Source: Lucifuga dentata (taxonomy: Eukaryota; Chordata; Actinopteri; Ophidiiformes; Bythitidae). Taken from it: a stretch of DNA of 64,000 bases. The DNA lies in NCBI GenBank assembly GCA_014773175.1, contig VXCM01000203.1:428929-492928 (forward strand). Reading direction: 5' to 3'. The position numbers and the translations under genes were made by a program. Shown here one piece after another: positions 1 through 64,000 of the stretch (position 1 is the stretch's first letter; each line of letters begins with the position of its first letter). The notes below the pieces were generated by a model. The model was not told the origin of the DNA. It saw only the letters and a list, made by a program, of their open reading frames with translations, and did no database searches.

Positions 1-1489
1 TGAGTCAGACTTTTGTAACAAACGTTCTTTGGTCTCCAACACCAGCAGTGCCCTTCTGATTGCTGCTCTTGTCTGAAATAATTCTGTTTATGACCGTTTC
101 TTTTCTAGGAGAGCATATTCATTAAACAGATGATGCTGGGACGCAGAAATTACTTAGTTTTCAATCTTCAACAGCAATGCCAAGAACAAGCTGAGATTTC
201 CTCTCAGAAGATTGTTCAAAGCCTAACCACCTCACCAAAAGTGCAATTTGTAGTGTCAGCCTCTGGTTGAACAGTAATGAACAGGAACCTCACATTAAAT
301 CTAACCTGCAGCCTCATCTCTCCTCTACTGCACTTCAGTGGTTGCATAAACGTCATTTGATGTGTGACTGTGGAGATGAACGCTTACAGTGGCGGTCAAC
401 CTCAGCCAGTTCCTTCGATACAATAATGAATGTGTAAGGCTTTACCTTCACACAGCTGTTGACAGCCTGATTCTGACTGTTACATTCTCATTAGCAGAAA
501 TAAGATGAAAGAAGAGCTTTCATCTTGTCATGTTAGCTACTTTCCTATGTTTTGCTGTTAACCGTTTGGAGAGAAGAAAACAATTTCATGTAGCAATTTC
601 AAAACCTGGAGAGAAGAAAACAATTTCATGCAGTAATTTCAAAATTCTGTAAGTCTTTTAAATCCTTGTGTCCACTGTGGAAATGTGGCGTCAGTTCACA
701 AACTCCACATTACCTTATCATTTAAATCCAGGGAGAGAAATGATGTGTTTACTCAGGCAGTGCTTAGGAAGGTCAGTCCACACATTAGTGTTTTTGAGAT
801 ATGAGGTAATGATCAGTCAGACGTCTTTGCCAAAACGCCACGGTAGTAAAACATGTGATGATTTTAAAAAGCTGTTAACCTCATTAGTAATTCTTTGCAT
901 GCTCTGTGATTCCGCTATTAATCTCAGTGTGATATGAGAAATGTAAGAGATATCCATATTTTTAAAAATTGTATGGAGTTGTTCTTCTGTTCTGAATTGA
1001 ATGAATTAATTTAGAATTTATACGCATATTCTCTCAATTCTGAAGCCTGTTTATCATTTGAATCTTTTTGACTAATTAAGACACCGCGCTCTCACTGGGG
1101 CTTTCTGCCTGCTAAACAGATTTATCTAATTAATATGTAAGCTTCATATTTAAAAAGAGAGACTGGATGAAACACAATACCTCAAACAAATGGTTTAATC
1201 AATTATTTTAGCTCTTGCATACTTGATGTAGATTAAGAGCATGTCTGCCAGAAGGTAAGCTAGGTGTTATGATGATGGCAGTGCAATCATACATGTCAGA
1301 TAGTCCTATATGGCTATTTTTTTTCTCTTCTCATGTCACAGCAGCATATATAGTTGATATTTTTATCCAGCAATCTCTGGATTCCTTATAATGACTGTAG
1401 AAGTAAATTTCCACTTGGCCATTTGTTTCTATAAATAAAATACAGTTCTGTTTAAATAAAAGCAAAAAAGAAATCCCTGTTTGAATATG

Positions 1490-2031
1490 TTAAAGGACCA
1501 TTTTTGCATGTTTAAGACCCATACTACCCGCATACACATTATGTTACTGATAACCATCTTCCAAATCATAAAATACTGTGTTTTAGTTTTCCTGAATATT
1601 TTGCCAAATCTCCTAATCTTTCAAAATCAAATCAGGTGACACTCACCTTAAAATCTGATGTTTTGCTTGCTCACACAAAATATAGAAGGAATGGTCGTGT
1701 TTAATTTCTCTGTAATAACTATCTTCTTCTGGGACTATATTTGCTGGCGGAGACATTTAGTTTCTTCCTTGAAGCTTAACAAAAATTTTAATAGACGCTG
1801 TGTTAACTGTGATGGATTTGTTACCTCAAGCACATTTCAAGCCTCTATAAATTGATTTTAATAGTTTATTAGAAAGAACTGAAATCAATGGCAGTCTGGA
1901 AGGTAGGAAAAACAATTCTAATATTTACCGCTCCTGTAGTATGTTTTTGGGAAATGGTTGTCAGTATTGTAAAGTGTATGCAGGTTGTATTGGGCTCAAA
2001 CCTGAAAAAAACTACCAGCATGGTTCTTTAA
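1490..2031 (+). mobile_element. TTAA-ended MITE, copy A
   Basis: It begins TTAAAGGACCA and ends GGTTCTTTAA. The subterminal part near the right end (attgggctcaaacctg) mirrors the left end (catgtttaagacccat). The interior shares long near-identical stretches with the other four copies, such as ggactatatttgctggcgg and ttcaagcctctataaattg. There is no coding capacity. TTAA at both edges suggests a piggyBac-type target site, which is inference. Confidence 0.7.
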
Positions 2032-5000
2032 GAACATTCTCTGAGGTTACAGCATGGAGGAACATAACATAAGTTACCATCTTTAAGAGCAGTCTGTGTA
2101 TTCTAGTCATTAAAGTGACGCTTTACTGTAAATACATCATCACTATGTTTATCAGTTTCACCCATAGTGTATACTCTACTGGCAAAATGGTGGTCACTTC
2201 CAGTCTCACTTTAGTATAATGAGCCCGTAGGTGAGGTAACACCTGTAATGATTAGTCTGACCTCGTTAAAGAAGTGAGGCAAGGCATTAATGAACAGAAC
2301 TAAGAGGTTGTGATAGTCTCACATATGCCTCATGATGACTTCTGCCACAGCTCGTCACATCACTTCACCTTTGACGCGCCGTCGTGACTTCACAGCCTCC
2401 CTGAAGTGATTTCAGGTGTTCAGTTATACTTGTGACAGACAGAGGAAGTGTCTTGAGTGAAATCAGCCAGTTTCCTAAAATATCACCCACCCAGCCACTT
2501 CAATGGCCAGGGTCTAAATCAGATGAGAGGTAAGTGTGACACCTAGTGGTACTGACTGTAATAACATCTTGTACTCATAAATAAAGTAGAACTGAACTAT
2601 GCATGAACATGAGAATCTTTTTTTTTCTTCTTTTTTTAAATTGCAGTCTTGTTCAATAATATATCACAATAATTTCATTTTGAGCTGCTACTTGCAGTAG
2701 CACTCATATTTAATCATTGAATTATTCACAGATCAACCTATATTCCATATATACGTGACCTGGTTTGTGCTTTCCCAAGGCGCGCTGTGCATCAAGTACT
2801 TATTCACGTGCATTGATACAAAACAATCGTGGGAGCATACGTGTCATTTTCAAGTATTCTAAGGCCAAAGTCAACAGGGGGTTAAGAAGTTAGTGTGGAA
2901 GTGGTGCTCCACATTCTTGGCAGCTGAAGGCACCCTCCATATTGAACTCAGATGGTGCCAAGTGTTCTCAGACTCTCTGTGGAGGGTGCAAACACCCTAT
3001 CTGGAGAGACTGTTTTCACAGTATGCCGAAAACTAATTACAAGTAATAAATTAATTTCACGCTACTGCTTTAGAATTAATTGCATCTTTACAGAAGTGAC
3101 TGGAAGTGATGGCTCAAGCAGGAACGATAAGAGTGTGGACGGACAAAGTGGTCTATTGAATTATGAGGCTTATCAGTGCCATTGGGTCTTTGTACTTGAC
3201 GATCCTTAAAGACATTTTCCAACATTGCTGGTGGAGTATTTAGTCATGGAGCCTCCGTGGCAGCATAATTTTAGGATAGATGAGCATGTTGTAGGCCTGA
3301 ACATTGAAGAAATATTGCATGTGTACTCTATTAAAAGTATGTTTTAAAATAAAAACATACAGATGGATGACAAATTAAAGGAAAAAGCAGCATAAAGTGC
3401 ATAGATTATACAGTCTTGGAAACTTTGCTGGAAGGATGAAACACCATTCTTCAAAAAAGATAACCACATTTCATCACAGGATAAAGGTGATCATAGAATA
3501 ATTTGTGGTGACCCTTCCCTCTCAGGGGATAAGTAAACTCGTAATTGTAATTCACTACAAACCTGCTGTTGTAGCCCTCTCTTTATGACCATCAACAGAC
3601 TGTTTCCTGCTGACAGACTGATCACATTCTGCATTGACTTTCTCAGTCACCCGAGAAAGAGCTGCTCTTCTGTGTTTGCTAACATATCACACTAATGCAC
3701 AAGCAATCTGCACTTTGACCACAATTTCCAACCATTTTTTTCTGATGTCTTTCCCACAGATCTAAATGCAGATGTCCCTTTTGAAATAGCTAGTTGATCA
3801 ATTTTGACTAAAACTCCTGCCACTGGTGCCTCAATAATGAACTGTTTAAAAGTCACTTATACTGCATTTGTTGTGCCTCAGAACTGGGAAACCATAACTC
3901 AGAATTATGTCATTTACGACCACTGCACATTTGAGCCAAATAAAGTGGGGGACTACAGGGAGGTCTCCATGAAAGCTTAAATTTTGTTTGCTCTGTTAGA
4001 CCAAAGGAAGCCACGTTTTAACATTTATAAGCTGTTTACATTTTCGTTGCCAGTATCATCTGCTGATTGATTTAAATACTTCTAAATGTTCATAAATAAG
4101 TAGAGAAATTAGTGTTTACGGTGTGAGCAGCCATTTTGAAATGGTGTCACAACTGACCACAAGGTTGAGGAACCTCGCCCATCTTTCCGAGTAGGAATTC
4201 TGAGTTAAAGGCATGTTTTTGGAGGTTGGAAATTCTGATTTCTGAGTTTAATAAGTGGAACGCAGCATTAGATATTTTCCTTTTGTCACCTTGCTCCAAC
4301 ATTGAGGTCAGCTGGACCTGCTCAGCATTTTTAATTACCACGTTAATTACCACATGTTAACTGGTAGAATGTTACTTGCTTGATTGCGCCATGCAGTACA
4401 CCTGTCTGGAAGTCTCCACTGGTCATGTCTTTCCACTCATTTATTCTAGTTTTTCCTTTAATTTGTCACAGATCTGTATGTCATAGCCATTCCTCTGGGT
4501 TGCCTGGAGTGTCAAACTCTTCCTCTGCAGCTTTCAGTTTGAACCTACGTGCTACATTTCACACCCACTGAAGGGTAAGATTCAATAAATAAACTTTGTG
4601 ACAAATGATTTTTTTCTGCTAAAGTCAAATTTATGGTTTAGGTCATCAGTGCGACCTGTTTATTAGTAAGAACTCCTATACCCACAAATGAAAGGCCCAT
4701 AATTTTTCCACAAATTTATGGCTATTTCCAAAAATAACCAAGAATTTGCATCATTGTTCATGTTTTTAGAATACCCCTTGAACATAAAATATTTCTATCC
4801 AGAATACTAATTAAAAAGAAACTCTTTATTAAAATGGCTAATAGCGCTGCAGGCTGTGCTTGCGGTGCAGTGTAGTGATATTTAGGTTAACTGCTTATTT
4901 TCATTATTATGAGCTAAGTGACTTTTTTGAGAAACTACTAATTGGCCCCAGTGGGATTTTGAGCAAAACCCCAGGATGTTCACATCTCCTTCATATCCTC

Positions 5001-5493
5001 CAATAATTGTGACAGTATGCTGCAATCTGCGCAGATAATAACGTTGAATTTTTAAAGCCAGATTTCAGTGTTTGATCATAATGAGACCAGCCTCATTCTG
5101 AGTTCATTTCCTTTATTTTTGACTTTCTGCTGTCTTTGATACTCAACATCATAATCGCTTGACCATCTGTCAAGCGATTATGATGATTAGACCCACTGAA
5201 ACATGATCTGTATGTCATCAAAGTAATATCTGGTGTGTTGGCATTGCTTTTGATCACAAATCCTTTTTTTCTGTATTAACGGTAATAATAATCTGCACAA
5301 GTATACTGTAATAACATCAATTGATGGAGAATTTCTCAGTGTATAACTGAGGTAGAGACCTGTGCATAATGAACCTCATCACTTTAAACACCTTAACTCT
5401 TTTGTAAATACATTTGATTGGACCCTACAAGGAACTTCCTGCTACTGCAAAACATTTCAAAATAATATGAAATGCTGATTATAAAAACAAAAC

Positions 5494-6627
5494 TTTATTT
5501 CAATAGTATGCATGGAGAATGTTCTGTGGTGTAAGTGTGCTAACTCTGCAAATGAGTAAGGTTAAATGTTAGCTAGAAACTGAGCAGGTTGGCAAAAGTA
5601 CAACATTGTGGTTTTGATATTCTTCAAACCCAGAATGCCACACCCTGTGAATCATTCACCACTATACAGACAGACTGAGCATAATGGACAATGCTTGTTC
5701 GTTCTCATGTTTTCTTCTCTTTGTATAGAAAGGCGTAAGAGCACAGTACAGATTTTTTTTTTTTTAATGTAAGGGCTATTAAATGCTTACAATATGTAAC
5801 AAGGCATCAAAATTGTATTTAAAAACGTTTAGTGGATTGCTGAGATTTGACGATTCTTATTATTCCAGTCCTAATTTAATTACTGTACAGTTAAAACAAA
5901 TACTGACTTATGCTGAAGCAATAAAAAAATTAACATGCAACATTACATGAACACAAGACAAACAGTGTATTAAAGCAAAATAGGAACTTGGTCAGTCATA
6001 TTCAGGCAGTGTCGGTAACTCCTCGCTCCTCCTCTTCACACCATTCTGCGGAGTTTCACAGGAATACTGTTTCACCGCAGGCCAAAACTACGCCCATTCA
6101 ACAGTCAACAGCTTCAAGATAATTATTGTGATTTGGAAGCTGAGTAGAAGTCAACCAAAGGAGGGCTCAGACAAAGCATTTTTAATATATTACCCTTACA
6201 TTCTTTATTCATTTTTGTATTTGTTTAAAAAATATATTCAGAAAAAAGCAGGCACACCAATGCAAAATCTTCTCATTAGCTGAGAACATACAGTAGATTT
6301 TTAGTAAACCACAAAATATCCAAACTTAACCTGCGGCCCTTTTCGGTACAATATTAGTATAATAACCACTATTCATCTGCAAAACAATGGATTAAAAAGC
6401 AAAAATGTAATACACTACATGATGCATGTACATCTGACTGTGTACTTTTCAGTGCAACAGACTTTTACCAAAAAGCAGTAAAGAAAAACCAAAGCATGAG
6501 CAGCAGAGTGTGCACACAATGACGACGCCTTTGTTCATTTTCCTCATTCATGCTCAGAGCTTGGTAACATCCTCTTGTTACATCCTGTACCATGAAGAAT
6601 AAACATCATTATCCTGAGGTTCATTGT
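5494..6627 (-). promoter_or_regulatory. Probable desmocollin 3' UTR with two poly(A) signals
   Basis: Downstream of the stop codon on the minus strand, AATAAA hexamers (TTTATT on the plus strand) occur at 6204-6209 and 5494-5499. The second sits in an A-rich context typical of a cleavage site and would give a 3' UTR of about 1.15 kb. Which one is used cannot be told from sequence. Confidence 0.4.
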
Positions 6628-7724
6628 TCATGTCTTTCTGCAAACCTCTGCTAAAGTTTTGAACTTTGGCCCAAGTGCATTTAGGAAGTCAAGGTCGTCA
6701 TTGTCGCCTTGCTCGCTGCAGCATCCCACCGAGCCGGCTGCAGAGCCCACCCCCTCAAAGCCGTATGAATGGAGGATGTCCTCTGCGCAGTGGCCCTCCA
6801 CGTCTTCTCCCAGATAGGCCAGTTTCTGCAAAATGGGAGAGTAAGCGTATTTTAGTCCAGTGGTGGGAGGGGAGAGAGAACTGATCAAGATATAAGTAGC
6901 AGTGAACAAACACTTTATCAATATGTTGAGGAATATTAAAGTTTGCAGAAGATACCATCATGGCTTAGAGAGGGAAGGACACATGGGAGTTTCCTGAGAT
7001 TTTACAGCTGCATTAAAATGTGTGAAAAGTGCACACATCTGGACACAATTCTGCCACTCTTTTTATCTCTTGTTAAATTGTACATTTGTTTTTGGGGATT
7101 AAAAAATATCTTCCAAAGAAATCTTAAAATGACCAAGTATAAATCAAGATTACCTGCTGTAAGAGGAGGCTGTTTGTTTGCCAGGTGTGATGAAGTGCTG
7201 AGTCTTGGCTGAAATATCTGTTGTCAAAAGCCATGTTGCTGCCAACCATGTGACCTCTACCAAACTGTCCGGAAGCAAACTGGCTGCTGTCATACTGGCT
7301 AGAATATAAGTCAACGACGCCAGTCTTGTAGAAGCCATTCTCATGTGTGCTATGGGCTCCGATTGTGCTTGAGCTCTTGTTGCCCAACCATCCAGAATTC
7401 AGCATCGTACCTCCAACGGAGCCCTTAACTGCCTGGTCAGTCACGGTGGTTGGAACAATGATGAGATTTGAATCCTATAGAGCAAAAAAAAACCAAAAAA
7501 CAAACAAACAAACAATCAAACTTAAAATCAAACAAATTGAGTGGGAAGTATGAGGATGAAAACCCAGTTCTTTCACAACACCGAGGCAATGCTTCATTAT
7601 GTGCTCACCACTTCTTCCCCAGGGGCCTCCGTGTTTGATTTCAGCAGGATTCCGCCGCTGTCTCCCATATCATCAACTTCTTTCTTCTCCATCTTTGTCA
7701 CACAGAAAAAGACGAGCAATATAC
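6628..7724 (-). CDS. dsc2l: Desmocollin intracellular exons (IA linker and catenin-binding segment)
   Basis: Exon 14 finishes the membrane span and begins the cytoplasmic tail (VTKMEKKEVDD). Exon 15 (321 nt) is a Ser/Gly/Asn-rich linker. Exon 16 (198 nt) holds SVGCCSEQGDNDDLDFLNAL and then [11 protein letters not shown], the acidic plus hydrophobic motif bound by plakoglobin, and stops six residues after TLAEVC opens (RKT then TGA). This is an a-type tail. The 328 bp intron between exons 15 and 16 shows no convincing extra exon like the one that makes the short b form in mammals. Confidence 0.88.
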
Positions 7725-10700
7725 CTACAACAATAAAGCAGGCATGTTTGGAATGAGTGGGAAAAAAGGTGCATGTGCATAATAAGTGTGCTGTGTGTGG
7801 TTGGCATCACAAGTTAAAAGGAGCATGCCGGTGATTTTGCATTTTTGAGCCCAATAACACATTTCATTTCCCAATAGAAAATTAAATGTGCTTTAAATAC
7901 AAAATGAAGTTACGTCACTGACAACTATTTTCCAAAACAAAAACTGTATTTTAGTTTTCATATTATTTTGCCAAATCCCCTAATCTTTCAAACTCAAATG
8001 TTCAGTTGATTTCCCCCCGCCCCCTGACCTTAAAATTTAACTTTTTGCCTGGTAACATTTTTGCACGATTGTAGGAGGCAGTCGATTTAATTTTAAAAGC
8101 AGTCCTGTCCTGCTTCCTTGGTGGAGACATACATTTTCTTCTGTATTGGTTCAGTTGAATTAAGTTAATTCAACAAAAACTTGAATGGACGTCTTGTTTG
8201 CTGTGATGGATTACCTATCGCAAGTGTGTTTCAAGTCTCTACAAGTTGATTTTTGTAGCTTGTTGGAATGAACTGAAACCAATGGCAGTCTGGAGCATCG
8301 GAGAAAAAAAAAAATCCAGAAAATGGTTGGCAGTTATGTAACATATATATATGGTATATATTGGGCTTAGACATGAAAATTCACCAGTAAGCTCCTTTAA
8401 GAATAACACACACTGTCTCATACCCTTTTCATTGCTCTATTTGCAATATGTATTTCAGTGAGATTCAGTGACAACAAAACCTTAAACTTTCTGGTGTTCT
8501 CGCTGAACTTTTACACATGGGCACAAAGTTCCTGTTTCATTATCTATACTAGTATAGCCTACACAATTCTGCTGGCAAGAACACAGCAGTGGGGACTCAC
8601 AGAGCAGTAGGAGGAGAGCCAGTGGCAGCAGCATAGCCAGTAAAGCCAGTGCCCCCAATGACACAGAGCTTTTTTTGGCCAAGCAGACTCCATTCCTGCA
8701 CTGGCAGATCCTCACATTGACCGTCTGCTTTTTGCCGAAGCCTTGCAGATCTTTAACATCCAGGGGAACCTTGTATATCCCTCTAGCAAGGTATTTTATC
8801 TGCTCCAATGTAGCTGCTGTGTCTAAGGAAGAAAAACACACATGCAAAAATGATGAACAGCCCAAAATGTCTCCACTCTTGCATAGTATTATGTGCAAAG
8901 CAATCTTGCATAAAATACTTTCACTTAAAAATTGCAGGATAGATCAGAACCGTTCAGGATACAGGAATACTTCACCCAAAACCTGGAATTCATCAGTAAA
9001 CTCACCACTAAAACCTGGGAAGCTAGCTGATAAAGTTTATGCACATTCCTTGACAGTGGTTTCCATGAAAGAAACTCAGCAAAAAAAAATTAGCAAACCA
9101 GATATAAAGTCTCCTTAAACTACCCATGCAGCTTTGATAATCTCATATACTCTGTGTCCCATGTACTTTTGTAAAATCATAGCTAAAAAAAAAAACAACA
9201 TTTCTTCAAACATGCGCTGCCTCATTCCACAGCCAGTAATGCTCCTCAGGCAGATTCGTGCAAGTGGACTATTTTTCAATAATTTCATTAAAATACATTT
9301 CTAGGAGGTACTGAAATCCAGGCTTTTGGCTTTGTAAAGGTTTTTAAGAGATGTTTTGGTAATGTTTTGTTGTAAAGGATTCCCTTCAAGCACTTTTATC
9401 TGACAATCCAGGCTACGTGGCATGAGTAATTGATGAAACAATAAAAATTAAATTGCTGAGTCACGTACAGCACATTGTCTTATTTAAAAGACATTTGACA
9501 GAGAGAGAGAAAAAAGGACAAAATGTCATATAGTAATCATCTACCATTCAATTTTTTCACAGCCCAGTTGCCGTCATGGTCCTCTCCTAAAGTAAAGGTA
9601 AAGGGGGCAGAAAATGGAGGCTGGTCTTTGTCTTCAGCCACGACCAGCACGGAGCCGACCTCTGCTTCCTTCTCACACACCACCAGATCATGAGTGGGGA
9701 GTGTTGGGATGTTGTCGTTGATGTCCTCCACCTGGATGATGACTGTTCCTGTGCCGGTCTTAGAGCCTGAAATACATGAGAGAGTGTTAGAGAAGTGCAG
9801 GAATGATGGCAAAGACAAATTAGTATCTAACAGAATCAGAATCTAACACAATCTAACGCTGATACTGCGAAACAGGTGATTGATGATTGATGAGCAGATC
9901 ACAAATAGGCCAGAAAAGTATGAGTAATTATGATTCATCATCTGTCAATCGAGGGACTTCCGCGAAATCCGACACAAACAAACACACAGCATGTTCAGAC
10001 ATACTGGTTAGGGTGGAGCGTGTGACAGTGACACCTGAAGACTGTTACACGTTTATCAGGAAAACAAAAAAGGTGACACATTTGTGTGTCATGTTGCCAT
10101 GTAGAATGTTTCTAACCAGTCTTGACAATGTGATGGATATTTGCCAAGCTCTAAGGATATGGGCAGTTATTCAATGTCAGTAGCTGTGATTGCTAACGGA
10201 AATCCAGTTCTTAGAAGGTTCAGCAGGAGTAATTCTGCATGCAGTTAATGACTTGGAAAACTTAGCAACTGCAGCGCTTGGCATAGACTTACTAGCATCC
10301 ACAGCCTTCACGAGGACAGTGTAAATCCCATCTTGGACAAACTGTGACTCTTTGTCAATTGTGTTTGCAACCTTCAGCTCCCCTGAATTCTTATCCATAT
10401 TGATCCAAGCAGCTGGGTCTGCGATCTTGTAATACCTGTGAGAAAATGGAAATAAGTGCTCATGTGTTATTCTCCCATTCTTCAGTTTGGAGGTGAAAGT
10501 CTGCCCTCAAGTGCCCAACGGAAGCAAAAGCTGCAATTGTGACTTTGTATCAGCTGTGTGCTCTACTGCAGGAAAACTCATTCAGGAGGAAGCATGCTCA
10601 CATAATGCCGTTGCTGCTCTTGGTCTCGGGATCCACAGCTGTGTAACTTCCTATCAGTGTGCCATTCGGTGTGTTCTCCTTGACAGTGAAGCGCACAGTG

Positions 10701-12276
10701 GGAGCTGAGAACTCTGGACCTTCGTCGACATTGCTGACAGATACATCGATAGGAATGGAAACCCATGTGGCCTTAGTGCCGCTCAGCTCCGCTTGGTTCC
10801 GCGCCATGATCTCAAGCTTTACATTTGGGTTCTTCTCATAATCTAAGGGCTGGGGAAAGAAAAAAAAAAAAAAAATNAAAAAAAAAAAAAAAATCAGAAA
10901 ATGAAATGTGTTTTAAATACAAATCTGTTCTCACTGTTGAGTCAGAAGAAGAAATCCTGCTTACCTTCGAAACATACAGAAGCCCCTCGTTTGTTCTGGA
11001 GTCTGTTTCCATCCTGAAATTTCCGTTCTCGTTTCCTTTAGTGATGACAAACTGTGTAATCCAGTTTGGCGTGTTTATTAAATCTTTGTCTTCAACTGGA
11101 ATTCGGAGGATGAGAGTTTCCTTTTCGTTCTCTTTAATGTTGACATTATACTGGAGGACAAAGACCACAAAATTAAACTGTCATCCATTCTGTAACACAA
11201 GTTCCATACACACTAAATAGACCACTTTACCTTCACAAATAGTAATAAAGTGATCATATAAATGCACCTGTTATATTTTATTTTGTAGTGTCAAAATGAT
11301 GCAAAGCAGCCTTTTGTCAAGATTTGTTAATCACTTACAGAAGCCTCTTTGAATGTCGGCGGGTTGTCATTGATATCAGTAAGAATAATGGTTGCCGTTC
11401 CCGTGTTGGACCGACCATTTGCTGCACCAAACATGTCTTTGATTTGTACTGTCACCAAGTATTTGTCTTGTACCTGAAGAAGAAATGGGTTTGTAATTAT
11501 AAGGCAGATGTCAAAACAAACCATTTGTGTCCTCTAATAACAACACCTCTGAGTTTTATTGTGGCGAGTGGAGTTTCCTGCCTCATTACTAATGCTAACC
11601 ACTTCACCGTCCAGGTTCCAAATGCTGAATGACTCGCTAGTGCAGTGGTGAAGATGCTCACCTCTCTGTCCAGGGTGTTGACATTTGTTGTGATGACACC
11701 TGACTCCGGATTGATGGTAAAGAGGTCTAACGCAGTCAAGAGTGAATACTTGATCTTGCTGTGGAGTGTCTTTATATCATCTCTGTCTGTAGCATTCACC
11801 TTCCCCACCACTGTTCCTGTGGTGTGAAACATGATCAGTGGTGTCATATCCACACGGAAGGTCATATTTTTAATGGTATCAAGCAACAAAAAGCCTTCAT
11901 AAATTATCCCAATAGGATGACTTTTATTGTGAGCCACTTGCAGGAAGTGAACTATGCATTTAACAGAGTATGAATGTAAACTGAGGTAGTTTGATTTAAT
12001 ATTACATGATAACTATATTGAAATATTATCGTTTTCATTTTTAAAAAAAAAACAAAAAAAAAACTGCTGCTTGTGTAGAATTAAGCATGTTCAATAACTG
12101 ACATTAAACATAAAATACATTCTCATTTTCTAAATGATGACCTACAAAGTAAAATCAGCATCAGCCCATTTTGAACTATAGAAAGCGTTTCAGACATACA
12201 GGCTTTATACTGAAAGTTTGTGCATCTTGCCCAAGCACACAGTTAGGGAGCAATGTAGTTACATTGTCCATGTGAC

Positions 12277-12311
<35 letters not shown>

Positions 12312-13042
12312 AATCTTCTCAGGAAGTCAGGAACTTTTCCTTAATTTTGCACCAAGGACCCAGAAACCATTTCTTTAGCTTCTATTCTAGGATAAAACAT
12401 GTCAGATTGTTCAGGACTGCTGGGTGAACATTGTTTACTGCTAAGTTTTTGCTGACAACGTTCTTTATTAAATACTTGCATTAAGCTTTATTTTATACAT
12501 TATGAGCCAAAAGATCTCACTATATTTAGTAAAACTCTTCATACTCATAACACGAAGCAGCAATGAGAAAAATCATATAATGAAAACTATAGACATTTGC
12601 ACTAATCAAAGTGACTGACAGACTTTGCAGTAAGTGGTATGACATAATGGATTCAATTCTCTGGTGACAGACAATAATCGTTGTCCCTCAGGATGAGAAA
12701 TTGTCAACAGAAGTGTTTGTGTTGTGCAAATAACACAACTGGTGTAATGCAGACATCCCTTGTTGTAATTTCCATAAGATTCACTTAAAGCGCGGTGGAA
12801 ATGTGAGCAAGGAACTCGTTGAAAGAACCTCATAGTTCCAACCAAGTAAAGCAGTTCCTAATTTAGTTCTGAAATTTTGGTCTGAAAATGGATACTAAAA
12901 TTTGAGTTCTTGTGTAATTAATTAACACTGTAGAGGTTTGAGATAAAATAACAACATTCAGAAATTAAATTATAGTAACACAAAGCTTAGGCAGCACAGT
13001 TTTCCCCTGTCATTTCAATAAAGTATATCCAAATCTTGTGAG

Positions 13043-13086
<44 letters not shown>

Positions 13087-16000
13087 CACAATCTGTGCAG
13101 TTATACAGAGAATCACCTGCCTGGCTCTTCGTCTTCCTCACCTGCATTGCTTTGCTCCAGCACAGTCAACTTCAGCGAATCCGTGAACGTTGGGTTGTTG
13201 TCATTCACATCATCTATGATCACAGTGATGTGCAAAGGTAAATCTGTCTCCTGGCGGGTCTGACTGTCGAACACTTTGGCCATAAACTGCAAAGAACAGA
13301 TCAATTTTACACCTTTGACATGCTAAAAACACAAAGAGAGTCATAACATGTTCGTATGGTATAGTTCATACCATGCCAGCTTTATTTTGATATTATGTGT
13401 TATTAGCTATAACATAATCAACATTACTTGGTTCTGGTTTTCTTTTTGACATGAATGTGTGATTTTAGGTTTGAATGGACCCCAGGAAGGATAGTTGTTG
13501 CTAAGGCATCAGCTAATAAGGATCCAATTTAAATAAACAAATGGTTTTGCACTTACTGTTATCTGTGGAAACTCCTCACGGTCAACTGGCTTGTGCACAG
13601 ACAACATCCCAGTACTGCTGTCGAGACTGAACAACCCCACTGGGTGCTGATCCACACCAGCTCCAGTGATGATGTAGTATACCGAGCGAGTGGCTGCCGA
13701 ATCGGATCCAACCTACACCAGAAAACAAACAAAATAAAAAATTATTCTATTGCTCATAAGCTGGTTTGAATCAAGGGTGCATGGCCAAACTGGCAGTCCT
13801 TTGAAATGGAAAATGGAAAAGAAAATGTACAAAACTTGACTGATAAGTTCTGAACCAGACATATACAGTAAGGAAGCGAGCATGGGATGTAAATGTAATA
13901 TCTTGGCTAAGTGATTATAACATATAAGTTCTAGAGGTAGCAGTGGTCTCTTGAGTAGTGCAAGGTAGACAAACCAGGCCAACATGAAGTGATTATGTAT
14001 ATGCTGTGTGCTAATGCGTTTAACTAGTTCAACACCCACCTTACTCAGGTGGGTGCTGAACTGATTTCTGATTTGGCCACCCTTATCCCAATCTTAGAAA
14101 ATGATTTCAATGAAACTGGGATTAAATCTCTCTGGCACTGATACAAATACATTGGAGTTGGAAAGGGATTATGTTGAAAAATAACTGCAACGCCTGAGTT
14201 AGTGCTTTCAATGCTAGGCTCAGAACTTGTCAGTCAATTCTTGTACCTCGGTCACCATACTGTCCTTAGGCAGGGTGTAATCTGTTATTGCAGCTTAAAG
14301 AAGATCAAAAGAAGATAATCACTGAGCTAAGTCAGCACAAAGCACTGCAAACTGTAGGCATGTCTGGGTGCTTTCGCCAGATAATGAGGACACTTAAAAT
14401 CCACTGCAAGCTGAAAAGTTGAAAAAAACATGTATTTCTATGTTTGTTGTGTGTACAGTAATATAATAATATATGCTATCTCAGTGGTTCTCAAACTTTT
14501 TCTGTCATGCCCTCCTCCTGGAAACAGAAAACTTTTACACCTCACCAACTGAAACCTTTATAAACTTTGTCCACAATGCACTTTTTTTTTCACTTTCATT
14601 TTTTTGTTGTTTTTGTTTTTTTAAAATATACAGAGAAAAACGGAAATGCATTCATGCTTTTAAGATGAAATCCTTTTGTTTTTGCTAGATAAATTATTGG
14701 ACAGCCATTTTGTGGCGCGTCTCATCAAGCATAGTTGACACACATCCAAAGCTGTGGGGAGGATTAGCTGCTCTGCTATCATGTCTGGTTTCTTACATTG
14801 TGTAGGCGATTTTGCATGAAGCCGTTTTTGCTTTGGTGATGACTGAAGCAGCTTTCACAAAGCGACTCTCCTGCTCAGAGTATTTGCTGAGATTTCTCTG
14901 AAAATGTGAGAGGTTATTGATGTGACTGAAATGTAACATCTCAGTAACATCTTAATTTTTTGCGTCTCATACTGTCAGCTACCTTGCTCAAGGGTCTCTC
15001 CCTATAGTGTGCATGTTACATGTATGCTATAGTTAAATTTTTGTCCTGACTGCAATGAAAGGTCCATACCGTTGATTTTGCATGTTTAAGCCCAATAAAT
15101 ACCCTGCATACACATACATAATCTTCTGCAGCGCTGTGTTGGATCGATTCAAGAAAACTCTACAAAAAAATAATTACAGGTTTGGTTTTGCTGTGATGGA
15201 TTACCTATCAGAAGCATGTTTCAAGTCTCTTAAAGTTAAGATTAATAGTATAACATACAATAACATTCATTTTCTTCTGTGTAGCTCAGTGTTGAATCCA
15301 TGTTGAAATGCCAAAATGATTACCTCTATCCCAAGCATTTTTCAAGTCTCCTCAAGTTGATTGTTATGGTGTACTGGAACTAAAACCTATGGTAGTCTGG
15401 AAGGAAGAAACGAGCAAACATATTTAAACTGTACTGCTCCAGTAGTCTTTCAGAAAATGGCTGGCATTAATGTAACGTATGCTGGCTGTATATATTGGAC
15501 TCAAACATGCAAAATCACCGGTATGCTCCTTTAAGACAAAAATACAGAGCAAGACTTAAAGTATCCGTGGCTGACATTAGGATTTTGCCGAATATGCTTG
15601 ACTCTTTGCTTAAACAGCTTTCGGATGGCCAGGTATGGAACAGAATCAAAGTTTTAACATGCATGTGGATGTACTGATTGACAGTGAACCAGAGACAAGA
15701 CAGATATTTTTTTTGGTTTTAATTTTGGTTCAGCTGACTTTGTCTCAGCAGCATAGCCTGTTTTGCTACCTGTCAATTTTGCATTATGCAATGTGACCGA
15801 TTAGCCTCTTAATGTGTGAAAGCACTACTCTTAAATGTTTCCATTTGAAATAGATAAACTCAACTTTAGTTCCGTTCCGCGTTTCCACAGTTCCGGTCAC
15901 CATATGCCCCCAGTGCGCCACACAGTTTGAGAACCACTGCACTACATTTTACAGTGGCATAAACATTTTTAAGATTATTACCGTTTCGACTGGTTTTGGA

Positions 16001-16819
16001 AACGGTGGCTTTTCATTCTCCAAAATGTTGAAAGGTGGCGGACTCCATCGCCTCTTGGTACGTTTCAGGACACTACTGTTACGCACCTGTTGTATGCAAA
16101 CACATCATGAAATGTTTTATTAAAAAAAAATAAATAAAAAAGACCACTGTGTAATTGCCATTCAGGTGTTTAGTTTATAAAGTAATAAAAACGTATATCT
16201 GACTGTCATACCAAGCGTGTCTGCGCTGGATTGGGGACAAGGTGGACTTCCATATCACTTCCAGGTCCACTGTTGTCCTGTGTGCACACAGAAAATGTCC
16301 GCCGTCCACTTGTTACTAATACAGGACTTAATGCTACTATTACTCCACTTTTTATGATGAAATGTGGATCCTTCGATGTCAACTGCAGCGTTTCAACATC
16401 GCAGCCCTGGAGTTCAACTAGAAAACCGAGACAGGAAAAGGTTAAATTCATCTCTTACGGCACTTGACGATTAAATATAGCATAAATTAACATTCTGTGT
16501 ACCTATCTCGATCACAAATTCAGCCGGAATTTCCTGCGGCACGGGTACCTCTATAGATCTCGGGAGAAAACACGAATCTCCACGGGAAAAGACCTAAAGG
16601 AGACAGAAAACAGAGCGACACCGCGGAGTTTCAAATGTCGCATACATTAAACTTTAAATGTGTTTCCTTAAGCTATCTGTTTTCAAATAACAATAACTCT
16701 AACATCAAGCAAAGTTCCACACTTGGTGGTCTACATTTAATTCCATAAAAGTTTGTATACTCAACAAAATTGGAAGTACTCACCATTATCATGCATATGC
16801 AGAAAATTAAAACCTCCAT
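6628..16819 (-). CDS. dsc2l: Desmocollin (desmosomal cadherin), complete 16-exon gene
   Basis: Calcium-dependent adhesion protein of desmosomes, paired with desmoglein and bound inside the cell by plakoglobin/plakophilin. Coding exons in transcript order: 16784-16819, 16503-16593, 16212-16417, 15982-16086, 13557-13712, 13142-13286, 11662-11816, 11339-11473, 10965-11150, 10602-10849, 10293-10435, 9545-9766, 8601-8822, 7609-7724, 7154-7474, 6628-6825. They sum to 2685 nt, giving 894 aa plus stop, close to vertebrate desmocollins. All introns seen are GT..AG. Signal peptide is about residues 1-19. A long cysteine-containing propeptide ends at the furin site KRTKR (119-123), leaving RW as mature residues 1-2, the strand-swap Trp. 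Cadherin calcium motifs include DREE, DVNDNNP, LDRE, DINDNPP and DINDNIP. A Leu-rich membrane span lies near 664-692. The protein ends soon after the catenin-binding GPKFKTLAE, which marks desmocollin rather than desmoglein. The family call is firm; the exact paralogue symbol is not. Confidence 0.93.
7814..8400 (+). mobile_element. TTAA-ended MITE, copy B (desmocollin intron 13)
   Basis: Same family as copy A. The left end is TTAAAAGGAGCATGCCGGTG and the right end is tcaccagtaagctccTTTAA. The interior shares tgctgtgatggattacctat and atgaactgaaaccaatggca with other copies. It lies between coding exons 13 and 14 and disturbs neither splice site. Confidence 0.7.
12279..12309. repeat. Poly(A) run
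   Basis: About 30 A residues in a desmocollin intron. A second A-rich tract with a single N lies at 10861-10894, beside the exon 9 acceptor side of the next intron. Confidence 0.9.
13044..13086. repeat. (ATT)n microsatellite
   Basis: An uninterrupted TTA/ATT run of about 43 bases in a desmocollin intron, about 55 bases beyond the donor of exon 6. It creates a spurious poly-Leu open frame on the plus strand. Confidence 0.95.
14482..15939. mobile_element. hAT-like non-autonomous element, interrupted by a MITE
   Basis: The left terminus CAGTGGTTCTCAAAC and right terminus GTTTGAGAACCACTG are perfect 15-base inverted repeats, a common hAT-family MITE end. The 8 bp flanks (tgctatct and cactacat) do not match, so a target duplication is not preserved or the edges are slightly off. 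A second transposon (15056-15534) lies inside. All of it is in the intron between desmocollin exons 4 and 5. Confidence 0.65.
15056..15534 (+). mobile_element. TTAA-ended MITE, copy C, nested in hAT-like element
   Basis: The left end (aaaggtccataccgttgatt) and right end (aaatcaccggtatgctcctt, then TTAA) form the same inverted termini as the other copies. It has an internal deletion and is about 480 bp. It retains gctgtgatggattacctatc. The left TTAA is mutated. Confidence 0.65.
15982..16819 (-). CDS. dsc2l: Desmocollin signal peptide, propeptide and furin-site exons (1-4)
   Basis: Exon 1 (12 codons) starts at the ATG at 16817-16819. I chose it because the next residues, MEVLIFCICMIM, form a hydrophobic signal core and run straight into a GTGAGT donor. 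An in-frame upstream ATG at 16873 would only add a polar leader. Exons 2 and 3 encode the pro-domain, with PEFVIEI-like cadherin-pro strands and paired cysteines. Exon 4 (105 nt) carries KRTKRRW, then SPPPFNILENEKPPFP, the EC1 N-terminal strand. The propeptide is longer than that of the neighbouring desmoglein, as expected for desmocollins. Confidence 0.88.
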
Positions 16820-17169
16820 TCTTGCAAACTTGCAATGGACCTTGATCAGGAAGCTGTCCTCCACCCCAAGCACGCAGAGCGAATAGTTAATCGGTCAGAT
16901 AGCGGCAGATGATGATGAATTTGAGTCGGGAAGTTATCAACTGAAGAGCACAACATGTATTCCTTCTGTCAGCTCTTCCACCAGCCTCGATATCTGTCGC
17001 TAGTGGGTATGAGTCAGGAAACTAGTCGGGACACACCTTTGGGTGCCCCACCCAGACTGTGCCTGCATGGTCAGATCAGCTTGCACCTTTGTGCTCTAAT
17101 CTGTGATTCTGCTGCCATATTCCACTCCTTTTTCCTCCCTCAGAACACGTCAGCTCCTTCAAGTTTCTA

Positions 17170-17705
17170 ACACATGTTTTCTCCTTCATTACCATTAGGG
17201 GGAAACACTGAGCTGCACCCCAATTCTATAGGCTACTACAGAGACTACATGGCATTTCATCATGTGGGATCAGTTAGTGGTGGAGGAGAAATTATCATGG
17301 TCTGGATTATGGTTTTGGCTAGGCCCCCTTTAGTTACAAAAAGGGAAATCTTAATGGTACAATATATATAATGATATTTTACAAATAATTTTACTTCCAA
17401 CTTTGTGGTAACAGGAGAAATAAAGAAATGGTTGACCATCCTGCATGGAGTTCTGACCTCAGCCTCTTTAAACATCTTTGCGATGAACTAAACAACTGTG
17501 AGCCACCCACTTTTATCTCCCAGCATCGCTTACTAAATCTCTTATGGCTGAATGGAAGCAAATCCCTGCAGCCACGTATCAAAATCTAGTGAGTCCTTCC
17601 AGGGTAGTGGAGACTGTTATAGCAGCAATTGTCACTCATGGTTTTGCAATATGATGTTCACAAATAACATATGGGTGTCATGTTTGGGTGTCCTCATACT
17701 TTCAG
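17170..17705 (+). mobile_element. Degenerate Tc1/mariner transposase 3' part
   Basis: The plus strand between about 17430 and 17590 can be read, despite frameshifts and stops, as the C-terminal part of a Tc1 transposase. HPAWSSDLSLFKHLCDELN corresponds to the family P-D-L-N-P-I-E-H-L-W-D-E-L block, followed by a Gln/His-rich helix region. The second catalytic Asp environment lies upstream in damaged sequence. The gene is broken and cannot encode an active enzyme. Confidence 0.65.
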
Positions 17706-17816
17706 TCATGCAGTATTGAACAGACCCAGCATAACGACATTGGTCATGAGGCCCGTGAGTGTTGTGGACAGTTTGTTGCTACTTCTTTTCTAGAGAGAAA
17801 ACACTTCATCACCCTT

Positions 17817-18680
17817 CAGTTCAATTCAGTTCAATTCAGTGAACTTTATTTGTCCCCAAGGGGGCAATTAAGAATGGCAGGCACATAAAAACAGACATTA
17901 TAAATTGACATTAAAACAGACATTAAAAATTAAAAGTTAAATACTGAGGTTAAGGAGACAAACTGCCTCAGGAACAAATGACTTTTTTCTTCCGACTGTT
18001 GAGCATTTAATGGCCCGAAGGCGTCTTCCAAAGGGAAGCCGCTCAAAGGAGGAATTGAGGATGTGTGAAGGGTCTTGGAGGATGGATTTGGCATTTTGGA
18101 CAGTCTGAATTTGGTGAAATGAAGAGATGCTTCTTTATTTATTACAGGTGATTTTTGAAGAGATGCTGACAATACTGTCAAGGCTCTTCTTGTTTTGAAT
18201 ATTTAAGGACTGATACCAGCAGGTGAATGAAGAAGTAATAATTCTTTCAATAAAAAGTTGTAAAAGGAGATGGTCCTATTCACTCCAAATGAATAGTTTT
18301 CGGAGGATGTATTGTCTTTGGTGACACTTTTAACAATCTTTGTATTTTCTTGAAATGTTAGTTTGTTATTGATAATAGTGTCCAAATGATACTACTATAT
18401 GATCTCAACCTCCTCTCCTTAGATGTAAGTAATGATCTGTGCCAGTAGTTTTGAAAATTTGGATGATCATTTCCTTTGTTTTGGAAATGTTCAAATCCAG
18501 GCAGGAGTCGTCGCACCACTGAATGAAGTCAGTCAGAGTTGGGCTGTGATCCTGAGTGTGTTCTAAGAGGAGGGAGAGGAGGACTGTGTCATCTGCACAT
18601 TTTATTAAGTGATGGTCAGTGTGGATACTCCTGCACTCATTTGTATAAAGGGTGAATAATAGCGGTCCTTGGCCATTGAA
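17817..18680 (-). mobile_element. Rex1/CR1-like LINE reverse transcriptase relic
   Basis: On the minus strand the broken translation contains CADDTVLL, matching the catalytic Y/F-A-D-D box of reverse transcriptase. It is followed by an SCLDLNISKTKEM block, a LDTIINNKLTF block, and near the 3' end ILQDPSH..LPFGRRLRA, typical of Rex1/CR1-clade elements. The 3' end reads CCCCTTGGGGACAAATAAAG and then short GAATT-type tail repeats. It is 5' truncated with multiple stops, as usual for dead LINE copies. Confidence 0.75.
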
Positions 18681-19499
18681 AAAAATTTATGCTCTTCTGA
18701 TTGTGAAGGTGGTTTTACAGGCTCCTAAAACACTGGAAATAAATTGGTCAATGGTAAAAGTTCATCTGTTTTTCTTACTGTGTTGTACCAGTCATCTGTC
18801 TGGTATATCTAGTATTACAGTCCCACTGCAGTCATAATTTATCTATCTTGCCTCTATCCATATTTTAAGTGGCCCTGCCAGTTTTAATCTGGCACATCTG
18901 ATTGGCTTGATGACAGTGACCTAATTTGCATACACCCAACCTCATTTGAAATGCACATTGTCAAAATAACATCCTGTTAGAAATGCATGCAAGCAACTAT
19001 TGTAAATACATTTAACCGTGGGAAAAGAAGATGATCCCAATTAATCTGAATTTGGTATTTTCACCTGCGAGCAGCTCTTCTGCAATGCATTGCATTGTGG
19101 GACAATTGTGCCCACCAGCACCACTCAAAAGATAAAGAAAAAAGAGAAAGCGCAGGTATACTGTAGTTAATAACATTAGATTAGTTGTTACCCCAGTTTG
19201 ACCAAAAAAAAAAAAAAAANAAAAAAAAAAAAAAAGAAAAGGCATAATTCATCAGAATACAGAATACTGACATTTCTCAACACGCTTAATTTTTGTCACT
19301 TCTCCAGTGCATGTCTCCAGCACTACATATTCAAAACCTGAATTAGAATTACTATATAACTATTACTTAAGTAATCCTGTAATTATTCTGGAGTGTCATG
19401 AGGTACGCAACATATAATTTCCCATGAGAAAGTTAGGTGCACCCTAAGATAATTAAATAATTAAAAGGATAATGTAGCTTCAATAGTAGTGCCACATGT

Positions 19500-20460
19500 G
19501 AAATCCTTAATATTGTCTTTATTTTCTATTTATGATGACAAAAGTTGTATGGTTTAATGGACTTTTTTTTTAAATACTTTGATATTAGTAAAAAATAATA
19601 TAAGTAATTAAAGGTGTAATAATTTATTTTGCGGCTATCGTCAAGGCAACAACTTGTTTGTCTTCTTGTTTTCCTGGTCTGAAAAATCTCTCCAGGTCGA
19701 CAGGAAGATTGACCTCTCCGTGCCCCTCCTCTCTCCGCTGTAATTCCACTGAAACATGCTGGGAGGAGGAACAGAAATGTGCTCCTCACTAACACCACAG
19801 GAATGTGCGCTCAGTGTAGGGGAGGCATTGCTTACACACACAGAGCTCACACTATCTCTATAAACTGCTGATAAAAGTGTGAGTGGTCCAAGCCAGCAGC
19901 TCTTGGGTCTGTGTCCCTTAATAATGTCCCATTTGGGATCTGCTGAAACAGGGCTAGGCTTAGTCTTAACGCTTTGGGAATCCATGCGTGCATTTTACGT
20001 TGCAACAGGAAAGGTGAGAAAAATGTCAGGAAGGCTGTGAGTCATGGGTGTGGACATAATGAAAGGATGAGGGTTTGGGAAGCCTAAATGCAAACAGACT
20101 CAGCATAATACCATCTTCTGTCACTCGCAAGCTAAAATGACAGTGAATTATGTTCTATCCATGCTGGCCGTTGGTAGATTTTTTTTTTTTTTACCACTGA
20201 ATACTCTTGTTTACACTCCTGTTTCTGCTCACTTCAAATAGTGAAGCTGTCTGACCGTAACTCCCACAGTACCTCCCACAGTAATACTGATACGCTCCGG
20301 TAAAAGCCACTTTAAGGAGTTTTACTTTCTCAAAATAACCAGAAGATTTAGGTTTCTGCTGAGTAGTACAGTTTGGGAAAAAGCAAAGTGATTCATTTAA
20401 TCTAATGCTCTTGCACCACAATTTGCACATTAACACTCCACTTTCACTTGAGGTCATTAT
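19500..20460. other. Unassigned spacer with minus-strand open frames
   Basis: Two minus-strand open frames, 19641-19985 (114 codons) and 20191-20457 (88 codons), have no recognisable domain and no splice partner. They could be chance frames or exons of a noncoding transcript; nothing in the sequence decides this. Confidence 0.25.
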
Positions 20461-21411
20461 GGCATGATGTCGTAAAATCTATCTTGAAATTGATTTTGTA
20501 TTGTTTCCTTGGAAATTCTGTTTGGTCTTACTAATTGATTAGGTGTTAGTACATAGTTTTTTTTCTCATAAATCTTTGTGCGTAACAACAGCAAATGCCA
20601 GGATGTGACATCTATGCCAGGTGTGTTTGCTGTCAGACTAAAGGCTGTAAATGTGATGCATCATGCCTTGTTCTGTTGGGCATAATTACACATTTATCCC
20701 TGAGGGAAGGAAGTTTTGTAGAAATGCACTTTCTCTGCCATCTTTCCACTCACTGTCTGATTTGGGTGAGTGTGTGCATGGGACAGGGTGGGGCAGTCAC
20801 GTTACGTGTGAGGAATAGTATCTGGGTGACACAAGTCACTGGCTGTTGTTTTTTATAATGATGTGAGTTGCTGTCTGATGACTCATTTGTAGTCTGGTAC
20901 AAATTTCAATACAATAACTTTCGTAATGGAAATAAAAGTAAAACAAAACATCAAGCACTTTTGTAAAATGCACAATGTGGTTTCAGTGAGGACTGGCTTC
21001 ATAATTTCATTTTTAATTCAGCACCTATGTATATGTTTCTACTTCAATTTTACCTCACAGTTAATTCCAATATTAATTAAAATTTCATCAAATTCTCTAT
21101 AGTCCAGTACACAGACGTTAGAAAAAATAATTAACTATTTACTACCCATGGTCTGTCCCTTCTTCCCTGAATTGCCATTTACAATATTTATGTAACTCTG
21201 CATATCTATATATTGTTAATTCAACTTTAATATTTTTTGTATTTGTAGCTGATAAATCTTATTCTGTTTTTTTACTGTGAGATATCAGTGTTCTAACTGG
21301 CCTCAAAAAGTGTTTGTGTAAATAGTCCCCAGCTTACTTGATGGCATATAATATATAAATTCATTTCAACTTAGCATCAGAAATTGATAATCTATTAAAT
21401 GTTAAGTAACC

Positions 21412-21630
21412 GGCCATTCAAAAGGAGGGAATCTCTCTTCGAACCTCTCCTGAGTTTCTTCCATTTTTTTTTCCTTACATTATAGTTTTTTAGGGAGCTT
21501 TTCCTCATCTTCAGAGAGCTCAGGCTGGGTTGGGAGCCATTAATGTGTGGGCCTGTAACACCCTTTGAATCGCTGAATGTGATATTGGGCAATACAAATA
21601 ATTTGATTGACTTGACTTGCCTTGACTGAT
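21412..21630 (+). repeat. Dispersed fish repeat with LINE-type 3' tail
   Basis: The stretch from tctctcctgagtttcttcc through gtgatattgggcaatacaaa to gattgacttgacttgcc is the familiar 3' portion of a repeat abundant in fish genomes. A second copy of just its end lies in inverse orientation at 52697-52760. The exact family (L2-type LINE tail or a derived SINE) cannot be fixed by eye. Confidence 0.55.
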
Positions 21631-21977
21631 CATTCAGAATTGTTGTTGGCTTAAATGATTAAAAGTGATGACATAAATGCACTTTTTTTTCAGTGAAAGA
21701 TGCTACTTTGTGATGTTGGACATTAATTAAGAAAGCCAAATTTGCCTCAAAAGGGACAGAGAGGTTATGATATTTCAATCTAAAATTAAAATTTCATAAA
21801 GTATACATTTAGTAAAAGATGGCGAACAAAAAAGTTGGAAAACAAAAGTCCTTTGAGCAAAGCCATTGTGTAATCAGGCAATATGCATGCAAATACTTCT
21901 TCTCCCACATGCTTTTGTTGCACTTAGTTGCATCTTGGCAACACCTGACAACACAAACTCTCATTGCGCCAATGTTC

Positions 21978-21980
<3 letters not shown>

Positions 21981-22030
<50 letters not shown>

Positions 22031-22127
22031 CAACCTCACCCAGTCTCACTCTTTTTGTCTGTATCTGGCACAGGTACAGCAAACACACCAACGCCTACAT
22101 GTGCATGCTCACACACACACACACACA
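21981..22127. repeat. (TC)n and (CA)n microsatellites
   Basis: About 44 bases of TC dinucleotides (21981-22024) are followed by a short CA tract (about 22109-22126), roughly 600 bp upstream of the desmoglein start codon. They generate spurious Leu/Ser and Arg/Glu repeat frames. Confidence 0.95.
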
Positions 22128-22439
22128 TAGTTGTTTATGGCTGATGAACCAGAAACCAGTGGGAATTCCACAGCCACAAGTGAAGTTTTACAGAGAGATG
22201 AGGAGTAAGAAAGCATTAGTCTGCAGAAAAACTGCAACAAAAATATCAAAATCCCCCATCCAGGCTTAAATCAATATTCCCAACTCTAGTAGGAAACTTT
22301 TAAAAGTTATTTTCAAGCATAAAAGCACAGAATTTCAAATTTCACCTCATTCCTCCTTAAATTAAAGAGGAATGAGAACATAGCACAAGCACAATACAAA
22401 CAGTTGTGCATTTTGTGCTATATTCTAATGTAATTCCCT

Positions 22440-22708
22440 CTCCTTTTTTTTTCCACTAAAGACAATAGGCTGCACAGAAACATCACAACTATGCACGACT
22501 GGACACAAACTCCTTTCTCCGCCTGTTATCAGCCGGAGCTTGTGAGCAATCAAACACACAGAGAGGCGCCGCCTCTGTCTGTACAAGTCCTTCCTGCGCT
22601 ATCAAAACGGTCAAAGTCTAATCGAAACCAGCAAAAGGCTATAGATAGATCCAGAGACTGACGGGATTTCACTTGAACTCGAGGATTAAGATTTCCCTTT
22701 TCAAGCTG
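22440..22708 (+). promoter_or_regulatory. Probable desmoglein promoter and 5' UTR
   Basis: A more GC-rich stretch (gaggcgccgcctctg) lies just before the start codon. A weak TATA-like word, CTATAGATA, occurs near 22639. Placement rests on position only; the transcription start is not determined. Confidence 0.3.
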
Positions 22709-24306
22709 ATGGCTCCTCTGCGCAAATTCAGCTTTGTTATAGCGCTGCCATTCTTCCTAACGGTGAGTATTTAAACCGGTATTTTGCACAAAGTAGGTTA
22801 TTCGTCGTCTTTATTCTAGCGGACCTCACAGGTGTGGTTCAGGTTGGGTAAAAGTAAAACGATGAGACTAAAAAAATGCACGCCCGCAAACGCAACATTC
22901 ACATTTGGGGTGTGAGCCAGCAATGTTTTCCATATAGCTTCCCTGAATTACAAAAGCCTAAGTAGTCTCAAGCACAATTTTGAAGGAGTTTTCCTTGTCA
23001 TAGCTGTAGAATTTAAAGGAGATGGTTTAAGTAGAAAAGTTAGAGGAGTTTTAAAGTGGGTGATGGTTGTGAATGTGTTGTTATGCATCATTTATTATGC
23101 CATTCAGGTGTAAAGTTAAAAAAAAAAAAAGAGGAGCACACATTTTGCATTTGAGAGCATAAAATGAACAATAAAGCTTGCACCATCCCTTATGATCTAA
23201 GTAAGATTGGTTTGGCATCAAAATGTTTTGAGTTTTAATAATGAGCACACACAAGTAACTGAGCTTTTTCACCCTTTCTGTGTACCTGCAGCTTGTTTCT
23301 GAGGCAAAAGGAAATGGACTGGAGCTAAAGAGACAGAAAAGAGAATGGATCATTGCTCCCAGAAAACTGAAGGAGAACCATGACTACACTGGCCTGGAGA
23401 GTATTTCTAAAGTGTGTATTACTTTAATGTTTAACTTCTTTGTTCAGAATTCTGTCAAATTTTATGTTTTACATTGTTTCTCAAAACAATCATGTGACTT
23501 TCTCCCTTTAAAAAAATGATTGCATTTTCCAACTCACTGATTATGTCCTCAGGTCACATTTATTTTTGCTAAGCCTCTATGTGAGAATTAGAAGTATTGT
23601 AGGTGCTGGCAAACTGCCATAGTAGTAATGAGTCACTTTAGACAGTGGACGATGAACGCACCCTTGTTCTGTGTTTTAGGCATACACACCTGTGTTTGAT
23701 GTTATCATGTTAGTCTCGTTTCCAGAGAAGTATTGGTCCAGAGAAATCATTATGAGATTGAATCAATTTAAAAAAAAACTTAGTGTGGTTCTATGTTTGT
23801 GGAAAGTCATTGATGCCAACTATCAGTTGTAAAACAAACATGCATTCCATTTCTGTGTGCTGGCATGTCACAGATTTTCAGATTCAGTGGCTTACTGTGT
23901 ATGTATATGTCTTCCAGATTCGTTCCGATAAGGAAAACTTCACAAGGATTTTCTATTCGCTAACAGGGCCTGGTGTTGACCAGGACCCTATTGGTGTATT
24001 TAGTGTCAACCGTCAAACTGGTTTCGTGAAAGTCCACTTGATTCTGGACCGAGAGGAGTACTCCTCCTACCATGTAAGAACAACCGTAAATTCTCATTCA
24101 ACATTCACAATTATACCTGCAAACTGCTCTGTGAGAAAATGATATCTCTTTTCTAGTTAAAAGGCATGGCACAATACGCTAATGGGAGCTATGCCGAAAA
24201 GGATATCGACCTTAAAATTACTGTTGTGGATGAGAATGACTGCCCACCAGTGATTCAAGCACAGCAAGCCGGATATGTCAATGAATCTAGTGCAGAAGGT
24301 ATTTAA

Positions 24307-24344
<38 letters not shown>

Positions 24345-27300
24345 ACAACAAAAGTAACTGCCCATTCTTTAATCACACAAGTGATTTTCAGCACTGGTAA
24401 CTGATTTAGTGGCGATCTGTAGGAACTTTTGTCATGAAGGTGATAGCGACCGATGCAGATGAACCCAACACGGCGCACTCTCAGATCTACTACACGCTTG
24501 TAGAGGATAGTTCCACGGCTGGGATGTTTTTCATCAAGCCTCACACTGGAGAGGTCATGGTCAGACAGAACACTCTAGACAGAGAGGTGAGGCACTTCCG
24601 ACCCCACATTATGCTGAAACGATTAAAGGAAAATGCAGTCGGATGCGGATGTACTTCTAGATGTTTATTTGCTATGAAAGTTTGATATCACACAGTAAAG
24701 CTCACAATCACACCATTCAAATTCTCCATTCAGGTTATCATTTCTCATAACTTTTTGAGTAATTCTACTAACAAGTAAACAATCAACAGACATGAGTGAA
24801 AAGATAGCTTTCATTTTATTTCTGATATAATTTTTCTAGAAACAAGACACTTATACATTGACCGTTAAAACAGCTGACATGAATGGACAAGCAGGAGGAA
24901 ACACAGGAACGGGAAACGTTATGATTAAACTCCTGGACATAAATGATAACATTCCAACCCTGGAAAAAGAATCGGTACGTGTGACACAATTTCCACAATC
25001 AATGCCTTTATCATTCTTTACCAGATTATTTAAAAATGTTTGACAGTATTTTGTGCCCTAAAGCGAATATGTGTGTGTACTGTATGTGTGTTACATTTTC
25101 AGTATGAAGGGAGTGTTGAAGAGAACACTATCAATGTGGAAGTGATGAGGATCAAAGCCATTGACCTGGATCTGATGTACACTGAAAACTGGCTGGCTGT
25201 CTTCGAAATTGTTTCTGGGAATGAGGCGGGCTATTTCAGCATCACTACCGATTCTAAGACCAACGAAGGAATTATTATGATTCACAAGGTAAAAGAGGTT
25301 TGCTAACACGGTCTAAATTTAATGATATTGCTATTACTGATATACAAAATAGCAGGAGTAAACATTATGGAACCCTATGATGAACTGATAAACTGTTTGT
25401 CACCCTTAAATTTACAGGCCCTGGACTATGAAGAACTAAAGGTGCTCAACCTGGAAGTGTCTGTCTCCAACAAAGCAGAGTACAACTTTGGCAGTGGAGT
25501 AACAACAGGTGGTATAACCCCAAAACCCAAACCCTACCCCATTAAAATCAATGTGATCAACCAAAAAGAAGGCCCTCATTTCCAGCCAAGTATCAAAGTA
25601 GTGACGATCTCTGAGGACCACACCTCCATCTCCATCAACAAGGTCATCGCCAACTATGCAGCCATTGACAGCGATACATTAAAGACCACCACCAATGTCA
25701 GGTGTGGTGAAGGATTTATGGCAGATGTACAGATACACATCTCTCTGTCTGTCATTCACAGAAATATCTTGTTTGTGCTCATGTTTCATTAATTTCAGGT
25801 ATGCTAAACTCCGTGACGAAGACAACTGGCTAATTATTGATGAAAAGACAGCAGATATCAAACTGAATAAGCTGCCTGATAGAGAGTCCAAGTTCTTGGT
25901 CAATGGAACATATTTTGCCAAGATTATATGCATCACCAATGGTATATACTGGAAACATGACAGCTACCATTAATCTGTCTGGTCATACTAATGTGGTGCA
26001 CAGCAGGTTAATTTCTCTGTCTTTGTGCTTTCAGATGTTCCAGGAAAAACTGCCACAGGGACCATAGCCATTCAGGTGGAAGACTTTAATGATCACTGTC
26101 CAAAACTGATCACAACAACTGGAACCATGTGTCTCGAGGATAATGTAGTCTTTGTCACAGCTGTAGATGAAGATGAGTTCCCCAATTCAGCACCATTTGA
26201 GTTCACTGTGATTGAGAAGGAAAGTAAGGGGAAATGGACTGTAGAGCATCTTAACGGTAAGAGCAGTTTGGAGCGAGTAGAGGAGTTTTTAGACAAACTT
26301 AATCTTTAAACTGCGGTTCAATCTTTAACTCCAAATCATTACTGCCATAATCTGTGGCTTTTAGAAACCAAATGGCTTTGCCAATGGTTGCATTAATGTT
26401 GTATTTTCAGCAATAGTGAGATAACTACACTGGACAAGCTTTATTTTTTATAAAATGTACATCGTTTATGTCTTATTGTTTCTTGAAAAGTCTTTTGTAG
26501 TCTTAGCTGGATCTCATCCATAAAATTAAGGTGGTTATTATTATATAGCAAAATGAAGTTCTTCAAGAGCCAACAGGTTTTCTTGTAACTGATGCAGCAA
26601 ATTTTAATGTCTGCATCGCATCTTTCTTCAGAAACCTCAGCAATTCTTCGAGACCATGCAGATTTGTGGCCAGGCACCTACAAAGTGACGCTGGAGATCA
26701 AGGATCAGCAGGGAAAATCATGTGCTGACATCCAGATGATGGACATCATTGTGTGCAGCTGCCATGAAACCACTAAAACCTGTATGAGCCGTATTACAAA
26801 GACTGTAGGCTTTGGTGCTCAGGGTGTCCTGCTGCTGCTTCTGGGATTGCTGTTGCTGTTGTGTGAGTTGAGAACATGTTGTTACTTGTTTGTACTCTCT
26901 CTCTGAAAGATGAAAGATTGCATAATATAATACGTTGTTTTATTGGATTAACTTGAACTAAGGCGTGTCACGGCCTATTTTGGAAAGAAATAAATCAAAT
27001 CTGTAATGTTATTGCATTTCCTGCTTTTTTCCAATGAGCTGAATCAAAGTAGGTCAGTGATGGGTGGTTTGACTTGACTGTTGTACACAACTTTACTTTT
27101 ATAAGATTTTCTTTTGTTAAATATGTGAAATGGGCCTATTTTTCAGTGGTGCCCCTCTTGCTGCTGTTCTGTCTGTGTGGAGGTGCAGCAGCTATGGGAG
27201 ATTTTAAGGCCATCCCATTTGATACTAAACAACAGCTGATCTCCTATCATACTGAGGGACAGGGAGAAGACAAGGTACTTTTGTTAGCGTAGCTTTGAAA

Positions 27301-28947
27301 CATGGAAGTAATTCTCAATTTGTTATCTTTCTTTGTAATAATCCACATTTTGTTTGCCTGAAGTGCTGCAGTTCTGACAGGGTCTCACATTTCCCTCACA
27401 GGACGTTCCTCTCCTACAAGTCCCAGTCGAAGTCGACCATGGGACAATTCCAGCTAAGGATATCAACAACTTCAGGGGGAAGGGGTTTGTTGGAGGACTT
27501 CAAGGAGCAGGAGCTGGTGAAGGAGCAGGTTTTGGTGGTGGCGTAAATACGACCACAATAACAGAAAACATGCATCGGTACAACCAATATGGCCACTCCA
27601 GTGGGCATTTGGAGATGGGCTACATGGGTGGAGGAATGATGACAGGACATGAAAACGCTTTCTCCCGATACAAAGCTGAGGCATATAATGGGATGGCCCT
27701 GTCTGATCATTTTCTGCAGGAGTACTATTCAAGTGTAAGTACCTGGAGCTATAAAGCCAACTTGTAGCTTAAAATAATCATATAGAGATGATTTCAAGGA
27801 GAAGCAAAAGAATTCAAGAATACCTCACAAGATTTACCTGTTACGTACAATTCAGCCAGATTTTACAGTATAATACATATTGTAAGTTAAAGTTGTATTA
27901 TGGTACCAAGCAATGTCAGTATTGAATTTACACTTGAACATAATGTGTTTTTTGCAGAAAGCTAACCATGCTGCACAGCAAGCCCAGCAGAAGGATGCTC
28001 TATCGGTCTATAACTATGAGGGTCAGGAATCCCTGGCAGGTTCAGTGGGCTGCTGCAGCCTTCTTGAGAATGATGACGATCTTGCATTCCTCAATGACCT
28101 TGGGCCAAAGTTCAAAACCTTGGCAGAGATTTGCCAGGGCTCCACCCTGGTGACCGAGTCTGTGGATGCAGCAGTATCAGTCTCTCTGCCCAGACCGGTG
28201 TCTCCTGCCAGGCCATTCACCTCCACGCACACACACGTCCATACTCATACAGAAAAAATTAGGGACAGGGAGCATGTCAGTGTCAACACCCTCAACACAT
28301 CCAATGTAGCTTCTGAATCCTCCACTGTCATCCAGGAGGAACGACTCACTGAGAGAGCCCAGGGATCCGCCACCATTCCCAAGGTACATGTCCAGGACAA
28401 CATTGTGATTCCCAGTCAGACACTGCTCATACAGCAGCCTGCTATGTACTACGCTGCCATGCCCATGTATGTAGTCGAGTCCAAGCCCCAAATGGTCCTT
28501 GTGGCAGGTGGCACACAGCAGGCAGTGGGTCAAGTGGGGTTCAATCAGGGGTTGGTTCAGGTCGGAGGCATTCAAGGTTCCCAAGGTGTAGTGCTTGTAG
28601 AAAGGCAAGTAGCACAACATAAGTCACCACCATCAGCACAAGTGCTGGTGATGGAGAGTGGGTCAACGGCTTCAGGTGCTGCAGAGAGTGGTATACGTTT
28701 AGCACAAGCCTTTGTCCAGTCAGGGCAGGGGTCTGCAGGGTTGGGCTTGGAGGTCAAAGGCCAAGGTGGACAGGTGAAAGCTCAGCATATTTCACTGAGT
28801 TCCAACTCCCAACATTGTGCCACAGCGTCATTTGAAGACTCTGGGCTGACAGCCACACCCAAGGTTCAAGGCAGCAAGAGAGTAGTTGTGCAACATAAAA
28901 AGGTGTCAGTGACAGAGAGAAACATTGAAACTGGTACAAGAGCATAA
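22709..28947 (+). CDS. dsg2: Desmoglein (desmoglein-2-like), complete 14-exon gene
   Basis: Desmosomal cadherin that binds desmocollin across the gap and plakoglobin in the plaque. Exons: 22709-22762, 23292-23411, 23918-24073, 24157-24298, 24423-24586, 24840-24974, 25103-25288, 25418-25701, 25799-25941, 26035-26256, 26632-26862, 27147-27274, 27402-27734, 27958-28947. They sum to 3288 nt, or 1095 aa plus stop; human DSG2 is similar in length. The start ATG begins [18 protein letters not shown], a signal peptide. A short propeptide ends at RQKR (32-35), leaving EW as mature residues 1-2. Calcium motifs include LDREE, DENDCPP, LDRE, DINDNIP and DFNDHCP. The membrane span is near residues 592-626. 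The catenin-binding [11 protein letters not shown] lies at about 815-825, followed by a desmoglein-type C-terminal extension of about 270 residues. The family is certain; the paralogue name follows fish usage and is less so. Confidence 0.93.
24310..24342. repeat. (GT)n microsatellite in desmoglein intron 4
   Basis: An uninterrupted GT run begins only about 10 bases after the GTATTT donor of exon 4 (ends 24298), in a 124 bp intron. Length changes here could alter splicing distance; no effect is visible in the sequence. Confidence 0.95.
27402..28947 (+). CDS. dsg2: Desmoglein intracellular exons 13-14 (linker, catenin site, C-terminal extension)
   Basis: Exon 13 (333 nt) is the intracellular linker and has a Gly-rich patch ([17 protein letters not shown]), then a His/Tyr/Met-rich part. 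Exon 14 (990 nt) encodes [31 protein letters not shown], then a Thr/Ser/Val-rich region with a short [10 protein letters not shown] patch. It continues with [17 protein letters not shown], as in desmoglein terminal domains, and ends with a VTERN motif resembling the VTER repeats of desmoglein repeat-unit domains. Repeats are few and degenerate compared with mammalian DSG2. Confidence 0.85.
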
Positions 28948-30816
28948 ACAACATTTTGGGCTAGCAAAATGTCTCCAAATGTAACATCTATTATGAAATA
29001 TCACAATATCATGTGGATTGATAGTCTCTCCTATATCTTCGTGAAAGTGGAGCCAAGATTGTACCTGGGAAAGCTGGTGAAAGGATAATTTTATGTTGTC
29101 TGCTGTAATGAATGACACAGTATGATTCATGGCTGATTCAAAGTGAGATACATCCTTTCTTTTGTTAACACAACTGCTATATGACACATGATGTTGATTT
29201 TACAAATAGCATAGCCTTAAAAGTCAGTTTTCAGCTGAAGAAACACTAATGAAGTTAGTAAAAAATGCATTAGCACGGTGCCTAATGGACCTTAAAAACT
29301 ATTTCTGGTACAATAGGAGGATGTCTGGAGGGTGGGACAGTCAAAATAAACAAAGCATAACCAAACTAGTCAAACCTGTATTTACCTATCAACCAAATCA
29401 AACAAAACTCGCTGAACTGTTACCAAAGAAAAACAAAAATTGTTCAGTAGAAACAAAAGGCCTTCCCACCCCTACATCTCCAATGGTGGCTGAGAGTTAG
29501 TGTTCATTTACTTACAGTAAGTCAGACTGGTTGGAAACTACTGGGCTTATGCTTGTAGGCTGCCACCAGAAACCAATTACCAGCCAGAACTCACGGTGCC
29601 TTCAAGTCATATCAGAATTGTAATTATGAGATGAGGCCCACAAAGTGAAAACTCAGAACTTTCTGGAAGTCCTGATCTTCCAGAGATGTGAATGTGCCCA
29701 CAAAAGACTTTAAAAATATTTTAAAACTAGTAAATAAATAAAATCTGATGCAAAAGTAATGAACACACGCCATGTAATTTAATGTTTTATTGGCTCACCA
29801 AATGTGAACAACATAAATTACACACCTTAACAGCAGATTCTGGTTTTAATGTAACTGGAGTAATGCTAAAAAAAAAAACAACAAAAAAAAACATCCTTTT
29901 GTTTTTGAAAACTAATTGAACACACGTCATCAATCCGACTTCACCACTAATAAGTCCCAGAAGGACTTGAAGGTATAATCATATGTAATTACATACAACA
30001 GTCAATCATAGCTTGAATTTAGCTTCCTACCTGCAGACACCTCAAGAGGGAAGAAAGAGAAGAACAACACACACAATGCACCAGTACACAAAAATAATAT
30101 TTCATATCTTCACAGGTTCTACCATTATATTTTTTTCATTCTACACAGTATGAAGTGTCCAAAGACTCTTAAAATGGCAACAGAAATGTAAAACAAAGAG
30201 AAAAAGCTTGACACCCATGTAGCATGTAGCTTTAGCATGCTGCAAGCTGTTCTGCTAATCTTTAGATAATCTAGTGTGAAACTGTTGGTTGTTACCGAAT
30301 AATAGCTGATATATGGGCACGAGTTGCTTATAAATGCTATTGTATGTTAAAATGTATAAAACAACCACTCTATAATGAATCAAAGCAAAAACTTAATTGA
30401 CAGGAGGAATTCCACTCATTTTTAAATGAATGAACAATAGTGTTTTAGACTAGCAAATGATGGGAGAGATACCACAGGTTGTTAGTATTGTGTTGCACTC
30501 TTTTATATTGCTACAGTATTTGTGTATTTAAATTGCCAAGCTTTGACTCCAAAAGACGAACAAACTTGTATAACCAAAGCTGTACAAACTGCACATTACA
30601 GTATATTATGGTTTTTACACATGTATATGGTTCCCTAATTACCATTTATACGTTAATACTGTATGTTGGTTTTAGTGTGTTTTCTAACGATAACATAATT
30701 TGGGTATGTGGGATGTTTGCTAAGTTTAATAAAAGATGAGCTTGACAAGCACTGATAATATTTGGCAGCAGCACTGTATGAAATTGCTGGTTTTGCGACT
30801 GGCATTTTTGTTTTCT

Positions 30817-31211
30817 TTAACCCTCTGCAGCCTTCATTAAAGTCAATAAATCTTTTTTTTTAAATTCCTAGAAAAAAATCTAAAATAAATGTTACTTGAT
30901 TCTGAAAGTTTTCTGGAAAACAAAAAGGCTCAAAAATTAGGGAAAATGTACACAAAAATTCTGCCAAAATTAAAAAAAAAAAAAAAAACNAAAAAAAAAA
31001 AAAAAAGTCAACAATATAATAATAGAAATGGTAATAGAAATTCAAAAAAGGTGAAAGATGGTCTTGGAAGTTATTTTACTCTTGATTGTTGTGATATATT
31101 TTTCATTGAGTCACTCACACTTGCCCTGTAAGCAACAAACAACAGTTTTTAGGTGGCAAATGGCAACAAAAATTCAATGAAAAACTCAATTGTAAGACTT
31201 CAGAGGGTTCA
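30817..31211. mobile_element. Small piggyBac-like MITE
   Basis: The left edge is TTAACCCTCTGCAG and the right edge is CTTCAGAGGGTTCAA, giving inverted termini CCCTCTG/CAGAGGG with TTAA intact on the left and mutated (TTCAA) on the right. The interior is A-rich, noncoding, and holds one N. TTAA plus CCC..GGG ends fit piggyBac-derived non-autonomous elements. Confidence 0.55.
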
Positions 31212-33724
31212 ACAGAAAGCTCTATACAGTATATGTATATATCATATATTTCTTCAGAATACAGTATTTGAGTAACAGCCACAATGTTTTTACTTATTTT
31301 TAAGATTTGTCATAATAAAGTTGATGAATAAAATGAGCTAGCTACTACCTTGATTGATTTGATTTTACTGTCATACTATTATTATATTCCATGCAAATAA
31401 TAAACACATTATATATACATTGCTGTTTATATATATATAAAATCAAACACTTAACCCTTTACACAATGTGTTTGACCAAGAGAAATCCATATTGTGTCAT
31501 ATTTGTCTGTTAGGTGAAATGTGCTTCATCTGATGAGATGGAAATGGCAAAAAGAAGCTGCTTTTTAAACTTTCTTCAGAAGTGAGAACTAGCCTGGTGA
31601 GAACAGAACAATAGGTTTCTTTGTAGATGGCTGGAAGAGATTTGGTCATGCCAGTGGTAAACACTGAAAGGAAGAAGAAAATCAGGTTTGCAAGACAGGA
31701 AAAGCCAGAAAAAGCCAAAAGAGTAATTTGAAATGGTACATGTGGCTTGGTAAAAGTATTTTCATCTTTCTACCAGAGCTCAGTTAACATTTTTTTTTTT
31801 TTTGCATACAAAGGAAGTTAAGCCCAGAACATGTTCTACTGCTGTCTCATATGGCAGAAGACACCTGACATCTGAGATGCCAGGATCACGTGAGGTTTTC
31901 TCTGGTCAAAAAGGCTCAACGTGTTTATCTACTGCAGTTTTATTTTATTAATTTCCACTAGATGTCAGCATTCATGAGTCAGATGCAGTTTCACAATAAG
32001 GAAAACAGGACAAACAGATGCAATAGTATACTGGACAGTAACTCTGGGTCACAGAGCCTGCCGGGTTTTCATTCCGCAGACTGTCTGACAAGAAGTTTCT
32101 ATTTTTCAGTGTGTGACAACATGACTTGTCAGCAACTGTCAGCACACACCCTGTGGGTGAAGGGTTAGATTGTAGGGGAGTGAAAGCAGGTAAAAAATGT
32201 TCTAGTATTTAATCTGTGACATATGAGACAAGTGAATAATATTTCATTAGTTTAGGTGGAAAAAAAAAGTTAGCTTGACTTGACTTTTCTGACTAGTTTA
32301 TGCATATTTGCAGGTAAACAAAGAACTCCTGAGTCTCAGTTTACAGCTAGAATGTGTCTCAGATTGCACTGAGATGGAAACTGGTTCTCTAAACTCACAG
32401 ATTAAAGATCATTAGTGTGTCATTCCACAAGAAAAGAACATTTCAAAAGATCCTCCTCTTTCCTATCACAGTGGATTCAACAACACAAAGTATAAGCATA
32501 AGCATGAAAAGATACTTAGACTGTGAACATAGAATGATTTGGGCTATTTTCAACAAAACAAATTATTTGTAATTAAAATTGAATTAAAATTAAACAAAAA
32601 AAATAATTTAATAAAGCCAATTTTATTTGCAAATAATTTGGCACAATCATAGAATTTCTTTAGATTTCAATTGTTTTGATTCACTGCAGAAATTTCTACT
32701 CATCTGGTTTACCACCAGGGCATTCCAAGTACCACTGGTGATACTCATACCACAGTTTGAGAACCACCATATTTCATTTCCTGTTTGTTTATTTGTTCTT
32801 GCTTCTTAAATTGAGTTCCTAAAAATATTGTGAGCTCTGAGAATGTTTTTAAAGTAGCTGTAATCCAAAAATAAAGGAAAATTCCCTGTAATCACATTCC
32901 AAAAATGTATCAAAATGAGATTTACATATGAATACCACACTGTTTTTTGAAACATTTTTATCATATTCAGTTAGCTATTTTCACTATTTAATGTGTGTAA
33001 TTTAAATGACCTTTTGATTTCAAACATGCTATATTCGCTTGAAGCTTTTATTCCGAAATTCATTTGTTGGTATAAATACTCCACAAAACTGAGAAGTGCC
33101 TGCTGTTAATACTTTTATTCAGCTGGAATTTGTCAGCAGTGACAGCTTTTATGCCTCTGTCAGCAATTTGTAGAGCCATTTTATCAGGGAAACTGCTTTA
33201 ACTGTCGTGTCTGTAAACTCTCAGGTCTGAGTGTGAAGGTCTTATTTATGTGATCTGACTCATAATTCATAACATATTAAGACCAAACTTTTATCTCCCA
33301 GTTCTACATAATGGAGATTACTTTTCCTTTTTTTTCTTCTGCTTCTCCTGTTCTTCTTTTTACTCCACTTTCAGCTGTCTCAGGTTAATCTTTGCTTTAG
33401 CTCTTCATTCCTTCTAAATGTGGGAGGTTCAGCCATCTAAAAATAAGGACATGATTTACTTCTAATGAGATTTTTTTAAAGCCTTCTGTGGTCTCCATGT
33501 TTTCCGCTGGGTAGATTGTCGCTTCACTGCTTCTCTGTGGGTTTAAGTTTTCAGGCATTTGCACTTCTTCTATCACTCATGTCAAGACAGATGTTTTTCA
33601 TCAGCTCTGAAAGGGAAAATTCCTGTTTTTGACATCTGTGATGACTTGGGTGGGGCCTTAAATGCAACATTTTTCTAGCCTGTAAGGAGTATCTCAACAG
33701 CACGTTTCTGCATTGTTTGTTGGA

Positions 33725-33744
33725 ATGTGTGTGTGTGTGTGTGT

Positions 33745-33775
<31 letters not shown>

Positions 33776-33799
33776 CTTNATGTGTGTGTGTGTGTGTGT

Positions 33800-33830
<31 letters not shown>

Positions 33831-33833
33831 CTT
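33725..33833. repeat. (GT)n microsatellite, duplicated around a single N
   Basis: Two identical 54 bp blocks (33725-33778 and 33780-33833), each a GT run broken once by TATG and ending GCTT, are separated by one N. The true locus probably has a single block. Confidence 0.9.
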
Positions 33834-34361
33834 AAGTATCATGTCGGAAACCCCAGAGTTCATATAAGCAATTTAATATGTCATTATATCCACCAAGAAA
33901 ATATTTAGACTGTTAATAAATGATCATTTTTAATTTTTTAATTTTTTAATTTAATTTTATTTTTATTTTTTTACTTCTTTCTGAATGTAAACTACAGATT
34001 TTAAGAAACATGATTTATTTATTGGCTCCTCTCTAATCCACTGCGATTCTGTTGCCTGTCTGTGGAGCAGCTGAATAACTTGAGATTTCACAATAAATTT
34101 AATCAATTCCAGATTTGTGTGCAAGACAGACTAAACAACATTCTGCTGAGTTAGCCATTTCTTGATTTATATTGTTGAGATACATTTGAATAACTTTGTA
34201 AATTGATAGTTGTTCAATGAAGTCATGTGTTTTCTACTCATTTTGGATTACAAAACCCATCATACAATATTAGTAGAGAGTTTAATCAGTCAGTTATGTT
34301 TGGCCATAACAAATCTGTGCATTAACAAAAGGTTAAAATTTAATTATTTAGACCCTTAAGA

Positions 34362-34697
34362 CATTGGTTCTCAATGGGGTGAGTATACCACAGGTGGTAC
34401 TTGGCACCCCATATCCTACCACTAGGGGCGCTTCAAGTATTATTGACTTTTAATTAAGAAGGTCTGATTTTCTTTTTCTTTTTTTTTTTTTTTTTTTNTT
34501 TTTTTTTTTTTTTGTTAACTTCAACTTGTCCCATGTGCATACTGTATACTGTACTATGTGGGTGTCAATAGCTTTTCATGCTCATACTATAAAATACTGT
34601 ATTCAATTTCAATACAGCATGAATGCACACACAAGGTTTTCTCTGTTTCTTTGAGTTGGGCGCATAGCAGTTACTGCAAAAAGTTTGAGAGACACTG
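34362..34697. mobile_element. Short hAT-like MITE
   Basis: The left end CATTGGTTCTCAA and right end TTTGAGAGACACTG are imperfect inverted repeats of the same type as the element at 14482-15939. The interior includes a long poly-T tract with an N at 34498. No coding potential. Confidence 0.5.
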
Positions 34698-35149
34698 CTT
34701 TAATTATGCAAAAGGTACATTTTTACAATAGTCAAGTTGAATAATTTAGATGAATTATACTTCATTCATACACCAGTTTTCCCCTTATGCACCATTACAT
34801 CTACATGTAAGTAATGAAAAAATGGCACAAACTATTGACAGGACTGAAACTTTTATTTGAGACTTGAGACACTGAATGCATGTTAAATTAAATGTTACAA
34901 AACTGTATTTAGGACTAGTCTTTTCCTTTGACATTGGCAAAGCATGACTTTGAAAACCAGTTATACTCATACATGTGTATGAGCCATATCCATACACAAT
35001 GTAATTTAGCCTTGACTGCTATGTTTCATCATGATCTGTGCACTGCAATGTGTATTTGAACATTTGCATCTCCAGTATACTTTTATGATTTCTCTGCACT
35101 TTTAATAAATATTATTTAAGTGACTGAGTGGCATGTCAGTGCTTAACAA

Positions 35150-38700
<3,551 letters not shown>

Positions 38701-38960
38701 TGCGGATGTGGGCAGAGATCCTCCTGTCTCGACTACACCAGCGTCCAGTCTTCAGTCCCTCACCGCTGTGTTTCTCAGAATCAGCACTTGCCTCATTTCT
38801 AGGGTGCATGTTGCGCCGGGGACAGAGATAAACGTGCTGCTGGTTAGGTGACGTTACGCCAGCGCAGCATCCCAGCATCCCGGTCAGCCAATGGGAGAGC
38901 ACCGGTTTGATGCAGTGGACCAGAGGATGCCGCACTGTAGCTGACATCACCCTGTCCCAA
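38701..38960 (-). promoter_or_regulatory. Tubulin promoter and 5' UTR region
   Basis: Upstream of the MREI start codon lies a GC-richer block with a CRE-like TGACGTTA (38849-38856) and an inverted CCAAT box (CCAAT on the plus strand at 38888-38892, about 190 bp upstream of the ATG). There is no clear TATA box. CCAAT plus CRE fits a broadly expressed TATA-less promoter. Promoter identity is inferred from position. Confidence 0.45.
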
Positions 38961-39905
38961 GCGAAATGTTGCATTTTCACTAGCTTGGTGTTATTATAAA
39001 GTCTTTTACTGCCAAGAAATGCTAAACCTGTGTCTGAGATTGCATTGATAACATTGCAGACAGCAGATCTCTGCATAATGTTTCCGAAATCAGTTAATGT
39101 TTTAAATATGCATTTTATACAACTATAAAAACTGGTTTTTATGTTCTGTCTTAATTGGATGCAAAATAATAGAGAGAGGGTGACACACAGAAAGAGAGGA
39201 CTGTTTTTCCCTTTTCTGGCTGTTAGTCCTATTGGCTGTATCCCCAGTACAAAAATTTGCCTGGCATCTAAGGAAATGTCATGATAAAATAAATGACACA
39301 GCTATAGTTGATCAATAAATAGTGGTTTATTTTAACAACATGTACGCTTATATACAAGTGCATCATGTTAAAACAAAAACAAAATGGATAACCAAATAAT
39401 CTGAATTTATAATGTACAGTTCATAGTTGTTGTATTTTTTTTTTTAACATTCATTCAAGAGATTCTGAGTCGCCAGGCAAAACCTGAAATGTGGGGACTT
39501 GATGTCTCTGAAACAGTCAAAACAATTCATTATAAGCCATGATCCTTCATTTACTTGCAGCCTGGTGTTTCCATGCTTATTATTTACAAAGTCATATGTG
39601 TCTGACAGTCTGTTGTACCTAGCAGTGTCCACTAGTTTGCACTATTGCTGGTGTTAATATTGCTTTGGGCTGCTTTCACTCATTTTATTATACCAAGTTA
39701 ACAAGGTGAGATAGATTAATTCCCAACAGCACCATACACACTTCCGGATCAGAGTTGTGATATCAAGTGTCACCAGATTGTGCTGTGTGTCTTTGTCCTT
39801 GTTCTTGTCTTTACATCAGTGTTGTAGATGAGGACTCAGAGTCAATGACCTCTCTACTGCAGATGCCAAGAATTTCAAATTAAATCCAGTGTCAACAGCC
39901 TGTTC

Positions 39906-39908
<3 letters not shown>

Positions 39909-39954
<46 letters not shown>
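39909..39954. repeat. Poly(A) run ending at an N
   Basis: 46 consecutive A residues are followed by N at 39955 and then a T-rich run, a low-complexity junction that the assembly probably could not resolve. Confidence 0.9.
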
Positions 39955-40553
39955 NTTTGTTTTTTTTTTTTGTTTACTTTCAAGGCAGCCAAGTTCAACC
40001 AAACCTTACATCACATGATTGCAGGGTATTGTGCTTTGGCATTACATACATGAAAAATGTATGTCTGACTTGCTGATCAATTTAACATAATCTGATATTA
40101 AAGATATGTAGCCTTTTGTCAGTGCACATTTTACTTGGACATAAACAAAAGAGAAGTCTGTACTTGTGAAGTGCCTTATGAGTACACTATGAGAATAACA
40201 AGGTCTTCTGTCATGTCTGATATCTGATGTTGTCTTTAACCACCGCATGACACTGTAGACTCTAAGATCACCAGTACTCCCTGTATAAAATGACTTGTAA
40301 TACAATATACTGAGAGAAAGAGTTTTATCACATTTTAAAGGACAAGACATCATTCGCTTAACTCTGAAATTGTACAGTACAGTATTATTATTGTTACTAT
40401 TATGAGGATTGTTGTAAACAGTGGTCTATCTGTAATCATACTGTAGCTCTTTCTCAGCTTTGCATCAAACTACCATTGTTGTCTTACACACAGATCTAAG
40501 TCAAGTACAATTCTGTCCACAGATGGACACAGGCTTTGGAAGTAAAAGTGCCT

Positions 40554-41096
40554 TTAAAGGACCATACCGGTGAATTTATATGCTTAAGCCCTAAAAAACA
40601 ACCTGCATACATGTTACATTACTGACAACCCATTTCAAAAACATAAAACCATAGTTTTAGTTTTCCTGTTATTTTTCCAAATCCCCTAATCTTTCAAAAT
40701 GAAATGTTAAGGTGACAGACCCACCTTAAAATTCAATGTTTCACCTTCTGACAGTTACTCCTGATTGTAGAAGGCACGGATGTTTTAATTTCTCAGTAAA
40801 AGTCGTCTTCTCCTGGGACTATATTTCCTGGTGGAGATGTACATTGTCTTTCGTGCAGCTCTNAAAAGTCGTCTTCTCCTGGGACTATATTTCCTGGTGG
40901 AGATGTACATTGTCTTTCGTGCAGCTCTGGAATGAACTGAAACCAATGACAATCTGAAAGGTACTGTAGGTGGAAAAAAATTCTAAAATTACTGCTCCAG
41001 TAGTATATTTTGGGAAATGGTTGTCAGTAACGTAACACCTATGCAGGTTGTATACATTGGGCTCAAACATGCACTATCATCAGTATTGTCCTTTAA
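40554..41096 (+). mobile_element. TTAA-ended MITE, copy D
   Basis: TTAAAGGACCATACCGGTGA at the left and an approximate complement ending in gtcctTTAA at the right. It contains the family core ggactatatttcctggtgg twice because of a 65 bp artefactual duplication around the N at 40863. Its true length is therefore probably about 477 bp. Confidence 0.7.
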
Positions 41097-42419
41097 ATAT
41101 TAATGTTGTTAAGATCTATACAAATAATTAATAATTTGGCCTGTATTTTAACATGTTGTGTTGACAAATGCATGAAGTATTGCAGCTTTAATGTAAACTG
41201 TGAATCAATGAACCATGGCATAAAAAAATGTTTACATCACAACATGATTTGGAAATGTAGTGAAGGTCAAATCACACATTTTATCATCCATGGGATCATT
41301 TTAAAAATAGCGTTTGCATCTATCGATATTCTGAACAATTTGTTTTACAGACACACATTCACATTTGCTTTTTTCATGCTTTGTCCCCACTGCAACTAAA
41401 AAGGTGCCACCCCACTAAGGTGCCACAAATACTGTAGGGATTAATTAGCTTTGTACAATAAGGGCACACCATGGGAGATTATTCAAAATAATTATAATAA
41501 TAATAAAAAAATAAAAACTGAATCAAGCACAATAGCCAAGTATGCATTTACTTACAATATCAAAAAAATTGCATACCATAAATTTCATTGACTGGAACAG
41601 TTGTAAAAATAAAAATGTTTCTTCAGACCAACAAAACATGGGTCTCTCTTTTCACTGTTCATACAATGAACCATCATGATTAAAACAATTTAGCAATCTT
41701 CATCTCTTAATATATCAAATGATCATGTTTCTTTCAGTCTTTGATTAATTTTTTAAATCATTGTCTTTTTTTTTATAATACCACAAAAGCAGTACATTTG
41801 TACTTTGAAAAAGAGTTCATTTGATTCATTTTAATCTAGTTCTGTTGCAATGGACTGCACTAACCAGTATTTTACCAACTATTTATTTGTACTACTTTTT
41901 TTTGGCACTACATCTACATGTATTTTTGGTCAGAACAGCTTTTGGCGTTGTATTTAGAAAATCACTCCGATTTTAGAATTTTCACTTCTGTATCCAAGTT
42001 TTGTCCATCATGGTTGCTAGACAGATATATTAGATGCTCATTGAGTTTGAGTCAAAGTACCAGTGATTCATTTCGTTTCTCAGGAGGCTTGCTGACAATT
42101 TCAGTGATTGTGAGTATAATTTAAGTGACAGACAGTGATTTTCATCCATTTACATCTAAGTAGTTTATAGGCTGGTGATGTCCAGTGACATTCAAATAGC
42201 AGAAGAAACTGTCAGGTTGTCACAGACCAGCCTGTGGCACTCTCTCACTTATGTAGTCCCATTTATTGGCTAATCAGGAAGGGGCACATTGCAAAACAAA
42301 CAGCAGCACTGTCAGACATGTTTGCTTGGCTCCAGGTAGGGACAGTCTTCATTAAGTGCCTGAAGTCCTATGCAGGATGGTACCTGCAGCAGGATCCAAC
42401 ACTGAGGCTTCTTCCTGGA

Positions 42420-44016
42420 TCATGACGATGCCGCTCCATTGATAGCATTGTTTTCTGTGCTAGTACTGTCTCTGATGAAAAGGACACCAGAGTCTATGGG
42501 GGAGGAGACGGTGCAGTCTATTACAGAGACGGGAGTCGGATCTGTGGGGTCAGAATCTGTGATGGTAGGTGGTACTGTGTCTATGACAAGGGAAGCAGCT
42601 GATCCCAGCGTGGGCTGAGCAATGTCTGCGACAGTCAAAACTGCAGATTCTGGAGTGGAGGTGTATACAATGTCTGTGATGGGGAGAATGGTGGAAGATG
42701 TTTCAGGGGTGTTGACAGTATCTATGACAGGAGGAGTGGAAGAATCCACTGGAGGCGCAGGGCCTGAGTCAATGGGTGGAGGAGTAGTGGGTGAAGGGAA
42801 AACAGTCACTTGGACAGGGGAAGTGGGGGGATGAAGGGCATCATTAACACAGAAAGAGGTAGAGTCCAACTGTGGCAGTATGTCAGACTCTGTGTGGACA
42901 TCTCTAGTTGAGGGTGTCAATAAACAGATAGCAGCTTCTGATTCTTCTGCTGATGGGGATTCTAACTGAATGGGAATGACCAAATCTGTGCTGACGGAAG
43001 GTGGGAGGCCAGTGGGAATGCTGCAGTCTAACACAGGAACAGGAGAGGGAGGGGCACTGTCATGCATAGATGGAGTAGGGGAGCCTGTTAAAGGCTCAGG
43101 GGAAGCCTCTAGTAAAGGTGGACTGGTTGAGTCAAAATTTGGGGTGATATCATTGATGTCATTGACCACATGCTCAGGGGATTCTAACATGGAGCTAGGA
43201 GAGGGATCAATGACTGGCGTGGTGCAGACTAATATGGAGGTAGGCACAGTCTGAGAAGGAGAGGGGGTAGGGGAGTCCGCTGAAGATGTCAGGTGAGTTT
43301 CAGCAGCAGGGGGAGTCGTTGCCTCTTTTGTAGGGGAAGAACCAATGTCATTCATTTCAAGAATGCTAGAATCTATGGATGGTTTGACAGAATCCATGAC
43401 TAATGCTGAGGGTTCTTCAGCATTTGCCAAAAGTGGATCTGTGACACATGAGCCTTTGTGTAAAGGAGTGGAAGAAAGCAGGTGCTCTTTACTGACATGG
43501 ATTATGCCATCTTTAGCCAAGGGTGTGATAGGAGTCATGGGTATGGATGAAACCGAGTGCCCATTGGTGCCTTTGTGCTCAGGCTTGCTTAACTGGACTG
43601 CTATGGAAGTGGGGACTGATATATCTATGGCTGATGGAGCAGTCAAATCCACAGCTGAAGAGGCAGTGGAGTCCATAGTGGACACTGCAGTAGCAGCTGC
43701 CTCGTGGAGTGGAGTGTCATGCACCCTGGTATAATCCCTGCTGCTCTCAGACTGAGCCAGGAGGAGGTGCTGTTCTCCAGGCTTCCTTGGGGCGAGAAGA
43801 GGCTGGCGAGTGTAGCTTTCGCCATCAGCCAATGTCTCAGGGAGGGGCTGATAGCGTGTTTCAGGCAACAGTAGAATGCAGATGATGCAGATCAGAGTGC
43901 AGCAGGCAAAGATGACATGGTGAAGGAAATAGCCCTTCTGGTTGTGGAGCTCCATGATGGGGGCAGTCAGCATGCCAAAGCCAGCGCTGGCCAGGACCAG
44001 GCCCAGACCACCACCC
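42420..44016 (-). CDS. slc22a23: slc22a23 last exon with long Ser/Thr/Pro/Asp-rich tail
   Basis: The exon opens in the last membrane helices (GGGLGLVLASAGFG, then YFLHHVIFACCTLICIICILLL) and the SLC22A23 post-helix region (PETRYQPLPETLADGESYTRQPLL). After about residue RVHDTPLHEAAA it runs on for roughly 420 residues to the TGA. This tail lacks hydrophobic spans. It is built from imperfect units of the form hydrophobic-D-S/T-x-x-P (VIDTVNTP, VDSSTPPV, VLDCSIPT, VIDPSPSS, VIDTVPPT). The mammalian protein, as I recall it, ends a few dozen residues after the QPLL region. The frame stays open with no stop across more than 1.2 kb. Confidence 0.88.
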
Positions 44017-44436
44017 CTAAGGTGAGATGTAAAATGTTATCACCATGCAGGATTTAGTGATAAACCACCACCACAAACTATGCAAGATTTAAGGATAACC
44101 CTCTAAAACAAACTAAGTCTAGCAATTTCATTTGTCTCAAATCACCCAAAGGAGAAGGGTATGTCCTGGATTGATATTGTGTTTACTACATTTAAAATGA
44201 CTAGAGCATGAGCTCTCATCTTACCATGTATGTATACAGTATATTGACATATAGTATCCCTGCCATTTTATCATACAGCAGCAGAGAGTACTGCAGTACC
44301 ATCAAACTCACTCCTTTACATGCAGTCCCATTCCTCCCTGTCATTGCCTATGTTAGCCACCAGAGAGTGTGCTTCAAACACTGTCAACAGAACACCACCC
44401 TTACATAAGCTGAAATAATGAACATCCAGTGCTGTG

Positions 44437-44474
<38 letters not shown>

Positions 44475-47400
44475 GGGACAGCTAATTTGCACAACATGTG
44501 GATTATATTTGACACTGAACTGTGAGAGTCTGTGTTGTTTTCAGCCATCTAATGATTTCATTCCCTCCACCTTTAACAGGAGGTGGAGTAGCCAATTCCG
44601 TCTGCAGGATCTGGTAATGAGGGGAAATCCACCACTGCATGTCAAAAATCCTGAGCCAAGATAATAAATAACAAGCATACAAAGGACACTATCATAAACT
44701 TTCTGCACCCTGATGGCTTGGTGGCTTTTCCTGTGACTCAGAAATAGATGATAGTTATAATTATCATAATGTTAATATGCACAGGACATGTCCTGTGTTA
44801 TGCATAAAATCATTTTACTATGCAGATATGCACATTTCCTCCTCCTTGGAGCCCTCTGATGGTGCAGTCTCAGCAGTATTTTTCAATGGGCTCACCTGAT
44901 CACAGTGGGTGTGATCTCAGCGCAGAAAAAGATGCTCAGGTTGCTGACTGCGTGGGAGGAGAACATACCAATGATGGAGAAGGCAATGGAGAAGTTCCTA
45001 TTCAGCGTATCTGAGCGCTCTACAAGTAAAGCAAGAGACACACAGATGCAGCAGTTTGCACAGTGCAGCACATGTAATTAATAAATGTCCTAAATACGAG
45101 CCTGAAAGAATTATTTGGTGCTTTTGTTTTGTACGATTACAATGATTTTCAAAACTGTACTTTGAGAAAAACCTACAGGTCATCTGCTAATAAACCCTGT
45201 TAAATTAATGCCATTAAAAGGACCATACCAGTGGTTTTGCATATTTGAGCCAAATGAACAATCCACGTACAAGTTCCATTTCTGATGGCATTTGATGGAG
45301 CTTTAAATTTTACAAGTGTTTTTCCTACCTTCCAGACTGCCATTGGTTTCAGTTAATTCCAGTAAGCTATTTAAATCAACTTGTAGAGACTTGAAATGTG
45401 CTTGAGATACGTAATCCATCACAGCAAACACAATGTTTATTAAATTTTTTTTTGTCAAAGTAACATAATTTAACTGGTCCAACACAGACCTACATGGATG
45501 AAAATGTATGTCTCTTCCAGGGAATACAGCACCAGGAGAATACAGCTTTTACAGAGAAATTAAAAAGTGCCATGTCCTCTAAATTGGGACCTACATGGTA
45601 GCAGGCAAAACACTGAATTTTAAAGTGGATGTATCACCTGAACATTTGATTTTGAAAGATTGGAGGATTTCTCCAAACAATATGAAAATTAAATTACAGT
45701 TTTATGTTTTGGAAATTGGCTGTCGGTATTGTAAAGTGTATGTTGGTAGTATAGATTTGGCGCTTAAACATGGAAAATCACTGGATTGTCCTTTAAATAT
45801 TCCCAGCACTAATGTTTATCTTGGTCAGCTAGTGAGGATTAAGATGACATATGCAGCACATTTAGGATGGTCTGGATGTGAATTAGACATGTAGACGCTG
45901 GCATTAAGAGGATCATATGAAACCACTGTGTGATTAGGTCTAGTCTCAGAGAGGAGGATTAGTGAGGAGAGAAAAAGAGAGCTCAACAGAGGACAAACAC
46001 TGGCTGTGAGGTTCAGTTTACCCTATCACTGAAGTCCATCCTCTCCAATACAAAAGGGAGAAATAAGTAAAAAGTAAAAACACAATTACATTTCATTATT
46101 TGTCTCTGCAGGGTTTGTATACGGGGTTTATATTGCAGAATATCTGCATTCAGCACATTTTGTATAACCTAATCAAGACAGGCAACAAACTAAAGATTAA
46201 AAATGAACAGAAGTAAACAGAGGATCCTACCTATATTTAGTTGGACGCTGTACTTCCCCAGCACTAGAGGAGAAATAAGGAGAGCACAAAAGATATGAAC
46301 AGGTGAGCTACACAGGCATAAGCAGAAATAGTAAAATATTCATATGCACTTTGAAAATATATTATATCCTGTGTTGAACATTTAAAAATATGCACATATG
46401 TTTATACAACTTCTAAGTGAACATGAAACACATGTGCACAACCTTGATGTGTTGATTCAGGTTAAGCATTACATTAAGCTCCTTTGTAACTGAATAAACG
46501 GACTCATGTACGGTTTTTGATCATCTGGAGCACTCTTGGTACACATTGACCAAATCAGCATGTTCGACTATTCCGTTAGAAACAAATGAGGCAAAGAAAT
46601 GTCCATTTACAGCACTGACTCATAATTGAATCATTTTAGGAAATTTCATAAGTAAAAAAAAAAAAAAAAAAAAAAAAGCTTAGTAGGTGCTATATCAAAA
46701 CAGTATAGAAAACATGTTACAATATGTATTTATTTATTTAAACTCCTAATATAAGGTGGAGTGGGTCACCTTGCCTTAGAGAGATACTCTTACAAAACTC
46801 TTTTATTTACATTTTTATTTAGATTTTTATTTGACCTTTATTTAACACTGGCCTCACCAATATATCAGCAGATATTTTCTTATCACAGGTACTGCATATT
46901 AGTACTGGTGAATATGTTAGGAGATATGGGTATGTGATATGAAATTGCCTGCCTTTGGGATTGCAAGTGAAAAAACTTGCATGTTAGTGGGTTTAAATCA
47001 GCTAAATTTGGTTGAAAACAGAATTTTAAACAGCATTTCAATAACTGTATTTCTAGCATGTATGTCAATGACCTGACATACACTGAAAATAGGCATTAAG
47101 ATGTTGCTAAAACATTCTAGATGTCTAACAAATGTTCCCTTTTTAATGAAATGTGGTCTGCATAAAGGTGGGCTAAATGTGTCAGTTGCTAGGATGTTTT
47201 ACAGGCTGCATTTTGATGTATAATTATTTTCTTAATTTAAGTATTTTGTTATGTTTTCCCGTGAATTTCTGAATTTTACTATTAAAAATTTACCTAAATA
47301 ATGTATCTCTCACATCTCTTTAATAATCAGTTTATCTGCTGTACTTTTTTTTCCTCAAATATTAGTTTCAAAATATCAGCTTCAAAAATGCAGGATCTTG

Positions 47401-50400
47401 TTACTCAAACCAAGACAGAACCTAAATTAATAGAAAAGGAATAAGGTAAAATGAAAAACATAAAACTTGAAAAATTATGCAGTAAAAACAACTACACTTG
47501 CCTTAAAAAGACATTGACTTTGAGTTTGATATCATTTAAGGTGAAATGTCTGTACTTAAAGACCAGATATTCAATCAGATCAAATCAGATATTTCTCTAA
47601 ACCACAGCATCACCCATCTGTGAGTGGGTGTGTATGCCTTTGTTCATAAAATACTCACAATTGAGCAGACCCAGCTGCAGCAGCGATGCCAGAGCGGTGA
47701 TGATCATGAACATAAGAAGGCCTCCTCGCCGGCCCATCAGGCCTACTGCAGGGCACAGAGCCATGCAGGATGCCACAGCGATGCCCGCCATGGTGTAATA
47801 GTCTGCATAGAAGTTATGAAACATGGTAGTTTCCTGGACTTCATGGTCCATCATGCTGCGGGCAAAGCAGTGGTGGATTCCATAGCCAGTTAGCCTGGGA
47901 AGAAGAGAAACAGAGAAATATCAGGATACTGCACAAAAAACCTTCATTAAGGTAAAAGAGAATGAACAGATAATGTGACAAAAAAGTAAAGAAATTTAAG
48001 TTTTTCACTTTTTCTTTCATCTCAACTTGTCTAAAAAAAAAAACAAAACTCACAAATGTAAACACATATGNTCACTTTTTCTTTCATCTCAACTTGTCTA
48101 AAAAAAAAAACAAAACTCACAAATGTAAACACATATGTGAGTTCTCACATATGTGTTTACACATATGTGTTCACACATGCAAACACACACCAAGCATGCA
48201 CAAAAACACAAGCAAACACACACACACACACGCACCCTCTGTCCTGGTTGTCTAATGTTTCATAAGAACACAGTTAATGTAACATTTATGCTGGCATAGG
48301 GAGTTGCAACTGAAGCAGAGCCAGTGCTGTGCCTGCCAAAACTAAAGAGCAGGTCTAGGATGGAGAGAAAAGGAGAGATCCCAATTTAGATTAAAAGAGA
48401 GGCAGAAGTGAGAATGTTGGGAGGCAGACAGCTGGGAAAAGCTGTGAGGATGACTTATCAATGCTTTATCGAGCTTCCATGTCTATGGTGGAATCTCCAC
48501 CTGCTCAAAATGGAGCATCTGACTGGCATTACGCACACCTCTTTTTTCTCTTTCTAATTTCAGATCCTCCAACAGACCTTATCACCTTGAACACATAATC
48601 CATAAACTCGATGACACATTCAACACACACTTACGAGTTGACACAGAGAACAACAATGTTCTTCCACAGGTTTCTTGTCCCAACCATTTTCACGATGCAT
48701 GTCTTCTTGGGTTTCTTTTGAAGAGCTCTCTGCAATTCTGGAAAGGAGGAGGCCAGGAACACAGAAATACAAGAATGGATTTTTAAAGCTTTATGGAGCA
48801 TTTGTACTTGTGTTAGCACACCTGAATCCCATTACTCTTTTCAAAAATGGGTTCAAAAATGGCCAAAAGAAAGCAATTTTCTCAAGAAACATGTCAGTCT
48901 GTTGTTGTTTTGTCAGATTGAAAAAAAAAATAAAAAATAAAAAGAAGAGCATACAAAAGTGTCCACCACTGTCTTGAAAGAAAAGGGCAAACTGGATCAA
49001 ACAGGACAGGAAAAGAAGCAGAAGCCCCAGATGCACAACGTATGTCAGAGTCTGTGGTCAATTTATATCAAACACAAGAAAAGTTCTGAGTGATTCCAAA
49101 CTTTTGAATGCTAGTTTATGATAATGATCAGATGACAAGTTTCTGAGGAAAAGCCACAGGATTGTTGATGGTATTGGTCATGGTACCCAGCAAATGTTTT
49201 TGTATCGACTGGGTTTCCACAGAAACATACCTCTGCTTTCTGATTGTCTATGTTCATGTTGACACAAGCATATGACAGCATTCCACACCACTGCTTCAAG
49301 GTTATATCTAACTCTATCACTCAGGCTTTCCACTGATCTTCTGGCCAAGTACCAAACCTACTGTATGTATACACCAGCCAAGATCTGTTGTAATCAATCA
49401 GGACACTTTCTACAGATTACCTAATCAGTAACTGCATAAACACTCACATGCATTTGTCATGCATCAGGATTTTAAAAAAACATCCTCAACAACTCTGCAA
49501 TGGCAGCAGTGGAAAATATGTGCAGATTAATTATCAGTAGCTACATCCAGTACTCTATCACATATGTAATATTAATATAAGAGTTACCAGTTACTGTAAA
49601 AACAAGAGAAAATAAATTCATTTACAAGCAAGCTCAATACTGCATCAGAAAATAGTATCTTGGATCTAAAAAGTTCGGTAAATTTCAAACTGCTTTTCCA
49701 AATATACTGATAATTTTAAACTGGCAGACATAACATGGTCTCTGGCAGCTCTTATGCACAGAGCTACTAAAAGCTAACCCTGACCTGTGTACATCTGTTA
49801 TGTCCACCATGTGCCACTACTTGTCCACTCCCCCCCAAGGTGATAATGAAATTAATTAAAGTCCTAGAGTGCTACAGTATAATTTTCAGCTCTCTGGATT
49901 GGCCTGTTACTATGGTGAGCTGAGAGGAAGTGGATGTAACCTTGTTAGTCAGTCTTAGTTATAGGAAAACACAGCTGGGGCGCTATAACAATATATCCTG
50001 ACAAAGCACATAAAGGACAAAAATCATTTAGAGAATGACAAACATAACATGATGGGCTGCATGAATATTTCGTATAAAAGCCATTAGCAAATACAAAATG
50101 TAAAAGACAGTCTTTCATCAAAAGAAAAGGGAAACCAGTGTTGATTGTATTAAATTAATATCAATTTATTCATTACCTGTGAGGATGTTATCTGCGTCAA
50201 GCTCTGTGATCACCCGATTTTTCTTTGCAATATGACCCATAATCCACTTGGAGCGGCAGTACTGCTGAGTGGCCAGCAGCCAACGCAATGACTCAGGGAA
50301 GATCCTATCAAACGGACAGAGGAAGTCCTCGTTTATTAGAGATGAAAACTAACTCAAAATGAAATGACTCTCACTTCATATCAACTTTATGTAGACAAAT

Positions 50401-50965
50401 TAGATTACACCATTGAACGCCCACTACATCAAGAGTCAGTAAACAGGTTTTCAATTTTTGTTGTCCAGAGTGCCATATCAACATATTCCACTCAGAATCA
50501 AGTGCATAAACAAAAACAGCATTGGTAAGATAAATTGTAAATTTTAATATTATCAGTCAATCTATCTATTTCCTCATAATAAGCTATGGTTTTATGACAG
50601 AGAGAGACACCTCTGATGGGGCGCCACTCCATTGCAGTATCACACACAAACACACACCATTCATGCCTTCAGACAACTTCTGTAATTGAATCAAGTTTGC
50701 ACATGTTCCTGCTTTCACTTGCCCAGCTCTGTTGTCTGGTAGTTGTGTTTAGTCAATTAATGTTGCACACATGCCTCTGAGTGGTCAGTTGTCAAATGAC
50801 TGCAGGCTGTTTAAAAGAAATTCTTTAAGTGTGATAATATTTGAGATCTGGTGATCTAAGGACTGTCAGGACATTGCAATTTTCCTTGAATAGTTGAATT
50901 TCTCTTTTGTAGATGTCTAAGAAAGTTAAAAGAAGAAGAAGAAGAAGAAGAAGAAGAAGAAGAAG

Positions 50966-50996
<31 letters not shown>

Positions 50997-53900
50997 GATT
51001 TGAAGATGTCTTGGCAAATTGGTACAGTTCAGGTGGCTGAATTTCAATATTCAGGCACTCTGGCCAAGATCCTGTATGTTCCAGTCATAATCATGATTAG
51101 CTTGATCCATAAAGTCAAGATGAGAGCTGTTTTTTTTTTTCTGAAAGAGCTACAACTCTTCTTTTCAACACCAACTAAAGCTTGCAGATGTGTTTCTGCA
51201 CAAGTTGTTGCACAAGCTGCAGAAATCAGAGCTCTGTGTTCACTGAAAATATAACAATTTTGCCAACAACATGTGTAAAATATGACTAAAACAGTGTGTC
51301 CTGCATCTTGCAGTTGGAAATGGAGTTTGTTGAGGAGTCTTAGTTATATCTGTGAGAAATATCAATTTTAATATCAACGCCATGTTCTTGAGTTCTGGGT
51401 TCTTGGAGTTTTTCAAACAGAAAACACATGAGAACAAGTCATTATAATCAATCAATCATTCCAAATAAGACAGGTAGTGCAACAGTCAGTAATGTAATTC
51501 TGAATATTATGAGGGCACATAAGCACACAAAAGCTTTATTTTTTTTCTCTGTCACACACTCATTCACCAGTAAATTGCTATGCACCAAAGGTTACTGGCT
51601 ACCGCTACAATATATTATTCTCCTTATATTGTGGAAATCCCATTCAAAAATACATTAGTTCTGGTCTGTCCCACAGATTTAAACACTTTTTTTTAAAATT
51701 ACAAATGTTGCTGCTCAAGCAGAGGTTGATGCTTGGAAAACCTTTGTGTCTTTATTGTTTAGACATGCCTCTGTGGTAAGATCTAATATCACGGATTATC
51801 CTCTGCTGGCTTTGTAGACATCAGCAGTACCTTAGGGTACTGCGTGCCTTGGCAGGATAAATGGAGGTGAATACATGAGTATTTATTGGCTGAGCCTTAG
51901 CAAAAGAGACTGCAGTCCCAGTAGAGGTCATTGGAAACAAGTTAACCATAAGACATTAAATCTAATTCAGCTGGGAGTACACTGCAGAAAAATGTCCTTG
52001 AAAGCAAGAGTCCCTCTGATTCTTCTATGTTTGCCACTAATAAAGAATGTTAAACCTGCGTAAGCATCTTTAGCTTTACAGATGTGTAAGCATCTTTTGA
52101 CTATTTATAAAACACTGGATAGAAAGAATCTCACACATCTACAGCTGTACTGCAGATGCAAATCTTCAACAGAATAATGGAAACCAACACAACACAAGTC
52201 TGTGCCAAGTGAAGTAGGTGCTCATGTATGTTCCTTACCAGATGTATGACAACATAAGCAGCAGGGGGCAGATGATGACAGCTTGGAGTACCTGCCAGTC
52301 ACGACAGAGGTATGCCATCCCTGGCATGAGCAGTTGACCTCCCAGCACCACAAAACTGGCCACCATGGTCATGGAGAAACGCCATCCTGGCAGACAGAGC
52401 TCAATCCCTGGTAGAAAGAACAAATGAGGGGAACAAACAAAGATGCACGTGTCGGTAAAAATAACATGTCGATAAGAGAAAATATTATCATGCAACCATG
52501 TTCCCTCATTCGTAAAACACCTGATGCTGTTATCAGCATCTTTTAGCATTTATCATTTCTACAGTATTTCCTTATTTGCATGTCGGAGAAATGATTTTAA
52601 GACCTGTTTCAGTCTGGCGGTAACTTTCAGTATGACATCTGGGTGACGCTTTGAACTGTATTGGCTTCACATGTTAGTGATCAATAAATTTAATATTTCA
52701 AGTCAAGTCAAGTTTATTTGGATAGCCCAGTATCACATACAATGTCTCAAAGGAATTTATAGACCCATATTTAATATTTAAGGCCACTCAGTTAGTGTAT
52801 TTAAATTGTAAGTGTTGATTTGATCTCACACACATTCTCATGGCACTGCGCCTGCTCCTCAAGCCTCATCCACTGCTCTCTCTGTGTGTCTCTCTCATGC
52901 AACACACACACAGCACACCCACCTCCCTGGCACTGGATTTCTAGTGTAGGAATCTCATATCTCTCTTATCTTAGAGCCAATCTCATAAAAATGTGGAGAT
53001 CTAAATCAGAGAATTTAGGTTTTCTTTGCCAATTTAACATGTCAATTTTGCTTTGACACCGGAAGACGAACTATAAAGCATGGGTCTTAAATATGATACA
53101 GCTTATTAACATGCCAGTCTTCATTGGCTTTACCTGAGACACCCCTTACAACAACATGTTGATAATGGGACAATGATGCTCTGATTAATGTAACAGAAGC
53201 TTTAATGATGAGCTTAAATTATCATGGCATTTAGTTGCCGTGTTTTTTATGAATTCCCCCCCAAAATGATCATGAGAAAAGGGCTCAAATTTCTTTGACA
53301 CTGGTAATACTTCTGTAAATGTAACATTTCAGATCTTAATCTGACTTTTCCTCATGCTGACAGAAACAGACCACAGAGTTGATGAATCAGCAATGTTACT
53401 CAAACACCACATCTGTCTAGAGTGAGTCAGTCAGGCTAGAATATGGATCCTTGGCAGTGATGATGAAGTTAGATTTACTTTGTTGTGATGCAAAACAGAG
53501 GTAATACAAGAACAACCCAGAATGACTAATGCTTATACAATTATTTGATCTGAAATCAATTTATTCTTGTTTAATTAAACCATCTTTAAAGCTACTGCCT
53601 CCTTGGTTAATGGAACATAGAAAATGTGTGTTAGTAACAGCTGCAGCTCAGAGTTAGAGCTGTAATTTGAAGACATTTAATTTAGCAGATAAATCACCGT
53701 CTACAGTTGTTGTTCTGAGACAGTAAACAGATCAAGACAGTAGGCTGCTGTTAGAGTGAACTAACTAGAAAGAGGTTCCTTGTACTCATTTCTCCTCTAT
53801 CAGAATGGTACTGATTCATTCACCCACTCATTAGCATGCACACCACACTGGTAGCCAGCAACCACAGACAGTTTAGCCCTTTAGACACTGCAGGGCAGAG

Positions 53901-56105
53901 TATGGGCTCACATCAAACTACAGAAAGTGAACAGTAATGTTAAATCTGTCATTATCCCATTCTTTTGTCCATCTGCATTCAGCCAGTTTGGTCATACATC
54001 ATTATTTTTTCCATTGGATCTTTTCTTCTGCCCTGGAATGTGGACAGTCTCCAGATGGGCCTTTCAAGGTGACAAGGCCAGTATAATACAGTGGGTGTCT
54101 GTGGCTTCATTCCAATGGAAAAGCTTGGAATTTCAGTTAGGACTTGCCCCCTTCTGAGGACATGAATAATGCTCTCTGTTCACAGACACTATCGCAGCTG
54201 GAATGACAAAGCCAGTGAGCGGAGAGCAGGGCGATGGGTGCAAGACCTGCTGAGTTTGAACTAATTAACCTCAAGTCTCCTTCTCTTTGTGCTGTGAGGG
54301 GAAATGTCATGGTTCACTGGTTATGCACTACATGGGACTGGAATTCTTAAGTTATGTATCAGTGTAATGTGCACTGAGTATGCCACTCCACTGTGACCCA
54401 AGAGAATGTCCCGTGGTGAGCTATGTAAAAATGCCCACACTTGTAAGTCTTTAATATCATACAAGCTTTCACAGCAGTACGGGCATATGTAATATGCTGC
54501 ATGTTCTGTAAGCTGAGCCTTTGAATATGGACCAGACATCTGTAGAAAGGGAAGGAGGACTGAGCTACTTACTTTTGCTGACCCTAATCCTCCAAAACCC
54601 ACTAGATCAGCATTCCCACAATGCTGCAGCCTGTGACCCACTGACATAAATCTACCCCTTAACAATCTGATGTTACACACAAAGCATTCACCAAAGATGT
54701 TAACTCACTGGGGTCTCTGGGCTGAAAAAATATGAAACATACCGGTTAATAAAAAAAGTGAGAAACCAAACTTAAACCCATAAGCAATGGAGGGTGAAAA
54801 GTGCATAATCAAAGAAAGAGCCAATAGCTAATTAGTAATCATGATAATCCCCAAAGACGCTTTGGCAGTTTTGCTGACTTTGAAAAAAGAGAAATATGAT
54901 TCACAGCCTCTGGTAAAGTCCACAGTAGTTGACTATCCTTTATGTCAATGAAACCCATTGTTTTAAAGTGAAACAACTTGGCTGACCACTAGAGGAGCCA
55001 CTACCTGTACCCACAGGCTAATGCCACAACCTTTACTGTTCATATAAGCTCCTTATCACCCCACACCATGATGTCACTGCCCGATCCTAAGCACTGGGTT
55101 CGTTGAGTACTTCATACTGATAAGGAGACTCTCTGTGGCATTTGGCTGTATCTGCATTGAAACTAATGGACTGAAATACCATGAAGACTTTGCCATGGAG
55201 GCTTTCGTTTCATGGCGTTATCATGTATTTTTAGCAATGCTTAATGTGGTTATACAGTCCAAGCTACAGGTCTTGTTGCAGGTGAAAGTGGGGTGCAGAT
55301 ATGCAGCAGTTGCCTTCCATTATCTACTGTATACCTCCTCCTCCCCAACATCTACCTCCTTTGTTCCCTCTCTGTCTACATTAGAGTTTGAGCCCCCCCC
55401 CCAGATTTAAAATTTATTGTACAGGAAATGACAAAAATACAAAAAATAAATTTAAGTAATTAGTTTTCAAGAAGAATTTGTCAACAAGAGCACATTATGT
55501 AGCCACTATGGCTACAGAAATTATTTTTAATGAAGGCATGCCCAGTCTGCATTAGTGCACTGGCACTCCAGTTGTGTTCCAAATATCTTGCTTATGTGTT
55601 TTAACATTCTATTCAATAGCCTGCTGTCTGCCTTCTCCCAGATCATTTTGTGATTAACTTGCTACGCAGTTTGCTCATGCTATTGCTCTGCAACTAGCTG
55701 GTTCAGTAATGCTGTGAGGGTGTTTTGAGGGAGAGAAATCTGGAGACTTGGTCCAAGTTAAAGGAATTATGAAGAAAGAGAATTACCATTCCATCCTTCA
55801 AAGACATGCAATTTCATCCGGTTTATGAATTATTGGTCAAAATTTCATTCTTCAACAGGAAAACGATCCAAAACATTTATCAAAATTATGCCAAAATTAC
55901 ATCCATTCAAAAAGAAGCAAAAGGTTTTGAGAATTATGACCTGGCCAGAGGGGGTTACTTTGACGAAAAAGTCTGAGCCTGAAATGACTTCATAGTGCTT
56001 TTATGTTGACAAATTCTTCTTGAAAACTACATTTATTTTATATATTTTATTTTTGTCATTTCCTGTGCAATAAATTGTAAAACAAATAGTGCATTATATA
56101 TATAT

Positions 56106-56143
<38 letters not shown>

Positions 56144-59100
56144 GAGGGTGACCTCAAACTTCTGGCCTGTAGTGTACCTTGGCAGCTTGTTTGTGACAGC
56201 TGCTATACACTTCTATGATTTCCCATGTGTTGAGATTAGTTGTCCTTGCTTTATGTGATTTTTGCAAACAATTCTCTGGTCTGCTACAAGTCATGTGTCA
56301 GTTGGCCACTGGCATGCTTTGGAATTTGGCTAATGAGAGGAATGCAGATCTGGATATGCACATGGATATGTGATCATTCCAAGTGATTGTCATTATTTCT
56401 TTGAGTATTAAGGAGTTAAGGCAATGTGTCCACATGGTGCACTGGGTCCAGGTCTCACTTCTATATGATAAAGAACCACAGGCCTGGTACACCTTCATCC
56501 TCATGCTGGTAGTCTGAGGAGGCATGCCATGACTGCTAGTGCTTTATTATGCATTTACAGGTCATGGCATCTATACACTGGTTGATGGTAGAAAACCACC
56601 TATATTCGAGGATTCAATCACAGAGAATAAAATATTTGGGTCACTGTTGGATATCTTGATCTTCCTGATGCATTTTAGACTGATGGCAAATTCAAAACTT
56701 ATGTGCAAAGCTAGTGCTACATTTCTGAAAAGCTCTCAGCAAACAGCATTACCCTGATCAGGACCTAGATAAACTGTGGCCTTTGCCTGGAGTTGCTCCA
56801 GATCAAAGAGCTTTCCAACATTTCTGGTATGAAGACAAATTCCATCCTCAGTGGTAAAGAAGGCATATAAACGCAGAAGGGAGGTGATGATTTCAAAGGG
56901 CTGGGGCAACCACAAAGCCCTGTTTAATCTGCAGTTTGGGAAAGTTTGTAAAGATGTTCCATCTTGCTCTTATGTCCTTCACATCTTACCAGTAGAGCAC
57001 AATTATTCAAGAGGCTTTGACAACTAGTCAATCCCCTAACAGTGGGAGGAGACTTCTGCTGACAAGGTCAAAGTTCATTGTCAGGTCAGTCAAGGTAATG
57101 CACAGTCTTCTCTGTTCATTACATTTCTCTTGGCGAATAGGTGCAATGAGAGAATCATCCCGACAGTAGATCTTTTAACTACTATTGTCTATGATGACAT
57201 CTTCCAAACAAGGTATCCTTACCTCTTCCCAGCACTGGTAATGGGCTATTGACTATAATGAAATCTAACTCATTGATTATTCTTTCTTAAACTGCAAAGA
57301 ATTAGTCACAGGCAGTTTCCTTTGATCTATGTGGGCTGAAAGTCTCAGTAATCTAATCACAAACCCAAATGGTATTCAGTTCTTTTCACATTCATTAGAA
57401 GAAAGTGCAAAGGTTGTCCTTGCCGATTTAGCCACTGGATTTCACTTGGGAATTTGTGGAGTGAGATAGCTTGGAGTTATATCATGCAAAGTCTCTCTCT
57501 CCCAACCAACAATGATTCTAAATAATCCCAACTACGGGCCAGCCAGAACACGATGATCAGGTCATTACTTGAATATAGACATTAAAAGCTAAATGTAGGC
57601 TACATTTCTAGATAAATACATTGAAAGAAAAGGGGAATTCTGCTGAACAACCAAAATTCCCTACTCTGCACAAAAGAGAGAACTTTAACCCCAGTCAGAG
57701 AGCAAAAAGAAAATAAAATGAGTTGCACCTTAGCCCATTTATCAGGGGACAACTAAGGGGGAGGACAGAGTTGAGGGGAAGGTATCCTTTGAAAACTATT
57801 TACACATACAGGTATTGTATACAACATAATGTCCCAGTCTGTCTCTGTGCTACAGTTAATGCTGCAGAAGGTGTATTTAATTCCTGGATTCCTTTATCAC
57901 ACCATTCTTAACATTCAGGAACAAAGAGTCTGTTTCTTCTGACCCCAGTACAATATCAGTGGTGTGAGATTGGCCTATTGGCTGTCCTTTAAGAGTCATA
58001 GACATGTAGTGGAAGATAAGAAAATTCTTTCTTTAGTGTCTAGATCTTGCAAGTCCACATCTATTGCTCAGTCTATTGCTCAGTCAAATTTTCAAATTGA
58101 AATCCATCAGCAGCAAACTCTTTAAAATATAGAGAGTCAGGTAAGGAGAGAGGAGATGAGCAAACAAAACAAGTGGCTTATCAAGCTGTACCGACAAAAC
58201 AGAATGTGACATTGACATAAAGGATCAATTTTTTTTGTACACAGACACAGCTCCCTCTCTGATCTGCCCTTTACCCCTGATATAGTATATACCAATTATT
58301 GCATGCAGTATGAGGAGGATACCTCATCAAGGGCAAAAACTGTCTAAGATAAGCACTTTTAGGCAATAATAATAAATTAGAATAAAAACAACTAGATTTT
58401 TTTATTTATTTATTTATTTTTTTACCTTTAATACAAACCATTATTGCAACAATAATGAAAGATAACAGGACAAGATCTAGGACTATATGACAGAATGATA
58501 AAGCCCGTTTCTCTCCTTCTCTCTTCTGTAAGTTTCCCTTTGCAAGGCTCATCTTGTACACCATGGCATGTATAGACAGGTCACGTCTGATTCAGACTTG
58601 GAAAGCAAGCAAGCACTCTACTTAACATTATTTAAAGGTACTTTTATGTTACTGTCAGTCTTCCATTTTATAGAGTGCCCTGCCTTTTTGGCCTTATATT
58701 TTATCATCTACATTTACCAGATGCATTAAGAAATTAACTCACATTGTTAATATCAACTTTTCATTGCATATGGTGTCTTAACATTTGATATGAGAAATCT
58801 AATTTTCAACCACACTAAATGTTCAGTTACATAAAGTATCACTATTATAACATATCTATCAAAGTGACACATGGTGTAAATAAAATCAGTCTCCTGGTTT
58901 AAAAAAAAAAAAAAGGAAACAGCTTTCAGCCCAGCTGACCAGCTAATTTTAATGCATTATGTAATATGCATAAACAAAAAGTAAGCCCTAGCACACTGCC
59001 CCAGAATACAGTGTCCCTGTCTCAAACTGATCACAAAATGCTCACACAAACACCCAGCACAGCCAGCTTCCCTGACTCAGCTAGCTGATGTGCACTGTGG

Positions 59101-62100
59101 GGGTGCACATCAGGGCACCCCCACATGGGGGTGGGGTAGAGGGTAAGAGATGAGGGTCATCGGTGTGTGTTTACTGTAAAAACTCATTAGCGAGCAACAC
59201 CATAACACTGAGCTATAAGCACTGGAACCTTTCCTTGCCTGCATAGTGCTATAATGCTAAAAATGCTTGTACACATAGATGGAGCACCGAGACATAAATA
59301 GCAGCACTGCATCAGATGACTTTCTATAGCTTTCTATAGCTTTTCTATTCTGCTGTTATGCTTCATAGCCAACATAGATCAATATGGTTGGAGAGATGAT
59401 GCATCAGTCTGAGTGGTTTTTACATGAAAGGACTTTTTAGTGTTACCATACAGATGTAGTGGGGGAGTAATTCCATCACATTGCATCACAGTCTGGAATT
59501 CCACATAATCAGAGCTAATAAGCCTTGCTTCCTCAATGGGAAACGCAGATTCTGCATTGCTCTCTATCTTTACTCTCTGCTTTTATTGGTCCCCATTCCT
59601 TCCCTTTGACTGCCTGCCTCTCAAAAAATGTCCCTTTTACTTCTGACTCTCTGCATGGCAGGTGGTGTCAGAAGCCATATTGGGTGTCACATCACATCAG
59701 CCATGTTGGGCTACACATGGCCCTAAATCCGACAGGCCATCCTGCTGGAATACTTAGTAGCAGTGCACAAAAGGCTCCCCACTCTTTAAAAGGGTTTATA
59801 TCCTTATACTGTATCTGCTGTTTCCAGGATATCACATTAATACAAAGGGGGTAGTTATTTCATAGTTATTTTCCTTTCATTACTATGAATTTATTCACAA
59901 AGATTTATCAAACTGTATGTGAAATCCAGCTAAAAGACTGCGAATACTATACTTTTAAGATTAGGTTGGCCTAACAGACTAATACCCATGATTCAAGAAA
60001 TGTGAGCTAAGACTTGATTGCACAGGGTAATGGATTGAAGAGCAACTGGGATTAGTGTAAAGGTTCCAGTGTAAACACATCTAAAATTGGGATTTGATGC
60101 TTACTTTCTTTTGTAAGCAGACTTAAAGTAAGCCACAAAAGATGAGTCATGTGGGTTCCATGCTTCTGATGTTACGTTTCATGACATGTCATATGATTGA
60201 CACAGCTGATCCACGTATGAAACAGCCGATGCACATCCAAAAGACTGCAATGAATATTAGCTTTTGCTAAATGTGACTGACTGAAGGTTTCATGTGAATG
60301 TAACATACACCCCACACATTAATCCCTAAACAGCATGTCTTGAAACATTGTGTTTTTGAATGCTTGTCTATATAATGTGCCTGCGCTTTGACCAGCACTA
60401 GTGGAGTTTTGTCAATACAGAATGGCTGAGGGGAAAATAACATGTGACAGAAGCCATAGAACATGTAATCTGAAACAGGGGCAGCATTAATTTGCACATT
60501 TCAAACATAAGCCATTTTATCACCATGCATTGGTCTTGTCCTCAAAAAGCTTATTATACAACACTTTAGCAATAATTTCCAAAAATTACCACATAACATG
60601 TGGGAGGAAACATATTGAAATGATTTGATGATAGATCAGTGGCTGTTTTATGACTGTTACATGGGGAACTGGATGATGTACACCCTGACTTAAAGCGGAC
60701 CTGTGGAGATCCTGTGTTTGCTGTTGATACAAATGCATCAACTTTAGTTATACAACCTGACTCCATGACCCTGCTTTCAATCTGGGTTTAACACAGGGCA
60801 GGACTGCTCAGTTGTCGTATAGAGGGTGAACACATTTACTATAGTTACTCTGCAGTTACTAACTAGGTTACTCTATATGCTATAGGTTTACTATGGTTTG
60901 TATAGTCACTATAGCTGTAGGTGAGGAGCATTAAAGGGCTCTAAGATGGTGGTTGTGGATGATACCTAGAATTGGGGCTGTGTGTTGTTTAGATGTAGAC
61001 CAAAGCAAATGAAGAAATACCTTTAAATGCATTTAGTTGTACAAGAATTTACATGGGCAGTTCAAACATGAAACCCAACAGAATAACATAGCATTCCGCA
61101 CAATCTGCAATGTTCTTAGAATCTAACATTCCAGTAGGCATTCCTAGGTGCAATACATAACAAGCAACAGAACAACTTGTTTGGCTGAACTGGCTGTTCA
61201 CACTGAAGTACAAACATACTGTAAGTAGCAGAATTGCTGTTTGTCTCTCAACAACAGCTGTACAGTTACTCAAACCCAAATGCCCTAAATGCAGGCTTAC
61301 CCCTGAATGACCTATCTACCCTTTATAAGATGAGAGATGCAAAGAAGGCTCAGGCAATCCTTGCAGAGCCGAGTCATCCCCTTCACACTGAGTTTGCGTT
61401 GTTTTCTTCTGGTCGCAGATACAAAGCATCAAGGTGCCAAATAGAGTTAAAAATTCATTTGTATCTGTTGCCATCATTATCTTAAATGATTTGAGGTAAT
61501 GATTATTATTTGTACTGTAATGTGTTATTTGATTGTTGTATGTTACGCTGCTGGCTGCAAAACCAATTGCCCCTTTGGCAATAATAAAGGTCACTTTGAA
61601 CTTTCAGCTATGCTCGTTTGTACCTCCCTCCCTCTATCGCACCCTCTCTCCCTTGCCTTCGTTACAGTCCACTAAACGGTCCATCTATTTTGGGAGTGTN
61701 CTATCGCACCCTCTCTCCCTTGCCTTCGTTACAGTCCACTAAACGGTCCATCTATTTTGGGAGTGTGGTGAAGCTTTTCAAGGTATACAGTGTAGAGTAA
61801 ATTGGAATGACAAGGACACTGAGGGCCCCTTCTGCGTCATCTTACGCTCAGTCCCTCCCTCCTTCCCTACACTCCACTTTTGCAACCTCCCTCTGGTCAA
61901 TTATGGCAACCAAAGAAGCTTTTACAATCTATCGCTGAAACCAGAACGTGCATCAACTGCAAGGCCAATTATCAGGATGCTACAAAAGTCCCTTCTCTCA
62001 CATCCCTTGCAGCTAGCACAACATTCCCACACAGCAGATGATTGCTCTTTTAATCTTTTACTGTGCAGGGGGAAGCACACATCAACAGGAGGAGATTAAT

Positions 62101-63439
62101 CTCCAAGAACATTATGGAGCATATAGACACTTACTTTAGCAATGAATGCAACTGTTGCCCCATGCCACACCTCTCCTCTCGTTATTAGGAAACTGACAAG
62201 CAGTAATGAGAATAAAATCTGAAGACAACACTTGCGTTGTTACACTTAGATAAAAATGAAAGATATAAGGAGCATGTATATGGCATTCAGTTTAACAAAT
62301 ACCAGCTCATTGCCAAATATTCTTAAAAATATCTTTCAGCTATATGCTACCCTTAGGGACATGCCATAGCAAAGTGAAATAGCTATTTGGGTCTTGTTGT
62401 TTGCGAAAACCAAATTAGGGAATAAATAAAGGATTATGGGTGGGCATTACAAAAGCATGGTACAAAAGGATTTACAATCTCACGAAAATGTCTGAAAAAA
62501 ATCTGCATTTTGCATTTTGTTTGCAGCCAGCTTTAACCCATGATTAGATTCATATAAACAGTGAGACAAAACTGTTATCATATTGTTAATTGTAAGTATT
62601 TTTATATTCTTACCTGCAGTTAATTATACCTTACAAACAGACAATGTTGGGCACAGCCTGACTAAGGATCTGCTAAATGCTCCTTACTGTGAGTTTGTGT
62701 ACAATAAAGAATTGCTCTTGTTTCCTAGAAATTAAGTCAATTCCATAAAAAAAAAATAGTTTTACTTATGTTAAAGGAAAATGCCAATGTTCCATGCCTG
62801 CATTACATATAATGCTGCAGTGCACTCACAATTTCTTGTTAGAGCCTGTTATTCATGCAAACATTAAAAACAAGCTTTCTTCCACAAACTTGAACCAAAA
62901 GAACAAGCATCTTTCAAGATGGTGAAAAAAGGATATTCTAGTAGTTTCAGTGAAAATGTTCATACTCAGCTCAGGTAAGTATAAATATCTCAGGTAAAAC
63001 ATGGCTTTTATTTAAAATTAAGGACTTACTGAGGACATAGAGAGAAAGGGTGATTCCTGCCAAGCAGAAGCCCTCAAAGAAGCGCAGGGTGCTGAACATG
63101 GGGACGTTTACAGAGAAGGCTACAGTCAGACCAAACACCAGCATGAAAAGCACTGATATTATCAGCACTGGGTGGCGTCCAAACCTGTGGAGTGAAATAA
63201 AAAATTATTAATTTTTTTTTGTTGGAAAATAAATATCTGTGGCTTCAGGCATATAATTTTCCCTAATGTGAAAGGGAAGTCATGAGAAAAAAAATATCCT
63301 TGTATAATGGACACACTCAATGTAAAGGGTCTTACCAGTCAGCAAGGATTCCAAACACTAAGTATCCAAAGATGGAGCCGACCAAAAGAGAAAACTTTGC
63401 AATGTGGACTTTCCATGCTGAGTCACACACCAGACTCCA
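42420..63439 (-). CDS. slc22a23: SLC22A23-type major facilitator transporter, 5' end missing
   Basis: Orphan member of the SLC22 organic-ion transporter family, a membrane protein of the major facilitator superfamily. Visible exons in transcript order: 63336-63439, 63030-63184, 52239-52407, 50177-50304, 48635-48737, 47659-47894, 46231-46263, 44896-45019, 42420-44016. Phases join without a break to 2649 nt, or 882 residues plus stop. The first visible codons WSLVCDSAWKVHIAKF continue an upstream exon outside the window. Evidence includes the MFS motif ADWFGRHPV, the SLC22 motif PESLRWLLA, and close agreement with SLC22A23 as I remember it (GTRNLWKNIVVLCVNSLTGY, CFAR, FYADYYTMAGIA, EITPTVIR, PETRYQPLPET). 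Because the match is to SLC22A23 and not to other SLC22 members, the symbol is given. Substrate unknown. The C-terminus is far longer than expected. Confidence 0.92.
44438..44472. repeat. (AT)n microsatellite
   Basis: About 34 bases of TA dinucleotide lie in the last slc22a23 intron. Confidence 0.95.
45214..45796 (-). mobile_element. TTAA-ended MITE, copy E (inverted)
   Basis: The left end TTAAAAGGACCATACCAGTG and right end ggattgtccTTTAA are inverted termini. The interior is the reverse complement of the other copies (accttccagactgccattgg, cttgtagagacttgaaatgt). It lies in an slc22a23 intron between exons at 44896-45019 and 46231-46263. Confidence 0.7.
46264..47658 (-). other. slc22a23 intron, nothing recognised
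   Basis: AT-rich intron sequence with a poly(A) run at about 46654-46677. No coding, RNA or transposon signature was seen. Confidence 0.6.
48005..48137. repeat. Exact 66 bp duplication around a single N
   Basis: Blocks 48005-48070 and 48072-48137 are identical (tcactttttctttcatctca.. to ..acacatatg), in the slc22a23 intron between exons 47659-47894 and 48635-48737. Probably an assembly artefact. Confidence 0.85.
48738..50176 (-). other. slc22a23 intron, nothing recognised
   Basis: No exon, RNA gene or clear transposon was recognised between exons 48635-48737 and 50177-50304. The short open frames in it show no family signature. Confidence 0.55.
50931..50995. repeat. (GAA/TTC)n microsatellite
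   Basis: About 21 uninterrupted AAG triplets lie in the slc22a23 intron between exons 50177-50304 and 52239-52407. They read as TTC repeats on the gene's sense strand. Purine/pyrimidine triplet runs of this kind can form triplex DNA. The poly-Arg and poly-Ser frames across it are artefacts of the repeat. Confidence 0.95.
52697..52760 (-). repeat. Short copy of dispersed fish repeat end
   Basis: agtcaagtcaagtttatttg and then gatagcccagtatcaca is the reverse complement of the end of the repeat at 21412-21630. Only the terminal part is present. Confidence 0.55.
55395..56175 (+). mobile_element. Tc1/mariner relic with long inverted flanks
   Basis: On the plus strand near 55855 the broken reading QQENDPKHLSKLCQNY matches the transposase block around the second catalytic Asp (F-Q-Q-D-N-D-P-K-H), followed by a WPE remnant. 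Flanking segments 55410-55500 and 55990-56095 are imperfect inverted copies (gttttcaagaagaatttgtc and gacaaattcttcttgaaaac). The right edge reads ggtgacctcaaacttctggcctgtagtgta, a Tc1-type terminus in reverse. The transposase is truncated and inactive. Confidence 0.65.
56109..56138. repeat. Poly(T) run inside the Tc1 relic
   Basis: About 30 T residues lie just inside the right terminus of the transposon relic. Confidence 0.9.
61240..61605 (+). mobile_element. Rex1/CR1-like LINE 3' end
   Basis: An open stretch encodes AILAEPSHPLHTEFALF and SSGRRYKASRC, the conserved C-terminal block of Rex1/CR1-type LINE proteins, and homologous in type to the relic at 17817-18680. It is followed by a 3' end reading caattgcccctttggcaata and ataaaggtcactttg. 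It is 5' truncated. Confidence 0.7.
61634..61766. repeat. Exact 66 bp duplication around a single N
   Basis: Blocks 61634-61699 and 61701-61766 (ctatcgcaccctctctccct.. to ..ttgggagtgt) are identical and are separated by one N. Probably unmerged contig ends. Confidence 0.85.
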
Positions 63440-64000
63440 CTGCAAAGACAGTTAAATACAGGCATTAGTGCCAAGGAATTTCTGTTGTCAAAGAAATTAA
63501 GCATGAAAATTATATTTTTGAGAAAGATACAATTCTTATGTATTGACTATCAAACCTTAAGTTAAGATGATGTTTATATTATGACAATATTATATTATTC
63601 CCCCCAAAGATTATGTTTCCTTTGTAAATCTTCAAATTACATGAAATGTTGGGTAGAAAATTATTATAAAATATTGTCAGTGATAATATATGTCTAAAAA
63701 TGTTAATATATGATATATATGTGTATATATGTCTTTCCTAAAATGTAAGGTAGTTGGTGGTCAACTATTAGTCTTTAATGATTGTAGTAGCTATTTCCTC
63801 TGTTATTATCTAAGTTAGCACAAAACATGTGTTTCAAAGCCCTTACAAATAATGTGTTCATGCAATTTAGAGAGTAGCCAAATAAAATACATAGCATTTC
63901 TGGTCTAAATGGCCAAAATATTGGAATTTAAATTTTAAAAAATCGGAGTCTACAATAACAGTTTCTACAGTCAAAAATCACATCCTGAGGCCACACAAAC
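63440..64000 (-). other. Start of an upstream slc22a23 intron
   Basis: Sequence beyond the acceptor of the exon at 63336-63439. It is AT-rich with ATATAT runs and has no further exon before the window ends. The missing upstream exons must encode the N-terminus and first membrane helix. Confidence 0.6.

What the first reader, a model, noticed from the sequence alone, without database searches (positions are those of the whole stretch)
42420..43740. slc22a23 carries a ~420-residue repeat-like disordered tail
Seen: one open frame runs from the last membrane helix to a TGA, adding about 423 residues of Ser/Thr/Pro/Asp-rich sequence with recurring hydrophobic-D-S/T-x-x-P units. Known: mammalian SLC22A23 ends a few dozen residues after the QPLL segment. 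Inference: a fish-specific C-terminal expansion, perhaps a phosphorylation or scaffold region, on an orphan transporter.
Basis: partly seen in the sequence, partly recalled or inferred. Interest (0 to 1): 0.75.

Follow-up and report, generated by a model that had tools for sequence, protein, structure and literature searches.

The report
Repeat-grown insert in fish transporter tail
In many modern bony fishes, one of two copies of an orphan membrane transporter gene carries about 400 extra, floppy, strongly acidic residues that grew from a short repeat inside the protein's tail, a partly conserved change of unknown function.

Summary
In detail: the last exon of slc22a23 (minus strand, 44016-42420, TGA 42420-42422; Lucifuga dentata, P0001) stays open for 479 residues past TM12. 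It is no Lucifuga oddity: of 148 proteins listed in two searches, 141 have a usable tail, 247-566 residues, median 452. A tree of the membrane part puts the 18 sampled long forms in one clade, 100/99. Sampled sturgeon, bowfin, bichir, tarpon, moray, arapaima, tetrapods and percomorph b ohnologues are short. It is not readthrough past the old stop: the ancestral C-terminal peptide (...ENxTANGVxSS) still ends the long proteins, so about 400 residues were inserted inside the old tail. They carry an 8/16-residue period in most tails tested (24/48 bp in Lucifuga DNA); Salvelinus has a near-perfect 16-residue array. The insert is predicted disordered and acidic (net -43), with conserved islands in a fast-changing body. 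Function is inferred only: a phosphorylation-tunable acidic tail beside two old sorting-like signals. Against: five truncated or frameshifted models, and one trout a-type model without the insert. Six paper searches showed no description of it.

The parts
42420..44016 (-). last coding exon of slc22a23 (a-type ohnologue), 531 codons plus TGA
   Evidence: AG acceptor, open frame, identical to the end of P0001
43758..43775 (-). EQHLLL (residues 578-583), acidic-dileucine-like signal of the old tail
   Evidence: position. [DE]...L[LI] occurs somewhere in 133 of 141 long and 118 of 120 short tails; the tighter EQxLLL-like pattern in 112 and 118. Sorting role recalled, not tested
43722..43733 (-). 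YTRV (residues 592-595), Yxx-hydrophobic-like signal of the old tail
   Evidence: position; DYxx-hydrophobic-like pattern in 132 of 141 long and 118 of 120 short tails
42465..43703 (-). inserted repeat-derived disordered segment, residues 602-1014 (about 400 residues more than short forms; the first residues, EAAA, are probably still old tail)
43632..43703 (-). conserved island EAAATAVSTMDSTASSAVDLTAPS (residues 602-625), built like the 8-residue unit
   Evidence: EAA.T..STMDSTASSA.DL same residue at 70% or more in both sampled clades; M[DE]STASSA[VIA]D in 99 of 141 long and 0 of 120 short tails
43431..43514 (-). conserved island KDGIIHVSKEHLLSSTPLHKGSCVTDPL (residues 665-692)
   Evidence: [TEK]DPLL somewhere in 112 of 141 long tails and 0 of 120 short; not kept across both clades
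43176..43241 (-). conserved island TSILVCTTPVIDPSPSSMLESP (residues 756-777)
   Evidence: (mainly euteleosts), position
42645..42689 (-). conserved island ILPITDIVYTSTPES (residues 940-954)
   Evidence: LP[VI]TDIV in 86 of 141 long tails
42486..42518 (-). conserved island DCTVSSPIDSG (residues 997-1007), the best kept new motif
   Evidence: SSPIDSG in 124 of 141 long and 0 of 120 short tails; TVSSPIDSG kept in both clades
42423..42464 (-). ancestral C-terminal peptide, TSTENNAINGAASS (residues 1015-1028)
   Evidence: best match to the short-form C-end profile in 126 of 141 long tails, Lucifuga included
44896..45019 (-). penultimate exon of slc22a23 (TM region), in frame with the last exon

Best explanation
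Best supported: this is the a-type teleost ohnologue of the orphan transporter SLC22A23. About 400 residues were inserted inside its old cytosolic tail, between ...RDY[ST]RVHDTP[LV]H and the old C-terminal peptide (...ENxTANGVxSS), by growth of a coding tandem repeat with an 8-residue unit (24 bp), often as a 16-residue dimer (48 bp). The sampled distribution fits one origin before the split of Otocephala and Euteleostei; the array has since decayed in most tails looked at and re-expanded in char. The product is a predicted-disordered, strongly acidic Ser/Thr/Pro tail with a few constrained islands. Inferred (about 0.35 likely as the main function): the tail sits just behind two sorting-like signals (EQxLLL, YTRV) and works as a phosphorylation-tunable polyanionic spacer and docking strip that changes internalisation or turnover of the a-copy, while the short copy keeps the ancestral behaviour. 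The confidence below is for structure and origin, not for this function.
For: One open frame and exact match to a deposited protein. Usable long tail in 141 of 148 proteins listed by two searches. Short tail in 120 of 120 rows listed by a search limited to shorter proteins, 60-124 residues after the last helix, median 66. Old C-terminal peptide kept: the last 14 residues are the best match to a profile of 16 of those short forms in 126 of 141 tails. One clade of the 18 long forms sampled, 100/99, in a tree of the membrane part. Periodicity at lag 16: z 17.5 in Salvelinus, 10.5 in Aplochiton, 7.2 in O. keta, 6.2 in Centroberyx, 5.4 in Chanos, 4.5 in Siniperca, 4.4 in Osmerus, 3.8 in Lucifuga; DNA lags 24 and 48 bp in Lucifuga. 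Exact unit steps: two S. namaycush models differ by one 16-residue unit, Salmo trutta and S. alpinus by 96 = 6 x 16. The tail matched only itself in its own genome. Twelve rows labelled lgn hold 959-1015 aa proteins on contigs of 3.3-6.4 kb, while the Lucifuga gene spans about 31 kb. Net charge -43 in Lucifuga, median -40 over 141; S/T-P sites median 21.
Against: Lag 8/16 is weak in 4 of the 12 tails: Ctenopharyngodon (z 1.3/1.0), Oryzias (1.8/0.9), and at lag 16 Alosa (2.2) and Lampris (2.0). Over 48 disjoint pairs, indels of 4 aa or more are not enriched for multiples of 8 (13 of 89, 11.1 expected); unit steps show only in a few close pairs, and other salmonid pairs have other steps (26, 28). 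Only 41 of 413 insert columns, a few old-tail columns included, hold the same residue at 70% or more in both clades. Five models are truncated or frameshifted (P0112, P0075, P0138, P0090, P0082); an a-type model of Salmo trutta (P0223, 11 member sequences) has no insert, either a splice variant or a model error. In 15 of 141 tails the C-end is not the best window. 55 of 175 rows were not shown. No codon-level test of selection, no protein evidence, no functional data.
Confidence: 0.88

Rival explanations
1. Stop-codon loss: the tail is former 3' UTR read through after the old stop was lost.
For: The addition lies wholly in the last exon and reaches the end of the protein.
Against: The old C-terminal peptide is at the new end, not in the middle: best window of its own tail in 126 of 141; clupeid AATANGVASS and euteleost TENNTVNGVASS line up with tarpon SENSTANGVRSS.
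Confidence: 0.03
2. Neutral padding: a coding minisatellite that grew in a tolerant disordered spot and is kept only because in-frame loss is rare; no function of its own.
For: Most insert columns diverge (mean top-residue frequency 0.63 in 34 euteleost rows against 0.95 in the membrane part); lengths vary 247-566; some models are truncated or lack the insert.
Against: Islands kept across sampled Otocephala and Euteleostei (STMDSTASSA, TVSSPIDSG), a net acidic charge in all 141 tails (-18 to -58), and no tail under 247 residues among the 141.
Confidence: 0.3
3. Phosphodegron tail: the terminal DSGxxS motif recruits beta-TrCP and times destruction of the a-copy.
For: SPIDSG followed by [ST] after 2-3 residues in 68 of 141 long tails; the degron pattern itself is recalled.
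Against: Lucifuga reads DSGVLFIRDS and does not match; the salmonid and smelt ends printed read such as DSGILPVMD or DSGLLPVTD and lack the second Ser. The better conserved part is SSPIDSG (124 of 141).
Confidence: 0.1
4. Prediction or assembly artefact: a chance open frame fused to the transporter by gene predictors.
For: Two models in the family are fusions with a tubulin gene (P0121, P0128); one Salmo trutta a-type model has another end (P0223).
Against: Homologous tails in 141 listed proteins from many assemblies and from transcript-like contigs.
Confidence: 0.01

Closest known systems
SLC22A23 of tetrapods and non-teleost fishes (P0267 chicken, P0157 bichir, P0156 bowfin)
   Same: Same membrane part, an (R)QPLL or KPLL stretch, EQxLLL, a Yxx-hydrophobic-like stretch (YSGL, YSGI, YSKV) and a C-terminal ...TANG... 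peptide.
   Different: Tail is 66, 67 and 71 residues after LLLPE in these three; no insert.
slc22a23 b-type ohnologue of Lucifuga (G000 contig C4670)
   Same: Exon-by-exon matches to the a-copy and the same tail start, RDYSRVHDTPLH.
   Different: Tail 90 residues after LLLPE (counted on the frame), Ala-rich, ends CALANGVQAS; no acidic insert.
piccolo b of teleosts (Nonet 2012, PMC3484663; abstract, outline and one section read)
   Same: A repeat expansion confined to one of two teleost ohnologues, with copy number changing between species.
   Different: There a zinc-finger exon was amplified 8-16 times; here a 24/48-bp unit grew inside a single exon and codes no known domain. The author wrote that he was not aware of another extensive domain amplification in one of two teleost ohnologues, and noted esyt1b (9 C2 domains against 5) as a lesser case.
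adcy9 ohnologues of teleosts (PMC13356687; abstract and outline seen)
   Same: One ohnologue of a membrane protein differs from the other in its C-terminal control after the teleost genome duplication.
   Different: There one ohnologue lacks the hallmarks of C-terminal auto-inhibition, and function was assayed; here one copy gained a segment and function is unknown.
SLC22A17 (PDB 9il4)
   Same: Best-scoring solved relative; matches residues 126-576 of P0001.
   Different: No listed chain's best stretch reaches beyond residue 576.

Membership tests
SLC22A23 (SLC22 / MFS) | MFS / sugar-transporter fold | tested here: met
   Pfam Sugar_tr residues 163-557 E 1.9e-22, MFS_1 E 1.6e-14; the 31 PDB sequences listed are SLC22 or other MFS proteins
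SLC22A23 (SLC22 / MFS) | Orthology to SLC22A23 rather than SLC22A17 or A31 | tested here: met
   By similarity only: rows that carry a gene name are named SLC22A23 / S22AN, the rest are hypothetical, uncharacterised, unnamed, MFS-profile or contig rows; two other loci of the genome match at 47-52% against 75% for the b copy. No tree with SLC22A17 or A31 was made
SLC22A23 (SLC22 / MFS) | Short C-terminal tail ending ...TANG[VM][KR]S[SM]-like | tested here: not met
   The end peptide is recognisable but the length is not met: 479 against 60-124 residues in the 120 short rows
SLC22A23 (SLC22 / MFS) | Transport activity or substrate | not testable with these tools
   Orphan transporter (PMC11356391, title and passages seen)
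one-ohnologue repeat expansion (piccolo b type) | Two ohnologues, only one expanded | tested here: met
   Lucifuga a on C163 long, b on C4670 short; percomorph b P0205, P0185 short; tree of 33 rows. That they stem from the teleost duplication is inferred; synteny was not tested
one-ohnologue repeat expansion (piccolo b type) | Repeat units changing in number between species | tested here: met
   Salvelinus against Salmo 96 = 6 x 16 residues; S. namaycush models 16. Not general: 13 of 89 indels are multiples of 8, 11.1 expected
one-ohnologue repeat expansion (piccolo b type) | Unit is a folded domain on its own exon | tested here: not met
   Single exon, no Pfam match in the tail at E 0.1
intrinsically disordered region | Sequence predicted disordered | tested here: met
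beta-TrCP phosphodegron | DSGxx(x)[ST] in this protein's terminal island | tested here: not met
   Lucifuga reads DSGVLFIRDS; 68 of 141 long tails match SPIDSGxx(x)[ST]

The most novel reading that the evidence does not exclude
After the teleost genome duplication one SLC22A23 copy was turned into a transporter with a built-in multivalent regulatory strip: a coding minisatellite seeded between a sorting module and the C-terminal peptide grew to about 400 residues, was captured by selection at a few islands (STMDSTASSA, DPLL, SSPIDSG), and now controls where or how long the protein stays at the membrane, so that the two ohnologues differ by regulation and not by substrate.
Probability: 0.3. Interest if true: 0.7.

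Novelty: new variant of a known kind. Interest (0 to 1): 0.52.

Why it matters
It is a datable case in which a repeat grew in only one of two duplicated genes, left the old C-terminal end in place and then became partly constrained across a very large fish clade. The unexpanded ohnologue is a natural control, and Salvelinus shows the array still changing by whole units, so birth and capture of a disordered region can be studied in one gene. It also warns that 'fish SLC22A23' means two unlike products; in rats, loss of this orphan transporter gives a lean, hyperactive phenotype with a small hippocampus (PMC11356391, title and passages seen).

Tried and rejected
Stop-codon readthrough was considered and dropped when the short forms showed the same C-terminal peptide. 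A dispersed repeat or transposon origin was dropped because the tail matched only itself in its genome (that search scores only the best candidates). A beta-TrCP degron was considered and dropped as the general function. PPxY (1 of 141), PDZ-type ends (6 of 141) and runs of four K/R (0 of 141) were counted and not pursued. A general enrichment of indels in steps of 8 was tested and not found (13 of 89 against 11.1 expected). Pfam and PDB gave nothing on the tail. dN/dS was not done: I had no DNA of the relatives, only proteins. Paper searches: SLC22A23 (173 papers, 25 listed); with teleost (6); with intrinsically disordered (1); Lucifuga dentata with genome (6); two on repeat expansion (4 and 2). 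None of the titles or abstract starts listed, and none of the passages opened (PMC4982206, PMC11356391, PMC10339062, PMC4633038), describes the tail; 148 of the 173 were not listed. The zebrafish SLC22 paper (PMC4982206, passages) reports slc22a23 as one-to-one with other vertebrates; the passages do not give its tail length. PMC4633038 (passages) only says that fish SLC22A23 and A31 may have diverged in function.

Rows dropped before counts: P0112, P0075, P0121, P0128, P0138, P0090 and P0082 of 148; P0112, P0075, P0090, P0082 and, for lack of a start motif, P0039 of 120. The C-end profile used 16 of the 120 short rows; periodicity was run on 12 chosen tails (on 12 chosen, 2 of which failed for lack of a start motif). 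The tree used 32 chosen proteins plus the Lucifuga b copy. The codon shuffle was cut one base out of frame; one search repeats it in frame over the insert and C-end (z 4.4 and 3.8 instead of 4.9 and 4.2).

Full report
What is there. The finding's coordinates hold the tail-coding part of the last exon of slc22a23, on the minus strand. The frame is open from 44036 to a TGA at 42420-42422. Eight upstream exons were found in the window; the last exon starts at 44016 behind an AG acceptor. The script began the short exon 9 two bases early and lost the frame; 46263-46231 restores it and agrees with the deposited protein. Exon 1 lies beyond the window on the same contig, about window 73048-73500, so the gene spans about 31 kb. 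The last exon equals the end of a deposited protein of Lucifuga dentata, P0001, LDENG_00008070, 1028 aa. 479 residues follow LLLPE at the end of the last helix. Pfam matches end at residue 557 and matches to solved structures at 576.

It is conserved. A search scored on the last-exon part gave 620 hits with the best 120 shown; the rows that bear an organism name are fishes. A second search, limited by query length to proteins of about 783 aa or more and scored on the membrane part of the other ohnologue, gave 175 hits with 120 shown. Together they list 148 proteins. After dropping seven (five truncated or frameshifted, two fusions with a tubulin gene) 141 remain, with 247-566 residues after LLLPE, median 452. 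They come, by names in the listings and recalled taxonomy, from percomorphs, beryciforms, gadids, Lepidogalaxias, salmonids, smelts, Aplochiton, herring relatives, milkfish and cypriniforms. Twelve rows labelled lgn hold 959-1015 aa, the longest contig of each being 3.3-6.4 kb (one of them, P0090, lacks the very end). I read that label as assemblies of sequencing runs (recalled); if the gene is as long in those fishes as in Lucifuga, such contigs can hardly be anything but spliced transcripts, so membrane part and tail are expressed in one frame. Against this, one a-type model of Salmo trutta (P0223, 694 aa, 11 member sequences) follows the salmonid long forms up to DYTR and then has another end without insert: a splice variant or a model error.

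It is absent elsewhere, as far as sampled. A third search, limited to proteins of about 225-716 aa and using sturgeon pieces, gave 907 hits with 120 shown. All 120 have 60-124 residues after the last helix, median 66; P0223 is the 124. They include sturgeon, paddlefish, bowfin, bichir, tarpon, moray, Aldrovandia, Arapaima, amphibians, reptiles, birds and mammals. By design this search could not show full-length long forms, so the complement is: among its 120 shown rows the only named one from outside the fish groups above is a sturgeon model fused to tubulin. It ranked third, so a long form of gar or a tetrapod should have ranked high. 55 rows were not shown, and proteins of about 716-783 aa fall between the two searches. 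Zebrafish and catfish were not named in any of the three lists.

One copy of two. Lucifuga has a second slc22a23 on contig C4670 whose tail is 90 residues and ends CALANGVQAS. Pampus (P0205) and Mastacembelus (P0185) have such short b copies too, the latter without the ANG end. A tree of the membrane part only (33 chosen rows, 554 columns) puts the 18 long forms in one clade at 100/99, split into Otocephala and Euteleostei, with one change of the label. The b copies, elopomorphs and Arapaima fall together only weakly (82/65), so whether those early teleosts kept the a-copy is open. That a and b stem from the teleost genome duplication is inferred; synteny was not tested.

An insertion, not an extension. 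Short forms end SENSTANGVRSS (tarpon), LDNNTANGVKSS (bichir), SENTTANGMKSM (chicken). Long forms end TENNTVNGVASS or, in herring relatives, AATANGVASS. A profile of the last 14 residues of 16 short forms was slid along each long tail: the terminal 14-mer was the best window in 126 of 141 (rank 2-3 in 6 more, 7 or worse in 9, the worst 287), where one in about 380 is expected by chance for a single tail. The rows are related, so 126 is not 126 independent tests, but the six Otocephala and four euteleosts printed in that call all rank first. The new stretch thus lies between ...RDY[ST]RVHDTP[LV]H and the old end. Tarpon, moray, Aldrovandia and Arapaima show small Ala-rich growth at the same spot.

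Grown from a repeat. In 12 chosen tails, residue autocorrelation against shuffles peaks mostly at lags 8 and 16: z at lag 16 is 17.5 in Salvelinus, 10.5 in Aplochiton, 7.2 in O. keta, 6.2 in Centroberyx, 5.4 in Chanos, 4.5 in Siniperca, 4.4 in Osmerus, 3.8 in Lucifuga, but 2.2 in Alosa, 2.0 in Lampris, 1.0 in Ctenopharyngodon and 0.9 in Oryzias. In Lucifuga DNA the two strongest of 149 lags are 24 and 48 bp, z 4.4 and 3.8 against in-frame codon shuffles (4.9 and 4.2 with out-of-frame triplets). Salvelinus alpinus has seven near-identical units like VESTPSSVVDPSTPPV. Two S. namaycush models differ by exactly one unit; Salmo trutta and S. alpinus differ by 96 residues, six units; Osmerus and Hypomesus by 48. 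The two namaycush models are isoforms of one locus, so allele, splice or assembly effects are possible. Against a general rule, 13 of 89 indels of 4 aa or more in 48 disjoint pairs are multiples of 8, where 11.1 are expected: the array looks live in a few lineages and decayed in the rest. The tail matched only itself in its own genome.

Constraint. On 115 aligned tails the conservation is in islands, about residues 602-625, 665-692, 756-777, 940-954 and 997-1007. Between 34 euteleost and 7 Otocephala rows, 41 of 413 insert columns (a few of them old tail) keep the same residue at 70% or more in both, mainly STMDSTASSA.DL and TVSSPIDSG, against 344 of 403 in the membrane part; the middle islands are not kept across both clades. 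SSPIDSG is in 124 of 141 long and 0 of 120 short tails. The body evolves fast. The insert is net acidic in all 141 (-18 to -58, median -40), K/R median 2.7%, aromatic median 1.0%, S/T-P sites median 21 with a range of 4-35. A simple disorder scale puts 68% of Lucifuga tail windows above a threshold that 4% of core windows pass.

How it may work (inference). The MFS fold leaves both ends in the cytosol (recalled). Short and long forms share an EQxLLL-like stretch (112 of 141 long, 118 of 120 short) and a DYxx-hydrophobic-like stretch (132 and 118); such patterns elsewhere direct endocytosis (recalled). The insert starts right behind them. I think a phosphorylation-tunable acidic spacer that alters sorting or half-life of the a-copy is the most likely main role, at about 0.35; neutral padding is nearly as likely.

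Known or new. Database models of about 1000 aa exist, so the sequence is public. None of the titles and abstract starts listed in six searches and none of the passages opened describes the tail; 25 of 173 SLC22A23 papers were listed, and subscription papers are mostly not held. The nearest parallel is piccolo b, where one of two teleost ohnologues amplified a zinc-finger exon; its author wrote that he was not aware of another extensive domain amplification in one of two teleost ohnologues, and named esyt1b as a lesser case (PMC3484663, abstract and the section on other examples). I rate this a new variant of a known kind.

Noticed in passing
window 35150-37020, minus strand: Beta-tubulin exons (recognised by eye against the tubulin part of P0128) lie downstream of slc22a23; the sturgeon model P0121 and the Brachionichthys model P0128 fuse slc22a23 with a tubulin, an annotation trap.
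   Followed up: partly
window 11497-12012 (minus) and 23762-28947 (plus): Open frames that read like cadherin repeats and a desmosomal-cadherin cytoplasmic end (by eye; no family search made).
   Followed up: no
P0115, P0117, P0118 (Salvelinus), tail: A near-perfect 16-residue (48-bp) coding array, possibly polymorphic in char; a possible marker and a live minisatellite in a membrane protein.
   Followed up: partly
P0223 (Salmo trutta, 694 aa): An a-type model that leaves the long forms at DYTR and ends without the insert; splice variant or model error.
   Followed up: partly
P0112 Merluccius polli, last part of the protein: The model turns into SSPSSLFxFS repeats, as if the tail were read in another frame; a real frameshift or an assembly or model error.
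   Followed up: no
G000:C4670 exon 8 of the b copy (L005, near 5690-5944): A stretch of exon 8 appears twice next to an unknown base, probably an assembly seam.
   Followed up: no
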